Source: Bacteriovoracaceae bacterium (lineage in GTDB: Bacteria; Bdellovibrionota; Bacteriovoracia; Bacteriovoracales; Bacteriovoracaceae). Taken from it: DNA of 64,000 nucleotides. The DNA is taken from contig JAIPEG010000001.1 of assembly GCA_021737405.1 (NCBI GenBank), positions 186,001 to 250,000 of the forward strand. The letters run 5' to 3'. The position numbers and the translations under genes were made by a program. Positions 1 through 64,000 of the stretch are shown here, one piece after another (the stretch's first letter is position 1; each line of letters starts with the position of its first letter). The notes beneath the pieces are model-generated. The model did no database searches. It had not been told where the DNA came from and was given only the letters and a program-made list of their open reading frames with translations.

Positions 1-452
1 TGAAGCTTCATTAGCATGGGGCTACACATTACCTCGGAAGTAACACCTAGGGGAAGACGCCCTGTTCTTGTGTAATCCGCCCCAGTTAAAATGTGATGTT
101 CTACCATGCGATCAATATTTTTCTCACATGTGAAAGGGTTATCCCCTGTAATTCTAAGAACGTGATCCGCATTGTAAATTTTAGAGGTCTCTATTAAGCG
201 TGAAAGAACATCTTCCTCGTGACCAGCATATGCCTCAACGCCCCACTCCAACGCCTTTTCCAACAGAATTGCATCCTCTGGATTACGTGAAGTGCAAAGA
301 ACAATCTTATCGATTGCTGAGGAATTTTTGAGGCGCTTTATGAGTTGATAGGTCATGGGATCACCAGCTAAATCAGCTAGAGCCTTTCTCTTTAGTCTGG
401 TTGACTTCATTCTTACAATTACGCAAGCAAGCACCTTCTGAGTTTTATCCAT
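1..452 (-). CDS. SpsF-family cytidylyltransferase, cut by the window edge
   Basis: The reverse strand encodes about 150 N-terminal residues of a nucleotidyltransferase of the SpsF family, relatives of CMP-Kdo and CMP-sialate synthetases. Visible motifs are the loop CVIVRMKSTRLKRKAL near the N-terminus, the stretch EEDVLSRLIE and ITGDNPF. The ATG at 452 lies inside the end of the upstream synthase gene (8-base overlap), so translation is probably coupled. By position in an sps-like operon it may activate the acidic sugar made by the NeuB-type enzymes upstream; this is inference. The C-terminus lies outside the window. Confidence 0.8.
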   Translation of the reverse strand, partial: MDKTQKVLACVIVRMKSTRLKRKALADLAGDPMTYQLIKRLKNSSAIDKIVLCTSRNPEDAILLEKALEWGVEAYAGHEEDVLSRLIETSKIYNADHVLRITGDNPFTCEKNIDRMVEHHILTGADYTRTGRLPLGVTSEVMCSPMLMKL

Positions 453-1497
453 TTGATTCACCTATATGCTCTAAAGTTATGCTCTCAAACTTCTTAATCT
501 TCTTTTTCACTATTTTTTTCTTTATTAGGTCTTCATTCGAAGGAGGTATACCTATGTCCCCCCTCATAAATTTATACATATGGGGTTCAAGGTGCTCCCC
601 TTCGTGAATATCCTGTATTGCCACTATCGACTTTTTAAAGGTAGCCCTGTAATTGATCTCTGCTTCAGATAAAGAGTTTCTTTTCTCATCTCCCATTACA
701 AGCCAAGAGTCTTTTAATAGCTTTGTGAATTTTTTAAATTCGGTAGAACCCAAGGCTGATTGGTAATCAGTTCCCTTCCGTTCTCTATTGTCTGTTACAT
801 GCTTCTCAATAAAAGGACTCCCTTTAGCAACCGCCATAATGGGTACAATCATCGCCATATCTTCCGAGCCGTCAACATGATCCTGGTAACCTATTGGTAG
901 TGAAAATTTCTCTTGAAGAGTCTTAATAAAGTTCAAGTTATTATCCTCAAGCTTAGTAGGAAATGCTTGAAAACCATGCATTAATAAAATGTTTTCAACA
1001 CCACATTTTTTTGAAACGGTTATTGCTTTCTCTACCTCATCTAAGGTGGACCCTCCCGTCGAAATGATTAAGGGCAGCTTTTCTTTTGATACAATTTCAA
1101 AAACTTGAGGATTAGAGAGGTCTGCCGAATGAAGCTTTATAGCATCTGCGCCTGAACTAACTGCAGTCTGCAATCCAGACTCATCAAGAATATTAACAGA
1201 AACCGTTAATTTTTTCTCTTTAGCGTACTTAATAAGTTTATCCCACTCAGGATAAGAAATCTCTAGCTCCTTAACCAAACTATAGAACTTATGATTGGGT
1301 ACGAGTAGATTATCTGTTGAGAAAATTTGAAACTGAATTCCGTCAGCACCGGCTTCCGCAACAAAGTCGATCATAAAGCGCACCTTCTCAGGGTCACCAT
1401 CATGAGAACAAGCTACCTCGGCCATGATAAAGGGTTCACCTCCATTAGAGATTTCCTTACCATTTAATTTAAAAACTGAACTAAATTCAAAACTCAT
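445..1497 (-). CDS. Divergent NeuB/SpsE-family sugar-acid synthase
   Basis: A 350-residue protein with the NeuB TIM barrel and a C-terminal SAF (antifreeze-like) domain from about residue 285. Family members condense PEP with an amino sugar. Family landmarks are present but altered: EVACSHDG (27-34) where relatives read EIGINHNG, MHGFQAFP (173-180) for LHC.S.YP, and GYQDHV (203-208) for GxSDHT, while EKH (231-233) is kept. The closely linked paralogue at 2167-3198 has canonical motifs. The start ATG overlaps the stop of the neuD-like gene (ATGA). The substrate is unknown; it may use a different acceptor or have lost the reaction. Confidence 0.8.
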   Translation of the reverse strand: MSFEFSSVFKLNGKEISNGGEPFIMAEVACSHDGDPEKVRFMIDFVAEAGADGIQFQIFSTDNLLVPNHKFYSLVKELEISYPEWDKLIKYAKEKKLTVSVNILDESGLQTAVSSGADAIKLHSADLSNPQVFEIVSKEKLPLIISTGGSTLDEVEKAITVSKKCGVENILLMHGFQAFPTKLEDNNLNFIKTLQEKFSLPIGYQDHVDGSEDMAMIVPIMAVAKGSPFIEKHVTDNRERKGTDYQSALGSTEFKKFTKLLKDSWLVMGDEKRNSLSEAEINYRATFKKSIVAIQDIHEGEHLEPHMYKFMRGDIGIPPSNEDLIKKKIVKKKIKKFESITLEHIGESNG

Positions 1498-2180
1498 TTT
1501 TTACCGTCAAAAAGTTCGTAAATATTTTTGGTATGAACTCGAGCACTATAACCGATCATCATAACACTCTCTGGCACATCCTTAGTGATTGTAGTACCTG
1601 CACCTACGAAAGAGCGTTTCTCTAATGTTATGTCTGGTAAAACCGTCGCTCCAATTCCTACAAATGCCATATCCATCAATTTCGCACGGCCCCCTGTTGT
1701 TGAGTTGGGAGCCATTTGTACACAATCACCAAGAACATTATTGTGTTCAATGATGGAGGAAGTATTTAAAATGCAAGAGTGACCTATAGTGCTTCCATTT
1801 TGCACAACTGCATTCGCACCTACAAAACAGCCTTCACCGAGAACGCTTGACTTACTTACTATGGCTGATGGGTGAATTAGTGTGAGAAAGTCTGCTCCCT
1901 TTTCCTTAAGGAAGCTATAAATCTCACCCCGGGCAAGATTGTTTCCAATGGAGATATGAAAGAAGTCTATTTCATTAAGTTGCTGATCAGTAATCTCAAA
2001 GACACTACCTACAACAGGTATCCCCAAAACGTCTTTTCCTTTTAAACTCTCGGTACTATCAAAGAAACAAGTAACCTCGAACTCATTTGAATAGTAGGCA
2101 ATTACGTCAAGAACTACCCCTGCCTGGCCATCTGCTCTAGCTCCAATAAAAGAAACTTTCTTTTTTTTACTCAACGACAT
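1494..2180 (-). CDS. neuD: NeuD/PglD-type sugar O- or N-acyltransferase
   Basis: About 228 residues with an N-terminal Rossmann-like part (KVSFIGARADGQAG) and a left-handed beta-helix built of hexapeptide repeats (SSVLGEGCFVGANAVV, then similar turns), the plan of NeuD and PglD acetyltransferases. The frame stays open upstream to 2246, but the homologous N-terminus begins at the ATG at 2180, which overlaps the end of the preceding synthase by 14 bases and follows GGGGTG. It probably acetylates a sugar made by this operon, using acetyl-CoA in the cytoplasm. The exact acceptor cannot be read from sequence. Confidence 0.85.
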   Translation of the reverse strand: MSLSKKKKVSFIGARADGQAGVVLDVIAYYSNEFEVTCFFDSTESLKGKDVLGIPVVGSVFEITDQQLNEIDFFHISIGNNLARGEIYSFLKEKGADFLTLIHPSAIVSKSSVLGEGCFVGANAVVQNGSTIGHSCILNTSSIIEHNNVLGDCVQMAPNSTTGGRAKLMDMAFVGIGATVLPDITLEKRSFVGAGTTITKDVPESVMMIGYSARVHTKNIYELFDGKK

Positions 2181-3198
2181 CACCCCAACGAAGTAACTCA
2201 TCTGCTTTATAGTTGCATCGAGATTTTTTACCCAGAATATCTTCAAAATGCTTGGGTTTAATACCAGTACCAGGTCGCTTTATCGTAAGATTATCTGAAG
2301 AAAACTCTTCCCCCTCTGTAATATTTTTTGCTACGACCACGCTTCTTCGGTGAACTTTTCTTTGGCCAAGCTCTTTTTCACAAAATATTCTCTGTGTACT
2401 CCCTAGTCCCTCTTCAATTTCCCTTAGTCCCTTGATTAAAGCTTTCATTTCGTCAGGCTCAATTGAAGCCGCATGATCCGGTCCAAACTCTTTTTTATCT
2501 AGGGTAAAATGTTTTTCTATTACTGTTGCTCCCAATGCCCTAGCAGCGATACTCATATTGATTCCTAAAGTATGATCGGAATAACCCACATCAAATGGAA
2601 AAGCATTTCTCAATGTTTCCATATAACGAAGGTTAGTTGTAGAAATCTCCGCCGGATACCATGAAATACAGTGGAGTAGAGTGATTTGATCATTTCCTTG
2701 CTCCAAGATTGCATTTACTGCCTCTTCTGTTTCACCAAGAGTCGCCATTCCAGTTGAGAGAATAATGGGGAGTTTTGACTTTGCCATGTGACGAATTAAA
2801 GGCAGGTTCGTTAAATCGCCTGATGCAATCTTCACGACATCAATCCCCAGAGAAACAAGAAAATCAAAAGACTCATTATCAAAAGCCGTACTTAAAAACT
2901 TGATATTTTTGCTATCACAATAAAGCTTTAACTCTTTGTGAGCCTCTTCATCCAGTTCAAGTCTTTTTAATAGATCTCTAAAACTTTCACCTTCATGGCT
3001 TCCTTCATCTATATAACTGCTAGTTAAAGCATCATGGGTGACAAGCTTTTTTGCCTTAAAGCTCTGAAACTTAACATAGTCTGCACCTGCTTCTACAGCC
3101 GCATCAACCATCTTCCTAGCTTTTTCGAGACTGCCATCATGATTTATACCTGCTTCAGCAATAAAGATTGCCCTGTGCTCACTACTATTTCTTCTCAT
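2167..3198 (-). CDS. NeuB/SpsE-family N-acylneuraminate-type synthase
   Basis: A canonical 343-residue NeuB family enzyme. It has IAEAGINHDG (13-22), LSTGMATLGE, LLHCISWYPA, VGYSDHTLG, IEKHFTLDK followed by GPDHAAS, and a C-terminal SAF domain (roughly 280-343). The expected reaction is condensation of PEP with a 2-acylamino-6-deoxy or hexosamine sugar to give a nonulosonic acid. It overlaps both neighbours and sits between a PseG-like hydrolase and a NeuD-like acyltransferase, which fits a legionaminic/sialic-type branch. The neighbours do not settle which acid is made. Confidence 0.88.
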   Translation of the reverse strand: MRRNSSEHRAIFIAEAGINHDGSLEKARKMVDAAVEAGADYVKFQSFKAKKLVTHDALTSSYIDEGSHEGESFRDLLKRLELDEEAHKELKLYCDSKNIKFLSTAFDNESFDFLVSLGIDVVKIASGDLTNLPLIRHMAKSKLPIILSTGMATLGETEEAVNAILEQGNDQITLLHCISWYPAEISTTNLRYMETLRNAFPFDVGYSDHTLGINMSIAARALGATVIEKHFTLDKKEFGPDHAASIEPDEMKALIKGLREIEEGLGSTQRIFCEKELGQRKVHRRSVVVAKNITEGEEFSSDNLTIKRPGTGIKPKHFEDILGKKSRCNYKADELLRWGDVVE

Positions 3199-4240
3199 AA
3201 TTTTCTCCCACTAGATTTTTTAATTTTTGGGAGAAGATTCTCAAACCTGCTCCCGCTACAATACTTCTACATATATCAACTTGATCGATCAATAATGATT
3301 TGTTTTCAAGAAGAAGACTAATTTTTTTATGTATAGCATCTTCAGAAAGGTCCGGACCATAACCAAGATTAATGTTCACCCCCAACTCTTCAAAACAATC
3401 AGAGATCTCCATTTGTCTTTCAAGTTGGCATAAAGTTGCACCTGGAATGCCCGCTGCAATTCTTTCAAAGAGAGTATTACCACCGGCAGTAATTGCAAAG
3501 TCAAACCTTTTCCAAATATCGTAAAGCCCATCTAAATCGACAAATAATTCAATTTCTTTAGAGCTACGCGATGCTCTATTTTGAAGTTTATCAATATAGC
3601 CAGTTGCCCTTGATGTAATGATAGAAATTTCAAATACTTGAGTAATACCTTCTATCGAGTCTAGAAGTTTAAAAAGTAAATTATTGTGATCACTTCCTCC
3701 CAAGGTTATCAAAAGCTTCTTCAATTCCCCAGATGGGGGCAAGGGCATCTGGTCGTAGTTTCTATCCATAATGAAGAATTCGGGTCCTATTAAGTACTTT
3801 TCACCGAACCTCTTATAACTTTCTGCTTTCTGGTTGGGGTTTCCGTTTAACACCAAATCAGCATCAACTTCACGATAGTTTGAGTCATCAATAATACAAG
3901 CTATTTTTATATTGTTTCTTTTTAAAGGGCCCAGCAATTCAGGCGTTAGATTAAACTCTAATAGATCGAAAAGAACAACATCGCACCCAAGGGACATTGA
4001 ACGCCCTATTAAGAATAATGCCTGCTCTGATAATGAGATTTTTTTTTCAAAAAAGTACAGGTTAACACCAGAGGAATCTTTTCCACTTAAAAATGATCTT
4101 GCCGCATGATCATCCTCAATAAAAAAGTGAACCTCACAATCGAACTGATTCACTAAATATTTTGATATTATCAAGCAACGATTCAAATGACCCATCCCTA
4201 GGTCCTTTCTACCATCAGCTCGAATTAAAATACTTTTCAT
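3185..4240 (-). CDS. PseG/SpsG-like nucleotide-sugar hydrolase
   Basis: 351 residues with the PseG signature IRADGRKDLGMGHLNRCL at the N-terminus and a GT-B-like C-terminal half (LLITLGGSDHNN, AITAGGNTLFERIAAG). PseG enzymes remove UDP from a UDP-diacetamido sugar before the NeuB step; SpsG is the spore-coat homologue. A second, more typical pseG lies at 10476-11525, so this copy probably serves the separate sps-like branch. It overlaps both adjacent genes by 4-14 bases, as expected in an operon. Confidence 0.8.
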   Translation of the reverse strand: MKSILIRADGRKDLGMGHLNRCLIISKYLVNQFDCEVHFFIEDDHAARSFLSGKDSSGVNLYFFEKKISLSEQALFLIGRSMSLGCDVVLFDLLEFNLTPELLGPLKRNNIKIACIIDDSNYREVDADLVLNGNPNQKAESYKRFGEKYLIGPEFFIMDRNYDQMPLPPSGELKKLLITLGGSDHNNLLFKLLDSIEGITQVFEISIITSRATGYIDKLQNRASRSSKEIELFVDLDGLYDIWKRFDFAITAGGNTLFERIAAGIPGATLCQLERQMEISDCFEELGVNINLGYGPDLSEDAIHKKISLLLENKSLLIDQVDICRSIVAGAGLRIFSQKLKNLVGENYEKK

Positions 4241-5310
4241 TTTTTTAATACTCTTACAACTGATTTTACATCTTCGTCACTCATTTCAGGGTAAATTGGC
4301 AAGCAAATGATTTTTGAGGCGATTTCAATTGATTTAAGCATCTTTCCAGAAGTGTGACTTGAGTAACCCAACGTATCTAAAGAAGGAGAGAAATATTGAC
4401 GAGGGTAAATATTTTTATCGTTCATTTCTTTAATTAAGGCACGAAGCTCTTCCTCTGATTTACACACAATTGGAAAGTATGAGTTATTTGAAGAACTACC
4501 TTCATTCCAAACTTGCAACATAAAGTAATCCTTTAACTCATCTCTATAGTGATTAGCTATTTGTTGAACCCTTTCCTGAATAAGATGGAAATCATCCAAA
4601 ACAGCTAAACCCATTGCCGCATGAATTTCGCTCATTTTCGCATTAATACCAGGCCCTCTGATTTCTTTATTTTCATCAAACCCAAAATTTATTAATCGTT
4701 CAGCCGTTTCTAAGTCTTCTTTTTTCTTAAAGACGACTGCCCCCCCCTCTGTGCAATGAAATAATTTTGTTGCATGAAAGCTTAATGTGGAAGCATCACC
4801 AAAACTTAGTACGCTTTTATTCTTATATTTAACATTAAAGGCATGAGCAGCATCGTAGATCACCTTTAGATTATGGCGTTCCGCTACCATTTCCGCGTCT
4901 TCAACATCACACGGATTACCAAAAACATGAACCGGTACAATAGAGTCAAAGCCACCAGAGCTTAAAGAGCTTTCCGCCAATGTAAAATCTAAGTTAAAGG
5001 TGCACGGGTTTATGTCTGAAAAGCCAAAAGGTATCCCTTCCCACTCCAAACTGCTTGCGGTAGCTATAAATGAAAAAGGCGTGGTTAAAGCTTTTCCTCT
5101 GACACCTAATGCTTTATAGGCAATTTGCAGAGCAAGAGTACCATTTGCACACAAAAGTAAATTCTCAACTCCCAAAAACTCACCGAGCTTTTGCCTAAGC
5201 TCCTTACTTAAGGGCCCATTGTTTGTTAGCCAAGTATTGGCATAAATCTTATCTAATAAATGATAAAGTTTTTTCTTATTTGGCAAATATGGTCTTCCTA
5301 CACTTATCAT
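4237..5310 (-). CDS. DegT/DnrJ/EryC1/StrS sugar aminotransferase (SpsC-like)
   Basis: A PLP-dependent nucleotide-sugar aminotransferase of 357 residues. The PLP lysine is K182 in SFHATKLFHCTEGG, and D153 in IYDAAHAF should contact the pyridine nitrogen. These enzymes transaminate a 4-keto or 3-keto nucleotide sugar with glutamate. It is placed directly before the PseG-like gene, as SpsC and PseC are in their pathways. No dedicated 4,6-dehydratase is seen in this operon, so the keto sugar may come from PseB or FnlA nearby, or from a gene outside the window. Confidence 0.88.
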   Translation of the reverse strand: MISVGRPYLPNKKKLYHLLDKIYANTWLTNNGPLSKELRQKLGEFLGVENLLLCANGTLALQIAYKALGVRGKALTTPFSFIATASSLEWEGIPFGFSDINPCTFNLDFTLAESSLSSGGFDSIVPVHVFGNPCDVEDAEMVAERHNLKVIYDAAHAFNVKYKNKSVLSFGDASTLSFHATKLFHCTEGGAVVFKKKEDLETAERLINFGFDENKEIRGPGINAKMSEIHAAMGLAVLDDFHLIQERVQQIANHYRDELKDYFMLQVWNEGSSSNNSYFPIVCKSEEELRALIKEMNDKNIYPRQYFSPSLDTLGYSSHTSGKMLKSIEIASKIICLPIYPEMSDEDVKSVVRVLKK

Positions 5311-6092
5311 TAAATTTCCTTAATAGCTTCTATTGCCTTTATCCATGTACTCGGATCACTGCCTTTAAAGTAACAAAATTTAATATTATTTCCTTCTATC
5401 ATTTGATCTAATTCAGATGCGAGCTCTTGACCATACTTCTTAAAAACATCATTAATGCTGCCCAAAATCAAAGAAGGACAGAGGCTTTTTTCGATGAGTG
5501 ACTTCACAACCCCTAACTCTGCTCCCTCACAGTTCATCCTAAGCACGATTAAGTCCCCCCCCGCTAGAAGGTCCTCATTATGAAGATCGTTTATTACTTT
5601 ATCAAAGGAGTAACCTGAGCAAAGAGTCAACTCATCACTCTCCCCACTATAAAAAAGAGATGAGCTCAAAGAGTTTTTCTCAATATAAAAAGTTACAAGT
5701 TTAGATTCATTTATAAACTCGTGGGGTAAGACTGCGATCGGTAAAAATAGTGCCCTTTTGAATTTTGTCCTTAGCTTTGAGAAAAAGCCCATTACGACCT
5801 CAACCACAGGGTCAACTAAAACTGCGGTAAAGCTTCGCAGGTAGTTCTCTGGACTAAGAAAAAGAGAGAGGTACCAGAAGTGAGTCGTCACTCCATAGTT
5901 CGCAGGAGACTCAATAAACGCACCTTCTCCGTACTTTATTAAACCATTATAGTTAATCAATTTTTTAACCTGTCGCCTAACCCAATCAAACCACCAGTAA
6001 AGATATACCTTAGCAATATAAAGCCTATCACCTGTAAGGACTCTTAACTCTTGAGCCTCATGAGTTCCAATATCAAATATAACCTTTTTCAA
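5310..6092 (-). CDS. FkbM-like methyltransferase, atypical
   Basis: 260 residues starting at TTG after GAGGTAAC. The N-terminal IFDIGTHEAQEL and the later VLRMNCEGAELGVVKSL resemble the FkbM family motifs (D.GA..G and K.D.EGAE), so a SAM-dependent sugar methyltransferase is likely. A hydrophobic and basic stretch (about 25-50) is inserted between the first motif and the rest, which is unusual. It overlaps the aminotransferase gene by one base (TAATG). The acceptor is unknown, and an inactive or non-methylating relative cannot be excluded. Confidence 0.55.
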   Translation of the reverse strand: MKKVIFDIGTHEAQELRVLTGDRLYIAKVYLYWWFDWVRRQVKKLINYNGLIKYGEGAFIESPANYGVTTHFWYLSLFLSPENYLRSFTAVLVDPVVEVVMGFFSKLRTKFKRALFLPIAVLPHEFINESKLVTFYIEKNSLSSSLFYSGESDELTLCSGYSFDKVINDLHNEDLLAGGDLIVLRMNCEGAELGVVKSLIEKSLCPSLILGSINDVFKKYGQELASELDQMIEGNNIKFCYFKGSDPSTWIKAIEAIKEI

Positions 6093-7525
6093 CTAGTTAC
6101 CTCTATCTTAAAAAGGCCATTGCGCAACTTTTTAAGTCCTATCTCCTCAGAGTCAATATCCAAGACTTCGGCCAAACTTTCTACTTTTTGCCTCAGCTCG
6201 CTAATTGGTAATTCACCCTGCTTAGTTTTACCATATCTAAAAATATCCTTTTGTGAGGAATATTTGCCTGAAAGAATACCAGTCAAATGGTCAAGCCATC
6301 CTGCAAACCAAACTAACCTCAACCTTAGGTGTGAGTACAATGCTTTGGGGCTAAAACGAATCTTAACTAAAGAAGGAAAATCTCTAGAAATACTAATTTG
6401 ACCAAATTTAGATAATTCATCCAAAATATTTTCCGAAGATGAAGAAACCCTTTGATCAAAACAGTCTTTCACTAGAGTATTTAAATCCAAGTCAACCTCC
6501 AGCTTTAAGCCTTTGAGTGAAGCTTCTATTTTTTCCATTAGGTCTTCAACATTTTTTGAAATAACTGAAGACTTTAGAGCATATTGATTTAAACGGTTGG
6601 ATAGTTCAATTGGAAGATCCTCTGGTATATAGGTAATGATATTTTTTCCATAATAATGGGCCTCAATTGAGGTTGTACTATTAAAGTGAAATAGAATATC
6701 TGACTCTAATAGAATTGGTGAAATCTCCCCTGACTTACTCATCTCAACATTTTCATACTTAGCGAGGGCTTCCCAAGGTTCTGGATTTTCAGAAGGGTGG
6801 GGTCGTAAGATAATTTTCACTTCAGGATTATTTTTAATAATCGATTCTGCAAGTCCTTTAAATTGTGGGTATATAAGATTCTGAAGTTTCCCGTCTAAGA
6901 ATATCTCTTTAAAGTGATCCTCCGTAGCCCCACTGCCACTCGCGTCCCGCACTGCGGAGTAAGACATTTCTTTATTAATGAAATGATTAGGATAAGGAAA
7001 ACTCGTCGCAATTAAAATTGTCTTCTTATCGGGACATTTTTTCTTTTTGTTCAACCTTTTCAGCGCTTTCCAATAATCAAAAATAGGGCTTCCTGTGATG
7101 ACTCCACAACTTTTAACCGATGGAATATATTTTTCTACTTGCTTGAACTGGTCCATGCCCCAAAAAAACAACATGTCTGCTTTTTTAATGGTTTCATGAC
7201 TATATCGCAGCTCAACACCAGACCTCCCATTGCTTGGCAATAGACCCTCAGCATCAATAGAGGCTACTTTATGCCCAAACCCTCGAATACGACTTTGAAG
7301 GTCAATTTCCCCGGGAACAACACTTTTTAAAAGGACTACGCCTTCAGGAAAGCTATCAAGAAGAGGGAACAGAGCCCTCTTTCCACCAATTACAACCTTC
7401 CATCCTCTTTTTACCGCAATAAGGGATAGCAGAAGCATTCCATTCAGCTCTCTCCTATAGATTTCTAATGGAATGTATAAATAGTTTTCACCTGAAATAT
7501 GTGATTTGCCTTTTAATTTTCTCAT
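6089..7525 (-). CDS. Surface-carbohydrate biosynthesis protein, GT-B-like
   Basis: 478 residues resembling the 'surface carbohydrate biosynthesis protein' group: an N-terminal region with YIPLEIYRRELNGMLLL, a central TILIATSFPYPN, then IILRPHPSENPEPWEAL and a segment with SDILFHFNSTTSIEAHYYG. The RPHP and S-T-S-I-E elements recall CDP-glycerol-phosphotransferase-like and Kps-type transferases. It is the first gene of the minus-strand operon and faces pseB across a 92-base divergent promoter region. Specific donor and acceptor are not known. Confidence 0.6.
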   Translation of the reverse strand: MRKLKGKSHISGENYLYIPLEIYRRELNGMLLLSLIAVKRGWKVVIGGKRALFPLLDSFPEGVVLLKSVVPGEIDLQSRIRGFGHKVASIDAEGLLPSNGRSGVELRYSHETIKKADMLFFWGMDQFKQVEKYIPSVKSCGVITGSPIFDYWKALKRLNKKKKCPDKKTILIATSFPYPNHFINKEMSYSAVRDASGSGATEDHFKEIFLDGKLQNLIYPQFKGLAESIIKNNPEVKIILRPHPSENPEPWEALAKYENVEMSKSGEISPILLESDILFHFNSTTSIEAHYYGKNIITYIPEDLPIELSNRLNQYALKSSVISKNVEDLMEKIEASLKGLKLEVDLDLNTLVKDCFDQRVSSSSENILDELSKFGQISISRDFPSLVKIRFSPKALYSHLRLRLVWFAGWLDHLTGILSGKYSSQKDIFRYGKTKQGELPISELRQKVESLAEVLDIDSEEIGLKKLRNGLFKIEVTS

Positions 7526-7556
7526 AGAAGCATGACATTACCTTAAGATTCTTTGT

Positions 7557-7585
7557 TTGGACATCTGAAGCGTATGTAGTATTAA
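7557..7585 (+). promoter_or_regulatory. Candidate sigma70-type promoter for the pse operon
   Basis: TTGGAC, a 17-base spacer and TATTAA lie 33 bases before the pseB ATG, in the only gap between the divergent operons. The -35 matches 5 of 6 and the -10 matches 4 of 6 consensus bases. Its placement is reasonable, but no transcript data are available. Confidence 0.4.
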
Positions 7586-7617
7586 TATACAAATTCCTTT
7601 ATAAAAAGAGAGTATCT

Positions 7618-8643
7618 ATGCTGCACGGCAAAAGTATATTGATCACGGGTGGTACTGGCTCATTTGGCAAAGCCTTTATTGAAGCGATTCTGAAAGAATA
7701 TCCAGACATAAAAAAGGTTATTGTTTTCTCGAGAGATGAGTTAAAGCAATTCGAAATGATGACCAGCCCTGCTTTCCAACCATATTGTGAAAATGGGACA
7801 AACAAACTTCGTTTCTTTATTGGTGACGTAAGGGACCTAAATAGACTCCGTAGAGCCTGTGAAGGTGTCGACGTTATAATCCATGCAGCTGCTCTAAAGC
7901 AGGTTCCTGCAGCAGAGTATAATCCACTAGAGTGTATTAAAACGAACGTTTACGGTGCACAGAATATCATCGATGCTGCAATGGATTGTGGAGTCAAAAA
8001 GGTTGTTGCCCTTTCAACGGACAAAGCTGCTGCTCCAATCAATCTCTATGGAGCAACTAAGCTCTGCTCTGATAAACTCTTCATTGCCGCAAGCAATATG
8101 ATTGGAAATAGAGAGTTATCCTTTTCCGTAGTTCGCTATGGGAACGTTATGGGCTCAAGAGGCTCAGTGATTCCATTTTTTATAAAGCAAAGAGAATCTG
8201 GTTTCTTGCCAATAACCGATGAAAACATGACACGATTTAGCATTTCTCTCGAAGACGCGGTAAGAATGGTTCTATACGCTCTGGAGAATGCTAACGGTGG
8301 AGAAATATTTGTTCCCAAGATTCCATCCTATAAAATTACTGATATTGCAAAGGCGATTGCTCCAGACTGCGAGCAAAAACTGACAGGAATAAGGCCAGGT
8401 GAAAAAATTCACGAAGAAATGATCACTGAGTCTGATTCGCAAAATACAGTTGACTGCGGAAAGTATTATGCCATTCTCTCACCTGAAGGAATGAAGAAAT
8501 TTGAAATGTATGCTGAAAAATTCGATGCTAAAAAAGTTCCCCAAGGTTTTAAATACAACTCTGGGACCAATGATGATTGGCTAACCCCCGAAGACCTGAG
8601 GGTGTTAATAAAGAAGCATGTTAATCCAAACTTTGAGGTATAG
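7618..8643 (+). CDS. pseB: UDP-GlcNAc 4,6-dehydratase (inverting)
   Basis: 341 residues, the normal length for PseB. It has the NAD(P) loop ITGGTGSFGKAF, the segment FSRDELKQFEM, HAAALKQVPAAEYNP, and STDKAAAPINLYGATK with the catalytic Asp/Lys and Tyr. It catalyses the first step of pseudaminic acid synthesis, giving UDP-2-acetamido-2,6-dideoxy-L-arabino-hexos-4-ulose. It opens a tight plus-strand operon whose next five genes complete the pathway, so identity is nearly certain. Confidence 0.96.
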   Translation: MLHGKSILITGGTGSFGKAFIEAILKEYPDIKKVIVFSRDELKQFEMMTSPAFQPYCENGTNKLRFFIGDVRDLNRLRRACEGVDVIIHAAALKQVPAAEYNPLECIKTNVYGAQNIIDAAMDCGVKKVVALSTDKAAAPINLYGATKLCSDKLFIAASNMIGNRELSFSVVRYGNVMGSRGSVIPFFIKQRESGFLPITDENMTRFSISLEDAVRMVLYALENANGGEIFVPKIPSYKITDIAKAIAPDCEQKLTGIRPGEKIHEEMITESDSQNTVDCGKYYAILSPEGMKKFEMYAEKFDAKKVPQGFKYNSGTNDDWLTPEDLRVLIKKHVNPNFEV

Positions 8644-9791
8644 TGTTGAACAATATTTCCTATGGTCGGCACTATATTTCAGAGGATGATATAAATTCAG
8701 TCTTATCGACGCTTCGATCAGATTTTCTTACTCAAGGCCCAGTACTCTCCAATTTTGAAAAAGCGGTTGGAGAAATTGTTTCTTCAAAGTATGCTGTTGC
8801 TGTAAACAGCGCGACCTCAGCTCTTCACATAGCCTACCTTTCTTTGGGACTTGGCCCAGGCGACACTTTATGGACCTCTCCTAATACATTTGTTGCAACT
8901 TCAAATGCAGCTCTATTTTGTGGAGCAAATGTTGATTTTGTTGACATAGACGAAAGAACTTATAACTTATGTCCTCATAAACTCGAAGAAAAACTTATTT
9001 TGGCAAAAGATAAAGGATCTCTTCCTAAAGTCGTAGTACCTGTTCACTTTAGTGGGCAGCCATGTGATATGGAGAAGATTCATAAGCTTTCCCAGGAATA
9101 CGGATTCAAAATTGTCGAAGATGCCTCCCATGCCATCGGGGCAAGGTACAAAGACAAGCCCGTCGGAAATTGTGAGTTCTCTGACATTACAGTCTTTAGC
9201 TTTCACCCTGTGAAGATTGTAACTACAGGAGAAGGAGGGATTGCCACAACTAATTCATCAGAACTCTCAGATAAGATGAAGCTCATATCTAATCACTACA
9301 TAACTCGTGATGAAGCACAAATGGTTTCTTCACCCGACGGTCCCTGGACTTATGAACAATTAGGCCTTGGCTATAACTTTAGACTCCCAGACATTCTCGC
9401 TTCACTAGGTCTAAGCCAACTGAAGAGTCTTGAGAAATTCATTCAAAAGAGGAATGAAGTCGCCGCTTTTTATAATGAATCTTTAAACCAAACCCCTTTA
9501 AACCTCCCCTATCAAATCGAGGAAAGTGCTTCATCCTTTCATTTATATGTTGTAACAAATGAGGACCGATTAAAGTTATTTCATTTCCTTAGAGAGAGAA
9601 AGATAACTCCAGGAGTTCATTACATTCCAGTCCACCTTCAACCTTTCTACAAAAAGAAGGGATTCAAGAAGGGAGACTTTCCCGTGTCCGAAAGCTTCTA
9701 CAACTCCTGCCTTAGCCTTCCCATTTACTACGGCCTTTCTGAAGAAGAAATGAAATATGTGAGTAGGAATATAATCGAGTTTTTTAAATGA
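8643..9791 (+). CDS. pseC: UDP-4-amino-4,6-dideoxy-L-AltNAc transaminase
   Basis: A DegT-type PLP aminotransferase of 382 residues with K191 in SFHPVKIVTTGEGG and D160 in IVEDASHAIGA. It takes the PseB product and adds the 4-amino group. Translation probably starts at GTG, which shares one base with the pseB stop (TAGTG); a TTG follows immediately. It ends in an ATGA overlap with pseF, showing coupled translation. Confidence 0.94.
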   Translation: MLNNISYGRHYISEDDINSVLSTLRSDFLTQGPVLSNFEKAVGEIVSSKYAVAVNSATSALHIAYLSLGLGPGDTLWTSPNTFVATSNAALFCGANVDFVDIDERTYNLCPHKLEEKLILAKDKGSLPKVVVPVHFSGQPCDMEKIHKLSQEYGFKIVEDASHAIGARYKDKPVGNCEFSDITVFSFHPVKIVTTGEGGIATTNSSELSDKMKLISNHYITRDEAQMVSSPDGPWTYEQLGLGYNFRLPDILASLGLSQLKSLEKFIQKRNEVAAFYNESLNQTPLNLPYQIEESASSFHLYVVTNEDRLKLFHFLRERKITPGVHYIPVHLQPFYKKKGFKKGDFPVSESFYNSCLSLPIYYGLSEEEMKYVSRNIIEFFK

Positions 9792-10474
9792 ATTTAGCAA
9801 TTATTCCAGCAAGAAGTGGAAGTAAAAGAATCCCAGATAAAAATATAAAAGACTTTTATGGAAAACCTCTTCTTTCCTACTCCATAAAATATGCTCTAGA
9901 TTCTGGGGTTTTTGATGAGGTCATGGTTTCAACAGACTCTCAAAAAATAAAAAACATTGCTATACAAAACGGTGCTAAAGTTCCATTTTTAAGAAGTGAA
10001 GAGAATTCTTCTGATTTTGCAACGACAGCAAATGTAATTGAAGAAGTTATACTCAATTATGCTTCATACTTTAAATTAGAAGTTGATTCTTTTTGCTGTA
10101 TTTACCCCACCTCTCCTCTACTTGGAAAAGAAACACTCATAAACTCATTTAAAAAATTTAAAAAAACATCCTCATCAAGTCTGATTTCAGTATGTAAATT
10201 CTCTTTTCCTATCCAAAGAGCCCTCAAAATGGAAAATGAAGTACTAGAATTTTGTAACCCAGAATTTAAAAATACACGTTCACAAGACTTGCCCTCAAGA
10301 TATCATGATGCAGGTCAGTTCTACTGGGGAAAAGCAAAAAGCTTCCTAGAGAATAGAGCAATGATCACAGAAAATACTATTGGGTTTGAATTACCTGAGC
10401 TTGAGGTCCAAGATATTGACAACCCTTCTGACTGGGAATTAGCTGAACTTAAATATAAGAAAAAATACTGCTGA
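9788..10474 (+). CDS. pseF: CMP-pseudaminic acid cytidylyltransferase
   Basis: 228 residues with the CMP-sugar synthetase loop IIPARSGSKRIPDKNIKDF at the N-terminus, STDSQKIKNIA, CCIYPTSPLLGKETL and the DAGQFYWG segment typical of PseF. It activates Pse with CTP as the last pathway step. In Campylobacter and Helicobacter the pse genes are scattered; here pseF sits between pseC and pseG in one operon. Confidence 0.94.
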   Translation: MNLAIIPARSGSKRIPDKNIKDFYGKPLLSYSIKYALDSGVFDEVMVSTDSQKIKNIAIQNGAKVPFLRSEENSSDFATTANVIEEVILNYASYFKLEVDSFCCIYPTSPLLGKETLINSFKKFKKTSSSSLISVCKFSFPIQRALKMENEVLEFCNPEFKNTRSQDLPSRYHDAGQFYWGKAKSFLENRAMITENTIGFELPELEVQDIDNPSDWELAELKYKKKYC

Positions 10475-10475
10475 T

Positions 10476-11525
10476 ATGACAAAGGTTCTTGTTCGAGTAG
10501 ATTCAGGAAAGCATATTGGTACAGGTCACCTCTTTAGATGCAGGAGCTTAGCCCTTTCTTTAAGAGCCAGAGGTTGTAGCGTCCACTTTCTGACCCGCCC
10601 CCATGATGGCAACTTTATAGATTTAATTAAAGATGACTTTTCTGTTCACGTTCTACCACCACCAACTATCAATAGCTACCTAGGCGTGCCTTATGACGAT
10701 GAGATTAGGGACACTCAGCAATTTATGAAGAGAGTAGGCAACTTTAGCCTTGCGATCATTGACCATTACTTTCTTGACTCTGATTATGAGAAATCACTTC
10801 CTATAAATAACATAGTAGTCATTGATGATCTAAAGAATCGAAGGCATTTCTGTAATTTTCTTATCGATCAAAACTCCCCCCAGTCGTTGGCTCAATATAG
10901 AAGCTTAAATGAAAGAAGTGAATGCATTTATTTCTTGGGGCCAAAATATGCCCTACTAGGAGATAATTTTAAAAAAGCTCGTCCTGTATTATTTGAAAAA
11001 AAAGACGACTTTTCAAAAGTCCTTGTGACTTTTGGAGGGAGCGACCTAACTAATGAAACAATGAAAGTCATTAAAGCCTACCTAGAATATCAGGGCACAT
11101 TAGAGATAAAAGTAGTAATTAAATCAACTCACCCGGATTATAAGAAAATTAAACAATTATCTAATGGAAAAAAGCCTTTTGAGGTTGTTGATTTTATCGA
11201 TGATATGGCAAGAGCAATAAAAGAATCGGATATTTGTTTCGGTGCTGGAGGAACTTCATCTTGGGAAAGAGCCTGCCTAGGCGCTCCCTGCTTCACTGTG
11301 CTTGTTGCCGATAACCAAGACTGTATCATTCAGACGCTTGATAAAGAAAAGTCATTACTTTTTGTTGGAGATGGCCGAAAAACAACCAAAAAAGACTGGT
11401 TTAAAGTGTTTGAAAAGCTAGATTCAACAGAAGAAATAAATAATGTAGCCTCAAATAGTTTTAAGCTTTGTGACGGAATTGGGGTAGAAAGAGTTTCTAG
11501 TGAGATACTTGATGCTATCCTATAG
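10476..11525 (+). CDS. pseG: UDP-2,4-diacetamido-2,4,6-trideoxy-L-altropyranose hydrolase
   Basis: 349 residues with the PseG N-terminal motif VRVDSGKHIGTGHLFRCRSL, VVIDDLKNR in the middle and FGAGGTSSWERACLGAP in the C-terminal half. It removes UDP from the PseH product ahead of the PseI condensation. One base separates it from pseF, and it overlaps pseH. It is clearly different in sequence from the other PseG-like protein at 3185-4240. Confidence 0.93.
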   Translation: MTKVLVRVDSGKHIGTGHLFRCRSLALSLRARGCSVHFLTRPHDGNFIDLIKDDFSVHVLPPPTINSYLGVPYDDEIRDTQQFMKRVGNFSLAIIDHYFLDSDYEKSLPINNIVVIDDLKNRRHFCNFLIDQNSPQSLAQYRSLNERSECIYFLGPKYALLGDNFKKARPVLFEKKDDFSKVLVTFGGSDLTNETMKVIKAYLEYQGTLEIKVVIKSTHPDYKKIKQLSNGKKPFEVVDFIDDMARAIKESDICFGAGGTSSWERACLGAPCFTVLVADNQDCIIQTLDKEKSLLFVGDGRKTTKKDWFKVFEKLDSTEEINNVASNSFKLCDGIGVERVSSEILDAIL

Positions 11526-11949
11526 AATGGCCACACAGGGTGACCTTACTCTATACTTTGAATTGGCAAATGATCCAGATGTAAGATCAAATTCATTTAA
11601 CTCTAAGATAATAAACTTGAAAGACCATATAAAATGGTTTGAGCAAAAGCTTATCAGCAAAAACAGTCACCTTCTTATTATTCAAAAGGATAGTGAAGAC
11701 ATAGGCCAAGTAAGAATTGAGGTGAGTGCTGAATCTGTCATTAATTTTTCCATTGAAAAAAACTACAGGGGCTTTGGCCACTCAAAAGAAATTCTCAGAC
11801 TCGCCGCAAAATATTTCTTTCAAAATAGTCTTGGAAGCCTCTTGGTAGGTTATGTAAAAAAAGACAATATTCCTTCACAGAAGGCCTTTGAAAGGGCAGG
11901 CTTCAAAAGTGAGCATATGTCTGATAAAATTCGATATTATATGAGGTAA
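11512..11949 (+). CDS. pseH: UDP-4-amino sugar N-acetyltransferase
   Basis: A GNAT-fold acetyltransferase of about 145 residues (YRMATQGDLTLYFELANDP near the start; FSIEKNYRGFGHSKEIL for CoA binding). The frame is open from a GTG at 11500, but the ATG at 11512 gives the usual PseH N-terminus and overlaps the pseG end by 14 bases. It transfers acetyl from acetyl-CoA to the 4-amino group made by PseC. Its place between pseG and pseI supports the assignment. Confidence 0.9.
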   Translation: MLSYRMATQGDLTLYFELANDPDVRSNSFNSKIINLKDHIKWFEQKLISKNSHLLIIQKDSEDIGQVRIEVSAESVINFSIEKNYRGFGHSKEILRLAAKYFFQNSLGSLLVGYVKKDNIPSQKAFERAGFKSEHMSDKIRYYMR

Positions 11950-11951
11950 TA

Positions 11952-13013
11952 ATGAAGCATGTTGTTATTGACGGCAAATACATTGGCCCACAGTTTGAAC
12001 CGTACCTAATTGCTGAAATTTCAGCAAACCATAATGGCAAAATCCAAAAGGCATTAGACCTAATTAGAAAAGCTAAAGAAGCTGGAGCTGATGCTGTAAA
12101 AATTCAAACCTATACCCCTGATACGATGACTCTAAGATCTGACAAAGATGATTTTAAGATTGTAGATGGTACCTGGAAAGGCTACACCCTTTATGACCTT
12201 TATAAGGAAGCCCATACACCTTGGGAGTGGCATCAAGAGCTTTTTAATTACGCCAAAGAAGTTGGCATTACAATATTCTCAAGCCCTTTTGATGAAACGG
12301 CTGTAGATTTTCTAGAGGACCTAAATGTCCCTGCGTTTAAGGTAGCCTCTTTTGAAATAGTTGACCTTCCCTTAATTGAATACATAGCCCAGAAAAATAA
12401 ACCTATTATTATTTCAACCGGAATGGCGTTGAAGAATGAAATAGATGAAGCTGTTAATATAATTAAAAAGTTTCATGATAAAATCATTGTCCTTCACTGT
12501 ATTAGTGGTTACCCAACTCCACTCGAGCAATCAAACTTGGGAATGATAAAAACCCTAAAAGAAGACTTTCAAGTTTTAACCGGCCTATCTGATCACACAC
12601 TTGGAACAGCTGCCTCCGTTGCAGGAGTATCGCTAGGCGCATGCCTTATTGAAAAACACCTCATTGAAAATCGAGAAGATGGTGGCCCAGATTCGTCATT
12701 TTCGCTCGAGCCTAAAGAGTTTGCAGGCTTATGCTCGGAAACCAGAGCGATCTGGAGCGCTACCCAAAAACCTACATATAGGCTAGAGAAAGCTGAAGAA
12801 TCCAATAAGATTTTTAGACGGTCTATTTATTTTGTGAAAGAGATGCAAAAAGGTGATTCAATTGACGCAAGCTGTATCAAAAGAATCCGACCTGGGTATG
12901 GGTTACCACCTAAATACTTCAATAGCCTTATAGGAAAAAGAACGACTCAAAATATTTCACCTGGTACGGCAACTTCGTGGGATTTGATTAAAAATGGCTC
13001 GAGCACACTGTGA
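11952..13013 (+). CDS. pseI: Pseudaminic acid synthase
   Basis: A 353-residue NeuB family enzyme with LIAEISANHNGKIQKALDL, which has the S-A-N-H form typical of PseI rather than G-I-N-H. It also has IISTGMALKNEID, LHCISGYPTPLEQSN, GLSDHTLGT, and a C-terminal SAF domain. It condenses PEP with 2,4-diacetamido-2,4,6-trideoxy-L-altrose to Pse5Ac7Ac. Its TGA overlaps the GTG of the HisH-like gene (GTGA). Confidence 0.95.
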   Translation: MKHVVIDGKYIGPQFEPYLIAEISANHNGKIQKALDLIRKAKEAGADAVKIQTYTPDTMTLRSDKDDFKIVDGTWKGYTLYDLYKEAHTPWEWHQELFNYAKEVGITIFSSPFDETAVDFLEDLNVPAFKVASFEIVDLPLIEYIAQKNKPIIISTGMALKNEIDEAVNIIKKFHDKIIVLHCISGYPTPLEQSNLGMIKTLKEDFQVLTGLSDHTLGTAASVAGVSLGACLIEKHLIENREDGGPDSSFSLEPKEFAGLCSETRAIWSATQKPTYRLEKAEESNKIFRRSIYFVKEMQKGDSIDASCIKRIRPGYGLPPKYFNSLIGKRTTQNISPGTATSWDLIKNGSSTL

Positions 13014-13612
13014 TTGGTCTAATTGAATGTGGAAATGGGAATATTCAGTCAGTAGGAAACGCTCTCAGTTTTCTAAACATTGAATGGGGATTTATTTCTC
13101 ATAAAAATGATTTTTCAAAATTTTCACACGTCATTCTCCCCGGAGTAGGATCCTTTCCTCACGTGATGAACAGGTTAATCGAAAATGACTTGGTTTCGGA
13201 AATAGAAAAATACGTAAGATCAGGCAGGCCTTTTCTAGGCATTTGCCTTGGTATGCAACTACTCTTTGAGGAAAGCAGTGAATATGGAAGCAATGAAGGA
13301 CTTGGACTAATAAAAGGAACGGTTAAACCTCTAGCAGACAGAAGCCAAGATCTATTGGTTCCTCATGTTGGTTGGAACAATTGTCGAAATAGTAAAAAAT
13401 CTCCATTCACTCTCGATGAGTCCTTCTACTTTACTCATAGTTATTATTGTCATTGTAGCGAAAGTGAAGACGTTTTAGGTGTTTCTGAATATGGTCAGGA
13501 TTTTGTTTCTGCAGTAAAAAAAGACAATGTTGTCGGGTTTCAATTCCATCCTGAAAAATCCCAAAAAACAGGATTAAAATTATTGAATGAATTTGAAAGA
13601 TTAGAATGTTAA
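13010..13612 (+). CDS. hisH: HisH-like glutaminase for sugar amidination
   Basis: 200 residues of a class I glutamine amidotransferase of the HisH type, with nucleophile C79 in FLGICLGMQLLFEES and the H-P-E triad segment FQFHPEKS near residue 180. It starts at GTG within the pseI stop. It is followed by a HisF-like gene and an N-acetyl-sugar amidotransferase, the same trio known from Pseudomonas wbp clusters. It most likely releases ammonia from glutamine for amidino-sugar formation, not for histidine synthesis. Confidence 0.9.
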   Translation: MIGLIECGNGNIQSVGNALSFLNIEWGFISHKNDFSKFSHVILPGVGSFPHVMNRLIENDLVSEIEKYVRSGRPFLGICLGMQLLFEESSEYGSNEGLGLIKGTVKPLADRSQDLLVPHVGWNNCRNSKKSPFTLDESFYFTHSYYCHCSESEDVLGVSEYGQDFVSAVKKDNVVGFQFHPEKSQKTGLKLLNEFERLEC

Positions 13613-14391
13613 AAAGAAGATTAATCCCAGTATTAAATATATTAAATGGTCATATCGTTAGGAGTGAACATTTTAATGTCCACCAAAAGATTGGAAATGT
13701 CGTAAATCAGGCTGCTCGTTATAATGAATGGGACGTTGATGAGTTAATCTATTTAGACATAAGTAGAAACAGAACTTATGATCTTGGGAGGGATGACCTC
13801 AAGGTAAAGTCCTACAACAACATAGAGGATATCATAAAGCTAATATCAAAAGTCTGCTTTATGCCCCTGGCCTTCGGTGGAGGAATAAAGACACTTGAAG
13901 ATATTGATCTCAGAATTAAAAATGGTGCGGACAAAGTAATTATTAATACAGAAGCATTTAGAAATCCAGAACTGATTAGGATTGCTTCTGAGAAATATGG
14001 CCGTCAGGCAATCATTGTTTCAATTGATTATAGAATTATAGAAGATTCTCCTTTAGTTCACACACAGTTTGGTCAATTCAACACAGGTGTTTCTGCCTTA
14101 CAGTGGGCAAGGGAAGCTGAGGCATTAGGTGCTGGGGAAGTATTCCTTAACTCGATTGATCGAGACGGCTTGGCAACAGGATTTGATATAAGCACTATCA
14201 ATGAATTTACGAAAGAACTCAAAATCCCAGTTATATCCTGTGGTGGAGCAGGAGACTTGGACGACTTTTACGAAATCTTCACCAAGACGAATTGCTCTGC
14301 AGTTGCTGCTGGGAACATTTTTCATTTTACTGAGCGTGCCTATCCGCGCGCTAAAAAAGAATTAAAAAAAGAAGGTATCAATGTACGATGA
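13606..14391 (+). CDS. hisF: HisF-like ammonia-channel subunit, cyclase Asp lost
   Basis: A 261-residue (beta/alpha)8 barrel of the HisF family, with GGGIKTLEDI, SIDYRI, NSIDRDGLATG and SCGGAGDL. At the position of the catalytic Asp11 of histidine HisF it has Asn (LIPVLNILNG, N11), while the second Asp is kept. A barrel that still docks HisH and channels ammonia but no longer closes the imidazole ring would fit its neighbours. It overlaps hisH by 7 bases and the next gene by 11. Confidence 0.88.
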   Translation: MLKRRLIPVLNILNGHIVRSEHFNVHQKIGNVVNQAARYNEWDVDELIYLDISRNRTYDLGRDDLKVKSYNNIEDIIKLISKVCFMPLAFGGGIKTLEDIDLRIKNGADKVIINTEAFRNPELIRIASEKYGRQAIIVSIDYRIIEDSPLVHTQFGQFNTGVSALQWAREAEALGAGEVFLNSIDRDGLATGFDISTINEFTKELKIPVISCGGAGDLDDFYEIFTKTNCSAVAAGNIFHFTERAYPRAKKELKKEGINVR

Positions 14392-15538
14392 GATTAAACC
14401 AATGACCTATTGTTTCAATTGTGTTTATCCCGGAGTTTCGGCAACCCCTCTGACCTTCGACGATAACGGTGTCTGCTCTGGATGCCGAACAGCCGCTCAA
14501 AGAGTAGATGTTGACTGGGGAAACCGCAAAGAAAAGTTTGAAAAGATAATAAATAAGTATCGTTCAAAAGATGGCTCAAACTATGACTGCATTATCCCCG
14601 TTAGTGGAGGGAAGGACAGTTATTTTCAAATTCATATTATCAAAACCCTTTATAACTTGAATCCGCTTCTTGTTACCTATCATGGGAATAACTACACTCC
14701 TACGGGAATGAAAAACCTTTTAAATATGAGAGAGGCTTTTGGAGTAGATCACTTATTCTTTACTCCTAGCATCCGCGTATTAAAAGCAATGAATCGAATC
14801 GGCATGCAGTTAATGGGGGACATGAATTGGCATGCCCATGCTGGAATATTTACCTACCCTATTCAAGTTAGTGTTAATCAAAAGATACCTTTAATGATTT
14901 GGGGAGAGCACGGCTTCATGGACCTCGGAGGAATGCATTCATATAATGATCTTGTTGAGTTCACTTATCGTTATCGCCACGAACATTGCCTCAGAGGTTT
15001 TGAATGGTATGACATTCTTGAAAGCGCTCAAGGATATGGCGAAGACTTAAAGAAACAAGACTTACTCCCATGGGTTTATCCAAGCGACGAGGACATTGAT
15101 GAAGTCGGTGTCAGAGGTATTTATATCTCAAACTTTTTTAAATGGGATGCTAATGAACATGGCCCACTTATGATGGAGAACTATGGATTTCTAGAAGCAG
15201 AAGAACCCTTTGAAAGGACCTACCGTAAAATGTCTAACCTAGACGACATGCATGAGAATGGGATTCACGACTATATGAAATATATTAAGTTTGGTTATGG
15301 TAGGGCGACAGACCATGTATGTAAGGATATTCGAGCAGGTAAGATGACTCGTGATGAAGGTATCAAGATTATAAAAGAAATGGATCATGTAAAATCAAAG
15401 GATTTAAAGCGATGGCTAGAGTACGTAGGTTGGTCTGAGCAAAAGTTTGATGAAGTAGCAGATAGGTTTAGAGATCCAAGAGTATGGTGGAAAAATAAAG
15501 AGGGTCACTGGGAAAAGTCTAATATATGGGACAAGTAA
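14381..15538 (+). CDS. pseA: N-acetyl sugar amidotransferase (PseA/WbpG family)
   Basis: 385 residues with the PP-loop ATPase motif SGGKDS (75-80) and a four-Cys cluster CFNC...CSGC (C11, C14, C32, C35), typical of the PseA/WbpG/LegA family. These enzymes activate the acetamido oxygen with ATP and insert ammonia, producing an acetamidino group. Directly after the complete pse genes, the expected product is Pse carrying acetamidino at C7 (or its CMP form). That substrate is inferred from context only. Confidence 0.88.
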   Translation: MYDEIKPMTYCFNCVYPGVSATPLTFDDNGVCSGCRTAAQRVDVDWGNRKEKFEKIINKYRSKDGSNYDCIIPVSGGKDSYFQIHIIKTLYNLNPLLVTYHGNNYTPTGMKNLLNMREAFGVDHLFFTPSIRVLKAMNRIGMQLMGDMNWHAHAGIFTYPIQVSVNQKIPLMIWGEHGFMDLGGMHSYNDLVEFTYRYRHEHCLRGFEWYDILESAQGYGEDLKKQDLLPWVYPSDEDIDEVGVRGIYISNFFKWDANEHGPLMMENYGFLEAEEPFERTYRKMSNLDDMHENGIHDYMKYIKFGYGRATDHVCKDIRAGKMTRDEGIKIIKEMDHVKSKDLKRWLEYVGWSEQKFDEVADRFRDPRVWWKNKEGHWEKSNIWDK

Positions 15539-16599
15539 AAGTACTCATTGTGGGGAGCTGGTTCTCAACAACCTATGAGAATCCCCTTTTTGAAGCTTTT
15601 AAAACTATCTGTACTGTTGATAAGTTTACTTATTGTACATACTTCAGCTTTACACCATTATCAAATGAGCTTGAAACTGGAGGAAGCTTTGTTTCATCAT
15701 GTTGGCAAAAGTTTCAATATAAGTACATTATTGGCCCCTCTGTAAGAAATCTTAATAACGCCCTTATTAAAAAAGTTGAAGAATTTAAGCCTGACTTAAT
15801 CTTTCTTTATCGGCCAACACACATCTGGCCATCGACGGTAAAAAGTATAAGAGAAAAAGCAAAAGTTTTTGTCTATAATAACGATGATCCCTTTACGGAA
15901 AAGCTCCCCAAATATGTATATCGATACTTTTTCTCAATATTAAAATTTGCTGACAAAATCTACGCCTATCGTGAAAAAAATATTAAAGAATATGCAAGTA
16001 TAGGTTTTAAAAATACCTCCCTGCTATTACCTAACTACAGAAAAGATAAACACTACCCAATACCAAAAATAAAAAAAAATGTTAATGTTGTTTTCATTGG
16101 ACATTTCGAAAAGGATGGCCGTGACAATTGTCTAAGATCACTGATCGAAAAATTTGGAAAAGGCATAGAAATATGGGGTAATAATTGGGAAAACTCCCCC
16201 CACTATTCTTTTTTTAAATCTTACCTTGGAAGAGATATATGCCCATTATTTGACGATGATTATAATAAAAAGCTAAACGAATCAAAAATCGCACTCGTGT
16301 TTCTTTCTAAAATTAATAACGATAAATACACAAGACGCTGTTTTGAAATCCCAGCGACAAGAACCTTGATGCTTTGTGAATATACTAAAGAAATGGCCTT
16401 ACTTTTCAAAGAGGATATTGAGGCAGTTTATTTTAGGTCACGAAAGGAAATACTAGATAAAGTAGGCCTTTACTTAAGTCTTGATAGTGATCTTAAACGC
16501 ATACAGAATGAAGGTTATAGTCGACTTTTATCTGACGGGCACGAGGTACTTGATAGGGCTATTCAAATCATAAGTGACTATGAGGATATGAATACTTAG
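15526..16599 (+). CDS. CgeB-like glycosyltransferase
   Basis: 357 residues resembling the CgeB/DUF3880 glycosyltransferases. The N-terminal part holds KPDLIFLYRPTHIWPSTV and VYNNDDPF, and the C-terminal part holds NESKIALVFLSKINND and TRRCFEIPATRTLMLCEY. These features match the 'glycosyltransferase family 1-2' C-terminal fold. It overlaps the amidotransferase gene by 13 bases and is the last gene of the pse operon. It could be the Pse transferase, but the sequence alone does not prove it. Confidence 0.7.
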   Translation: MGQVKVLIVGSWFSTTYENPLFEAFKTICTVDKFTYCTYFSFTPLSNELETGGSFVSSCWQKFQYKYIIGPSVRNLNNALIKKVEEFKPDLIFLYRPTHIWPSTVKSIREKAKVFVYNNDDPFTEKLPKYVYRYFFSILKFADKIYAYREKNIKEYASIGFKNTSLLLPNYRKDKHYPIPKIKKNVNVVFIGHFEKDGRDNCLRSLIEKFGKGIEIWGNNWENSPHYSFFKSYLGRDICPLFDDDYNKKLNESKIALVFLSKINNDKYTRRCFEIPATRTLMLCEYTKEMALLFKEDIEAVYFRSRKEILDKVGLYLSLDSDLKRIQNEGYSRLLSDGHEVLDRAIQIISDYEDMNT

Positions 16600-16706
16600 A
16601 AAAAAAGTATATACACATAGCTACCTTTCAAAACTAAGAACACTAGTCAAAGGTAAGATAAAACTATAATTAATAACAAAGATTCGAGAAAGCTAACCCA
16701 AAGAGG

Positions 16707-16737
16707 CAATTAAATTTAACCTTTAATTGTGCTTTTT
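16707..16737 (+). terminator. Weak AT-rich terminator after the pse operon
   Basis: CAATTAAA, a 7-base loop and TTTAATTG form a perfect 8-bp stem, followed by GTGC and five T. It lies about 110 bases after the last stop of the pse operon. The stem has little GC, so strength is uncertain. Confidence 0.4.
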
Positions 16738-16801
16738 GGATAACAAATTAAACTGGCCCTCATACTCCAATTTTTAAAAGAGAGCTCAAGAGAAAATAGT
16801 T

Positions 16802-18115
16802 ATGACTAAAGTGTTATACTTTTTATGTTCACCAAGTTTTGGAATATTAGACAACTGGCTACCTGTCATTAGCTCCTTAAAGACGATAGCACCTGAGATT
16901 TGTATAAAAATGATTGTACCAAAGCCAGGAAATATTCTTCACCTTGATTATGAAAGTCCTTTATTAAAAATCTCGAACAAATACTTTGATGAAATTCTAA
17001 TTAAGAGTTTTGGAAATGGATATCTTCGGTATAGTGATTTTGAACAAGCACAAAAAAGCACTCTAACCAACAAAATCCCTATACGGCTACCTTTCCTCGG
17101 TGGAAATCGACCTATTCAGAAAGCTAAATTATACCTAAATCAAATGCTCAATAGTTTAGAATCCTTAAACCAAAAGCTTACCCTGAGAAAGCTTCACTTT
17201 TCTTTTAAAGACTTTGATGACGAGAGTTCAATTCTTTTGTTTGATATTTATGAAGAGCACAAGCAATACAACGAAGAAATAATAAAGTTGTTTGATAAAT
17301 CTATCAAGTTTTCTATTTGTCATGGTATCGATATAAATCAAGATCCTATTATTCCTAAAAAACATGATCGAAAAAGGGCAACCTCACTAACATGCTTTCT
17401 ATACTCAAAAGAGGAAATTGAATACTACCAAAAAACATTTTCACTTCATGATAGCAACTTACTGATCACGGGAATTCCTCGTCATTCAAAAGACTGGTCC
17501 AATAGCCTTATTCAAGACTTTCCTCCCAAAACAAATTGGGATAATTATGTATTCCTAATTTCAAGATCCTACTGTGATTATTTTCCTCCCGATAGAAAAC
17601 AGGAGGCTATAGCTAACCTAAAGAAAGTAATAATTGATGAGTTTGAATTAAAGCTAATCATCAAGCTACACCCAAAAGAAACTAATGATGGTATTTATGA
17701 AAAAATACTTGGCAAAGAGAACTATGGAAAAAGTTGGCAAATTACGAAGGATCACCCATTCTCAATTTCAACTAAAGCGATTTTTGCTGTGTCTTTTTAT
17801 TCCGGTGTCGCCGTGGATATGATATATCTAGGAGTCCCGTGCATAGAGTATCTTGACCTAAGAAAACTGCCTGGTTTTGATAACTCGACATCTTTGAGAG
17901 ATCGATCAGGGGAACCAGTTCTTAGTTTCCGTTTTCTCGACCTAGCGATTGGTACTAGTGACCTGGGTTCTTTCAGAGAAGCCTGCAAACGAGTAATCGC
18001 GAATAGAGCTGAAGCTGTGAACAAATTAAAAGATAGGTACAAGAGCCTATTTGTTATATCTGAAGATAACAGGGAAAAAGTTGTTTCAGAGATAATAAAA
18101 GCACTAGATACCTGA
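16802..18115 (+). CDS. Polysaccharide biosynthesis protein, GT-B-like, unassigned
   Basis: 437 residues with no motif that I can tie to one family. The C-terminal half has LKLIIKLHPKETNDG and AVSFYSGVAVDMIYLGVPC, a pattern shared by Kps/CDP-glycerol-transferase-like enzymes in surface-polysaccharide loci. The N-terminus (YFLCSPSFGILDNWLPVI) suggests a nucleotide-binding first domain. It stands alone with 200-base gaps on both sides. A role as glycosyltransferase is likely but not shown. Confidence 0.5.
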   Translation: MTKVLYFLCSPSFGILDNWLPVISSLKTIAPEICIKMIVPKPGNILHLDYESPLLKISNKYFDEILIKSFGNGYLRYSDFEQAQKSTLTNKIPIRLPFLGGNRPIQKAKLYLNQMLNSLESLNQKLTLRKLHFSFKDFDDESSILLFDIYEEHKQYNEEIIKLFDKSIKFSICHGIDINQDPIIPKKHDRKRATSLTCFLYSKEEIEYYQKTFSLHDSNLLITGIPRHSKDWSNSLIQDFPPKTNWDNYVFLISRSYCDYFPPDRKQEAIANLKKVIIDEFELKLIIKLHPKETNDGIYEKILGKENYGKSWQITKDHPFSISTKAIFAVSFYSGVAVDMIYLGVPCIEYLDLRKLPGFDNSTSLRDRSGEPVLSFRFLDLAIGTSDLGSFREACKRVIANRAEAVNKLKDRYKSLFVISEDNREKVVSEIIKALDT

Positions 18116-18285
18116 ATTCAAATTCTTAGAGAATAGGGTTTTAAAATCAAAAGGCTGCCCCAGTAAATAGATAGACTCCCTCTCCTTAGTATTCTAAAAT
18201 GAAAACCAAGCTATTAAATAAAACGTTTCACCCCTGATGATTACAAATCAATTGTACAAATGAACAGGAAAGTTAAGCCTTAACA

Positions 18286-19185
18286 ATGATCTCTTTAAAA
18301 GCTGAATACCACTTAAGAAACCACCCTAATCGTTTAATTAGGGCACTCTTTAGCCGCCTATCGACCCTAAGAGATAGGCTGTACAAGCTGCTATCATTTT
18401 TTTTAGCAGCTTTTATAAACTTTCTTCCTAATCGCATCATCAGCATGACTAAAGAAAGGATAACTCCTTTTACAAAAATGCCTTACGATCTTCCCGTTAA
18501 GATGACTGCCAACTCCCACAGAGAATTTAGAAGAGCTGGCTTTTGCTTCAGAGAGGAAAGCACCACCAAATGGATCGAGGAAAATGCAAAAAAAGGTGGT
18601 GTTTTATTTGATATTGGAGCTAATGTTGGCGCAGTCTCTCTCCTTTATGCTGCCAATGTATTAAATTATCATAGCGATCTACCCGATAACTCTATAATCT
18701 CTTTTGAGCCCACCCCCGGGACCTTCGACACACTGTGCAAAAACATTAAAATAAATAACTTTATGGGTAAAATCCTTCCAATGAACTCGCCTATGAGTAA
18801 TAGATCAAACTTAGGTTTTTTTGAAATGGCTAGTGATGCCTCAGGAACTAGCGGGCACAACTTTTCATCAACAGGTATCAAAGATGCAAATTTTAAAAAT
18901 AAAACATTACGAGTTCCAATGATTTCATTCACAATTGATCAACTTGTATTTGACTTTAATCTTCCAAGCCCAGACTGGCTAAAGATTGACGTGGATGGCT
19001 TAGACTTTCTCGTCTTAAAAGGGGCCAAGAAAGTTCTTGAGAGTGGCATGGTGAACAGTATTCTCATCGAAAAAAATAAAAATGAAAATGATATAAGGGA
19101 GTTTTTAATCGACCACGGATTTTTAGAAGTTAACATAAAAGAACGAATTTCAGAGGACATAAACCTTCGGTTTGATAGAAGCTAA
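18286..19185 (+). CDS. FkbM-family SAM methyltransferase
   Basis: 299 residues. A basic and hydrophobic N-terminal segment (about 35-55, LSFFLAAFINFLPN) precedes the methyltransferase core with VLFDIGANVGAVSLL, IISFEPTPGTFDTL and WLKIDVDGLDFLVLKGA. These are the FkbM motifs. It may methylate a sugar hydroxyl in the glycan. It ends convergent with the PglC-like gene, overlapping it by 4 bases. Confidence 0.8.
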   Translation: MISLKAEYHLRNHPNRLIRALFSRLSTLRDRLYKLLSFFLAAFINFLPNRIISMTKERITPFTKMPYDLPVKMTANSHREFRRAGFCFREESTTKWIEENAKKGGVLFDIGANVGAVSLLYAANVLNYHSDLPDNSIISFEPTPGTFDTLCKNIKINNFMGKILPMNSPMSNRSNLGFFEMASDASGTSGHNFSSTGIKDANFKNKTLRVPMISFTIDQLVFDFNLPSPDWLKIDVDGLDFLVLKGAKKVLESGMVNSILIEKNKNENDIREFLIDHGFLEVNIKERISEDINLRFDRS

Positions 19186-19742
19186 TGTGATATCCCCTTT
19201 CTCATTGCAACCCTAACGAGGGTTAGGATTATTATTTTAAAATCCATAAAAAATGACCTATGAGTTAAATAATAAAAATCAAGCTGAACCTTTTCCTCCA
19301 AATCTAATTCATCCCTACCATTTATCTGTGCCCAACCTGTTAAGCCAGGCCGCAGCTTATGAACTCCCCTCCTTGTTCTCATCGCAATAAGATCAGCCTG
19401 ATTATAAAGTGCAGGCCGAGGTCCAACAAAGGACATATCGCCTTTTAATATTGTCCAAAGCTGTGGCAGCTCATCTAGGCTTGTTTTCCTAAGAAACCCA
19501 CCAATAGCAGTTAAATACGACTGGGAGTCATTTAAAAGGTGTGTGGCAACTTGAGGAGTCTCAATTAGCATCGTTCGGAATTTGGGCATAGAAAAAACTT
19601 CATTTTCGATTCCTACTCGATCGGACCAATATAAAGCTGGTCCTCGAGATGTCATACGCACAACAATCATGACAAGTACCATCAAAGGTAAGCTAAAGAA
19701 AGTAACAATTAATGCAAAGGTAAAGTCAAAAAACCTTTTCAT
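19182..19742 (-). CDS. PglC-type initiating phosphoglycosyltransferase
   Basis: A compact 186-residue monotopic phosphoglycosyltransferase: an N-terminal membrane helix (about 6-30), then MPKFRTM, TSLDELPQLWTILKGDM, SFVGPRP and RPGLTGWAQINGRDE. These enzymes move a sugar phosphate from a UDP-sugar to undecaprenyl phosphate and begin glycan assembly. It follows the FucNAc synthesis genes, so the first sugar may be FucNAc or a di-acetamido sugar. It is the last gene of the long minus-strand operon. Confidence 0.88.
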   Translation of the reverse strand: MKRFFDFTFALIVTFFSLPLMVLVMIVVRMTSRGPALYWSDRVGIENEVFSMPKFRTMLIETPQVATHLLNDSQSYLTAIGGFLRKTSLDELPQLWTILKGDMSFVGPRPALYNQADLIAMRTRRGVHKLRPGLTGWAQINGRDELDLEEKVQLDFYYLTHRSFFMDFKIIILTLVRVAMRKGISH

Positions 19743-19746
19743 TTCC

Positions 19747-20874
19747 TTATAAGAACTTGTGCCAAACTGTTCTGTTAATATAATCCGTATAACTTTGGAT
19801 TACTTTTACCACCTGTTTGGAAACTAAGTCTGACTTATAATCTTCAATTTCTAGCGGTATAGATTCCTTATACTGAGCCGTAACAATGTCTATAGACTCA
19901 ATTACTCTATTCGCCACTAATCCGGACATGATAACAACACCAACATCCATTCCCTCAGGCCTTTCATGAGCCTGCCTAATCATTATTCCAGGAAATTTAA
20001 GAATTGAAGACTCTTCAGTAATGGTTCCACTGTCACTAATCACACAGAAGGATGACTTTTGAAGCTTATTATAATCAAAAAAGCCAAGCGGTTTCATAAA
20101 TTCAACTCGAGAATCAAAGTCACTTCGTCCTACAGCTTCAAGCTTCTTTTTAGTTCGGGGATGAGTAGAAACGATTACTCGCTTATCGTACCTCTGAGCA
20201 ACAGCATTTAGTGTATCAAGAAGATCGTTAAAGTTAGTATCACTATCAATATTTTCCTCTCGATGAGCACTCACTATAAAGAACTCGTTCTCTTCCAAAT
20301 TTAACCTTTTTAGAATATCTGATTTCTCAATATCATTTTGGTAAAAACTAAGCACTTCTCTCATAGGCGTGCCCGTTTTTATTATTGTCTCTGGCTTTAT
20401 ACCTTCATCAAGTAAATAACGCCGAGAGTGCTCACAGTGAACCATATTAATATCACTCAAGTGATCAACGATTTTTCTATTAAGTTCTTCGGGAACTCTT
20501 TGATCGAAACAACGATTACCAGCCTCCATGTGGAAGATCGGAATTTTTTTTCTTTTTGCTGCAATTACAGAGATACAGCTATTAGTATCACCATATAATA
20601 AGATCGCGTCGGGCTTAACATCTTCTAAAACATCATCTACCTTGGAAATAACATTTGCGATAGTCTTGTTGGCATTTTGCCCTGCCGACTCTAAAAAGAA
20701 ATCTGGCTTTGGCATATTTAAATCTTTAAAAAAAACCTCATTTAATTCGTAATCATAGTTTTGGCCAGTATGACACAAAATATGATCTGTATATTTAATA
20801 AGTTCATTAACAATGCGACTTAACTTTATTATTTCGGGTCTTGTCCCAACGATTGTCATCACCTTAAGTGCCAT
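19747..20874 (-). CDS. fnlC: UDP-N-acetyl sugar 2-epimerase (FnlC/WbjD-type)
   Basis: A 375-residue WecB-like 2-epimerase with VGTRPEIIKLSRIV, CHTGQNYDYELNEVFF, LYGDTNSC, HMEAGNRCFDQRVPEE and ISDSGTITEES. In FnlC/WbjD/CapG it converts UDP-2-acetamido-2,6-dideoxy-L-talose to UDP-L-FucNAc, the last step of that pathway. The preceding two genes encode the first two steps, which decides between WecB and FnlC. Confidence 0.88.
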   Translation of the reverse strand: MALKVMTIVGTRPEIIKLSRIVNELIKYTDHILCHTGQNYDYELNEVFFKDLNMPKPDFFLESAGQNANKTIANVISKVDDVLEDVKPDAILLYGDTNSCISVIAAKRKKIPIFHMEAGNRCFDQRVPEELNRKIVDHLSDINMVHCEHSRRYLLDEGIKPETIIKTGTPMREVLSFYQNDIEKSDILKRLNLEENEFFIVSAHREENIDSDTNFNDLLDTLNAVAQRYDKRVIVSTHPRTKKKLEAVGRSDFDSRVEFMKPLGFFDYNKLQKSSFCVISDSGTITEESSILKFPGIMIRQAHERPEGMDVGVVIMSGLVANRVIESIDIVTAQYKESIPLEIEDYKSDLVSKQVVKVIQSYTDYINRTVWHKFL

Positions 20875-20883
20875 AATTAATAC

Positions 20884-21951
20884 CTACCTTAATAACTCAA
20901 ATTCATTTGTTTTTTTTGAAAAATTTAAAAGGTTATTTTTTTTAAGTAAGCCAATAGTGCCTTTAAGATCTAACACTTCATCATTGGAACTATACTCTTT
21001 TGTAAGGCTTATTTTTCCTTCTAAACTTCCTTGAAGTTCTGGTAACATTGATTGAATAGCATAATAGTCACCAATACTATAGCAGTGATTAATCTCTTCT
21101 TCGGAAATCATTATTTCATGCATCTTCTCCCCGGGCCTTATACCAGTTACAGATATTCCGATTTCCCGATGTCCTATCAATGCTTTGGCAATATTTTCAA
21201 CCGTTGCAGATGGAGCATTAGGTACAAATGTCTCACCAGCATTTCCATTTTTCATTACCGCGAATATAGTATCCACCGCATCATCTAAACTTATTAAAAA
21301 CCTAGTCATGGAAGGTACAGTTAGAGTTACTGGTCCGCCATTTTTTATTTGCTCATAAAAAAGAGGTATCACAGACCCTCTAGAGGCCAGGACATTTCCA
21401 TACCGTACACACATAAATTTTGTACTGGGGTTTAAAATATTTGCTGTTGTAAAAATTCTTTCTTGAATTGCTTTAGTCATCCCCATTACGTTGACAGGTT
21501 TAGCAGCCTTATCTGTAGAAACACCAACAACAATTTCGACCTTTAAGTTATTTTCTCTAATCGCCCTCACAATATTTTCTGCACCAAGACAATTAGTAAG
21601 CAATGCTTGATAAGGAAAATATTCACAGGATGGTACCTGCTTTAAGGCTGCGGCATTAATAACAATGTCTACATCTTTACAGGCAGAGCTAACATCTTGA
21701 TAACTCCTAACATCGCCAATACGAAACTCTAAAAGGTTTTTAAAATTATTATAAGTAACTTCTTCAGTACTCACCTTTCGATGAAGGTACTCTAGCCTCA
21801 TTTGATGATGTTTACCTTCGTCACGAGAAAAAACAATTATTTTTTCAGGATTTCCACATTCTCCTGACAAAACTCTTCTTACGAAAGTCTTGCCCATAGA
21901 GCCAGTACCACCGGTGACGAGTATCCTTTTTCCCTCTAGGAAACTTTCCAT
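20884..21951 (-). CDS. fnlA: UDP-GlcNAc 4,6-dehydratase/5-epimerase (FnlA/WbjB/CapE)
   Basis: 355 residues with VTGGTGSMGKTF, VFSRDEGKHHQM, NAAALKQVPSCEYFP and STDKAAKPVNVMGMTKA. The Met in place of the usual catalytic Tyr of the YxxxK motif is a feature of the FlaA1/CapE branch and separates it from PseB here. It makes the 4-keto intermediate for UDP-L-FucNAc. Two bases separate it from the reductase gene upstream. Confidence 0.9.
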   Translation of the reverse strand: MESFLEGKRILVTGGTGSMGKTFVRRVLSGECGNPEKIIVFSRDEGKHHQMRLEYLHRKVSTEEVTYNNFKNLLEFRIGDVRSYQDVSSACKDVDIVINAAALKQVPSCEYFPYQALLTNCLGAENIVRAIRENNLKVEIVVGVSTDKAAKPVNVMGMTKAIQERIFTTANILNPSTKFMCVRYGNVLASRGSVIPLFYEQIKNGGPVTLTVPSMTRFLISLDDAVDTIFAVMKNGNAGETFVPNAPSATVENIAKALIGHREIGISVTGIRPGEKMHEIMISEEEINHCYSIGDYYAIQSMLPELQGSLEGKISLTKEYSSNDEVLDLKGTIGLLKKNNLLNFSKKTNEFELLR

Positions 21952-21953
21952 CT

Positions 21954-22841
21954 CTATCTCTTTAATGAATTATAAAAGTCAAAGTCAACTTTTAGATCGT
22001 TAATGATATTATTCCAACTCATGAGAGGCATGCCGGTCAAATCTCTAAAGCATGTTGAATCTAGATCTCTCTTAATGGAAATACTCTCTTCTTTTTCGAT
22101 TTCTATATCTAACTCAAGAACCTCTTTTGCCATTTGGAGCAAACTAAATTTATCTATAGGCTCCGTAGATAAGTGATATAAACCACTTAGATCAGGGCAG
22201 GGGAAAACGTAATCACTTAAAACCTTTGCAAAAGTATGTGTTGGAAAGCCAGAGTAAATAGCCTTAGAGAAACCTTTAATTTTTTTCCCTTTATTGGAAA
22301 GAAGCCACTCTATTAGTCCACCATGAGGATTTATTTCTCTACCAATTGTTGAAGTGCGGATAGTTATAGTATTTTTGTGATTAATAACTTCACCAAGAAT
22401 CTTACTTCGACCATATAAATCAGTAGCGTCTGGTATATCAGTCTCTGTATAATCTCCTTTTTCACCAGAAAATACACAATCAGTGCTCATCTGGAGCATC
22501 CTTGAACCAACGTTTACGCATAACTTATTTAGCTGATGTGGAAAAAGTGAATTTAAGGAGATTGTTGGAATAGCACTTTCCGATAACTCATGTTGTTTTA
22601 CAATACCAACACAATTTAAAGTAATTTCTGGTTTAATTTCGGATAAAATATCTTCCAGCTTTCCAAGATTTTCTACGTTGACTCCCTGAAATGATTTAGA
22701 CCAATCCAATTGACTTAGATCTTTCATTTCAGAGCGAAAATCTGATCTAGAAACACTATAAACTTCATGACCAATACTAGACAAGCTGGCCCATAAACGA
22801 TGACCAATCATACCTGTACCACCAATAACTAAAACTTTCAT
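21954..22841 (-). CDS. RmlD-like 4-keto reductase of the FucNAc pathway
   Basis: 295 residues with VIGGTGMIGHRLWASL, NCVGIVKQ, MSTDCVFSGEKGDY and YGRSKILGE. It resembles dTDP-4-dehydrorhamnose reductase. Classic FnlB/WbjC/CapF is about 370 residues with an added C-terminal cupin domain, which is absent here. By position it should reduce the FnlA product. A short form without the cupin may lack the extra C3-epimerisation function, so stereochemistry of the product is open. Confidence 0.75.
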   Translation of the reverse strand: MKVLVIGGTGMIGHRLWASLSSIGHEVYSVSRSDFRSEMKDLSQLDWSKSFQGVNVENLGKLEDILSEIKPEITLNCVGIVKQHELSESAIPTISLNSLFPHQLNKLCVNVGSRMLQMSTDCVFSGEKGDYTETDIPDATDLYGRSKILGEVINHKNTITIRTSTIGREINPHGGLIEWLLSNKGKKIKGFSKAIYSGFPTHTFAKVLSDYVFPCPDLSGLYHLSTEPIDKFSLLQMAKEVLELDIEIEKEESISIKRDLDSTCFRDLTGMPLMSWNNIINDLKVDFDFYNSLKR

Positions 22842-22905
22842 TTATGCTTTCCAGTTGGCTTTTGAATTAGGGAAGTATGTCATTTGAAGCGATTTTTGGC
22901 AATTA

Positions 22906-24126
22906 TCATAGGGTATTAAGAATTTCTTCTAGACGCATGAGGAGCTTATTTCGATCAAAGTTGTTAAAAAAATATTTTCTTCCATTAGCACCCAAAATCA
23001 CTCGTTCACCCTGCGTCAATCCATAAATTTTCAAAACCCCCTCAGCTAAAGACTGGGGACAACCAGCCTTACAGCTAACACCCGCATCGGCCTGCTCGAT
23101 TAGACTTGCTCCCTCACCATCCATCGATACAATTATCGGCTTTCCACTTGGAAGGTAGGATTGGATTTTAGCTGGAACTGTAATTGTAAAAAGGGGATCT
23201 TTTTTTAGTGACGCTAATAGTAAATCGGCATTTTTATAATATAGAGGCATTGCCTCCAGTGGTTTTCTTCCTAGTAAGTGAAAGTTCTCAGTAAGACCTC
23301 TATTTAAAATTTCTACTTCGACCCATTCTTTCATAAGCCCGTCGCCCAAAACAACCCAATGGATATCTCTATAGTATTTAAGCATAGCAGCAGCCTCAAC
23401 TATAGTTTCAAAGCCCTGACTGGTTCCAATATTGCCTGCGAACATAATCTTAAACCCATCAGGTATCAAGTTTTGATCATAGCCAACAACTTCATTACTT
23501 ATGGCTTCACTAGTGAATAGATCCTCTCCCCACTGTGGCCAATACTCTACTTTCTCTTTATCAATCCCCCTACTCACGATTTTTTCAATAAAGCCCCTTG
23601 AGGTAACAAGAATACGATCGCTATTTTTATACAAAAACTTAACAAACTTAGACCAAAGCCATAGAACCCATTCTTTCTTTACCATTCCAGTAGCCGATAG
23701 TGTCTCAGGCCAGAGGTCAGTTACCCAGAATATTATTGGGGCTCTCTTTATCCACTTTAATATTACAGCAGGAAAAGCGACCGTCACAGGGGATGGCTGG
23801 TAAACAAAGATCTTATCGATCCTACCCTTAATAAAGAAAGGACCTAAAATTGATGAAAATAGTAAAAATGAAAAATAATTTAGTGCTAAAAAGATATTTT
23901 TCTTTTGACCTCTTGGTATTAATGGAACTCTAACGACGGTAACTCCACTATAGTTTTCTCGATAGGGACCCCTAAAAGAGTATCCAGAAAATATTTTTCC
24001 TCCTGGATAATTAGGTAAGCCCGTTAGAACAATAACCTCATAACCTTTATCATTAAGAGCGCGAGCAATATCATTTACTCTAAATTGCTCCGGCCAGAAA
24101 TATTGGGTAACAATTAAAACTCTCAT
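22906..24126 (-). CDS. WbuB-like GT4 glycosyltransferase
   Basis: 406 residues of a GT-B, family-4 transferase close in pattern to WbuB, the FucNAc transferase: VTQYFWPEQFRVNDIARAL at the N-terminus, GLPNYPGGKIF, ITVPAKIQSYLPSGKPII and a C-terminal nucleotide-sugar site with FAGNIGTSQGFETI. It lies directly upstream of the fnl genes and overlaps the HAD gene by 4 bases. Transfer of L-FucNAc is the best guess. Confidence 0.8.
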   Translation of the reverse strand: MRVLIVTQYFWPEQFRVNDIARALNDKGYEVIVLTGLPNYPGGKIFSGYSFRGPYRENYSGVTVVRVPLIPRGQKKNIFLALNYFSFLLFSSILGPFFIKGRIDKIFVYQPSPVTVAFPAVILKWIKRAPIIFWVTDLWPETLSATGMVKKEWVLWLWSKFVKFLYKNSDRILVTSRGFIEKIVSRGIDKEKVEYWPQWGEDLFTSEAISNEVVGYDQNLIPDGFKIMFAGNIGTSQGFETIVEAAAMLKYYRDIHWVVLGDGLMKEWVEVEILNRGLTENFHLLGRKPLEAMPLYYKNADLLLASLKKDPLFTITVPAKIQSYLPSGKPIIVSMDGEGASLIEQADAGVSCKAGCPQSLAEGVLKIYGLTQGERVILGANGRKYFFNNFDRNKLLMRLEEILNTL

Positions 24127-24776
24127 CTAAGGCTTAAGACCTGCTCCAACTCTAGCCCAAACTCTTTAATGTTACTAAAGCGTTTGACCTCTTTTTCTTG
24201 AGGCGGAAAATTGGCATTGATTGCTAAGAAGTCTAAATCACATGCAACAGCTGCGTCATAATCGGTAAGTGAATCTCCTAAAAAAATTATATCTGAAGGG
24301 GACAGGTTTTCTCTCATTAATATATTTTTTATATGCGTTTCCTTCGAATTATTTCCACCATAAACCTCAGAAAAATATTGATCAATCTCATTCCTCTTTA
24401 AAACTTCTAAAATCTCCTCGCTCGGTGCACCGGAAACAATATAAGATATTAAATTTAGTTTATTAATCTTTTTTAAACAAAACTTTACTCCAGAAAACAG
24501 CGTATCTCCTTTAAGTCCTTTCTCTACACTTTCCTCAAATGTATTTATTAATGCTTGAATTTTAGACTCTTGAACAGAACGACACATAACCTCCTCTTCG
24601 AAATACCTAAATTTCTGAGTTCTATTAACTCCCCCATGCCGGAGATGGTATTCTCTAATCATATCTAGCTGTTTAGAGTTAGCATCATCTTTGTAGGCTT
24701 CCAGAAAAGCATTCGTTTTAATTCCAACGGAATCATTTAAAACACCATCAAAATCAAACAAAATACACTTTTTCAA
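24123..24776 (-). CDS. HAD-family phosphatase
   Basis: 217 residues starting at TTG. It has all HAD motifs: ILFDFDGVLNDS (D8, D10), IVSGAPSEEI, a Lys in NNSKETHIK and FLGDSLTDYDAA. The helical cap after motif I is of the beta-phosphoglucomutase/phosphoglycolate type. In this operon it probably removes phosphate from a sugar-acid phosphate before CMP activation. The position is analogous to KdsC in Kdo synthesis, although the subfamily differs. Confidence 0.8.
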   Translation of the reverse strand: MKKCILFDFDGVLNDSVGIKTNAFLEAYKDDANSKQLDMIREYHLRHGGVNRTQKFRYFEEEVMCRSVQESKIQALINTFEESVEKGLKGDTLFSGVKFCLKKINKLNLISYIVSGAPSEEILEVLKRNEIDQYFSEVYGGNNSKETHIKNILMRENLSPSDIIFLGDSLTDYDAAVACDLDFLAINANFPPQEKEVKRFSNIKEFGLELEQVLSLR

Positions 24777-24783
24777 TTAGAAT

Positions 24784-25701
24784 CTAACCTTTAGTAATTT
24801 TTAATAAATTATCAATTGCGGATTTCCCCATGGCCATTACTGCTTCATCAGCATTGCCCCCAATATGAGGAGTACAATAGACATTTTCCCTCTCAATTAA
24901 GCTATGAGGTGGATAGGGTTCTTCAATAAAGGCATCGATTGCTAATCCAGAGATATGCCCCTCATCTAAAGCGACTTCTAAATCCGATTCATTAATGATC
25001 CCTCCACGAGCGGTATTTATTAAGAATGGCTTTTGCTTCATTGTTCTCATTTCTTTAATTGTTATCAAATTTTGAGTTTTTTCAGATAGAGGTGTATGTA
25101 TTGAGATTATATCGGATTCCTTAAAAATTCTTTCTAGCTTAGAGTTCTTAAGAGAATAGCCATTAAATGCATTCGTATCGATATCATTTATTAAAATCTT
25201 GCAATTAAATGGTTCAAGTAGTCTATAAACTTCCTTACCAACGTTTCCAAAGCCAATTAACCCAACTGTTTTATGCGAAAGTTGCCTACCACCAACTTTT
25301 TTCCACTCTCCCCTACTTAAAAGGGAAGATGTTTGATAGAGATTTCTTATCAAGGAGATCGCAAAGCCAATCGTCATCTCTGCAACACTTAGCTTATTTA
25401 CACCCCCAGTCCATCCTACGGGAATCCCTCTCTCTGCACATGCTTTTAGGTCAACATTGTCAAGGCCAACACCATATTTAGATATATACTTTAATTTAGG
25501 AAGGCTTTCCAAAACCTCGAGGTCTATCTGATCAAGACCCACAATCACAGCATCGGCATCATCTAAAAAAATGATTAGCTCACTTTTAGTGAAACGAATT
25601 CCCTCGATATTGTATTTTATTTTCCCACGCCATTTCGAAGAAACCTCATCTCTTAGGTATTTATTTTTAGAAAAAGAGGCAGATGTTACAGCTAATTTCA
25701 T
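24784..25701 (-). CDS. D-2-hydroxyacid dehydrogenase, SerA-like fold
   Basis: 305 residues: a catalytic domain split around a Rossmann domain, with KYISKYGVGLDNVDL, GLIGFGNVGKEVYRLL, INTARGGIINESDLE and the active-site His in CTPHIGGNADEA. There is no ACT domain, and the location argues against serine synthesis. A role interconverting a 2-hydroxy and 2-keto sugar acid for the CMP-transferase at 29167 is attractive but unproven. Confidence 0.85.
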   Translation of the reverse strand: MKLAVTSASFSKNKYLRDEVSSKWRGKIKYNIEGIRFTKSELIIFLDDADAVIVGLDQIDLEVLESLPKLKYISKYGVGLDNVDLKACAERGIPVGWTGGVNKLSVAEMTIGFAISLIRNLYQTSSLLSRGEWKKVGGRQLSHKTVGLIGFGNVGKEVYRLLEPFNCKILINDIDTNAFNGYSLKNSKLERIFKESDIISIHTPLSEKTQNLITIKEMRTMKQKPFLINTARGGIINESDLEVALDEGHISGLAIDAFIEEPYPPHSLIERENVYCTPHIGGNADEAVMAMGKSAIDNLLKITKG

Positions 25702-25708
25702 TAAAGTC

Positions 25709-26335
25709 TCACAGCTTCAAATCAGAACAAACAAAAAAGTTAAAGTCATTTAAAATTTTGTTATAGGGTAGCTTCCTATTTGCTTTAGAGTTAAAAGAGG
25801 TTATTAAGTGTTTCTTATTTTCTCCCATTATCAATAATGCCCCCTCATTACATTTCTTTAGCAGTTCATATGTAACCGTTACACGCTTTTTTGGAGGCTT
25901 GGGAGAGTCTTTAATACTAACAAATAGTTTAGATTTTTCAAAAGTGTCCTTTTCAGGAAAAAGGCTACAAACATGACCATCTTCTCCAACACCCAAAAGC
26001 GCGAAATCAAAAGATTCAATGTTAGATAAGATTTTCTCCCCTTTCTTAAGAGAAGGAAGACCATTCTCATAAAAGTCAACGACCTTGAAGCTAGGTCCCA
26101 AAATCTCGCTAACGATCCCCGTATTACTATAGGTCGATTCAATCGGAACAAGCCTCTCATCAGCTATGAATACTAAGGTTCCTTCTCCACAAAAGTTATT
26201 CGAAAAAGAATCAAGAACAGACTTTATGGAGTTTCCTCCAGAGACTAAAAAACGAAAGGATTGACCAAGTTTTTTTTTATCATTTGCAATATGAATGATT
26301 CTCGCAATTAGTTTGCTCTCATCAATTGAGTTCAT
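25709..26335 (-). CDS. 6-phosphogluconolactonase/GlcN6P-isomerase family protein
   Basis: 208 residues, shorter than usual for the family, with VSGGNS, FIADERLVP and LLGVGEDGHVCSLFPEKD, the signature of 6-phosphogluconolactonases. A lactonase could open an aldonolactone made by a neighbouring dehydrogenase; the related deaminase/isomerase activity is the alternative. It is embedded in an operon of sugar-modifying enzymes, with 5-8 base gaps, and not near zwf or gnd. Confidence 0.8.
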   Translation of the reverse strand: MNSIDESKLIARIIHIANDKKKLGQSFRFLVSGGNSIKSVLDSFSNNFCGEGTLVFIADERLVPIESTYSNTGIVSEILGPSFKVVDFYENGLPSLKKGEKILSNIESFDFALLGVGEDGHVCSLFPEKDTFEKSKLFVSIKDSPKPPKKRVTVTYELLKKCNEGALLIMGENKKHLITSFNSKANRKLPYNKILNDFNFFVCSDLKL

Positions 26336-26340
26336 ATAAC

Positions 26341-27243
26341 CTACTTAGAGTTTTTTTCTTTACTTAATTCTCCATAAACTTCGTGAATGCACTCCAATAT
26401 CCCTTGACCTAGGTCTTTATATGCATTGTATACCAGCTTTCTTCCAGTTTTTGGTAGGAAATTAAAAGGGGTAATCACATAGTGGGTTAGCATCTCTGGG
26501 TTATCAGTAGTTTCTATGTTAATATCCCCACCCAAAATTTCGTTTATCATCTGGAGAAGATTTTTAATCTGAATGTCTTCAAGCCCAGTTATTGAAACGT
26601 AGTTCTCATTAAATCCCTCTTTTAAAATTTGGATAGCCCCTCGAGCGGCATCTTTGACATGAATATACTGACGAATCTCTTCTCCTGTGCCCCAGTAATT
26701 AATTTTACCCTCCTCAAGGGCTTGTGTAATTAACTTATAAACAGCGTTACCGTGAGTTGCGCCCGGACCATACAATGACCCATATCTTAGAATACAAAAT
26801 TCTAATCCATAAGCTTTAGAGTACTCCTCAATTAAAAGCTCACAGCACTGCTTGCTCGCTCTGTAAAAGCTCCCATTCTTACTAAAAACATACATGCTAC
26901 TTGCAAAAATTAGCTTTTTAATATTATTTTTAACGCAGGCCTCAAGTACATTAGTAGTACCCATGACATTCAATTCAATTACCTTTGAAGGATTATCAAA
27001 ACTTGCAAGCATATCTGCCCAACCAGCATAATGATAAATGTAGTCTACTCCCTCTGCAGCCTTAATTAGCTTTTCCTTTTCCGTAATGCAGCCCTCAATA
27101 AACCCTACATCATCATGGGAAGAAGGCTTATGGTCATAAATTGTTACTTTAGCGCCTTCACTTTTTAGTTCATTAACAGTCGCATCCCCAATAAACCCAG
27201 AGCCACCAATAACTAAAACCTTACTTTTTTGTAACTGATTCAC
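26341..27243 (-). CDS. NAD-dependent sugar epimerase/dehydratase
   Basis: About 300 residues of the extended SDR family: VLVIGGSGFIGDATV at the N-terminus, IYDHKP, FASSMYVFS, catalytic YRASK and YGSLYGPGATHGNAV. The frame opens at a TTG at 27255, but the GTG at 27243 has GGGAG at proper spacing and is preferred. It acts on a nucleotide sugar or related substrate in the radical SAM operon; the reaction is not known. Confidence 0.8.
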   Translation of the reverse strand: MNQLQKSKVLVIGGSGFIGDATVNELKSEGAKVTIYDHKPSSHDDVGFIEGCITEKEKLIKAAEGVDYIYHYAGWADMLASFDNPSKVIELNVMGTTNVLEACVKNNIKKLIFASSMYVFSKNGSFYRASKQCCELLIEEYSKAYGLEFCILRYGSLYGPGATHGNAVYKLITQALEEGKINYWGTGEEIRQYIHVKDAARGAIQILKEGFNENYVSITGLEDIQIKNLLQMINEILGGDINIETTDNPEMLTHYVITPFNFLPKTGRKLVYNAYKDLGQGILECIHEVYGELSKEKNSK

Positions 27244-27267
27244 AAAATCTCCCAAGAGCTATATGTT

Positions 27268-27999
27268 TTACTCTCCACCATCAACGTCATAAATCGCACC
27301 TGTACAAAAAGACGCTTCTTCACTACAGAGAAATTTAATCATACTGGCCACTTCTGTAGGGTCACCAGGTCTGTTTAGCATTAAAAACTTTGCTCTTTCT
27401 TCTAATTTCTTTCCCTTATTAAGCGAATGAAATTTCGTATCTATAAATCCGGGTCGAACAACATTTGACAATACCCCATATGGAGCACCTTCTTTTGCCA
27501 CGCCCCTTGCCAAGGACTCGAGAGCACTTTTACTCATGGTATAGTGGATTGTCCGAGGTGATCCACCATGCTTAACGGAACAACTTGAAACAAAAATAAC
27601 CCTCCCCCATTTTTTACTTTTCATATTTGGTAGAAGCCTTTGGGTTAAGTACATGGGAGCTTTGAGGTTTACATTAAAGACAGTATCAACCTCACTTAAA
27701 GAAATATTTTCAAAGTCGGAGAAATTGAGATAAGTAGCTGCATTGTTAACAAGAATATCTATATTATTTTCCAAGAAAACCCTTTCCTGCAACATCTCAA
27801 CAATTGAAGATTGGAGGCTAAAGTCTGCCTTAACAATACCAAGTAGCTTTTCCTTAAGTTTTAATAAATTTGAGTCATTACTATTACAATGAGCGATAAC
27901 GTCATAGTTAGAGTTTAAAAAAGTCTTAACTGTAGCCAGCCCTATTCCACTATTCGCTCCTGTTATAAAGGCAACTTTTTTTCTATTGGCAGAATTCAT
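27268..27999 (-). CDS. Classical SDR oxidoreductase
   Basis: About 243 residues: AFITGANSGIGLATV (cofactor loop), VNNAATYLN, SSCSV with catalytic Ser, YTMSKSALE (Tyr/Lys) and a C-terminal CTGAIYDVDGGE typical of FabG-like enzymes. The upstream GTG at 28020 is possible, but the ATG at 27999 fits the family N-terminus. Similar SDRs (PtmA type) accompany CMP-sugar genes in other glycan loci. Substrate unknown. Confidence 0.85.
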   Translation of the reverse strand: MNSANRKKVAFITGANSGIGLATVKTFLNSNYDVIAHCNSNDSNLLKLKEKLLGIVKADFSLQSSIVEMLQERVFLENNIDILVNNAATYLNFSDFENISLSEVDTVFNVNLKAPMYLTQRLLPNMKSKKWGRVIFVSSCSVKHGGSPRTIHYTMSKSALESLARGVAKEGAPYGVLSNVVRPGFIDTKFHSLNKGKKLEERAKFLMLNRPGDPTEVASMIKFLCSEEASFCTGAIYDVDGGE

Positions 28000-28004
28000 A
28001 GGAA

Positions 28005-29153
28005 TCAAAGTACTGAGCACTTCTTACAAGGGGAAATGTTTTTCCTATTTCCTTCTTGATGCTTTTCCCTAAGCCTATTATAAGAGTGCCCCAGCCAAAT
28101 ATCGGAGATATTGGATTCATTTATATTTCCAGTCGCAAGATGAGATTTGTAATCAGTGTCACAAGGATTTACTTTACCATCAAACCAGACAAACATTCTT
28201 CTCCAAAGATCCGAACAGGGTGTACTTATATTTGTTTCAGGTGAATCATAAACATTTTCCCAAGGATTATATTTTACGAAACTAACTTGATCTACGAGAT
28301 CCCCCCAAACATTTACCATTTGATCCATATCTTGTTCTTCACTAACAAAAACGCCACTCACACGAGTTATAACTTTTAATTTAGAATATTGCTTATCTCG
28401 AATATTTTGGAATTTTTCGATATTTTTCAAAACTTTATCTAAATTTCCATTTACCCTAAGCTTACTATAGAGCGGTTCTACTGCAGCATCGGCAGAAAAA
28501 ACAATAGTCTTTGCTCCTCCACAGAGAAGTGCATGAATGTTAGACTCACTCATTAAGCTAGCATTGGTGTTAACTTTTAAGTTGAGAAACTTACCCACTG
28601 AGTATTCCATCATCTTATTAAAGTCTTTACATATCAAAGGCTCACCTCGAGAAGCCAAGGACAAAAACTCTATATTTCCTTCGGCCATATCCACAATTTT
28701 TTTATAGGTTTGAAAGGTCATACTCCCCATATGATTTACCCTGTCAGAATTAAAGGACTTATCAGTTTGGTAGCAAAATACACACCTGAAGTTACAAATT
28801 GACGAAGGCTCAATTTGTAAATAGGGCGGAAACTCATCTAATTGCTTCTCAGCAGGAAAAATATCATAACGGTAACGATGAAAAATATATTTAGGTATAT
28901 CTTCGTCCTCTATCGTTGATAGCTCATCTGCGATAAAAGGAGTGATGTAGAACTCACTTTTCCCTCCTATTGCTTGAAGTTTTAAAGATGCGAAAGCTTT
29001 AGACAAAACTTCCTGAAATCGATTATTAGCCTTATTTTCAGATAAGATCTTAATAACTCGAGAAACCTGCTCATCAACCGTCGTTCTACTTTGAACTATA
29101 TTGAATTCATTAAAACTATTTTTCTTTTCATAGGTAGGAACATCTTCCTGCAT
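28005..29153 (-). CDS. Radical SAM/SPASM enzyme in a sugar operon
   Basis: 382 residues with the radical SAM cluster motif CNFRCVFC (C120, C124, C127), SRGEP for SAM binding, and a C-terminal SPASM-like region holding further cysteines (NPCDTDY, and SPCKKCSVL at the very end) for auxiliary clusters. Such proteins modify sugars or peptides by radical chemistry; no peptide substrate gene is visible, while sugar enzymes surround it. A radical epimerisation, dehydrogenation or deoxygenation of a sugar is the likely role. Confidence 0.85.
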   Translation of the reverse strand: MQEDVPTYEKKNSFNEFNIVQSRTTVDEQVSRVIKILSENKANNRFQEVLSKAFASLKLQAIGGKSEFYITPFIADELSTIEDEDIPKYIFHRYRYDIFPAEKQLDEFPPYLQIEPSSICNFRCVFCYQTDKSFNSDRVNHMGSMTFQTYKKIVDMAEGNIEFLSLASRGEPLICKDFNKMMEYSVGKFLNLKVNTNASLMSESNIHALLCGGAKTIVFSADAAVEPLYSKLRVNGNLDKVLKNIEKFQNIRDKQYSKLKVITRVSGVFVSEEQDMDQMVNVWGDLVDQVSFVKYNPWENVYDSPETNISTPCSDLWRRMFVWFDGKVNPCDTDYKSHLATGNINESNISDIWLGHSYNRLREKHQEGNRKNISPCKKCSVL

Positions 29154-29166
29154 AACAAAGCCTTTT

Positions 29167-29910
29167 TTAATTTTTTAAGTCGAGGTCAGAGAACTTATTT
29201 AACCACCATTCAACAGCGGGGAGCTGCCACTCATAATCCATATCGAAACCTGCATCCTGTTCCACAGGTGCTATTTTTTGTCCCATCCACTTTTGCGGGA
29301 GTAAACCATCTTGTATGCTTTCGAGACACTTAGGCCTTACAATAGAAAATCCCATGTCAGCAAACCAAACATCTCCTTGAGAATCACGGTCACAGTTTAG
29401 GTTTTCGGGATCTCCGAATAATTCAAAAGGTACCATTGGTACTAAGGTTCCATCACCTGAAAGCCTTCTAGCGCGCAACGGGGACCACATATTGTAGCGA
29501 GAAACAGATACTGCTGAATCTATTTGAGGTTGCTTTTCTAGTATCTCGAATCCTTTCTCAATTCCTTTTAAGGTTGCGGTAGCACAATTACAAAAAAGTA
29601 GGGCAATAGATTCAATATTCTTATCAGGATAGCGTCTTTTAATTTCATCAAACCCGTGAACAAATACATCTTCCCCCAAGGCTTCTTTTGTGGCCAGATA
29701 ATCAGGTCTCTCAATTATCTCCAATCCAAGACTAGTGCCTAAATCAACAAGAGAGGGATCATCTGTTGAAAGAAAAATATGATCAATTTTCTTTGACTGA
29801 ATTGCTAACTGCATGGGGTACCAAGCAAGCGGTCGCCCATTTACGGGGTGCGTATTTTTCCCTGGAAATCCAACACTTCCCTTTCTTCCAATCAATAACG
29901 CAGGTCTCAA
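29167..29910 (-). CDS. Divergent NeuA-like cytidylyltransferase
   Basis: About 247 residues starting at TTG 29910 after AAAGGAGC. The N-terminal LLIGRKGSVGFPGKNTHPVN is a changed version of the ARGGSKGIPGKN loop, and FCNCATATLKGI stands where NeuA enzymes have QPTSPLR. STDDPSLVD and FDMDYEWQLPAVEW match the fold. It should couple CMP to an acidic sugar that differs from sialic acid or Pse. It is the first gene of the radical SAM operon. Confidence 0.82.
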   Translation of the reverse strand: MRPALLIGRKGSVGFPGKNTHPVNGRPLAWYPMQLAIQSKKIDHIFLSTDDPSLVDLGTSLGLEIIERPDYLATKEALGEDVFVHGFDEIKRRYPDKNIESIALLFCNCATATLKGIEKGFEILEKQPQIDSAVSVSRYNMWSPLRARRLSGDGTLVPMVPFELFGDPENLNCDRDSQGDVWFADMGFSIVRPKCLESIQDGLLPQKWMGQKIAPVEQDAGFDMDYEWQLPAVEWWLNKFSDLDLKN

Positions 29911-30078
29911 AAAAGCTCCTTTGACAATCAGTCTATATAACAAATCTACAATATAAAAATAGGGTATGAAAAGGAGCTAAAAACCTAGCATCCATTAACA
30001 AAGTCTTTTGATGAGTACTCTTGGTACAAGTTTATTTAGGTGAATGCAAGCAAATGGACTGGAGTGATAAGCCCGTCG

Positions 30079-31119
30079 CTACTCCCCTTTGGGAGCGTCT
30101 GCATTATAATGGTTTTCAAACCAAGAAACAAACTTTTCAATACCATCTTTTAATGATGTTTTTGGTCTAAATTTTATAAGATCGTAAAGGTCTTCTACAT
30201 TAGCATAGGTTCTCTGCACATCACCATCTTGCATGGGTAAGAATTCTTTCTGGGCCTCTTTACCAATTGCACTTTCAAGAGTTTGAATAAATTCCATTAA
30301 TTGTACTGGGGCGGAATTTCCAATATTAAACAATCTAAAAGGAGCAGTAGAAGTGTTAGGCTTATTACAGCTCCCACCCCCCGCAGGAACTTTATCCAAA
30401 AGCTTCACCATAGCCTCAACAATGTCCTCCACGTAAGTAAAATCCCTCTCCATATCACCCTCATTAAATACTTTGATTGGTCGATCATTGAAGATTGCAT
30501 CTGTGAAAAGAAAAGGTGCCATATCTGGTCGCCCCCATGGACCGTAGACCGTAAAAAACCTTAATCCAGTTGTGGGAACTCCATAGAGGTGTGAATAAGT
30601 ATGAGCCATAAGTTCATTAGCCCTTTTGGTTGCTGCATAAAGTGAAACTGGATGATCAACAGGGTCCTCTACTGAAAAGGGAATTTTTGAGTTTTTCCCA
30701 TAAACAGAAGAAGAAGATGCATAGATAAGGTGGCCGACTTTGTTATGCCTACAACCCTCTAAAATATGAAGAAAACCCTCAGCATTACTCTTTATATAAG
30801 TCAAAGGACTTTCAATAGAATACCTCACACCTGCTTGTGCTGCTAAATGAATGACAAAATCAAACCTTTCCCTTTTGAATAGTTCTAAGATTGCTAACTC
30901 TTCGGATAGATCGAATTTAAAAAAGCTAAAATTTGAATATTTGTTGCTCTTTATAGAGCCCTCATATATCCCTAAGTCCCAAAGTCTTCCCCACTTTAGT
31001 TTAGGCTCATAATAATCGTTAATATTATCAATTCCGATAACCTCATAACCTAAGCCTAGCAAGCGTTTAACTGTGAAATATCCAATAAACCCCGCAGCAC
31101 CTGTTACTAATACTTTCAT
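30079..31119 (-). CDS. UDP-glucuronate 4-epimerase
   Basis: 346 residues with VTGAAGFIGYFTVKRLL, DNINDYYEPKLKWGRL (a hallmark of UDP-GlcA epimerases), HLAAQAGVRYSIESP, SSSSVYGKN, YAATKRANE and FFTVYGPWGRPDMAP. It interconverts UDP-GlcA and UDP-GalA. The gene is read toward the radical SAM operon with a 168-base gap, so co-transcription is possible but not certain. Confidence 0.9.
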   Translation of the reverse strand: MKVLVTGAAGFIGYFTVKRLLGLGYEVIGIDNINDYYEPKLKWGRLWDLGIYEGSIKSNKYSNFSFFKFDLSEELAILELFKRERFDFVIHLAAQAGVRYSIESPLTYIKSNAEGFLHILEGCRHNKVGHLIYASSSSVYGKNSKIPFSVEDPVDHPVSLYAATKRANELMAHTYSHLYGVPTTGLRFFTVYGPWGRPDMAPFLFTDAIFNDRPIKVFNEGDMERDFTYVEDIVEAMVKLLDKVPAGGGSCNKPNTSTAPFRLFNIGNSAPVQLMEFIQTLESAIGKEAQKEFLPMQDGDVQRTYANVEDLYDLIKFRPKTSLKDGIEKFVSWFENHYNADAPKGE

Positions 31120-31157
31120 GAACCCTACTTCTCTAGATAAAAACTTCTCATGCTAAA

Positions 31158-31238
31158 AGTTGTGACTTTAAAACAACTGAAGAGAATATTCAAAATTCAT
31201 AGTACTGTACCCTCAGATTAACTTTTTATGTCACAACT
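31158..31238. promoter_or_regulatory. 9-bp inverted repeat in divergent intergenic region
   Basis: AGTTGTGAC at 31158-31166 is matched by its exact inverse GTCACAACT at 31230-31238, 63 bases apart, between the divergent epimerase and FkbM genes. A further GTCAC follows at 31240. The spacing would suit a looping dimeric regulator. No known operator is recognised. Confidence 0.3.
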
Positions 31239-31324
31239 AGTCACGAAATCAACGCGCCTCAGCACAGCCTTTTTTACTCAGTCCATCAGTCGGCACTCTT
31301 GCCTAGACTAAGAATCCTCACAAT

Positions 31325-31330
31325 TATAAT
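31325..31330 (+). promoter_or_regulatory. Consensus -10 box upstream of the FkbM gene
   Basis: A perfect TATAAT lies 45 bases before the AUU start at 31375. No good -35 hexamer is seen at 16-18 bases (TTGCCT is 20 bases away), so this is a weak call. Confidence 0.3.
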
Positions 31331-31374
31331 GTCTTAATTCTAGAGATCAACAACTCAAATTAAGGAAGGATACT

Positions 31375-32007
31375 ATTTTACTTTCAAAAATTATTCAAAA
31401 ATTAAGAAACTTTAAAAGCTTAAAACTAACTCCTGAATATATCGATAATTTGCAAATTAACGAGGGGGACATTTGTATCGATTGTGGTGCAAATGTTGGA
31501 ATTATTACTAAAAAGCTACTAAAGAAAGGCGCATTAGTTTATTCGTTCGAGCCAAATCCTTTTGCATTTGAAAAACTCTTAGAAAATTGTAAGGGGCTTC
31601 CGAATCTCGTCCCAATTCAACAGGGAGTCGGTGCAAAGCAAGGCACGTTCAGACTATTCCTCCATCACGAATCAAAACAGGATCAAATAAAATGGTCAAC
31701 AGGCTCCTCATTTCTTGAAGAAAAAAACAATGTTGATTCTAGTAACTTTATCGAAGTGAAAACGACGAGGCTTTCCGATTTTATATTAAATCTAAATAAG
31801 GAAATTAATATATTAAAAATAGATATTGAAGGTCTTGAATACGAAGTCCTTGAGGATATTATAAAAACTGAAGCTATTCAGAAAATTAAACACGTTCTAG
31901 TTGAGACCCACGAGCATAAAATACCAAGTCTGGCGCCTATAAGTAAAAGAGTTAGAACTATGATTAAAGAAAAGGGCATTACAAATATAAACCTGGAGTG
32001 GCTTTAA
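31375..32007 (+). CDS. FkbM-family methyltransferase with apparent AUU start
   Basis: 210 residues when read from ATT 31375. The core has ICIDCGANVGIITKKLL, VYSFEPNPFAFEKL and ILKIDIEGLEYEVLEDI. A TTG at 31450 would remove the N-terminal helix (SKIIQKLRNFKSLKL...) usual before the glycine motif and has no SD. ATT 31375 follows AAGGAAGG (31362-31369) by 5 bases, an excellent SD and spacing. AUU starts are rare (E. coli infC). CTTAATT/AATTAAG (31333-31364) could pair around the SD. Confidence 0.75.
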   Translation: MLLSKIIQKLRNFKSLKLTPEYIDNLQINEGDICIDCGANVGIITKKLLKKGALVYSFEPNPFAFEKLLENCKGLPNLVPIQQGVGAKQGTFRLFLHHESKQDQIKWSTGSSFLEEKNNVDSSNFIEVKTTRLSDFILNLNKEINILKIDIEGLEYEVLEDIIKTEAIQKIKHVLVETHEHKIPSLAPISKRVRTMIKEKGITNINLEWL

Positions 32008-32108
32008 TAGGTTTTCAAACTTAGAAGTTTTTTATACGTGAAACCATATTTATTCGCCTTACCTTTAGAGTTTTATGGCCCTCTTAAGAGCTAAAAAGGA
32101 AGGAAAGT

Positions 32109-32984
32109 ATTAAGAAAAGCATATATCTTACAGGCTCTACAGGCTTTGTAGGTACATCAATTCATTCAATGCTAATCAAAAAAGGTTACCTTGTAATTAG
32201 AGGCGACAGAGCAAAAGGTTATCCTGAAAGACTTAGTGATATTGACTGCGTCATCCATCTCGCTGCTAAAGTACATGATTTTAATGAAAACTCATACGGG
32301 CCCTACTATGAATCCAATGTACGTCTAACTCAAGAACTACTTGAAAGAGCCATTAAGTCTGACGTTAAGAAGTTTATTTTCTTAAGCTCTATAAAGGTAA
32401 ACGGAGAAGAGTCAGATAGACCCTATAGCGATACCAAGGTTGACTGCCCAAAAGATTTATATGGAAGGAGCAAGTGGGAAGCTGAGAAGGTTGTTCGAAA
32501 TCTTTGTGCTGACAAATCTACCTTTTATACCATTATTAGGCCCCCCTTAATATTTGGTCCTAATGTAAAGGCTAACTTCAAAAGGCTCGTAAAAATAGCC
32601 CTTAAGCCAATACCTCTCCCCTTTGGTGAAATTAAGGAAAAACGAAGTTTCATTTATGTAGAAAACTTAAGCGACCTCCTAATTAAATGTATTGACGAAG
32701 AAAAATCACACAATAGAACTTTTCTTGTACGAGACAATACCAATTTATCCACAAGTGAACTTATCTCAATGATACGGAAAATCAATGGTTCTAAGAGACT
32801 CATATTCAATTTGCCTCTTTCAATATTACAGATATTATTTAAGGTCATCGGTAAAGATAGCTTTTACACTAGATTAGCAAATGGACTCTCAATTGATGAT
32901 TCCTCTACCCGTGAGGAAATTCAATGGGAGCCGCCAGTAAATACCAAAGATGCGATTCAAGCTACACTTTCATCTTTCAAATAA
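32109..32984 (+). CDS. NAD-dependent epimerase/4-ketoreductase with apparent AUU start
   Basis: 291 residues from ATT 32109. Only this start includes the essential cofactor loop YLTGSTGFVGTSI; the first ATG (32169) would cut it off. AAGGAAGG (32096-32103) precedes ATT by 5 bases, exactly as in the gene before. Later motifs are DCVIHLAAKVHDF, FLSSIKVNGE, LYGRSKWEAE and RPPLIFGP, as in WbpV/WcfK-type enzymes that reduce or epimerise UDP-4-keto-6-deoxy-HexNAc. Converges with the GT-C gene. Confidence 0.8.
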   Translation: MKKSIYLTGSTGFVGTSIHSMLIKKGYLVIRGDRAKGYPERLSDIDCVIHLAAKVHDFNENSYGPYYESNVRLTQELLERAIKSDVKKFIFLSSIKVNGEESDRPYSDTKVDCPKDLYGRSKWEAEKVVRNLCADKSTFYTIIRPPLIFGPNVKANFKRLVKIALKPIPLPFGEIKEKRSFIYVENLSDLLIKCIDEEKSHNRTFLVRDNTNLSTSELISMIRKINGSKRLIFNLPLSILQILFKVIGKDSFYTRLANGLSIDDSSTREEIQWEPPVNTKDAIQATLSSFK

Positions 32985-33039
32985 GTAGGCATCCAACCTC
33001 TTAAAAATCAACCGAAACTTCATAGATGAAGACATTGCT

Positions 33040-34506
33040 TTAATGATTAGTTTTAAATAAAGCATAGTTGTGATGAATTATTATTGCATCCGATGTGTTT
33101 TCTTGAAGTGCATGGCAATTACCCATTGGAACCTTGGCGATATAATAATCGAAAAATGCTAACTGTTCTTTTGTGGGGGTTATACATTTCCTTAGAAAAT
33201 TTGCCTCATAGGAATGGCCTGCTTGGTACAGCCTTGTTCCCCTAGGTGCATAGTACTGCATGGGAGCATGATCAGAAACTACATTCGAGTTTGGGGCAAC
33301 ATGGTTCCAAATGACAGTATAGGGGGCGTAGTAGTTAAGGAGTTCTTTCGATACGCCCATCTGATATACATCCTTGTAATAAATAGTTACCCGCTTGGTC
33401 ATTTTATCGATTTTGCTGTCTGCGAGAAAAAGGATAAGAGTCAAGACGAGCCACCTGGGAGATATCCTCACCTCACTCAACACGTAAGAAGAGCTTTCAA
33501 GAAGAAAGTAAATGAGGACAAAGTGGCATCCGAAGTAAAAGCGCTCGGCAGGATATCCTGGATTTATGAGGCAATAGAGTGAGGTAAAGCCAAAAATGAG
33601 CCAAAAGAGTTGATTGAGTTCGGTCCTACCTTTTTTATAATTGTAGATCACCGCGGGAAGAGAAAGGTAGCCTATAAACTTGGGAGAAAAAGCGACAGCA
33701 TAGTTTTTTAATATACCACCGAAACTTGCGGGATTCTTTAAAAAAGACTCCATGAAGGCTTTCATTTCGGGAGTAGCCCTTGTTGGAAAGAAATCAAGAA
33801 ATGCAGGAAAAAGAGGATTCCCAATGAAGTGCCAGTTTCGAAACCAAATAATAGAAGCAATTGACAGGGAGAGAAGGGTCCCTATTGTCACTAACTTCCA
33901 TTCGCGAAAGTATTTCAAGAGATAAGTGATACCTAGAACTAAAGCATAGATAATGCCGCTCATCTTTATAGCGGGTAAAAGTCCTAAGCACAGTCCAATT
34001 AAAAGATGCCTTTTGATATGAGTAAAATTAATACCAATTTTTTTAAAGACTAATAGGGTTCCGATCAGGAATGTAATTGCGAGGGCTCCATCATTTTTTG
34101 CATAGATAAAGAAGTCAGGGCTTCTGGCAAATGAAAGAAGAAAGATTCCTGCTGAATAAAAAAGAATTTTTTCCTTGAATACCTTTGAAAATACCCAAAT
34201 GCCGACAAGTAGGGAACACGCCATATGGAGAAACTGAGAGATCAGGTGAGCCTTTATGTATGAACCGAATATCCACTGGGGAATTGTGTAAATGTAATCA
34301 AAGAGGCCTGTCATATTGGAGAGATAAAAGTCTCTATGGGCAGCGATAAAGCCGTATTCTAAAATATATCGTCCTAACACCTGGTGGTAGGAAACTGCGT
34401 CTCCGTGGCCTTTGAGGACAAAGCTTTCAAGAATTTTTAAAATTAATAAGAAAAAGAAAAAGAAGCGAAAAACTTTTTCAATCTTTTCGCTTTTTAACCA
34501 CGACAT
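33040..34506 (-). CDS. GT-C-type membrane glycosyltransferase
   Basis: About 488 residues with some ten predicted membrane helices and a soluble C-terminal part. The first loop carries GHGDAVSYHQVLGRYILEYG, with acidic residues where GT-C enzymes such as ArnT and the GT39 group bind lipid-phosphate sugars. The ATG at 34506 after GGTAAGA is preferred to the upstream TTG. It is next to a methyltransferase and a DPM1-like GT2 pseudogene, a usual trio in which GT2 makes the lipid-linked donor. With GT2 broken, its donor supply is unclear. Confidence 0.65.
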   Translation of the reverse strand: MSWLKSEKIEKVFRFFFFFLLILKILESFVLKGHGDAVSYHQVLGRYILEYGFIAAHRDFYLSNMTGLFDYIYTIPQWIFGSYIKAHLISQFLHMACSLLVGIWVFSKVFKEKILFYSAGIFLLSFARSPDFFIYAKNDGALAITFLIGTLLVFKKIGINFTHIKRHLLIGLCLGLLPAIKMSGIIYALVLGITYLLKYFREWKLVTIGTLLSLSIASIIWFRNWHFIGNPLFPAFLDFFPTRATPEMKAFMESFLKNPASFGGILKNYAVAFSPKFIGYLSLPAVIYNYKKGRTELNQLFWLIFGFTSLYCLINPGYPAERFYFGCHFVLIYFLLESSSYVLSEVRISPRWLVLTLILFLADSKIDKMTKRVTIYYKDVYQMGVSKELLNYYAPYTVIWNHVAPNSNVVSDHAPMQYYAPRGTRLYQAGHSYEANFLRKCITPTKEQLAFFDYYIAKVPMGNCHALQENTSDAIIIHHNYALFKTNH

Positions 34507-35158
34507 AAGCGTTCTTACCAAGGATAGAGGAGAATATTGGGTCTAAAAGATAATTTAATGGGTAAAATAATCGGTCAAAAATAACCACGTTTCTTTTGTT
34601 GATTTTATCTGTTTTAAAGCGAAGGGTTTTGAAAACGAGGGCAAAAAAGAAGCCGATAAAATCAAAGTACTTTAGCTTTTTAATAGAAGTGTTATTCTCT
34701 TTCAAAAGCTCTCTAAGATCATTTGTTCTATTCCTTCTGAAATGGCCTACTTTCTTATCAAGATCAGAAAAAAGAATATTAAAAGCTGGAACGAATATTA
34801 ACAATTTCCCACCTGGCTTTAAGGCTTTCACTAGGTCTTTAACAATATTATGGTGATCTTCGATATGCTCGAGAACATTAAGAGAGTAGATATAGTCATA
34901 TTTATTTTCTTCTAAACTATCGACGACGACGAAGCCTTTTTGTTTAAGAATCCCCGCCTGCTTCTTATCAATTTCAAGACATTTAGGATTGAGCTCATCT
35001 TTTAGGAGGTCTGAAAAAGTTCCTATTCCAGCTCCGAAGTCGAGAACATCGCCAGGTAAGGATTCTTTAATAACGAGGTCCCTCAAGGAGTGATTATAAT
35101 TAACCGCCTCAGTAAGGTTTTTGAGAACTTCTGTTCCATCATAGACGAATTCAGGCAC
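34478..35158 (-). CDS. Class I SAM-dependent methyltransferase
   Basis: 226 residues with VLDFGAGIGTFSDLL (SAM motif I), CLEIDKK, YDYIYSLNVLEHIEDH and LKPGGKLLIFVPAF, the UbiE/Coq5-like methyltransferase pattern; a hydrophobic stretch follows near 165. It overlaps the GT-C gene by 29 bases and the GT2 remnant by 8. Companion methyltransferases of this kind are often found beside DPM1-like glycosyltransferases. Acceptor unknown. Confidence 0.8.
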   Translation of the reverse strand: MPEFVYDGTEVLKNLTEAVNYNHSLRDLVIKESLPGDVLDFGAGIGTFSDLLKDELNPKCLEIDKKQAGILKQKGFVVVDSLEENKYDYIYSLNVLEHIEDHHNIVKDLVKALKPGGKLLIFVPAFNILFSDLDKKVGHFRRNRTNDLRELLKENNTSIKKLKYFDFIGFFFALVFKTLRFKTDKINKRNVVIFDRLFYPLNYLLDPIFSSILGKNAYVVVKKRKD

Positions 35159-35902
35159 GCTCGAGCTCTTCTTTTATACCGACAAGAGCTTTTTTAAATG
35201 ATTCAGCAGGGCTGGTTAGTATATTGAATTTAAAAATGCACCATAAAGCAGAAAAGCCATCTTTCCAGCCAATTTTCTTACCAGCAGCATATGTTCTTCC
35301 GTAATAACTAATAAGTACTTCATATATTCGTAGTTCGGGTATCTTGGCTATTTTTGCTGTCATTTCGGGTTCAATGCCAAGCCTCTTTGAAGTCAAATTC
35401 ATATTCTTTATGACCGGGCTTCTAAAAACTTTATAGCAAGTTTACATATCCGATAGGTTGAGATTTGTGAGCATGTTTGAAAGAAGAGTGAGCACCATAT
35501 TCTTGATGTATCTCCCTTAAAGCGAGAGCCGTAAACGACATCGGCCTTGCCTTTCAAATTTGGCTCAAGTAAAATGGTGTATTCAAAGGGGTCATATTCC
35601 ATATCAGCATCCTGAACCAACATGATCTCTCCCGTCCCTTCTGAAAAGCCTCTGGTTATAGCGGCTCCTTTTCCTTAATTATAATCTTGGTAAAAGAGAT
35701 GAACTTTTTCGTGATTTTCGAAATGGTTTTTGAGAACTTTAATGGTTCCGTCGCTGGAGCCATCCTCTACAATGATAAGCTCAAAATCGGAAATCTTTTT
35801 TGGCAGTTGAGTACAAGCTTCTAACACAAGGTTAATTAACCCCTCAACAGTCGCTTCTTCATTATAGACAGGTATTATTATGCTTAATTTGATCAGTTTA
35901 AT
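35151..35902 (-). pseudogene. Broken DPM1-like GT2 glycosyltransferase
   Basis: Three reading frames together give a normal DPM1-like protein: [82 protein letters not shown], then SKRLGIEPEMTAKI and GKKIGWKDG. Lesions: TAA at 35675-35677 where relatives have Gln/Glu before GKG; a deletion and frameshift near 35485-35500 between GDTSR and NMVLTLL; TAA at 35442-35444 for the Glu of METCYK. The only start near the N-terminus is ATT at 35902, directly after a stop. Probably a decayed gene. Confidence 0.85.
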
Positions 35903-35933
35903 TTAAAGAAGAACCCTATTTATGGCAACCGCT

Positions 35934-35992
35934 GAAGGCACTAGGAAGAATATAAACCGCCCGGCAACGCGGCACACAAGCCAGTGCCTTAA
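35934..35992 (+). promoter_or_regulatory. Structured leader before the WcaJ-type gene
   Basis: AAGGCACT at the 5' side is mirrored by AGTGCCTT immediately before the start region. Enclosed are a CCGC/GCGG hairpin and a CACACAAGCC segment. The fold resembles a compact aptamer more than a terminator (no T tract). I could not match it to a known riboswitch class. Confidence 0.4.
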
Positions 35993-35995
35993 AAA

Positions 35996-37408
35996 ATGCA
36001 AAATACCACAACAGCGTTTATATTATTAGCAATGTTAAATGAGCACAAAGGTACATTTTCTTTTTTCCAGAAGTTAGTCGATGGCATAACCGTCTTTGGC
36101 TCTTGGATGCTAGCCTTTTATATTAGATTTCACCTTTTGCAAGGTGGGCAGCCTGGACTTCAAATTGAGTTTTTAAAGATTGGTCCCTACCTAGTACTTA
36201 TATCTCTCTATGCCTTCTATAAGACCAACCTATATAGTTCACTGAGGTTTTCCAATCGATATAAAGAAATCTTTGGCGTTATCAAAGGAAATACTTTTGC
36301 CGTTTTAGGCTTGGTCATTCTTCTTTATTTTTTAAATGATAAAAGAATTTCGAGACTTACAATTGTTATCTACCTATTCGTCTCTAATTTCTTTCTTGTT
36401 TCCATTCGAATGGCCGTAAGAAACTATCTGCGCTACCTGAGATCCAAAGGACGGAATCTGCGCCACATCCTTTTAATCGGAAATAGTCCTCTTTTGAGTG
36501 ACTATATTAAAACCGTAAAGTTATTTAAAGATAGTGGAATCCGTTTTATCGGGTGGATAGACTCTAATGGTCTTGCAGCTAAAGAAAGCATTAGTGACCT
36601 TAAAGGTGACTTTAAGGAATTAAAATTAACTCATAGGCCTGATTCAATTATCCTTTCTTACACCGGAAGTGATTCCATAAAAGCTCATGATTTTATTGCC
36701 AAGAACTACAACGACATTATTCCCATTCAACTTCTTCCTGACCTTACCTACTCACTTGTCGGGCACAAGATTGAAGACTTTGCGGGAATTCCGTTATTAT
36801 CTGTTAATCAACCAACCCTCAATGCTATTGAATTGCTTTTCAAGAGGGTTATTGATTTTACTGGTGCGTTCATTGGCTCGATCCTCATTTCCCCTATCCT
36901 TATCTTTTTAACTGTGGGGGTTAAGCTCTCTAGCCCAGGTCCAATTCTCTTTGGTCAAAGAAGAATTGGTTTTGATGGAAGGGAGTTTATGATGTGGAAG
37001 TTTCGCTCTATGCGGTTGGCCTCTGGGAATGAAGATAAGACGGAATGGTCGAGTCAGAATAATCCGAGGAAGACTAAGTTTGGGGATTTCATTAGGCGCA
37101 CGAGTCTTGATGAGTTGCCGCAGCTTCTTAATGTTCTCTTGGGAGACATGAGCCTTGTGGGTCCGCGACCGGAGCAGCCTTTCTTTGTTGATAAGTTTCG
37201 GCATGAGATTCCGGGCTATATGCTTAAGCACAAGATGAAGCCTGGGATGACGGGCTGGGCGCAAGTGAATGGCTGGCGTGGGGACACTGATCTTAATAAG
37301 CGCATCGAGTGCGATATTTACTACATCAAACATTGGTCCTTTTGGTTTGATGTCAAAGTTCTCTTTCTTACTGTCTTTAAAGGCTTCATTAATAAGAATG
37401 CTTATTAG
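35996..37408 (+). CDS. WcaJ/WbaP-type undecaprenyl-phosphate sugar phosphotransferase
   Basis: 470 residues: N-terminal membrane helices (about 25-125), a Rossmann-like middle domain (HILLIGNSPLLSDYIKTV), another helix, and a phosphoglycosyltransferase domain with WKFRSMR, TSLDELPQLLNVLLGDM, SLVGPRPEQP, KPGMTGWAQVNGWRGDT and IKHWSFWFDVKVL. It begins a glycan by loading hexose-1-phosphate on the lipid carrier. An ATG at 36032 is an alternative start; neither has a clear SD. The last ~450 bases look richer in G and C than the first part. Confidence 0.88.
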   Translation: MQNTTTAFILLAMLNEHKGTFSFFQKLVDGITVFGSWMLAFYIRFHLLQGGQPGLQIEFLKIGPYLVLISLYAFYKTNLYSSLRFSNRYKEIFGVIKGNTFAVLGLVILLYFLNDKRISRLTIVIYLFVSNFFLVSIRMAVRNYLRYLRSKGRNLRHILLIGNSPLLSDYIKTVKLFKDSGIRFIGWIDSNGLAAKESISDLKGDFKELKLTHRPDSIILSYTGSDSIKAHDFIAKNYNDIIPIQLLPDLTYSLVGHKIEDFAGIPLLSVNQPTLNAIELLFKRVIDFTGAFIGSILISPILIFLTVGVKLSSPGPILFGQRRIGFDGREFMMWKFRSMRLASGNEDKTEWSSQNNPRKTKFGDFIRRTSLDELPQLLNVLLGDMSLVGPRPEQPFFVDKFRHEIPGYMLKHKMKPGMTGWAQVNGWRGDTDLNKRIECDIYYIKHWSFWFDVKVLFLTVFKGFINKNAY

Positions 37409-37450
37409 CCAAAAGGTGCCAGGTTGAGTGTGGTGTTTATGTATTCATAC
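37408..37450 (+). repeat. Dispersed repeat, copy 1
   Basis: Begins AGCCAAAAGGTGCCAGGTTG and continues through GTGTGGTGTTTATGTATTCA. It starts at the last base of the WcaJ gene stop. Two more copies lie at 37802 and 38442. Confidence 0.6.
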
Positions 37451-37517
37451 GAATTGAACGGCCTAAAATCTAAAAATTGAAAAACAATAATATTAAATAG
37501 TTAGGGTAGTCGCTAAA

Positions 37518-37554
37518 ATTGAACACCTCTCGCTTTTTTGAAGGGGTGTTCAAT
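37518..37554. repeat. 10-bp inverted repeat ATTGAACACC/GGTGTTCAAT
   Basis: ATTGAACACC (37518-37527) and GGTGTTCAAT (37545-37554) flank 17 bases. A third direct copy of TTGAACACC lies at about 37590-37598. It could be a hairpin or a paired protein-binding site. There is no T tract for a plus-strand terminator. Confidence 0.45.
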
Positions 37555-37801
37555 CTTGACCTGTAACTCGTTGAAAATTCATTAGAGAAATTGAACACCC
37601 TAATCGCCAAAAAACCTCTAACTAACTGAATACTCGTAAAAAAGGCTCAAAATTCTTCAAACAGGGGGTTTCTCAAAAAAATTCGCCAAAGTTGAACTAA
37701 AGGTGGAGATTCAAATTTACATATCCTAAAGCTGGCTTAGTCCTTATCTAAAAACTGGCTACACATTGGTTGAATAATTCTAAAAAAAGCACCGGCGTTT
37801 T

Positions 37802-37850
37802 GCCAAAAGGTGCCAGGTTGAGATTGGTGGAGTATTTAAAAGTTCGATGG
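37802..37850 (+). repeat. Dispersed repeat, copy 2
   Basis: GCCAAAAGGTGCCAGGTTGA is identical to copy 1 over its first 20 or so bases, then diverges (GATTGGTGGAGTATTTAAA). It is located in the non-coding gap. Confidence 0.6.
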
Positions 37851-37979
37851 TCTGAAACTATAATCACTTAAGAATTTTTATGAACTGACCTTTTTTTGGC
37901 ATGTATGTCAGTTACCCCCTATTTTCGGTCTGTTAGAAGTCTAATACGTAACGAACTCTTGAATTAAGGTCTTAGAACA

Positions 37980-38438
37980 TTGATTAATGAGTTAGGAGTG
38001 ATCGACACATTGAAGTATACTAGGGAGCTAGAAAGCGCAGGACTCAACTCAGAACAGGCGGAGAAGATTGTGCGAGCACAAATCGACATGATCACAACTA
38101 GTGTAGCGACCAAGGCCGACCTTAAGATTTTGGAGGCCCGCATGGATGTTGAATTCGCCGAAATCCGTAACCAATTCAAAGATGTCTATCGCAGGTTTGA
38201 AGACATTGATCGTAGATTTGAAGATATTGATCGTAGGTTTGAAGATATTGATCGTAGGTTTGATGCCATTGATAGTAGATTTGATGCCATCGATAGTAGG
38301 TTTGATGCCATAGACCGACGTTTTGAGGGAGTGGATTCAAAGATGGACTCCCTTGAAAATCGCATTACCTTTAAACTCACTGGAGTGATGGTTCTTCTTC
38401 TTACTGTTTTTTCTCTTGGTAATAAGCTTCTGCTTTAA
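37980..38438 (+). CDS. Heptad-repeat coiled-coil protein with C-terminal membrane anchor
   Basis: 152 residues from TTG 37980 (a GTG at 37998 is an alternative). The N-terminal LKYTRELESAGLNSEQAE and IVRAQIDMI recall DUF1640-type proteins. Residues about 71-119 are seven copies of a seven-residue unit RRFEDID/SRFDAID, a perfect coiled-coil rod, then a terminal helix (VMVLLLTVFSLGNKLLL) for membrane insertion. Such proteins often sit alone in accessory regions; function not known. Tail-anchored topology is inferred. Confidence 0.7.
   Translation: MINELGVIDTLKYTRELESAGLNSEQAEKIVRAQIDMITTSVATKADLKILEARMDVEFAEIRNQFKDVYRRFEDIDRRFEDIDRRFEDIDRRFDAIDSRFDAIDSRFDAIDRRFEGVDSKMDSLENRITFKLTGVMVLLLTVFSLGNKLLL
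38190..38336 (+). repeat. Seven tandem 21-bp coding repeats
   Basis: In-frame 21-base units such as CGTAGGTTTGAAGATATTGA plus one base encode the RRFEDID heptads; later units change to RFDAID. Nearly identical neighbours imply recent slippage or unequal exchange. Confidence 0.85.
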
Positions 38439-38441
38439 GTT

Positions 38442-38490
38442 CCAAAGGGTGCCAGGTTCAGTGTGGTATTTGTGTATTCAAACGTATTTG
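38442..38490 (+). repeat. Dispersed repeat, copy 3
   Basis: CCAAAGGGTGCCAGGTTCAG then GTGGTATTTGTGTATTCAAA matches copy 1 along its whole length with a few changes. It immediately follows the coiled-coil gene. Confidence 0.6.
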
Positions 38491-38602
38491 TGACCTTTAT
38501 CTAACCAAGTAGAAGCCTTTCAACTCTGAAAAAACTCCCTCTTTTCATTAACATTTCACTAACTTTTTGATGGAGCCTTTGGGGAGAAGTAGTTATGGCT
38601 TC

Positions 38603-38917
38603 ATGAAAAACTTAACAACGACACTAATTTTCTTTCTCTTTTTTATTCCTCTCTCGCTTGCTAGTGGCCCCCGAGCTTTTGGCCTGTATCTGCAGGACAG
38701 GATTGAAAGCTGCTCTGTCGAATATGGGATTACTCCTTCTACCCTGCTCTCCAGGAAAACAGAGGAACTCTTTAATCAAGAAAACTCCCTTTCATGGGAA
38801 ACAGTAAAAGCTGAGACTCTAAACCAAGCGCAAGACCAAACTCTGATTGAGCTTATTGAAAATAATAATTACAAACTTGCCCACAAACTCTCTCTCATTT
38901 ATTTAGAAAAAGGTTAA
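38603..38917 (+). CDS. Small exported protein of unknown function
   Basis: About 104 residues with a clear signal peptide (MKNLTTTLIFFLFFIPLSLASG) divided here as KNLTTTLIFF then LFFIPLSLASG. The mature part is helical, with one cysteine and no family that I recognise. The frame is open from 38567, but the ATG at 38603 gives a proper signal peptide. It is followed after 3 bases by a 40-residue ORF. Confidence 0.55.
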   Translation: MKNLTTTLIFFLFFIPLSLASGPRAFGLYLQDRIESCSVEYGITPSTLLSRKTEELFNQENSLSWETVKAETLNQAQDQTLIELIENNNYKLAHKLSLIYLEKG

Positions 38918-38920
38918 GAG

Positions 38921-39043
38921 ATGTTATTTCTCAAGGTTTTTGAAGGCCTCACAGAAAGAGCACTTTTTGATTATGCAAAGAGCGATATTATTAATGTTGA
39001 AGCTGGTATGAGACAAATTTTAAAGCAAAGATACGGCAAGTAA
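38921..39043 (+). CDS. Possible 40-residue ORF
   Basis: ATG 38921 follows AAGAG and comes 3 bases after the previous stop. The peptide begins MLFLKVFEGLTERALF and ends QILKQRYGK. It is too short to judge by composition; spacing suggests it is translated with its neighbours. It may instead be non-coding. Confidence 0.35.
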   Translation: MLFLKVFEGLTERALFDYAKSDIINVEAGMRQILKQRYGK

Positions 39044-39067
39044 TATCCCCATAAGAGGAGAAAAAGA

Positions 39068-39292
39068 ATGGCATCCATTAGCTTTGAAGAACTTAAAAAT
39101 ATAATCAAAATACATCCCGATTATGAAAGGAAATGGAAGAAGGATACTGATATAGAACAGGCTCTTTATATTTCCTTTTCTGATAAGAAGCCCACTCCCA
39201 TAGATTCTGATGTTATTGATTTATCATGTGGCAATTTACTTGTTCTCGATAAAGATAAGGAAGGTGTAATTTGGGGCTTAGAGGTTTGTTAG
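39068..39292 (+). CDS. Small DUF2283-like protein
   Basis: 74 residues, preceded by GGAGAAAAAG. The C-terminal part (ALYISFSDKK, then LLVLDKDKEGVIWGLEV) resembles DUF2283 proteins, which share a YI.. motif and a D.D..G...GLE ending; some of them pair with toxin-like partners. No such partner is clear here except possibly the 40-residue ORF upstream. Function unknown. Confidence 0.55.
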   Translation: MASISFEELKNIIKIHPDYERKWKKDTDIEQALYISFSDKKPTPIDSDVIDLSCGNLLVLDKDKEGVIWGLEVC

Positions 39293-39372
39293 CCAAGAGA
39301 TGCCAGTCACCTAATAGATATCTAAATTTTCAAAGAACGATATAGTTATCTTATCTCCAAAGCTTGAGGGTA

Positions 39373-40596
39373 TTATTCGTTGAATACTCTCAATACGTCG
39401 TTATTGGAAAATTGTGAGGGGCGTATGGAGCCTGCCTGGCCTTCTTCGCCGGAGGAGCCAAATCTTCCGGTTGGGCCTCTGCTTGCAGTGTAGGATTTGC
39501 TAAGGCCGCATCCTCTGAAGAGGTTATTAACGATTGTTCTTGCGCTGTCTTCTCCGGCCATAGCCTGGGCCCTTCTGACGATTAAGTTAAATACGTCAAA
39601 TCCACTGGTAAGGCCCATGCCGGGGGCGCCTCCTAGGCCTCCCTCTTGTCCTTGTTCTCCTTGGCTTCCGATTCCAGGTAGGTTGCTTGAAAGGATATGA
39701 AGGTTTGATTGATTTTTGGAATGAATGATGAAGTAGCCGCTGTCTCCTCCCCGAAGGCCATTCACTCCGTTTTTACCATCGGCACCTCGCGTTCCAGAGG
39801 TAGCAAAGATGGGGCAATGTTGACCGGAGTCGGCTCCGTTTAAATTTCCGTCCCTTCCTTTGTTACCTGATTTTGCTACTCCTTCGTAGCTTGGAATAAA
39901 GTTTCCGCCGTCTTGGCCTTGAAGATTAAAAGAGACCTCGCCGAAGGCCTCTTCAACATTTAGGTGAAACTCTCCACCGTGCCTTCCATGTAATCCTTTT
40001 GGTGCCACTCTTTCTGCTTCTTGAAAGAAGCTTTCAATTTTGGCGCCCTCACTGATGAAAGTCTTCGCCGTGATTTTGATCACTTTGTCTGAAATATTTA
40101 ATGATGAGTCGGTTGATAAATAAAGAATGCCAATTTTATTTTGGACTCCTTCGATTAGTTCTAGATCCTCAATTTTCTGGTCTCCCTCAATCAAAATATC
40201 TTTTAAGATTTTTATCCTAATACCTTCGCTTTCAAAGGTTGTCCCGACGAGGAGGCATTCTAAATTTATCGTAAGCGAATCTTCTTTTAGGAGGATAAGA
40301 GTGTGAGAGGCATTCGAGCTGCCTTTTTGAAAATATATAGGCGGTATGGGACTTCCATTTTTAGTGCATTTTAGGTGTTCTGATCCGCTTGCTTTGAAAG
40401 CAAGACTAGCGCTTAGGGTGTATTGATTGAGAGACTCTTTAATTTTTATGAAGTCCGTACTGAATGAATCGATAGGGTCCATATTACGTTTGAGGGTTAG
40501 AGAAAAGGGGCTTTGTGATGTGTTTTTGTTAGGAGACTCAGTTGAATTTTTGCCACAAGAAAATAGGACGAAGAGGATTAATAAGATTTTATTCAT
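39373..40596 (-). CDS. Gly-rich collagen-like lipoprotein
   Basis: 407 residues. The N-terminus MNKILLILFVLFSCGKN has a lipobox (LFSC), so it should be lipidated and exported. The first half is beta-rich; the second half has repeated G-x-x and G-G turns (GLHGRHGGE, GLRGGDSG, GSQGEQGQEGGLGGAPGMG, GPTGRFGSSGEEGQAG), like collagen-type or Gly-rich surface lipoproteins. These resemble proteins frequent in Bdellovibrionota. Role probably in surface structure or adhesion. Confidence 0.75.
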   Translation of the reverse strand: MNKILLILFVLFSCGKNSTESPNKNTSQSPFSLTLKRNMDPIDSFSTDFIKIKESLNQYTLSASLAFKASGSEHLKCTKNGSPIPPIYFQKGSSNASHTLILLKEDSLTINLECLLVGTTFESEGIRIKILKDILIEGDQKIEDLELIEGVQNKIGILYLSTDSSLNISDKVIKITAKTFISEGAKIESFFQEAERVAPKGLHGRHGGEFHLNVEEAFGEVSFNLQGQDGGNFIPSYEGVAKSGNKGRDGNLNGADSGQHCPIFATSGTRGADGKNGVNGLRGGDSGYFIIHSKNQSNLHILSSNLPGIGSQGEQGQEGGLGGAPGMGLTSGFDVFNLIVRRAQAMAGEDSARTIVNNLFRGCGLSKSYTASRGPTGRFGSSGEEGQAGSIRPSQFSNNDVLRVFNE

Positions 40597-40603
40597 AGAT
40601 TAT

Positions 40604-40626
40604 TCCTTTGATGAAATTCAACAGGA
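40604..40626 (-). promoter_or_regulatory. Hairpin covering the lipoprotein SD
   Basis: On the minus strand TCCT, one base, TTGA, a 6-base loop, TCAA and AGGA form an 8-bp stem with one bulge. The AGGA arm is the Shine-Dalgarno for the ATG at 40596. It is one of several such arrangements in this window. Confidence 0.4.
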
Positions 40627-40788
40627 GGGTCGCAAGATAGTAGTAAAGTGGCGAGAGCTATTTCTAAAGTGAAATCGATGGGTTGCATTGCCATACCCAT
40701 AGGAGACAAATTTAGTTCGATAAAAAAGGCTTGAGTCTCACATACTGTCATAGTCGATACTTTCTTATATGATTTATAGGAGGTAATT

Positions 40789-41610
40789 ATGATTAAAATT
40801 AAAGAATTTTCAGAGATTGTTGGGTTTTCAATTCGTATGCTCCGTTACTTAGAAGAAGTTGAGGTTCTAGTACCTAAGAGAGAGGATAACAATTATCGAG
40901 TGTACTCTGAGGATCAGATCCCTGTAGCTAAGAAGATTTTGAGGCTTCAGGGGCTTGGAATTCAACTCAAAGAAATTGAATCTCTGCAAAAAGCTGATAT
41001 TCCCACTCAACTTGAGGTTTTAGAGAAAGTATTGGCGAGAGAAATAGAAATTTCAGAGATGAAGTCAGATTCCATACCAGAGCTTAAAAATATTATTGAT
41101 AACTTAAAGCATGAGGGTATAGGACTAGATGCCTATTTAAGTAATGAGAGACAAGCTCCAAGAAGAATGAGAACGCTTGGAGGAGATGAGAAGTTTCATC
41201 GCACGGCCTTTAGTATTCCCATTTTACGAAGTATTTATGAAGATCATTTAACGGAAAACGCCAATATCGAATTAATTGCAACGGATCTCATGAAGTTTAG
41301 TGAATGGTTTCAAAATTGTGACTATATTCCTGATGTTTTTTCAGTATTAAAAGAATCCTCATTTGTCTTCGGCAAGAACATTCACGATAACTTTATAAAG
41401 GGCTATGAATTGTCTTGGAAGAAATTCCTGCCAGAAATGGGTTTTAGGCGAATGGACGATTTTACCAAAGAAGACGTCAGTCAATTAATGGGTCCCCATG
41501 ACATTGTCATTAGAACCACTTTTAAATATTTAGATTCCTTAGAGGAAGGGGAAATTGTCATTCCCTATGCGCCCATTTATACGATGTCTCAATTAAGCCA
41601 TAAGAATTGA
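40789..41610 (+). CDS. MerR-family transcriptional regulator
   Basis: 273 residues after a strong TAGGAGG. An N-terminal MerR winged helix (IKEFSEIVGFSIRMLRYLEE, then YRVYSEDQI) is followed by a helical linker and a large C-terminal domain of about 150 residues with no metal-binding cysteines. Probably a ligand-binding activator or repressor. It lies alone before gmd and could control the neighbouring sugar genes, but no MerR-type operator with a 19-bp spacer was identified. Confidence 0.85.
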   Translation: MIKIKEFSEIVGFSIRMLRYLEEVEVLVPKREDNNYRVYSEDQIPVAKKILRLQGLGIQLKEIESLQKADIPTQLEVLEKVLAREIEISEMKSDSIPELKNIIDNLKHEGIGLDAYLSNERQAPRRMRTLGGDEKFHRTAFSIPILRSIYEDHLTENANIELIATDLMKFSEWFQNCDYIPDVFSVLKESSFVFGKNIHDNFIKGYELSWKKFLPEMGFRRMDDFTKEDVSQLMGPHDIVIRTTFKYLDSLEEGEIVIPYAPIYTMSQLSHKN

Positions 41611-41666
41611 ATTATAGAATTAATGGCCTTAACATCATTAAATAAATTAAAGATGACCTTGGGTAT

Positions 41667-42779
41667 ATGAAAAAAGCATTAATTACAGGAATTACTGGTC
41701 AAGATGGTGCTTACTTAGCAGAGCTCCTTCTTTCAAAAGGTTATATAGTCCACGGTATAAAAAGGCGCAGCTCGCTATTTAATACTGACCGGATTGATCA
41801 CCTCTACCAAGACCCACACGAAGACAGTGTGAAGCTAAAACTTCATTACGGAGATTTAGCAGACTCTTCAAATATTATTAGAATCATTAAGGAAGTTCAG
41901 CCTGACGAGATTTACAACTTAGGTGCATCAAGTCATGTGAGAGTGTCATTTGATACACCTGAATATGTTGCAAATATTGATGCTCTTGGCACCTTAAGGA
42001 TATTGGAAGCCGTTAGGATTCTTGGTCTAGAGAAAAAAACACGGATTTACCAAGCTTCAACCTCTGAGCTTTATGGGCTTGCACAAGAAACACCACAAAA
42101 TGAAGCAACTCCATTTTACCCTAGATCACCCTATGCGGTAGCAAAAATGTATGGCCATTGGATTATCGTAAACTATCGAGAAGCCTATGGAATGTATGCC
42201 TGCAATGGCATCTTATTTAATCACGAATCACCAAAGCGTGGAGAAACCTTTGTTACAAGAAAAATTACAAGGGCCGCTTCACGAATTGCCCTTGGCCTCC
42301 AAGATAAAATTTATCTAGGAAATCTAAATGCCAAAAGGGATTGGGGACATGCTAAGGATTATGTAGAAGCAATGTATCTTATGCTTCAGCAAGAGACTCC
42401 CGAAGACTACGTTATCGCAACAGGTATAACCACAGAAGTTAGAGAATTTGTTAGGCTTGCATTTTTAGAAGCTGGTATCACACTAGAATTTAAGGGAGAG
42501 GGTCAGGAAGAAATAGCCGTCGTGAAAGCCTGTGATAATCCCAAGTACCAAATTAAGATTGAAAAAGTGGTTCTCGCAATCGATTCAAACTATTATCGAC
42601 CGACAGAAGTAGACCAACTAATCGGTGATCCAACCAAAGCGAAATCTCAGCTCGGTTGGGCCCCCAAATTCGACCTTTTAGGCCTCGTCAAAGATATGAT
42701 GAAGTCAGACCTCGCATTATTTGAGAGAGATATATACCTTAAGAAGGGCGGACACAAAGTACGTAATTACGATGAGTAA
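41667..42779 (+). CDS. gmd: GDP-mannose 4,6-dehydratase
   Basis: 370 residues, typical length, with [85 protein letters not shown] and [16 protein letters not shown]. It makes GDP-4-keto-6-deoxy-mannose, and the next gene completes GDP-L-fucose. The stop overlaps the fcl start (8 bases). Confidence 0.96.
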
Positions 42780-43716
42780 CTTTTCTAAAGATTCAAAAAT
42801 TTTGGTGCTGGGTGGCCGTGGAATGGTTGGGTCGGCAATTGTTAGGGAGCTTAAAAAAGCTGGTCATGAGAATATTTTAAGTCCTCCAAGAGTGGAGCTT
42901 GATTTAAAGAATCAAGAAGCTACTTTGGAATACTTTAGTAAGTTTAAACCAGAGTTTGTTTTTAATTCTGCAGGAAAAGTTGGTGGAATAATTGCTAACA
43001 ATACCTATAGAGCGGATTTTATCTTTGATAATTTATCTATTCAAAATAATGTCTTTGAAGCTTGCTTTAAATTTAAAGTTAAGAAACTTTTGTTTTTAGG
43101 AAGTTCTTGTATTTATCCTAAAAATTGTCCCCAGCCCATTAAAGAAGAATACTTACTGACGAGTCCGCTCGAGAAAACGAATGAGCCCTATGCGGTTGCC
43201 AAAATTGCAGGGTTAAAAATGGCAGAAAGTTTTAGACGCCAATATGGCAGCCAGTTCTATTCGGTTATGCCAACAAACCTCTATGGTGTGAATGATAATT
43301 TTCATTTAGAAAACTCTCACGTTATCCCGGGCCTAATTGCAAGGATGAGTCAGGCAAAAAGAGAGGGAGATAAGAGTTTTAAAGTATGGGGAAGTGGCAA
43401 TCCTAGAAGAGAATTTCTTTATGTGGATGACTTAGCGAGGGCCTGTATTCTTTATATGAGTCTTTCTAAAGTCGATCTTCCTGACTTTGTTAATATTGGA
43501 ACTGGTGAGGACATAACGATAAAAGAGCTTGCTCTTAATATTAAAGATATCGTTGGTTTTGAAGGACCCATTGAATTTGATACATCTATACCAGATGGGC
43601 CAATTCAAAAATTATTAGATGTGAGTAAAATTCGCTCTCTTGGTTGGAAGCCTACAGTAACTCTCACTGAAGGTCTCGAGAGATCAGTCCAATTCTATAA
43701 CGAGAATTATAACTAA
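42772..43716 (+). CDS. fcl: GDP-L-fucose synthase
   Basis: 314 residues from ATG 42772 (a longer frame from 42721 lies within gmd). It has [52 protein letters not shown] and [12 protein letters not shown], all features of Fcl/WcaG. It carries out 3,5-epimerisation and 4-reduction to GDP-L-fucose. The gmd-fcl pair is separated from the main glycan block by about 4 kb of small genes. Confidence 0.95.
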
Positions 43717-43729
43717 AAAAATTAAGTCC

Positions 43730-44119
43730 TCATTTTCCACTTTTTTTACAGCTCTTATTGCTTTGAAGTTTTAGGGCGATGAAGTATTCGGGGAGCCTGA
43801 TGAGTTCGAGGCCTAGGCGGGAGTTGGGGGCAGTGAGGTAGGTCTTTTTTTCGGTATTGATAGAGTACTGGATTTTCTTGATGTCGCTCTTTCCCTCTGT
43901 GTGGGGGAAAAGGTTTAAGAGGGTTTGGTAGCGTTTTTCAAAGCGAGTGATGGCCTCTCGATTACAGTCTTTTACATCAATGGTTAATTGAAGGCCTGGG
44001 GCCTTTAGGGCGAGTTTCTCTTTTTCACCTTGGTAGTGATACTTCTTTAGGCCGAAGTTATAGTTTAACTCTAAGGCGCCAACAGGGGTTGAGAGTAAGA
44101 GAAGTATTATTTTAAGCAT
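43730..44119 (-). CDS. Small exported protein, partner of the metalloprotease
   Basis: 129 residues with a signal peptide (MLKIILLLLSTPVGALE) and a basic mature domain with two cysteines. It overlaps the end of the metalloprotease gene by 13 bases, so the two are translated together. No family recognised; it may be an inhibitor, chaperone or substrate of the protease, which is inference from coupling alone. Confidence 0.6.
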   Translation of the reverse strand: MLKIILLLLSTPVGALELNYNFGLKKYHYQGEKEKLALKAPGLQLTIDVKDCNREAITRFEKRYQTLLNLFPHTEGKSDIKKIQYSINTEKKTYLTAPNSRLGLELIRLPEYFIALKLQSNKSCKKSGK

Positions 44120-46020
44120 TTTACCGCCTTAAATTCAGGTACCAACTCTTTTAGAGCTTCTGTGCAAGCGCTAGAGAGTGGAAGGTCCTTATTGAAGGCC
44201 TCATTTAAGACACGAATAAATTCTGGTGAATGAACGCCGTCACTATTCATCTCGACACTATAACCTCCGTCAACTCCTGAAAGAAGGAGAGAACAAGTAA
44301 AAGGAGCGTCATCTGAATAGGCCATGAATGTTAAAAGGTCGGCCGTGTCCTCTTCAGTTGTTTGTAGGTCGCCCTCATGATCAAAGAACATGGAAGGCCC
44401 TGAAGAAAAAAGAGAAGAGTCTTCAAAGGTCTTCTTTGAACAGGAGCGCAGCTTCATGAACTCACTTTTACTCTCGGGCGATACGCCTTCTTTATCAAAG
44501 AGGTAGCTCACAAAGTGGCCGAGTTCATGAGAGACGATATTCTTTCCATGACTTTCATGCTCACAAGAAAAGGGCGATATCGTAATGGCGTCTTTTTCTC
44601 TGTGGTAACCAAGTCCTCCCATACCCTGATTAAAGATTTCTGCTGGGGCAAAGTTATCATTGGCCGTGACGTAGGGGCCTGACATACATAGGTCGCGAAC
44701 GGGTAAGAGAGGGTCGTAGGCGCCCTCATAGTCTTTACTCATTTCAAGCCATTTGATTAAGACAACGTCTGGTAAATATTCAAGTTGATCTAGAGGAGGG
44801 AGGCCATACTCAGCCCCCTGCATACGATTGATGAGTTCATTCTCAAAGTCTTTTGCCATATTCTTTTTTTCTGGGAAAATGAAGTCGAGATTATCTTTTA
44901 TTTTTGAATTGATAAAGGTGCGAGTCGAGGAGCTAAAGCTGCTTAAAACACGCTCGTCATAATTTTTAATAATATTTGGAAGCTCTTTTTGAAAGTCTTC
45001 TACCTTCTTGTCACTTCCATAACTTTTTGCTCTTAGCATGTCCTGGCAATTGCTGACGACCTCACTTGCGTCAAAGCTTTCATTTTTCATTTGAAAGTCA
45101 GTGATAACTTTTTTCAAATCAAAGTCTCTTAATTTCTTGATTGAAAATTCTAAACAAGGCCCACTTTTACAGCTGTAATCCCTAAGTTTTGTCCCTTCAC
45201 CTCTTAGAGACTTTAGATTAAAATCAAGATTCACAAATTCTTGAACCAATTGGAAAGCATCCTCTGGATAAGGATCTTCTCCCCTTTCGTTCAGGTAAGA
45301 CTCTAAATTATCAAATGTATCCTGAACCTCGTAAGGTAAGAAGGTTGCGCCATATTCTAATTCATACTGATTCTTTAATTCTGATAACCGATTGGTTACT
45401 TCCGAAAAAGTCTCTTTTGGGGTTAAAAGACCACTGAGAGCATGTAAATACCAGGGGCCCCCCAAAATCGTCTGATGCTCTTTTTCGCGATAGTCCTGAA
45501 GTGCTTTTTCAAAATCGTCGCCAAGACCGTGCTCGACAGTGACAATTTCCAGTCGCTCACCAACTGGTTTTTCAAGATCAATACTACTTCTTAGGAAAGG
45601 CTCAAAGGTTAATTGAGCGTAGAGCATACTTCCTTCACTATTGTCTCCTAAATTGTTTAGGCTCCCCTTTGGGTCTTTTAGGCGATTATCAAATTCTTCT
45701 AAGACAACTTCATTCACTTGCTTAAAGTAATTTGCCATGGACTCAATGTCCGAAGCGAGTGTTGGATATTCGTCGAGAATACTGGCACTCGTTAATTCAT
45801 CAAAATTCGCATCTGTTAAGAATACAGATTTAGAGGCATTCGCCTCACCACAAATATCGACCAGGCATTGTTGTAAATTCTCTGATGGACTCCAGCCATC
45901 TTGACAATTATTTATGACCTCGGAAGAAGCATTAAATTCTTGTAGACGAATAATAGGAGCGCGCAGACTTTGAGCTTGCAAGGGGTAGAGAGAAAGTAGA
46001 TAAATGAAAAGAAATCTCAC
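44107..46020 (-). CDS. Exported zinc metalloprotease
   Basis: 637 residues from a GTG start. A signal peptide (about 1-17, ending AQS) precedes a long helical region and a catalytic C-terminal domain with HELGH (H498, E499, H502) and a likely third ligand in TTEEDTADLL (E556-D558). Many cysteines suggest disulphides. The arrangement resembles gluzincin-type secreted peptidases with a large N-terminal domain of no known family. A predatory or envelope-remodelling role is possible. Confidence 0.75.
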   Translation of the reverse strand: MRFLFIYLLSLYPLQAQSLRAPIIRLQEFNASSEVINNCQDGWSPSENLQQCLVDICGEANASKSVFLTDANFDELTSASILDEYPTLASDIESMANYFKQVNEVVLEEFDNRLKDPKGSLNNLGDNSEGSMLYAQLTFEPFLRSSIDLEKPVGERLEIVTVEHGLGDDFEKALQDYREKEHQTILGGPWYLHALSGLLTPKETFSEVTNRLSELKNQYELEYGATFLPYEVQDTFDNLESYLNERGEDPYPEDAFQLVQEFVNLDFNLKSLRGEGTKLRDYSCKSGPCLEFSIKKLRDFDLKKVITDFQMKNESFDASEVVSNCQDMLRAKSYGSDKKVEDFQKELPNIIKNYDERVLSSFSSSTRTFINSKIKDNLDFIFPEKKNMAKDFENELINRMQGAEYGLPPLDQLEYLPDVVLIKWLEMSKDYEGAYDPLLPVRDLCMSGPYVTANDNFAPAEIFNQGMGGLGYHREKDAITISPFSCEHESHGKNIVSHELGHFVSYLFDKEGVSPESKSEFMKLRSCSKKTFEDSSLFSSGPSMFFDHEGDLQTTEEDTADLLTFMAYSDDAPFTCSLLLSGVDGGYSVEMNSDGVHSPEFIRVLNEAFNKDLPLSSACTEALKELVPEFKAVKCLK

Positions 46021-46102
46021 AAGTGTCTCTTCGGCTCAAAGTGACTTCCAATTAAAAAAAACTTCCTCTTTGAAGCTATAAAACCCATGTAAAAACAATA
46101 AT

Positions 46103-46801
46103 TTACCTATTTAAATTGAAGTCTTTTTCATAGGACTCTTCAATTTTTTCGGTATCTTGCCCCAGGTGAAATTTGACCTTTGAGATTTGATTGAGCATGG
46201 CCTGTTTTAAGAAGCCAGATTTTTGAAAACGAATGGCCGAGGTTTTGACGGTCTTTTTTAAGAGGAGAGGCCTCACTTTTCTTCTTAATTCATAAGAGAG
46301 AAGCGTGTCTTCAAAAATGGGGGCCTCTGGAAAATCATCCATCGAAATCAGTTCACGATGAAAGAAAATACCATGATCTAGATAAATGATCCCTCTTAGC
46401 TTTAAGCGACAGTAATTAGAATAAAAAGAAGTCCACCTAAGACCCAAGTGATTTTGATCAAAGCTATGAGTAAAACCACCCCAAACTTTCTTTGACAGAA
46501 TTTTCTGAAGTTCGACAAGGGCTTCAAAAGTCATGAGGTTACGAGGGTGATGAAGAAGGAGCATCTCTCCCGATGATTCCCTTATGCCTTTTTTAATGCG
46601 TTTGGCGCGATTAGAGTTCTCAATTTTATAAGACTTTATAGGAAGTTTTTCTAATTTCTCCCAAGTGCCATCCATTGAGCCACCATCGACTACAATGACT
46701 TCAAGAGGTGTAATAAGATGCTGCTGATGGAATACTTCAAGGCTTTGCCAGAAGTAGGCATTTTCGAACTCATTAAAAGAAGAGACAATTATACTTAACA
46801 A
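46103..46801 (-). CDS. GT2-family glycosyltransferase
   Basis: 232 residues from TTG. It has LSIIVSSFNEFEN at the N-terminus, VIVVDGGSMDGT, SNRAKRIKKGIRESSGEML and HHPRNLMTFEAL. The N-R-A and L-H-H elements recall the TIGR04283 group of GT2 enzymes. It has an independent position, well away from other glycan genes. Substrate unknown. Confidence 0.75.
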   Translation of the reverse strand: MLSIIVSSFNEFENAYFWQSLEVFHQQHLITPLEVIVVDGGSMDGTWEKLEKLPIKSYKIENSNRAKRIKKGIRESSGEMLLLHHPRNLMTFEALVELQKILSKKVWGGFTHSFDQNHLGLRWTSFYSNYCRLKLRGIIYLDHGIFFHRELISMDDFPEAPIFEDTLLSYELRRKVRPLLLKKTVKTSAIRFQKSGFLKQAMLNQISKVKFHLGQDTEKIEESYEKDFNLNR

Positions 46802-46850
46802 TGCTGATGCACCTCATTCCTTTAAACTCTACCCAATGGTAGCTACTATT

Positions 46851-46884
46851 AAAATAAAAAAACCCCCGTTGGCCGAGGGTTTCT
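46851..46884 (-). terminator. Intrinsic terminator for the DUF2892 gene
   Basis: On the minus strand AAACCCTCG and CGGGGGTTT form a stem of about 9 bp with one mismatch, followed by a run of T (TTTTTTTATTTT including the last stem bases). It lies downstream of the gene at 46943-47134. Confidence 0.7.
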
Positions 46885-46942
46885 TCTGGTGGGTTATGGC
46901 ACAGAATGGTTTTAGGAAGTAGACGTCCCCACCAAAAAGTAA

Positions 46943-47134
46943 TTACTTTTTAAGAGGACAGGAACTTATGCCGATTAAGGCATAAATTGGGCAGTATCCA
47001 ATAGCTCCAGTCACAAGGGGAATAATACCTATGTAGCCCAGATTACTCTTTGGACCTATAAAGGCGAGAGATAAGACACCAAGCCCCACCAAGACTCTAA
47101 ACACGCGATCTAGAGTCCCTTCATTCTTTATCAC
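46943..47134 (-). CDS. DUF2892 membrane protein
   Basis: 63 residues from GTG after GGAGGTCTTA. The KNEGTLDRVFRVLVGLGVLSL start, two hydrophobic helices and the CPIYALIGISSCP end are the DUF2892/YgaP-tail signature. Such proteins are small inner-membrane proteins, often linked with rhodanese and sulphur metabolism. Single-gene unit with its own terminator. Confidence 0.88.
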   Translation of the reverse strand: MIKNEGTLDRVFRVLVGLGVLSLAFIGPKSNLGYIGIIPLVTGAIGYCPIYALIGISSCPLKK

Positions 47135-47280
47135 TAAGACCTCCTTTAATTGATTTGCTTAATTTCTGTACTCACTTTAGCGCATGAGATTTAGAACTTA
47201 TCTGACATGAATCAAGAATGTATGCGATGTTGATTAACTTTCACTTGGTAAAGACGACCTCTTTTTGTTACCTTTAAAGC

Positions 47281-48291
47281 ATGAATACAACCCTTTATGG
47301 CCTTACCCTTCTTAGAAATGGGCTCAAATACGATTATCCCTTTAAAGAGTGCCTTGCCGCTTTAACTGATCTTTGTGAGCAATCTTTTATTGCCCTCGGG
47401 GATTCTGAGGATGGGACCGAAAAAGAAGTTCAAAAGTTTGAAAACCTCACCATTATTCCTACGACATGGGATATGTCTCTTATGGGTGATGGAGGAAAAA
47501 TTCTTTCTCAGCAAACTAACGTGGCACTTGAAGCCCTTAGAAAAGAGTATAAGACGGGCTGGGGCTTTTATCTTCAAACAGATGAACTTATTCACGAAAA
47601 AGACTTTGATCAAATTAAAAAAGATATTCTAGCTGCAGAGGCAAACGGTTGTGATGCCATTCGTTTTCGCTACTTTCACTTTTGGCTCAATCACAATCAA
47701 ATAGCGATTTCTAAAAGATGGTACCCGCAAGAAATTCGCGCGATCAAACTCGACTCTAACATCACTTCTCATGGGGACGCTCAAGGTTTTATAGGCCAAC
47801 AGAAGGTTTATGAAAGCGATGTTCATATTTTTCACTACGGCCATGTGAGAGATGAAGAAAAGCGCGAGGCCAAGCAAGAGCTCTTAATCAAAATGATTAG
47901 ACCGGATGAAAAATTTAAAAAATATAAAACGCGCGAAGAAAAGGCCTTTAAGAAAACTGAAACTCTTCCCTACTATGGACCTCACCCCAAATGGATGAAA
48001 GAGAGAATCACTAAATTTGGTGATATCTTTGAGATGCCTGAAAAAGAGCATGTGTTAATTTACGATCCGCGAGGGATTATTGATGAGGACCTCAAAGCCC
48101 GTATAAGAACAAAGAAGTTAGAGATCATTAAGAAGGATCAAAGAGAGGCGTTGAGTCTTGAGCCAACCTTCTTAGAGGGCCTAGGCTTTGGAAAGCGCAT
48201 TCCCCAAGGAATGAAGAGTCCTATTGCGAGGGCGTGGAGTGAGAAGCAAAGAATGGAATTTCTTCTATGGTCAAAGGGAATATCTACTTAA
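47281..48291 (+). CDS. GT2-like glycosyltransferase
   Basis: 336 residues. The N-terminal TLLRNGLKYDYPFKECLAAL and ALGDSEDGTEKEV are GT-A-like; WGFYLQTDELIHEKDF has the D..E pair near the donor site, as in GT2-like proteins of unknown specificity. The C-terminal 120 residues are basic and unassigned. It is a monocistronic gene upstream of a hydrolase. Confidence 0.6.
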   Translation: MNTTLYGLTLLRNGLKYDYPFKECLAALTDLCEQSFIALGDSEDGTEKEVQKFENLTIIPTTWDMSLMGDGGKILSQQTNVALEALRKEYKTGWGFYLQTDELIHEKDFDQIKKDILAAEANGCDAIRFRYFHFWLNHNQIAISKRWYPQEIRAIKLDSNITSHGDAQGFIGQQKVYESDVHIFHYGHVRDEEKREAKQELLIKMIRPDEKFKKYKTREEKAFKKTETLPYYGPHPKWMKERITKFGDIFEMPEKEHVLIYDPRGIIDEDLKARIRTKKLEIIKKDQREALSLEPTFLEGLGFGKRIPQGMKSPIARAWSEKQRMEFLLWSKGIST

Positions 48292-48377
48292 GAGCCTAAA
48301 ATTACTCCTGATTCACAGGTGCGAAAACACTCTCTTTTTACCTTAAAAAAAACACCCACTAAGCTCTTTAGAAGCCA

Positions 48378-48417
48378 TTTTTCCTCTAAAATCCCTAAAA
48401 ATTTGAGAGAGGAAAAA
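48378..48417 (+). promoter_or_regulatory. 10-bp inverted repeat masking the SD of the hydrolase gene
   Basis: TTTTTCCTCT (48378-48387) is complementary to AGAGGAAAAA (48408-48417), which contains the SD for ATG 48421; loop 20 bases. No T tract follows, so it is not a terminator. Confidence 0.5.
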
Positions 48418-48420
48418 AAG

Positions 48421-49674
48421 ATGAAAAAAATGTTTTTAGTGGCAATTTTTTGTTTGCCCACCATGGCCCTAGAAGAAGCGACCGTTTATAACGAAATGGT
48501 TAATCGTTTTGAAAAAGAAGAATTCTGTCCGGAAAAGCCCCAAGAAAGGTTTTGGAAAAGAAAAAGTGTACTAACTCCCCTTGTGGCCTATCAGGGCCCC
48601 ATGACTTACAAGCTGCGCTTCTCTAAGTTTGGCTGTAGTGTTGGAAAGAAAGGCGCCATGGTGATCGCTCCAGGCCGCGCTGAAGCTTCTCCTGAATACT
48701 ATGAAACGGCCCTCGATTTTATCAAGGCAGGCTTTTCTCCAATCTATGTCATCGATCACAGAGGGCAGGGCCTTTCTCCTAGAGAGTTAAAAAATCCTTA
48801 TAAGGGTCATGTTTCTAATTTTATGAATTATGTCTCTGACCTTGACTACGCTGTTGAGGCGATTGTTGATGATCTTAAAACAATTGGTTTTAAAGCGGGC
48901 ACTGATCACTTGATGTACACATCAAACTCAATGGGAGGTGGCATTGGTCTTGGCTACTTCGCTCAAAAAGGAGAGAAGAATCCTTTTACCGCAGCTGCTA
49001 TTTTAGGCGCAATGATTCGTGTGAATTATTTAAGCTTTATCGATAAAGAGCCTACAGTGCTAAACAATATGATTTACTCTGAAGCAGGCGTCATAGCTCA
49101 AGCAAAACTCACATGTCGTAAAGCTGATAAGTGTGAAGAATACGCGCGCGCTGGAGTTTTTGGAGATTATCAACCGGGAACGAGAAACTTTGTTCAGTAT
49201 GATTCTGTAAAACGCATGGAAAAATATATGACTCACTCAAGTGCTCGCTATGATCTAAAGACTTATCTCTGGGATGAATTTGACTGGTCTTCTATTGTTG
49301 CCAATGAGTATCAAGGAGAAAACTGGATTGGCCCTCAGCTTGGTGGTGCAACTTTTAGTTGGACGCTTTATACGACTCAGTTTCTTAAGAAAATGAGAAA
49401 GACGAGCTTCATTAAAAAGCTTCCCGATATGCCTTTACTTGTCCTAACAGGTTCAAGAGATTTACGGGCCTACAAGCCTTATAAAGAGGGATCAACTGAT
49501 CTTTCTCGTCACTCTGGTTTTTGCGATCAAATTAATAAAAAGAATCGTTTTAATAAGAAACTTTGTACGTTCATGCCTCTTAAAGACAGCTTTCATGAGA
49601 TTTATAAAGAAAGCGATGAGTATCGTGATCAGGCCATCAGGTTGGTTAGCGAGTTTTTTGAAAAACAAATTTAA
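48421..49674 (+). CDS. Exported alpha/beta hydrolase (PldB-like lysophospholipase)
   Basis: 417 residues. The frame is open from 48319, but ATG 48421 follows GAGAGAGGAAAAAAAG and gives a signal peptide (KKMFLVAIFCLPTMALEE). The core has IDHRGQGLSPR, the nucleophile S170 in TSNSMGGGIG, an acid in LVLTGSRDLRAYKP and His in KDSFHEIYKES. This matches serine aminopeptidase S33/lysophospholipase L2 proteins. Likely acts on lipids in the periplasm or outside. Confidence 0.8.
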   Translation: MKKMFLVAIFCLPTMALEEATVYNEMVNRFEKEEFCPEKPQERFWKRKSVLTPLVAYQGPMTYKLRFSKFGCSVGKKGAMVIAPGRAEASPEYYETALDFIKAGFSPIYVIDHRGQGLSPRELKNPYKGHVSNFMNYVSDLDYAVEAIVDDLKTIGFKAGTDHLMYTSNSMGGGIGLGYFAQKGEKNPFTAAAILGAMIRVNYLSFIDKEPTVLNNMIYSEAGVIAQAKLTCRKADKCEEYARAGVFGDYQPGTRNFVQYDSVKRMEKYMTHSSARYDLKTYLWDEFDWSSIVANEYQGENWIGPQLGGATFSWTLYTTQFLKKMRKTSFIKKLPDMPLLVLTGSRDLRAYKPYKEGSTDLSRHSGFCDQINKKNRFNKKLCTFMPLKDSFHEIYKESDEYRDQAIRLVSEFFEKQI

Positions 49675-49732
49675 GGCGCACGTCGCCAAAGTAAGTTTTT
49701 CACAGTTGCGTCATCTCTAAATACACTCTTAT

Positions 49733-49773
49733 TTCTCTCTGGTACAAGGCCTTAACAACCAAACCAGAGAGAA
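49733..49773 (+). promoter_or_regulatory. 11-bp inverted repeat masking the SD of the M15 peptidase gene
   Basis: TTCTCTCTGGT (49733-49743) pairs perfectly with ACCAGAGAGAA (49763-49773); loop 19 bases. The 3' arm holds GAGAG, the only SD for the AUU/AUC start that follows at once. Confidence 0.55.
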
Positions 49774-49774
49774 T

Positions 49775-50452
49775 ATTATCAAGACCCTAACGATCATATT
49801 GCTACTGACATTTGCTGTGAGAGCAGAAGAGTCAGCACACAGCACCCCTTTTACTCCTGAAGAAGAGGCCATCTACTTTTCTGATACCTACAAACTCCTC
49901 GATGAAGGAGTTCACAGTAACAAGAAAAGAAAGTTTCCCTATCGCTACTGGGATGAGTGCCTAGATAGAGGCATCAGGGGAAATTATGTCGATCACTTCT
50001 GTAATTCAAAAAGGATGATTTCAAATATTCTCTATCACTTTATCTCTAATAATTTATATTCCTGTATTGAAAGAGCGGCCGGCAAAGCAGGTTTTCGTAT
50101 TCAAGACGCCTATGTGATTCATAAAGGTATTTTTGCTGACTCTCTTCACTCTCCTCAAAGTCTCCATTCAGAAGGCCGCGCTATTGATATAGCCGCAGTT
50201 CGCATCAAGACTTTCTGGAAAGGCTGGGGTGAGATCAATTTTCAAAGAAGTGGTGGTGGAGTTTTTTATGAGGAGCTACGAAGTTGTTGGGGTGAGACTC
50301 TTTACTACAATAACGAATGCCCTCTTTTTAAAGGGCAGCCTGAAATGACGGGCTCTCTTGGAAAAGAAGATCCGGATCATCAAAGACACCTTCATTTATC
50401 CGTTCCATATTGTATCAATGGTCAGCACGCTGGCCCTTATTTTAGGAGATAA
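49775..50452 (+). CDS. Exported M15-type peptidase with non-AUG start
   Basis: 225 residues when read from ATT 49775 (or ATC 49778). Either start gives a normal signal peptide (IKTLTIILLLTFAVRA). The TTG at 49799 would begin inside it and lacks an SD. The mature protein has LHSEGRAIDIA (H131, D138) and RHLHLSVPYC, the zinc ligands of M15/VanY- and MepA-like peptidoglycan peptidases, plus several cysteines. It may cleave peptide cross-links of own or prey cell wall. Confidence 0.75.
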   Translation: MIKTLTIILLLTFAVRAEESAHSTPFTPEEEAIYFSDTYKLLDEGVHSNKKRKFPYRYWDECLDRGIRGNYVDHFCNSKRMISNILYHFISNNLYSCIERAAGKAGFRIQDAYVIHKGIFADSLHSPQSLHSEGRAIDIAAVRIKTFWKGWGEINFQRSGGGVFYEELRSCWGETLYYNNECPLFKGQPEMTGSLGKEDPDHQRHLHLSVPYCINGQHAGPYFRR

Positions 50453-50454
50453 CC

Positions 50455-51384
50455 TTGAAAGCCATTTTCTTATTCTTTTTCATTTTTATTAATCCAAGCT
50501 TTGCCCAATATAAAGGCTCGATTAGCTTTACAGCACAGGAAATAAGCCAGCACAAGAAAATGGCCAAAACCATGGTTGAGAATTCTAGAAGCTGTCTTCT
50601 TCGTCACAAAAAAGAGCATATCGATTTTTACAAAAAAACTTGTATTAAAAATTGGCGTGGTAATGAAAAGTGTCTCTCAAAATTTTATGGTGAGAGACGC
50701 TATTCAAAAAAAGAAGGTCAAAGAAGAAGTGACGGCCAAAAGCTTGAATACCTTCCAAAAGAACTTCAAAAAGAAGGCTTTAATCCTGAGCTCGTCAATT
50801 ACATGGAAGCGACAAGTTGTGTAGGCCTCGCTCTTCAGTGTTTAAAAGAAGGGTTTCAGGCAACTGGTCAGTCTAGCCAGTGGCAAACGATTATGAGCTA
50901 CGTTCGCTTAAATAATGTTGGAGGAACGGCCCTACAAGATGCTCTTCAGAAAATTGGCTGGAGCATTTATTATTGGAACCCCTCAGCTACGAGTAAGATA
51001 GAAGAAAATGCCGCTCGTTGGGATGCTGAAGAAAAGAATTGGCAATCAAAGGGCTGGCACCTTTATCGTTACCAAAGAGTGATGAGCCGAGGAACCTATT
51101 GGTATAACAGTGTCGATAACGCCTACGACATGGTGGGCTTTCAGGATCAGGTCCCTCAAATTCTTTACAGCTACCCCTACTGGGTGGGTACGGCCAATAC
51201 TGGCTACCATGTATTTCCAGGTACTTACGAGAAGGTCGTTGAGGCCCACAGCACTCGCCACTTTACGGCATTTGATAACCTAGAGTTCAGTGATTTCAAC
51301 CCCTTTGCTACTGGTGGGGGTCCTAGATGGACGAAAAGTGAGAAGTATCGCTCAGGCCTTGTGGCCCTTCCCCCAATTTTTTAA
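50455..51384 (+). CDS. Exported protein, possible papain-like hydrolase
   Basis: 309 residues from TTG 50455 with AGGAGATAACC before it. A signal peptide (KAIFLFFFIFINPSFAQ) is followed by a Cys-rich domain. C122 in ATSCVGLALQCL and H252 in NTGYHVFPGT, with D274/D280 after, could be a cysteine-hydrolase triad like NlpC/CHAP, but the fit is loose. It is coupled to the M15 peptidase (2-base gap), so a cell-wall role is plausible. Confidence 0.6.
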   Translation: MKAIFLFFFIFINPSFAQYKGSISFTAQEISQHKKMAKTMVENSRSCLLRHKKEHIDFYKKTCIKNWRGNEKCLSKFYGERRYSKKEGQRRSDGQKLEYLPKELQKEGFNPELVNYMEATSCVGLALQCLKEGFQATGQSSQWQTIMSYVRLNNVGGTALQDALQKIGWSIYYWNPSATSKIEENAARWDAEEKNWQSKGWHLYRYQRVMSRGTYWYNSVDNAYDMVGFQDQVPQILYSYPYWVGTANTGYHVFPGTYEKVVEAHSTRHFTAFDNLEFSDFNPFATGGGPRWTKSEKYRSGLVALPPIF

Positions 51385-51415
51385 AAAAATTAGAAGATTC
51401 AATAATATTTGACCG

Positions 51416-51444
51416 AAAAGACTCCTATGAAGGGAGTCTTTTTT
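51416..51444 (+). terminator. Intrinsic terminator containing a start codon in its loop
   Basis: AAAAGACTCC, loop TATGAAG and GGAGTCTTTT form a perfect 10-bp stem followed by T. It would end the M15 transcript. The ATG of the next gene is at 51427-51429, inside the loop. Confidence 0.7.
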
Positions 51445-53472
51445 ATTTATATATTGATTAGTTCTCTGTGGGCCAACGAGGATCTCGAAAGGCTTGTCAC
51501 TCTGGCAGAAGATAGTCGAGACGCTGTAGTGGCCCTTGAAGCGCCTAAAGAGGAATTTATCTTAGATGAAGAGTCTTCTGACTTTGTTTTTAGCCTTCAA
51601 GAAATGGATAAGGAAATAGCGAACATCGTCCCCCAGTCTCTTCTTGGTTTCTCAGAGACGAACAATTCAGGAGATCCGGCCCTTGATCCATGTGCAGATC
51701 AGTACTCAATTGATTCAGAGATTGCAGATAGAATTCAAGGACGTAAATTTCAAATTTATTTTTCGGCCACCTTTAGTGAAGGAGCAGAGCTAGGATTAAA
51801 TCCTGGATTTGCTGGAAGAAATAATTTTAACAACTTCATGACCTCTGCAAGTCAAACAGGTCATCCAAATGCTTTTAATATTCGAACAGTCTCTGCACTT
51901 GAAAATCGCTACTTAAATACAGAAAGGCCTACTGATTGGGATTCAATATCGTTAGTAGAGCGAGCAGAGCGCCTTCAAAACTTTGCTACTAGCTACTCTG
52001 GAGCAGAGCCAAGTCTTGGCCTTATCTTAAGTGAATATGCCATTAGAGGCATGACTCAGAATCCATCAAACTGGCAGCAAGAGCTCAATCAAATTAAAGA
52101 TCATTTATCTTTTGATGAAAAATTAAGGGTGGCCTCTCACTTTGGTGGCCGCTTTGGTGACAATTATAATACGGACAGGGCAAATGGAACCGGCGCAAGG
52201 GCCGAAGGAATTGTGACCATTGAAGAGATGCTTCAAAGTGTGCGCGATGGCGTTCCCGGTGGAGTCTGCCGCGATGTCTCTCAGGCACAGAGCCTTATCC
52301 TTCAAGAACTAGGGGTAGCACCTGATAGTATTTATCAAATTGGCTATGCTACTTCCACAGGAGGCCATGCTGTTACGGCAGTACGAGACCCTAATAATCC
52401 AAATCGAATTGTAAAAATTAATTATGATTATACTGATGAAACGGATGATCGAAGTGGTGGGGCGGTTCTCACTCAAAACTCTACTCTTCCAGGTTTTGGT
52501 ATGAATTACAGAATTTATGATGCCAATGGGAAACCCATTGCGAAAATTCCAACTGAATTTGGCCAAGTTTTAAGAGACGCTACCAGAGAGCGCAGTCTAA
52601 GTGATGGCATTACCAGAAATCATAATCTTCAAAGAGTCTATGTTGATACCCCCATTGGTGTTGGTAGTCTTTTTACTGGTACCACAATGAGTGGGGATAA
52701 TATTGTTGGTGTTGCTGTAAATAAGAGAGTTGAGGAACCCCAAAGAAATACGGTGACGGAGTATGGTGTAAGTGTAGTAAGGCGAGAAGGTGATCGGGCC
52801 TCAGTCACAGTAGATCAAACGGCTCTTTATAGCTTTATGAAATTGACCTACAACACTCCCAGGAGAGAAGTTGGAAATTTTAATCTCGGAATGACGGGAG
52901 GAATTGATTCAGAAGTTCTTATTATGGATAATACGGCAACTCTTAGTGATGGAAGAGAAAGAGGGGGCTTTAATATAGAAGGGACCACAACTTTATTTGT
53001 CGGAGCTGATGCTAAATATGAAAGTGAAGATGGCAGGACTAAGGCCAGCACTGGAATTAGAATAGAGGCCTATCCAGATTTTCAAGACGTACAGGGGGCC
53101 ACATCAAGTGGCTACACAGCGGCCTTAGATAATCTAACTTGGAGCTCTACTGTAGAGAGAGAAATTACAGGTGACATGGTTTTTACCGGTGAGTCTGCAG
53201 TCGTTTTAAGAAATATTGGCAATACCGCGGTCTTTAAAGGGACTTTAGAAGATTATAGTCGAGACCTTGCTGGAAGTATTACCTACCAAACGCCTCTATC
53301 GGATGATGTGCCGGCCTTTAATCCTCTCAGTAGCGAAACTATCGCTATTGGAGTGCAAAAAAGTTGGCAAAGACCTGGAAGAAGAGTCGGAAGCCAATTT
53401 GAACTTGATTACTCAAGAGACCTTAATTTTGATCGCAATTCTGTCAATGCGACCTTTGGTATTAAGTGGTAA
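51427..53472 (+). CDS. Exported transglutaminase-like domain fused to a predicted outer-membrane barrel
   Basis: 681 residues from ATG 51427, with a signal peptide (KGVFFIYILISSLWANED). The middle has a transglutaminase/papain-like triad: C281 in PGGVCRDVSQAQ, H314 in GGHAVTAVRD and D334 in INYDYTDE. The C-terminal 250 residues are alternating beta strands ending in FGIKW, an aromatic end typical of outer-membrane barrels. It could anchor an enzyme in the outer membrane for envelope or prey modification. I know no named family with this order. Confidence 0.65.
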   Translation: MKGVFFIYILISSLWANEDLERLVTLAEDSRDAVVALEAPKEEFILDEESSDFVFSLQEMDKEIANIVPQSLLGFSETNNSGDPALDPCADQYSIDSEIADRIQGRKFQIYFSATFSEGAELGLNPGFAGRNNFNNFMTSASQTGHPNAFNIRTVSALENRYLNTERPTDWDSISLVERAERLQNFATSYSGAEPSLGLILSEYAIRGMTQNPSNWQQELNQIKDHLSFDEKLRVASHFGGRFGDNYNTDRANGTGARAEGIVTIEEMLQSVRDGVPGGVCRDVSQAQSLILQELGVAPDSIYQIGYATSTGGHAVTAVRDPNNPNRIVKINYDYTDETDDRSGGAVLTQNSTLPGFGMNYRIYDANGKPIAKIPTEFGQVLRDATRERSLSDGITRNHNLQRVYVDTPIGVGSLFTGTTMSGDNIVGVAVNKRVEEPQRNTVTEYGVSVVRREGDRASVTVDQTALYSFMKLTYNTPRREVGNFNLGMTGGIDSEVLIMDNTATLSDGRERGGFNIEGTTTLFVGADAKYESEDGRTKASTGIRIEAYPDFQDVQGATSSGYTAALDNLTWSSTVEREITGDMVFTGESAVVLRNIGNTAVFKGTLEDYSRDLAGSITYQTPLSDDVPAFNPLSSETIAIGVQKSWQRPGRRVGSQFELDYSRDLNFDRNSVNATFGIKW

Positions 53473-54636
53473 TTACGAGAAGAGACTAAAAATACCCATA
53501 ATCAAAAATAAATTTTCCCCATCCCCAAATGTGTATTGAAATAATCCTGAAATAAGAAAGCTCATCACGAAAGAGAAGACGATCGGCTCTCTGTAAGTTT
53601 CTTTAAGCCACAGAAGACAAAAGATAATGAAGGCCAAAAAGCCTAAAGCACCAGTGCTGGCAAGATGCTCAAGAGCATTGTTGTGGGCGTGACCTGCGAA
53701 GTGCTGATGACCGATATCGTGGCGCTTTTTTATTGCTATTGAGTTTGCTTCAAAGTTTCGATAACCAAAACCTAAGAGGGGTTTTTCTTTGAAGGCGGCG
53801 TAAGCGGTTTCAAAAAAGGTAATCCTCGCTTCATTTGAACCTTGGCGTTTTGTAAAGATATCTCGCACTTTTTCAGAGCTTACAAAAGAAACACCTGCAA
53901 TAAGAAAAACCGCAATAATTACCATAAAGAATTTCTTTGTGTAATCCTTTAGGAAAAGAAAAGGAACACCTAAGAGAAAGCCTAGCCAGCCACCGCGGGC
54001 AAAGCTAAAGATTAAACCGACTAAATTGACGGCAAAGGCACTGTAGAGAAGCCAAGGAGTAAGTACTTTTTCAAAGCGCTTTCTAAAGACGACGAGACCT
54101 GAGATAAGAATCATAAATAAACTAATCCCATAACCATAAGTCATGTACATACCGTAAAGACCACAGGCCCTGGTTGGATGACAGGGACCTTTAAACTTTA
54201 AAGGATTAAATCCTCCCAATAAAGCGATGAGGCCAGAGAGTGTTGCAAGGGTCGTGGCCACCAAGAAAAGGTTTAAAATAATTTTCGTTCTCTTTTCATT
54301 GAGCCAATTTTTCTTAAGATAGAAAAAGGAAATGCTACTTAAGAGGGCGACAATAAAGTATTTAGTTTTTAAGATGTGGCGCATGGGCTTTTCAATTTCG
54401 GACCAATTAAAAATAATGGAGAGCCAGCAAATAATCGTTAATCCAAAAAGAGCATAGAAACTAGGTCTTGGCGTAAAGCTCTTCTCTTTTAAGTTGTGGA
54501 TAAAGAAGTAAACCCCCATAGGGAATAAGAGAATATGGGAGAGGGCCGAAAAACTCACCGAAGTGAATACTCCAAGAGAGAGAATGCAAAGCCCAGTGAA
54601 TGTTAGCTGATAACAGCTTTTCTCTATTTTCGTCAT
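53473..54636 (-). CDS. O-antigen ligase/polymerase-like membrane protein
   Basis: 387 residues with about ten helices. The Wzy/WaaL signature region is present: FSFARGGWLGFLLG, EARITFFETAYAAFKEKP, LLGFGYRNFEAN and a periplasmic loop with GHAHNNALEHLASTG. These match the O-antigen ligase domain (Arg and His in loops). It could polymerise or ligate the glycans made by the main locus. It starts at the ATG 54636; its stop abuts the convergent barrel gene. Confidence 0.82.
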   Translation of the reverse strand: MTKIEKSCYQLTFTGLCILSLGVFTSVSFSALSHILLFPMGVYFFIHNLKEKSFTPRPSFYALFGLTIICWLSIIFNWSEIEKPMRHILKTKYFIVALLSSISFFYLKKNWLNEKRTKIILNLFLVATTLATLSGLIALLGGFNPLKFKGPCHPTRACGLYGMYMTYGYGISLFMILISGLVVFRKRFEKVLTPWLLYSAFAVNLVGLIFSFARGGWLGFLLGVPFLFLKDYTKKFFMVIIAVFLIAGVSFVSSEKVRDIFTKRQGSNEARITFFETAYAAFKEKPLLGFGYRNFEANSIAIKKRHDIGHQHFAGHAHNNALEHLASTGALGFLAFIIFCLLWLKETYREPIVFSFVMSFLISGLFQYTFGDGENLFLIMGIFSLFS

Positions 54637-54684
54637 GCCCCTTAAGTTTCTAAAACCTAAGGGGATAATTCAAGGAAAAAGACC

Positions 54685-55314
54685 TTAAAACGACATGCCT
54701 ATTTGTAGGTTAAGAGCGATTATCTCAAGATTTTCGACTTCTGAAAGATCGCGTCCTTTTGAACCTAGATCAACGAGCTCTACTGCAGCCCCAATCCAAT
54801 CTACGCCAAGAGTAAAATTGTCCCACTGCCACTGATTCCCAATTTTAAAAGTAGCACCGGCCTTTTTAAAAATACTGACTTCTTTGACTGATGAGCTGTC
54901 AAAGAGAGAAAAGCTTGAGTTATAGGTGTATGTTGAATTTAAGTAAAAAACTCCAGCATCTAAGTAGAAGGAATTACCTGCAAAAACTCTTGGTCCAATC
55001 TTAACGACTGTTCCCTTATGATCATCATATAAATCATCTGCATCATTAATTTTTGAAATAGTTGCCGTGATAAGTTTATTTCCGTCTATGTAATAGCCAA
55101 AGGTCGCTCCAACAGAGACAGCATTAAATTCCGCGCCATAGTTGGTTGTCAGCATGTACTTCTTACCTGAGCGATTGGCCTCTGATTCATTGCCAACAGA
55201 AATTTTGACGCCTTTTTCAGCAGCAAACTTTTTAACTTCTGCCACGTTTTCTGGTGTGCTAGCAAAGACTTGGGTAATCGAAAAGGCCACTAATAGGCCT
55301 ACAAATTTTTTCAT
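54685..55314 (-). CDS. Small outer-membrane beta-barrel protein
   Basis: 209 residues with a signal peptide (KKFVGLLVAFSITQVFAS) after AGGAGAG. The mature part is alternating strands (MLTTNYGAEFNAVSVGATFG, TFKIGNQWQWDNFTLGVDW) and ends in Phe (LQIGMSF), as outer-membrane barrels do. About eight strands are predicted by eye. Function unknown. Confidence 0.75.
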   Translation of the reverse strand: MKKFVGLLVAFSITQVFASTPENVAEVKKFAAEKGVKISVGNESEANRSGKKYMLTTNYGAEFNAVSVGATFGYYIDGNKLITATISKINDADDLYDDHKGTVVKIGPRVFAGNSFYLDAGVFYLNSTYTYNSSFSLFDSSSVKEVSIFKKAGATFKIGNQWQWDNFTLGVDWIGAAVELVDLGSKGRDLSEVENLEIIALNLQIGMSF

Positions 55315-55404
55315 GAAACTCTCCTCTCTTTTTTTGGCAATATAGCCTTAACTGTCACCTATTTTTAGTCCTTAAGTAAAATTTATAACGCAGATAGCAA
55401 CCAG

Positions 55405-55449
55405 TTCTCCTTCAAGGTATTAATAAGCACCCATTCGAACTTGAGAGAA
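55405..55449 (+). promoter_or_regulatory. Partial inverted repeat over the SD of the PQQ dehydrogenase gene
   Basis: TTCTC and TCAAG (55405-55416, two unpaired bases between) can pair with CTTGA and GAGAA (55440-55449). The GAGAGAA arm is the SD for ATG 55453. It is weaker than the other examples. Confidence 0.3.
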
Positions 55450-55452
55450 AAA

Positions 55453-56991
55453 ATGAAACCACTAAGCCAAGCATTATCCTTGTCATTTCTTATACTTATG
55501 AGTGCTCCCCAGGCGGAAGTTAAAAGCCTCTCTGGCTATACCGTTGATACAGAGGGTCTATGTGGCGGCTTTCCAAAAGTGGCCCTAAAGACAACTGATG
55601 ACACTTGCCTAGGCCTCGTGGCGACAGAAGAGAGTGGTCTAAAGAGACCTCGAAGAATTCTCTCCGTTGGTGAAGGCCTCTTCATTGTGACTGACATGTA
55701 TGGGTGGGTAGCAAATAAAGGAATTGTTTGGCTCTTTGATTCTAAAAGTCGCAAGCTCACAAAACTCTTTGATAAAGTCGACCAAGCTCATGGTTTAGGT
55801 ATGGGTCCTGATGGGCTTATTTATGTGGGAACAAGAACGTCTATTTTTCGCTTTAACCTTGAAAATCATCTTGAAACTAAAGAGACGGTAATTAGTGATC
55901 TTCCACTAGAAGGAAATCATCCGCTTACTCATTTTATTTTTGATGGAGCCGGAAATTTGATCGTCAACGTTGGTGCGCCTAGTGATCAGTGCCTTGATGA
56001 TAAGGATCGTCCTCAATACCCATGTCCTGTTAGTGAAGGAGATGATCCAGAGGCTTCTTTAAGATTATACTTTAGAGATGGCACGGGCGCGTATCCAAGT
56101 TATAAGGTCATTGCAAAGGGACTTAGAAATTCTATGGCCCTCGCGATTGAGCCCAATAGTGGTCAGCTCTTTCAGGGTGAAAATGGCATGGACTTTAAAG
56201 ACGCCGATACACCTCTTGAAGAAATTAATCTCATCGAAGAGGGTGCCCACTATGGTTGGCCTTATTGTTATGAAGATGGACTACTCAACCCTAAGTACAA
56301 GAGAAGCCTTCTTAATAGAAGAATCCCGAAGATAGATTGCTCAATATATAAAGCACCTGTAGCCCATCTTCCTCCTCACTCGGCCCCACTTGATATGATG
56401 TTCTATCAAGGCGACCTCTTTCCTGAATTTCAAGGAAAGCTTATTGTCACCCTTCACGGTTACCGTGAAACAGGTCACAGGATTGTCTCCCTTGATCTAA
56501 ATGAACAATTTCTTCCCCTTGAAAACTCACGAACTGAAATCGTCACAAATTGGTCCTCAGAATCTGGACTCACTCCAAAGGGATCTCCAGTTGGCATGAC
56601 CACTGATAAAGAAGGTAATATTTGGTTTGTTGAAGATAAGAATAAAACCATTATGGTCCTAACAAGAGGCGACTCCAATGTTGGCGATCTTGGAGGGAAC
56701 ACTCTGCAAATCAAACTAAGCGCTTCTCAAGTTAATGCCTATAAAGGTCTCGATGAATCGATCTTCACCAATAGTTGTCAAAGTTGCCACGATCAATTCT
56801 CTGGTGACCCAAAGAGCGTGGTGCCCGAGCTCATTAAAAGTGGCCTTATCAAGCCTGGTCTTGGAAAAGAGAGCCCACTCTATCAAAGACTTATTGGCAC
56901 AGAGGCCGGCCAAAGAATGCCTCTTGGGGCGCCTGCAATTAAGAGCGAATTATCCATAAAACTTAAAGACTTTATCGATTCACTCAAGTAA
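55453..56991 (+). CDS. PQQ-type sugar dehydrogenase fused to cytochrome c
   Basis: 512 residues with a signal peptide (KPLSQALSLSFLILMSAPQA). A glucose/sorbosone dehydrogenase beta-propeller (GLGMGPDGLIYVGTRTSIF, GLRNSMALAIEPNSGQLF, EINLIEEGAHYGWPYC, PVGMTTDKEGNIWFVED) is followed by a C-terminal cytochrome c domain with CQSCH (C442-H446) and a candidate Met ligand in QRMPLG. It would oxidise a sugar in the periplasm and pass electrons on internally. PQQ synthesis genes are not in the window. Confidence 0.85.
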   Translation: MKPLSQALSLSFLILMSAPQAEVKSLSGYTVDTEGLCGGFPKVALKTTDDTCLGLVATEESGLKRPRRILSVGEGLFIVTDMYGWVANKGIVWLFDSKSRKLTKLFDKVDQAHGLGMGPDGLIYVGTRTSIFRFNLENHLETKETVISDLPLEGNHPLTHFIFDGAGNLIVNVGAPSDQCLDDKDRPQYPCPVSEGDDPEASLRLYFRDGTGAYPSYKVIAKGLRNSMALAIEPNSGQLFQGENGMDFKDADTPLEEINLIEEGAHYGWPYCYEDGLLNPKYKRSLLNRRIPKIDCSIYKAPVAHLPPHSAPLDMMFYQGDLFPEFQGKLIVTLHGYRETGHRIVSLDLNEQFLPLENSRTEIVTNWSSESGLTPKGSPVGMTTDKEGNIWFVEDKNKTIMVLTRGDSNVGDLGGNTLQIKLSASQVNAYKGLDESIFTNSCQSCHDQFSGDPKSVVPELIKSGLIKPGLGKESPLYQRLIGTEAGQRMPLGAPAIKSELSIKLKDFIDSLK

Positions 56992-57008
56992 TTCTTACCC
57001 CACCTGAC

Positions 57009-57047
57009 CCTTTTGTTTCAACGAGTTACAATAGTTGAAACAAAAGG
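57009..57047 (+). promoter_or_regulatory. 13-bp perfect inverted repeat covering the tolQ-like SD
   Basis: CCTTTTGTTTCAA (57009-57021) and TTGAAACAAAAGG (57035-57047) pair fully; loop 13 bases. AAAGGAG, the SD of GTG 57055, lies in the 3' arm. No T tract follows. Confidence 0.6.
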
Positions 57048-57054
57048 AGCGAGC

Positions 57055-57696
57055 GTGGACTCATCACTTATCCAATCCCTGTTTCAGGTGATTACGAATA
57101 ATATCTTTCTAATTATTTTCATCTTTGTCATCGTGGAGACAGTTCTTGCAGCGGCGATCTTTTTTATGATGAAAAAGCATGAGCTTGTTCTTCAAGATGT
57201 CTCGGCCAATCTTTTAAAAGGATTTCGAGATGCTCCGGATAAAGACTCTACGGCCAATGTTCACGATAACTTTCAAAGAGCACTGGACTTCATGAAGTAT
57301 AAAATCTCTAATGACCCTGCCATGAAAAAAGCCTTTTCTGAAAATGCCAAAGGCCTAGGCCAAAGAAGTGTGCTTGGTCGCTACTACAATATAGAAGTTT
57401 TTGCGAGCCTCATGTCGACCATTGTTCAGATCTTTCCCCTTCTTGGGATTTTAGGAACCATTCTTGCGATTGCTCAGACGGCCTTTCAAAATAGCGGACA
57501 AGTTGACGTGTCCTCGCTTTCAAATGCTTTTGTGCTTGCAATGGACACAACAATTCTTGGCATCTTTTTTTCTATTCTCTTCATGGTCATTGAAAGTGCG
57601 TTGGCGCCAAAAATAGAGCGAATCATTAATGAGAGTTTAGAGTTTAGAAAAATTATTGCCAATATTCAGCTCTCTACGAATGAGGGAGACTCTTAA
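57055..57696 (+). CDS. MotA/TolQ/ExbB-family proton channel
   Basis: 213 residues from GTG 57055 after AAAGGAG (an upstream TTG frame is less likely). Three membrane helices: LIIFIFVIVETVLAAAIFF, SLMSTIVQIFPLLGILGTIL and FVLAMDTTILGIFFSILFMV, the last two forming the usual TolQ/ExbB channel motif. With the TolR/ExbD-like partner it should form a proton-driven motor in the inner membrane. There is a one-base overlap with the partner (TAATG). Confidence 0.85.
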   Translation: MDSSLIQSLFQVITNNIFLIIFIFVIVETVLAAAIFFMMKKHELVLQDVSANLLKGFRDAPDKDSTANVHDNFQRALDFMKYKISNDPAMKKAFSENAKGLGQRSVLGRYYNIEVFASLMSTIVQIFPLLGILGTILAIAQTAFQNSGQVDVSSLSNAFVLAMDTTILGIFFSILFMVIESALAPKIERIINESLEFRKIIANIQLSTNEGDS

Positions 57697-58205
57697 TGGA
57701 GAGGTCCTACAAAAGACCTAAGCGTCAGGCGGTCTCTTTAACCTCCTTACTTGATCTTCTCTTTGTGATGATTTTCGTCTCTCTCATTCAGCAAAAGGCG
57801 GTCTCTCCCACAAAGGAAAAACCTATTGAAAAAGTCACACAAGAAAAAGTTCAAAAGCAATACTTTGAAATCAAGGCAACTTTTAATTTCTATGGAACAT
57901 CTTCTAATCCCTCGCTTCCTTCAGGAAAGTACATCATGACAGGAAGCTACAAAAGAAAAGATGGAGCTTTAAATCTTGGAGGTCTCGCCTGGATTGAAAG
58001 ACCTCCCCAATACGATATGGTTCCTCTTTCTGGAAAGATTGATCCTGAGACTGGTAGTTTTAGGGGAAGAGTCGAAGCGATTGGTTGTCAGGAATTTACA
58101 CTTGAGAGAAAACTTAAAAGAGAAAAAACTCCTATTAGCGGCGAATGGGTTGGTACCTACTCATGCTCTCAAGGAAAAACGGGCCTAACTCTAACAATCG
58201 AGTGA
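57696..58205 (+). CDS. TolR/ExbD-like stator partner with unusual periplasmic domain
   Basis: 169 residues. The single N-terminal helix VSLTSLLDLLFVMIFVSLIQ carries D20, the proton-accepting position of TolR/ExbD. The periplasmic part (about 45-169) lacks the usual ExbD fold; it is beta-rich, with MTGSYKRKDGALNLGGLAW, GKIDPETGSFRGRVEAIGC and a final SGEWVGTYSC, like a lipocalin-type or 'META-like' barrel. The motor would then act on an unknown partner. Confidence 0.75.
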   Translation: MERSYKRPKRQAVSLTSLLDLLFVMIFVSLIQQKAVSPTKEKPIEKVTQEKVQKQYFEIKATFNFYGTSSNPSLPSGKYIMTGSYKRKDGALNLGGLAWIERPPQYDMVPLSGKIDPETGSFRGRVEAIGCQEFTLERKLKREKTPISGEWVGTYSCSQGKTGLTLTIE

Positions 58206-58991
58206 TTGATAAAGTTCCTCTCTTAGTGCCTCATACTCAGGATTAAAGAGGCTCTCTTTATTGTAGCTGACGACTTTTCTCGTCCCAAGCTCAACGATTT
58301 GGCCCCCCGCTCCCATCAGCACAGCATGAGCAGCAGCGATGTCCCACTCCTTTGTGCCAATTCCAAGGCGTGGATTTATGTCGGCAACACCTTCAGCGAC
58401 CTTACAAATTTTAAGACTAGAGCCAAAGGTTTTAGCGACAACTTTAGGATACTTCTCTTTTAATTTTTCTAGATAGTCTTCTGTTTCTTGATTCTTATGA
58501 GACTTTGAGGAAACAACTCTTAAAACGCCTAACTTATAACTCTCGATTGGCAGATTAAATTCCATGCCATTTCTCGTGAGAAAACTCTCTTTAGCATTTC
58601 CATAATACGTTTCATTAAGAACCGGCACATCAACGACACCCGCCATTACTTGATGATTTTTAATGAGAGCAATATTTACGGTAAACTCATCATTTCTCTT
58701 AATAAACTCTTTGGTTCCATCAAGGGGATCAATCAAAAAGAACTCATCCCACTCTTTGCGTTTTTCAAAAGTTTCAGGTGACGACTCTTCAGAAAGGGAT
58801 GGAATATTGGGGAAAACTTCTTTGAGACGACGAACGATATATTCACTGGCCTTAAAGTCAGCCTCTGTAACAGGGGATTCATCGGACTTTGAATGAATAG
58901 TGATATCACTTTTGTAGTAGCCTAAAATGATTCTTCCGGCCTCTTGAGCGATTTCACAAAGCTTATAGAGAAATTCCTTGTCGTAGTCCAT
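58191..58991 (-). CDS. cysQ: 3'(2'),5'-bisphosphate nucleotidase CysQ
   Basis: About 266 residues of the inositol monophosphatase fold, with SDESPVTEADFKA, LSEESS, IDPLDGTKEFIKRNDEF and KEWDIAAAHAVLMGAGG. These are the metal and phosphate sites of CysQ, which degrades PAP from sulphate assimilation. The start ATG 58991 shares one base with the galE stop (TGATG). It converges with the TolR-like gene, overlapping it by 15 bases. Confidence 0.9.
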   Translation of the reverse strand: MDYDKEFLYKLCEIAQEAGRIILGYYKSDITIHSKSDESPVTEADFKASEYIVRRLKEVFPNIPSLSEESSPETFEKRKEWDEFFLIDPLDGTKEFIKRNDEFTVNIALIKNHQVMAGVVDVPVLNETYYGNAKESFLTRNGMEFNLPIESYKLGVLRVVSSKSHKNQETEDYLEKLKEKYPKVVAKTFGSSLKICKVAEGVADINPRLGIGTKEWDIAAAHAVLMGAGGQIVELGTRKVVSYNKESLFNPEYEALREELYQSLDC

Positions 58992-59962
58992 CAAAGACTC
59001 TTTTCCCACTCAAAAGCGGTTCTTACGATAAGGTCTAGGTCATCGTATTTTGGAGTCCATCCGAGAACTTCTCGAATTTTATCAGCGCGACTAATGAGAG
59101 TGCCGGCATCTCCTGCCCGCCTTCCCTCTATTTCTACTGGAAAATCGACTCCCGTCACTTTCTTAACGGTTTCGATAACTTCTTTTACCGTGTAGCCGTG
59201 ACCGTAGCCACAATTTAAAACGACACTTTCACTGTCTCTTTCAAGAAACTTCAAAGCATCAACATGGGCTGCGGCAAGATCATCAACATGAATATAGTCA
59301 CGCACACAAGTGCCGTCTTTTGTTTCATAGTCTGTCCCAAAGATCGCCATTTTTTCGCGCTTTCCAGCTGCACACTCTGAAGCAATTTTTATTAAGTGAG
59401 TTGAGTTAGGAGAGCATTGACCAATCTTTAAATCAACATTGGCCCCTGCCACATTAAAGTAGCGAAGCGCTACATAATTGAGATCCGTCGCTTTTGCCGT
59501 ATCTTCAAGCATAAATTCCGTCATCATTTTAGAGCGACCATAAGGATTAATCGGATTCACTTGAGTCTCTTCAGTACAGATACCACCTGGGGCAGAGTCA
59601 CCATAGAGGGCGGCCGTAGAAGAGAAGATAAAACGGTTCACGTTATACTTCACACACAACTCAATCAGATTTAAAGAGTTGGTGGTGTTATTTTGATAAT
59701 ATTTTAGAGGCTTTTCCACAGACTCTGGAACAATAATCGAGCCCACAAAGTGAAGACAGGCCTCAAACTTTTCTTTTTTAAGAAGCTCTTCGAGTCTAGC
59801 AACATCTTCTAAGGAAAACTCCTCATGACGCCCATAAAGAAGGGACGCATTTCTCCCCGTCGATAAATTATCCACAACCACGATGTCATGACCGGCCTGC
59901 CCCAAAAGATTGAGAACATGAGAGCCAATATAGCCGGCGCCACCGGTCAGCAGAATTTTCAT
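58991..59962 (-). CDS. galE: UDP-glucose 4-epimerase
   Basis: 323 residues with LLTGGAGYIGSHVLNLL, VVDNLSTG, HFVGSIIVPESVEKPL, SSTAALYGD, NPYGRSKMMTE, RYFNVAGA and GTCVRDYIHVDDLA. It interconverts UDP-Glc/UDP-Gal, perhaps also UDP-GlcNAc/GalNAc. The ATG follows AAGGAG. With cysQ it forms a two-gene unit. Confidence 0.94.
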   Translation of the reverse strand: MKILLTGGAGYIGSHVLNLLGQAGHDIVVVDNLSTGRNASLLYGRHEEFSLEDVARLEELLKKEKFEACLHFVGSIIVPESVEKPLKYYQNNTTNSLNLIELCVKYNVNRFIFSSTAALYGDSAPGGICTEETQVNPINPYGRSKMMTEFMLEDTAKATDLNYVALRYFNVAGANVDLKIGQCSPNSTHLIKIASECAAGKREKMAIFGTDYETKDGTCVRDYIHVDDLAAAHVDALKFLERDSESVVLNCGYGHGYTVKEVIETVKKVTGVDFPVEIEGRRAGDAGTLISRADKIREVLGWTPKYDDLDLIVRTAFEWEKSL

Positions 59963-59987
59963 AATAACTCCTTGAAATTAATTGGAT

Positions 59988-60006
59988 TTTACTCTGATCG
60001 AGTAAA
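59988..60006. promoter_or_regulatory. Palindrome TTTACTC-N5-GAGTAAA
   Basis: A perfect 7-bp inverted repeat, in the divergent gap between galE and the exported-protein gene at 60085. A dyad operator or short hairpin; no regulator is identified. Confidence 0.35.
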
Positions 60007-60084
60007 CCTGTAAAAGGTACAAATCACTTTTAATATCAGGTACTTTTGGCGATTATCTCCATTCATTTACCCTGGAGAGAAAGA

Positions 60085-60528
60085 ATGAAATCCCTAGTCT
60101 TTATTATTAGCTTTTTGACATTAAGCACTCACGCACAAACCCTAAATTGCCAATGGCTTGAGTCCTCAGAGCACGCCGCGGGTTTTTATAGACCAGCCAA
60201 AATTCAAATGACTTTTAAAGACCAGACGGTCACTTTTGTTGAAGACACATTTCTCTTTCGTACCTACTCCCCATGCTGGGTTGGAAACTTTAGCTCATGT
60301 GCCTTTGGTTTTAATTATGAAGGCAATACTTGGACGATCACTTCTAACGTTAACAAGACTTATGAACTAGAAGCTCCAGGATTTTACTGGGACGCTCAAT
60401 TAACTTTCGAGTTCGAAAAAGAATTGAAGAATCTTTCAAGAGGCGAAGTTGTTAAGGCTTCACTTTCTGGCGATGATGGCGATGGCGTTATGTTCTCAGA
60501 TGAAGCTTTTCTTTGCCAAAAGATTTAA
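60085..60528 (+). CDS. Small exported protein
   Basis: 147 residues from ATG 60085, preceded by GGAGAGAAAG; the frame opens earlier, at 60046, without an SD. A signal peptide (KSLVFIISFLTLSTHAQ) and a beta-rich domain with three or four cysteines are visible. No family recognised. It converges with the next gene with a 4-base overlap. TCTCC (60056-60060) can pair with the SD. Confidence 0.65.
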   Translation: MKSLVFIISFLTLSTHAQTLNCQWLESSEHAAGFYRPAKIQMTFKDQTVTFVEDTFLFRTYSPCWVGNFSSCAFGFNYEGNTWTITSNVNKTYELEAPGFYWDAQLTFEFEKELKNLSRGEVVKASLSGDDGDGVMFSDEAFLCQKI

Positions 60529-61619
60529 TTAAGCGCTTTTTCAATACATTCGAGAATATTTTTCTTGAAGTGATCTTTACTAAATTCTTCTGCTCTTAAA
60601 AGAAGCTTTTCTCTTGGGATTGGCTTCTTTTCAAAATCTAAAATGGCCCTAATTAACTGCTCTTCAGAAGGCTCATCAAAGAATTGGGCCACTTCATCAT
60701 TAAGAGTTTCAAGTACGCCACCTATCTTATAAGCAATAACAGGAGTCCCTGAGGCCATTGACTCTAGAGGAGTAATACCAAAATCCTCAACACCAGGAAA
60801 AATAAACGCGCGGGCGCGGGCAAAGTTATTAATAACGTCACTTCGATCCAGGTTTCCAAGAAAGTGAATATTATCAGAGGCCATCTGCCTTAACTCACTA
60901 ACTTGTTGGCCACTGCCAATAATTTTTAGGGTTTTCCCCAATTTATTAAAGGCCTTTATCGCCAGATCAACTTTCTTATTGGGAGCAAAAGCTGTGACCA
61001 TTAAGTAATAATCTTCTTTTTCAACTGGATTTTCTTGAATCTCTCTAAAGTCATCAAGGTCAACGAAAGGGTGAATTACACCAGAGTCGATTCCGTAGAA
61101 TTTCTTAATGCGCTCTCTTACAAAGGCAGAGTTGGCAATTGGCACGTCCACATTTTTATTTGAATCAATGTCCCAATTTGTTAGGTAGTTCCGAAAAACC
61201 TTCATGCCCGCTCGCTGATACCAGGGGGAGCCTTCTCCAAAGTAATTATCAAATTGATCGTAGAGATAGCGCATCGGTGAGTGAATATAGCTGACATGTC
61301 GGCTACCAATGGGCTTTTTAACCCCCTTAATAACGCAATGACTCGAGCTTAAGAGCAGGTCCGCCTGATGAAGAATTTTTAAAGACTCAGCGGCCGTGGG
61401 AAAAAGTGGCAGAAACTTCCTATAATGCTTATGGATTCCAGGGATATCATTTAGAAAACTTGTGACAATTTCTCGGTCTTCAATACTCTTTGGCACCGAG
61501 CCCTTGGCGTGAATCAGTGTATAAAGAGGAGCATCAGGAAAAAGCTCGCAAAAAACCTCGAGAACTCTCTCGCCTCCCCTAAATCCGGTCAACCAATCGT
61601 GCATTAAAACTACTTTCAT
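60525..61619 (-). CDS. GT4 glycosyltransferase (WbaZ-like)
   Basis: About 364 residues from ATG 61619 (frame open to 61676). Features are VLMHDWLTGFRGGERVLEVF, SYIHSPMRYLYDQFDNYFG, IANSAFVRERIKKFYG and the C-terminal FPGVEDFGITPLESMASGTP with the EX7E motif, typical of WbaZ/mannosyltransferase GT4 enzymes. It probably adds mannose or a related sugar to an LPS or capsule glycan. Confidence 0.82.
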   Translation of the reverse strand: MKVVLMHDWLTGFRGGERVLEVFCELFPDAPLYTLIHAKGSVPKSIEDREIVTSFLNDIPGIHKHYRKFLPLFPTAAESLKILHQADLLLSSSHCVIKGVKKPIGSRHVSYIHSPMRYLYDQFDNYFGEGSPWYQRAGMKVFRNYLTNWDIDSNKNVDVPIANSAFVRERIKKFYGIDSGVIHPFVDLDDFREIQENPVEKEDYYLMVTAFAPNKKVDLAIKAFNKLGKTLKIIGSGQQVSELRQMASDNIHFLGNLDRSDVINNFARARAFIFPGVEDFGITPLESMASGTPVIAYKIGGVLETLNDEVAQFFDEPSEEQLIRAILDFEKKPIPREKLLLRAEEFSKDHFKKNILECIEKALN

Positions 61620-61748
61620 GGCCAATAGTGTAATAAAACGTAAACAGCCTGAAAAACAAAAAGAATTCGGCCTCATGCCCCTAGTCCTAGCGTAACTTTG
61701 GGCCTAAAATATAGTGTATTATTTATTTAATAAAAGATGTTTAGCCCC

Positions 61749-61769
61749 TTTGAGAAAGGACTTCTCAAA
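61749..61769 (+). promoter_or_regulatory. Inverted repeat TTTGAGAA-N5-TTCTCAAA upstream of metF
   Basis: A perfect 8-bp dyad 22 bases before metF. TTCTC of the right arm could alternatively pair with GAGA of the SD region at about 61780. It may be an operator or a switchable hairpin. It is not a SAM riboswitch or MetJ box that I recognise. Confidence 0.4.
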
Positions 61770-61791
61770 CTTGAACAAGAGATAAGAGCGA

Positions 61792-62739
61792 ATGAAAGTT
61801 GTTGAACACTTAGAACAAAAGAAATCCAGTCCCCTCTTTAGTTATGAAATTGTCCCACCACCGCGTGGAAAGACGGCCCAAGAGGTCATCGATATCGTTA
61901 AGCAATTGGCCCCGTTTGATCCACCATGGATTGATGTTACCGCTCACTCGGCAGGCGCTTTTTATAACGACAAAAAAGACGGAACGATTCAAAGAAGAAT
62001 CTACAAGAAAAGACCAGGAACCATTGGTATCTGTGGAATTATTCAAAACCGCTTTAAAATTGATACCGTTACTCACCTTCTTTGCAATGGTTTTACTAAA
62101 GAAGAAACAGAAGATGCATTAATTGAGCTGCAATACTTAGGCATTCACAATGTCCTCGCCTTACGAGGAGATGGTCTTAATTACTCAAAGAAAGTTGATA
62201 AGGCCCGCACAGTTAATCGCTACGCCATTGATCTCGTTGAACAGATTGAAGACATGAAAAAAGGAAACTTCCTTGATGAGCTAACAGGAGCTGAGCCTCT
62301 TAACTTTTGTACAGGAGTTGCAGGTTATCCAGAAAAACATTTTGAAGCACCGAACATGAAGCTTGATCTTCATTGGCTAAAAAAGAAAGTTGAGGCCGGA
62401 GCTGAATATGTTGGCACCCAAATGTTCTTTGATAATAAGAATTACTGGAGTTACGTAGATCAGTGTAGAGCTGAAGGCATTAATATCCCAATCGTACCTG
62501 GGCTAAAGATTCTAAAAAGCGTTAGCCAACTTCAAAGTATTCCCAAACACTTTTATATAAACTTTCCAGATGAATTAGTTGATGAAGTGATGGAAAACCC
62601 AGAGCACGTAAAAGAAATTGGCATCAAGTGGGCCATCAAACAAACGGAAGACCTCATTAACGGAGGCGCTCCATGTGTTCACTTCTATATTATGAATGAC
62701 ACTGAAAGTGTTTTACAGGTCGTTAAGAAATTCCGCTAA
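61792..62739 (+). CDS. metF: Methylenetetrahydrofolate reductase
   Basis: 315 residues, FAD-dependent TIM barrel: [12 protein letters not shown] with the N-terminal Glu, [45 protein letters not shown] and [13 protein letters not shown]. It makes 5-methyl-THF, the methyl donor of the next gene product, MetH. The 17-base gap to metH suggests an operon. Confidence 0.94.
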
Positions 62740-62756
62740 ACCTAAAAGGCAAGAAA

Positions 62757-64000
62757 ATGAATCTAGAAAAAACTCAAGCTTTTAAGAAGCTTCACTCTTT
62801 ATTGGAAGAACGAATCGTTTTCATGGATGGCGCCATGGGAACAATGATTCAGCAACATAAACTTGAAGAAGAAGATTTTCGTGGTGAGCGTTTTAAGGAT
62901 CACAACAGTGACCTTAAAGGAAATAATGACCTCTTAAGTCTCACTAGACCCGACATCATCGAGGAAATTCATTATCAATACTTATTGGCCGGCGCCGATA
63001 TTATTGAGACAAACACTTTCTCAGGCACACGAATTGCCCAGGCTGACTATAAGCTTGAAGATGTGGTGCCTGATATTAATCGAGAGTCTGCAAGAATTGC
63101 CAAACGAGCATGTGAGAGAATTCAAAAGGAATTTGGGCGCACTTGTTTTGTTGCGGGTGCCATGGGTCCTACAAATCGCACGGCCTCCATGAGTCCCGAC
63201 GTTAATAACCCAGCCTTTAGGGCCGTGAGCTTTGATGAACTTAAAAAAGATTATTATGAACAGGCAAAGGCCCTCGTTGAAGGTGGCGCTGATATTCTTT
63301 TACCAGAGACCACTTTTGACACCCTTAACTTAAAGGCCGCGCTCTTTGCTATTCAAGAATTAAAAGAAGAACTGGGTCAAGATATTCCCGTCATGATCTC
63401 AATTACGATTACTGATCAATCTGGCCGAACTTTATCTGGCCAAACAGTAGAGGCCTGCTGGAACTCTATTCGCCACGCAAAACCCGTAAGCATTGGTATC
63501 AATTGTGCTCTAGGCGCTAGAGAGATGAGACCTTTTATGGCCGAACTCTCTCGCATTGCTCCCATCTATACTTCTTGCTACCCAAATGCTGGTCTTCCTA
63601 ATCCCCTAGCGCCAACAGGCTACGATGAAACTCCTGATATTACCGGCCGTTTGATGAAAGACTTTGCTGAAGATGGTCTCATCAATATCGTTGGAGGCTG
63701 CTGTGGTACAACTCCTGCTCATATTGCTGCTATTGTGAAACATGTGAGTCCAGTGAAAGCGAGAAAGAAACCTCACGTTCTAGAGGCCATGCGCCTCTCA
63801 GGTCTCGAGCCCCTTACTATTTCTGATGAAAGAGTGACAAAGTTCTTTATGGTTGGTGAGAGAACCAACGTTACGGGTTCACCAAGATTTTCTAAACTCA
63901 TTAAAGAAGGAAAATTTGAAGAAGCACTCGATGTGGGAAGAAGCCAAGTCGAAAATGGCGCTAACATCATTGATATCAATTTTGATGAAGGCCTCATTGA
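62757..64000 (+). CDS. metH: Cobalamin-dependent methionine synthase, cut by window edge
   Basis: The frame is open from ATG 62757 to the window end (414 codons). The homocysteine-binding domain is complete, with [27 protein letters not shown], zinc Cys in [10 protein letters not shown] and [11 protein letters not shown]. The start of the methyl-THF domain follows ([29 protein letters not shown]). The cobalamin and activation domains are beyond the window. Confidence 0.95.

Follow-up and report, generated by a model that had tools for sequence, protein, structure and literature searches.

Two consecutive genes with apparent AUU start codons in a surface-polysaccharide locus of a Bacteriovoracaceae bacterium

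AUU start codons have been reported for pcnB of E. coli (PMC9410913), pncA/BBE22 of Borrelia (PMC13398362) and rcsD-Hpt of Y. pestis (PMC10191623). In S. aureus reporters, the non-canonical starts of cvfC1 (AUU) and ccpN (AUA) reached about 10% of the expression obtained with AUG (PMC13009471), and the GTC (GUC) start of Streptomyces sigR is repressed by IF3 (PMC5472188). The original prediction for the locus described here held that the known AUU starts are limited to a few genes, with infC as the example, which, given the published cases of pcnB, pncA, rcsD-Hpt and cvfC1, was too narrow. AUU starts outside infC are already known, and the two genes considered below add members to a known kind. 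They resemble pcnB, pncA and rcsD-Hpt as non-infC AUU-start genes that annotation can miss; unlike these single genes with experimental support, they are neighbours and are predicted from sequence. With cvfC1 and ccpN they share a non-canonical start combined with a Shine-Dalgarno sequence (SD), whereas the staphylococcal genes have extended SDs and conserved start codons, and the SD at this locus is ordinary and relatives do not share the codon. The likeness to sigR lies in a rare start on a non-infC gene; IF3 repression is a feature of sigR, which differs from both genes in codon and function.

To our knowledge, two AUU-start genes in a row are unusual. The pair lies on the plus strand, flanked by minus-strand genes, in a 64,000-nucleotide stretch (the window) of a single draft assembly (3,361,565 bases, 56 contigs, 84% complete). 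Gene 1 (31375-32007) encodes an FkbM-family methyltransferase of 210 residues counted from ATT, and scored above the profile cut-offs for both Methyltransf_21 (PF05050, E 6e-20, 72.5 bits vs 22.7) and TIGR01444 (E 1.6e-26, 93.5 vs 37.7). Gene 2 (32109-32984) encodes an NAD-dependent epimerase/reductase of the extended SDR type, 291 residues from ATT, which matched PF01370 (E 4.6e-28, 98.7 bits, cut-off 20.9) and has homologues that are 36-41% identical; no equivalog profile reached its cut-off for this protein. Characteristic motifs are intact in both products, namely DCGANVG, EPNP and KIDIEGLE in gene 1 and TGSTGFVG and YGRSK in gene 2. Because nearby genes encode a relative of pseudaminic-acid-type cytidylyltransferases, sugar epimerases and an undecaprenyl-phosphate glucose phosphotransferase, the region is taken to be a surface-polysaccharide locus. 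Searches of plasmid, viral and genome collections yielded no close relative; none nearer than 41% identity was found, and gene 1 has no clear orthologue. In one relative (G022:C100:298552-300198, minus strand), the best gene 2 homologue is immediately preceded by an FkbM gene, in the same order as here, and the epimerase starts with ATG.

As had been predicted, the sequence AAGGAAGG, exactly five bases and then ATT occur at both genes. The SD occupies 31362-31369 in gene 1 and 32096-32103 in gene 2, both on the plus strand, and is followed by the spacers atact and aaagt and by ATT at 31375-31377 and 32109-32111, respectively. On both strands of the 3.36-Mb assembly, the 16-base pattern AAGGAAGG-N5-ATT was found 10 times, compared with three for its reversed control. 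Among these 10 matches, only those at gene 1 and gene 2 are gene starts; the other eight open no gene, seven leading into frames of 1-20 codons and one lying inside a long frame. The same SD also serves ATG genes of the assembly, for example at C1:24791 and C26:105948. Pairing energies were calculated with the standard anti-SD sequence, which was assumed because a search of the assembly, 84% complete, yielded no 16S gene. On this basis, pairing amounts to -7.9 kcal/mol for gene 1, among the best 16% of 736 ATG starts, and to -8.4 kcal/mol for gene 2, within the best 11%. Both SDs are therefore good but ordinary in strength, and both stand at a productive distance (register spacing 6, equal to that of infC). 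RNA folding over the two ATT starts revealed no special structure, and a promoter and terminator scan gave sites at chance level only.

For gene 2, the ATT start appears nearly forced, since no canonical start precedes the NAD-binding motif and the relatives have ATG at approximately the aligned position. Its stop-to-stop frame (32088-32984) contains no ATG, GTG or TTG until 32169, a position already past TGSTGFVG; the claim that this motif precedes the first ATG was thus borne out. The downstream ATG also shows poor anti-SD pairing (-3.8 kcal/mol). Six near relatives (L013-L018) have an ATG start no more than about two residues away from the aligned ATT. For example, the start of L014, MKKIFITGSNGFVG, aligns with that of gene 2, IKKSIYLTGSTGFVG, so that ATT AAG AAA (I K K) stands where such relatives begin with M K K; for L017, the agreement rests on its own ATG before the same NAD motif. 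Taken together, the alignment and the frame strongly support ATT as the probable start codon. A programmed frameshift from an upstream ATG at 32075 was considered and rejected: translation from that ATG runs to 32113 and would need a +1 shift, and the homologues lack an N-terminal extension. The short frame itself (32075-32113, plus strand; 12 codons, MALLRAKKEGKY) has no SD, and its TAA shares one base with the ATT of gene 2. Reinitiation coupling from this frame to gene 2 is possible but unsupported.

The start of gene 1 is less forced, because a TTG at 31450-31452 preserves the conserved domain. The original prediction that homology requires both ATT starts consequently holds for gene 2 but not for gene 1. 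It is conceivable, though unlikely in our judgement, that only gene 2 starts at AUU, with gene 1 translated from this TTG and the AAGGAAGG before its ATT being accidental. The conserved FkbM region begins at about residue 27-30, just past the TTG (codon 26), so the whole domain would be kept; the leader has only 19% G+C, and its coding score is not significant (scores as high as those of the two leaders are reached by 19% and 43% of the open stretches that precede SD-ATG starts). However, the TTG has no SD: its duplex energy is -0.9 kcal/mol, compared with -7.9 kcal/mol at the ATT, and all 26 confident TTG starts measured in the genome pair better than -1 kcal/mol, with 88% reaching -5 or better. 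Moreover, all 16 matching homologous frames have at least 55 residues ahead of the matched region, and an AAGGAAGG with the exact spacing of gene 2 would be a coincidence. The AlphaFold model of gene 1 (pLDDT 40) was too poor for use. We therefore regard the ATT of gene 1 as a well supported, though not forced, candidate start.

The same genome also provides the classical case of AUU initiation. Its infC (G000:C26:19543-19752, locus L051; 250201 in the minus-strand count of the pieces read) starts GGAGGTGTCCTATT, with ATT behind GGAGGTG (GGAGGTGTCCT-ATT). The SD-ATT arrangement of infC recurs in seven family members (G002, G004, G005, G006, G016, G011 and G035) and in two members of a sister family (G061 and G069). 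The lineage therefore does use AUU for initiation. As in infC, which is known for IF3 autoregulation, AUU stands behind an SD at a similar spacing in genes 1 and 2. In contrast, the SD of infC is far stronger (-13.2 vs about -8 kcal/mol), and infC has kept its AUU throughout the family, whereas the AUU of gene 2 is not common to gene 2 relatives.

A wider scan covered 2.65 of 3.36 Mb (79%), in which 2,518 genes were called with a dicodon score, and retained codons that follow an SD, lie no more than 15 codons from the upstream stop of the frame and precede the first canonical start by 15 codons or more. In this portion of the genome, ATT outnumbered every other non-canonical codon that follows an SD at gene starts, with five cases against 0.62 expected (Poisson P ~5e-4); the expectation was drawn from non-start codons, and the counts are approximate, having come from a simple gene finder. 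ATT, ATA and ATC combined gave nine against 1.4 expected. The five ATT genes are infC, a lipoprotein gene, an uncharacterised gene on C15, gene 1 and gene 2, and a register spacing of 6 from SD to start is common to four of them. The genome thus contains, besides the pair, infC and at least one further ATT-start gene. The excess of SD-preceded ATT suggests that annotation of this lineage misses AUU starts.

We consider it likely that both members of the pair are intact genes of the polysaccharide locus and that their translation begins at genuine AUU codons, which would be placed by a good SD at normal distance. The SD AAGGAAGG would hold the 30S subunit on the start and partly offset the weak codon. 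As AUU is a poor codon, with reporter expression of about 10% of AUG and with the IF3 repression of sigR as a parallel, low and IF3-sensitive translation is to be expected. Initiation may accordingly run several-fold to about ten-fold below that of AUG and lower still where IF3, which discriminates against AUU, is abundant; initiation at these codons, its low level and its IF3 sensitivity are all inferred. Such starts would probably keep expression of the pair low. For the AUU of gene 2, the most likely origin is replacement of ATG by ATT within this lineage, and a weak start may have been tolerated, or perhaps even favoured, since the cell would need only small amounts of methyltransferase and sugar reductase.

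The idea of low or IF3-linked expression thus survives as an expectation for AUU generally; a deliberate or coordinated link is not supported, given the ATG of the gene 2 homologues and the ordinary SDs. That selection has made the AUU codons into a coordinated device by which both genes follow the level of IF3 or the growth rate seems to us quite unlikely. Two consecutive genes share the same SD and spacing, the infC of this genome also starts at AUU, and a same-strand neighbouring pair among five random genes arises in about 0.5% of draws; however, this last figure was computed post hoc, and the SDs are weaker than that of infC. A deliberate link also fails the sole available comparative test, because ATG is the start in relatives of gene 2. 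The data are accounted for equally well by drift to a start that is weak but sufficient. A broader proposal, which we hold to be distinctly improbable, would make AUU, perhaps with AUA and AUC, a general tuning device outside infC, with the pair jointly set to low, IF3-dependent expression that ties surface sugar chemistry to translation-initiation status.

Decay, in which start-codon mutations cost both genes their expression, is very unlikely. The ATT of gene 2 does look derived, because relatives have ATG, but the frames are full-length, the motifs of both genes are intact and good SDs have been kept. Least probable are assembly or sequencing errors at both ATT codons: the data do come from one draft assembly that is 84% complete, yet this would take two independent errors, each hitting the start codon of an otherwise open frame.

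Under the favoured reading, in which both genes start at AUU, gene callers restricted to ATG, GTG and TTG would miss or shorten both, and an epimerase called from 32169 would lose its NAD-binding loop. The predicted N-terminal peptides are LLSKIIQK (residues 2 onward) for gene 1 and KKSIYLTGSTGF for gene 2. If the pair proved to be IF3-dependent, such control would extend to a surface-polysaccharide locus. In addition, the genome-wide SD-ATT set offers a short list of candidate AUU starts. Its lipoprotein gene (G000:C22:118355, plus strand) encodes 465 residues, and the signal peptide IRAISFLILLTFLLTGC requires the ATT start behind AGGAGG. Elsewhere, a PrmC/HemK-like methyltransferase gene (G000:C37:194663, plus strand) has an apparent ATC start behind AGGAG, with the first canonical start 84 codons downstream. 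Finally, about 13.4 kb to the left of the window, in the same polysaccharide region, a membrane protein gene (G000:C20:172615, plus strand), perhaps encoding a polysaccharide polymerase, apparently starts at an ATA that overlaps the stop codon of the upstream gene (TAATA).
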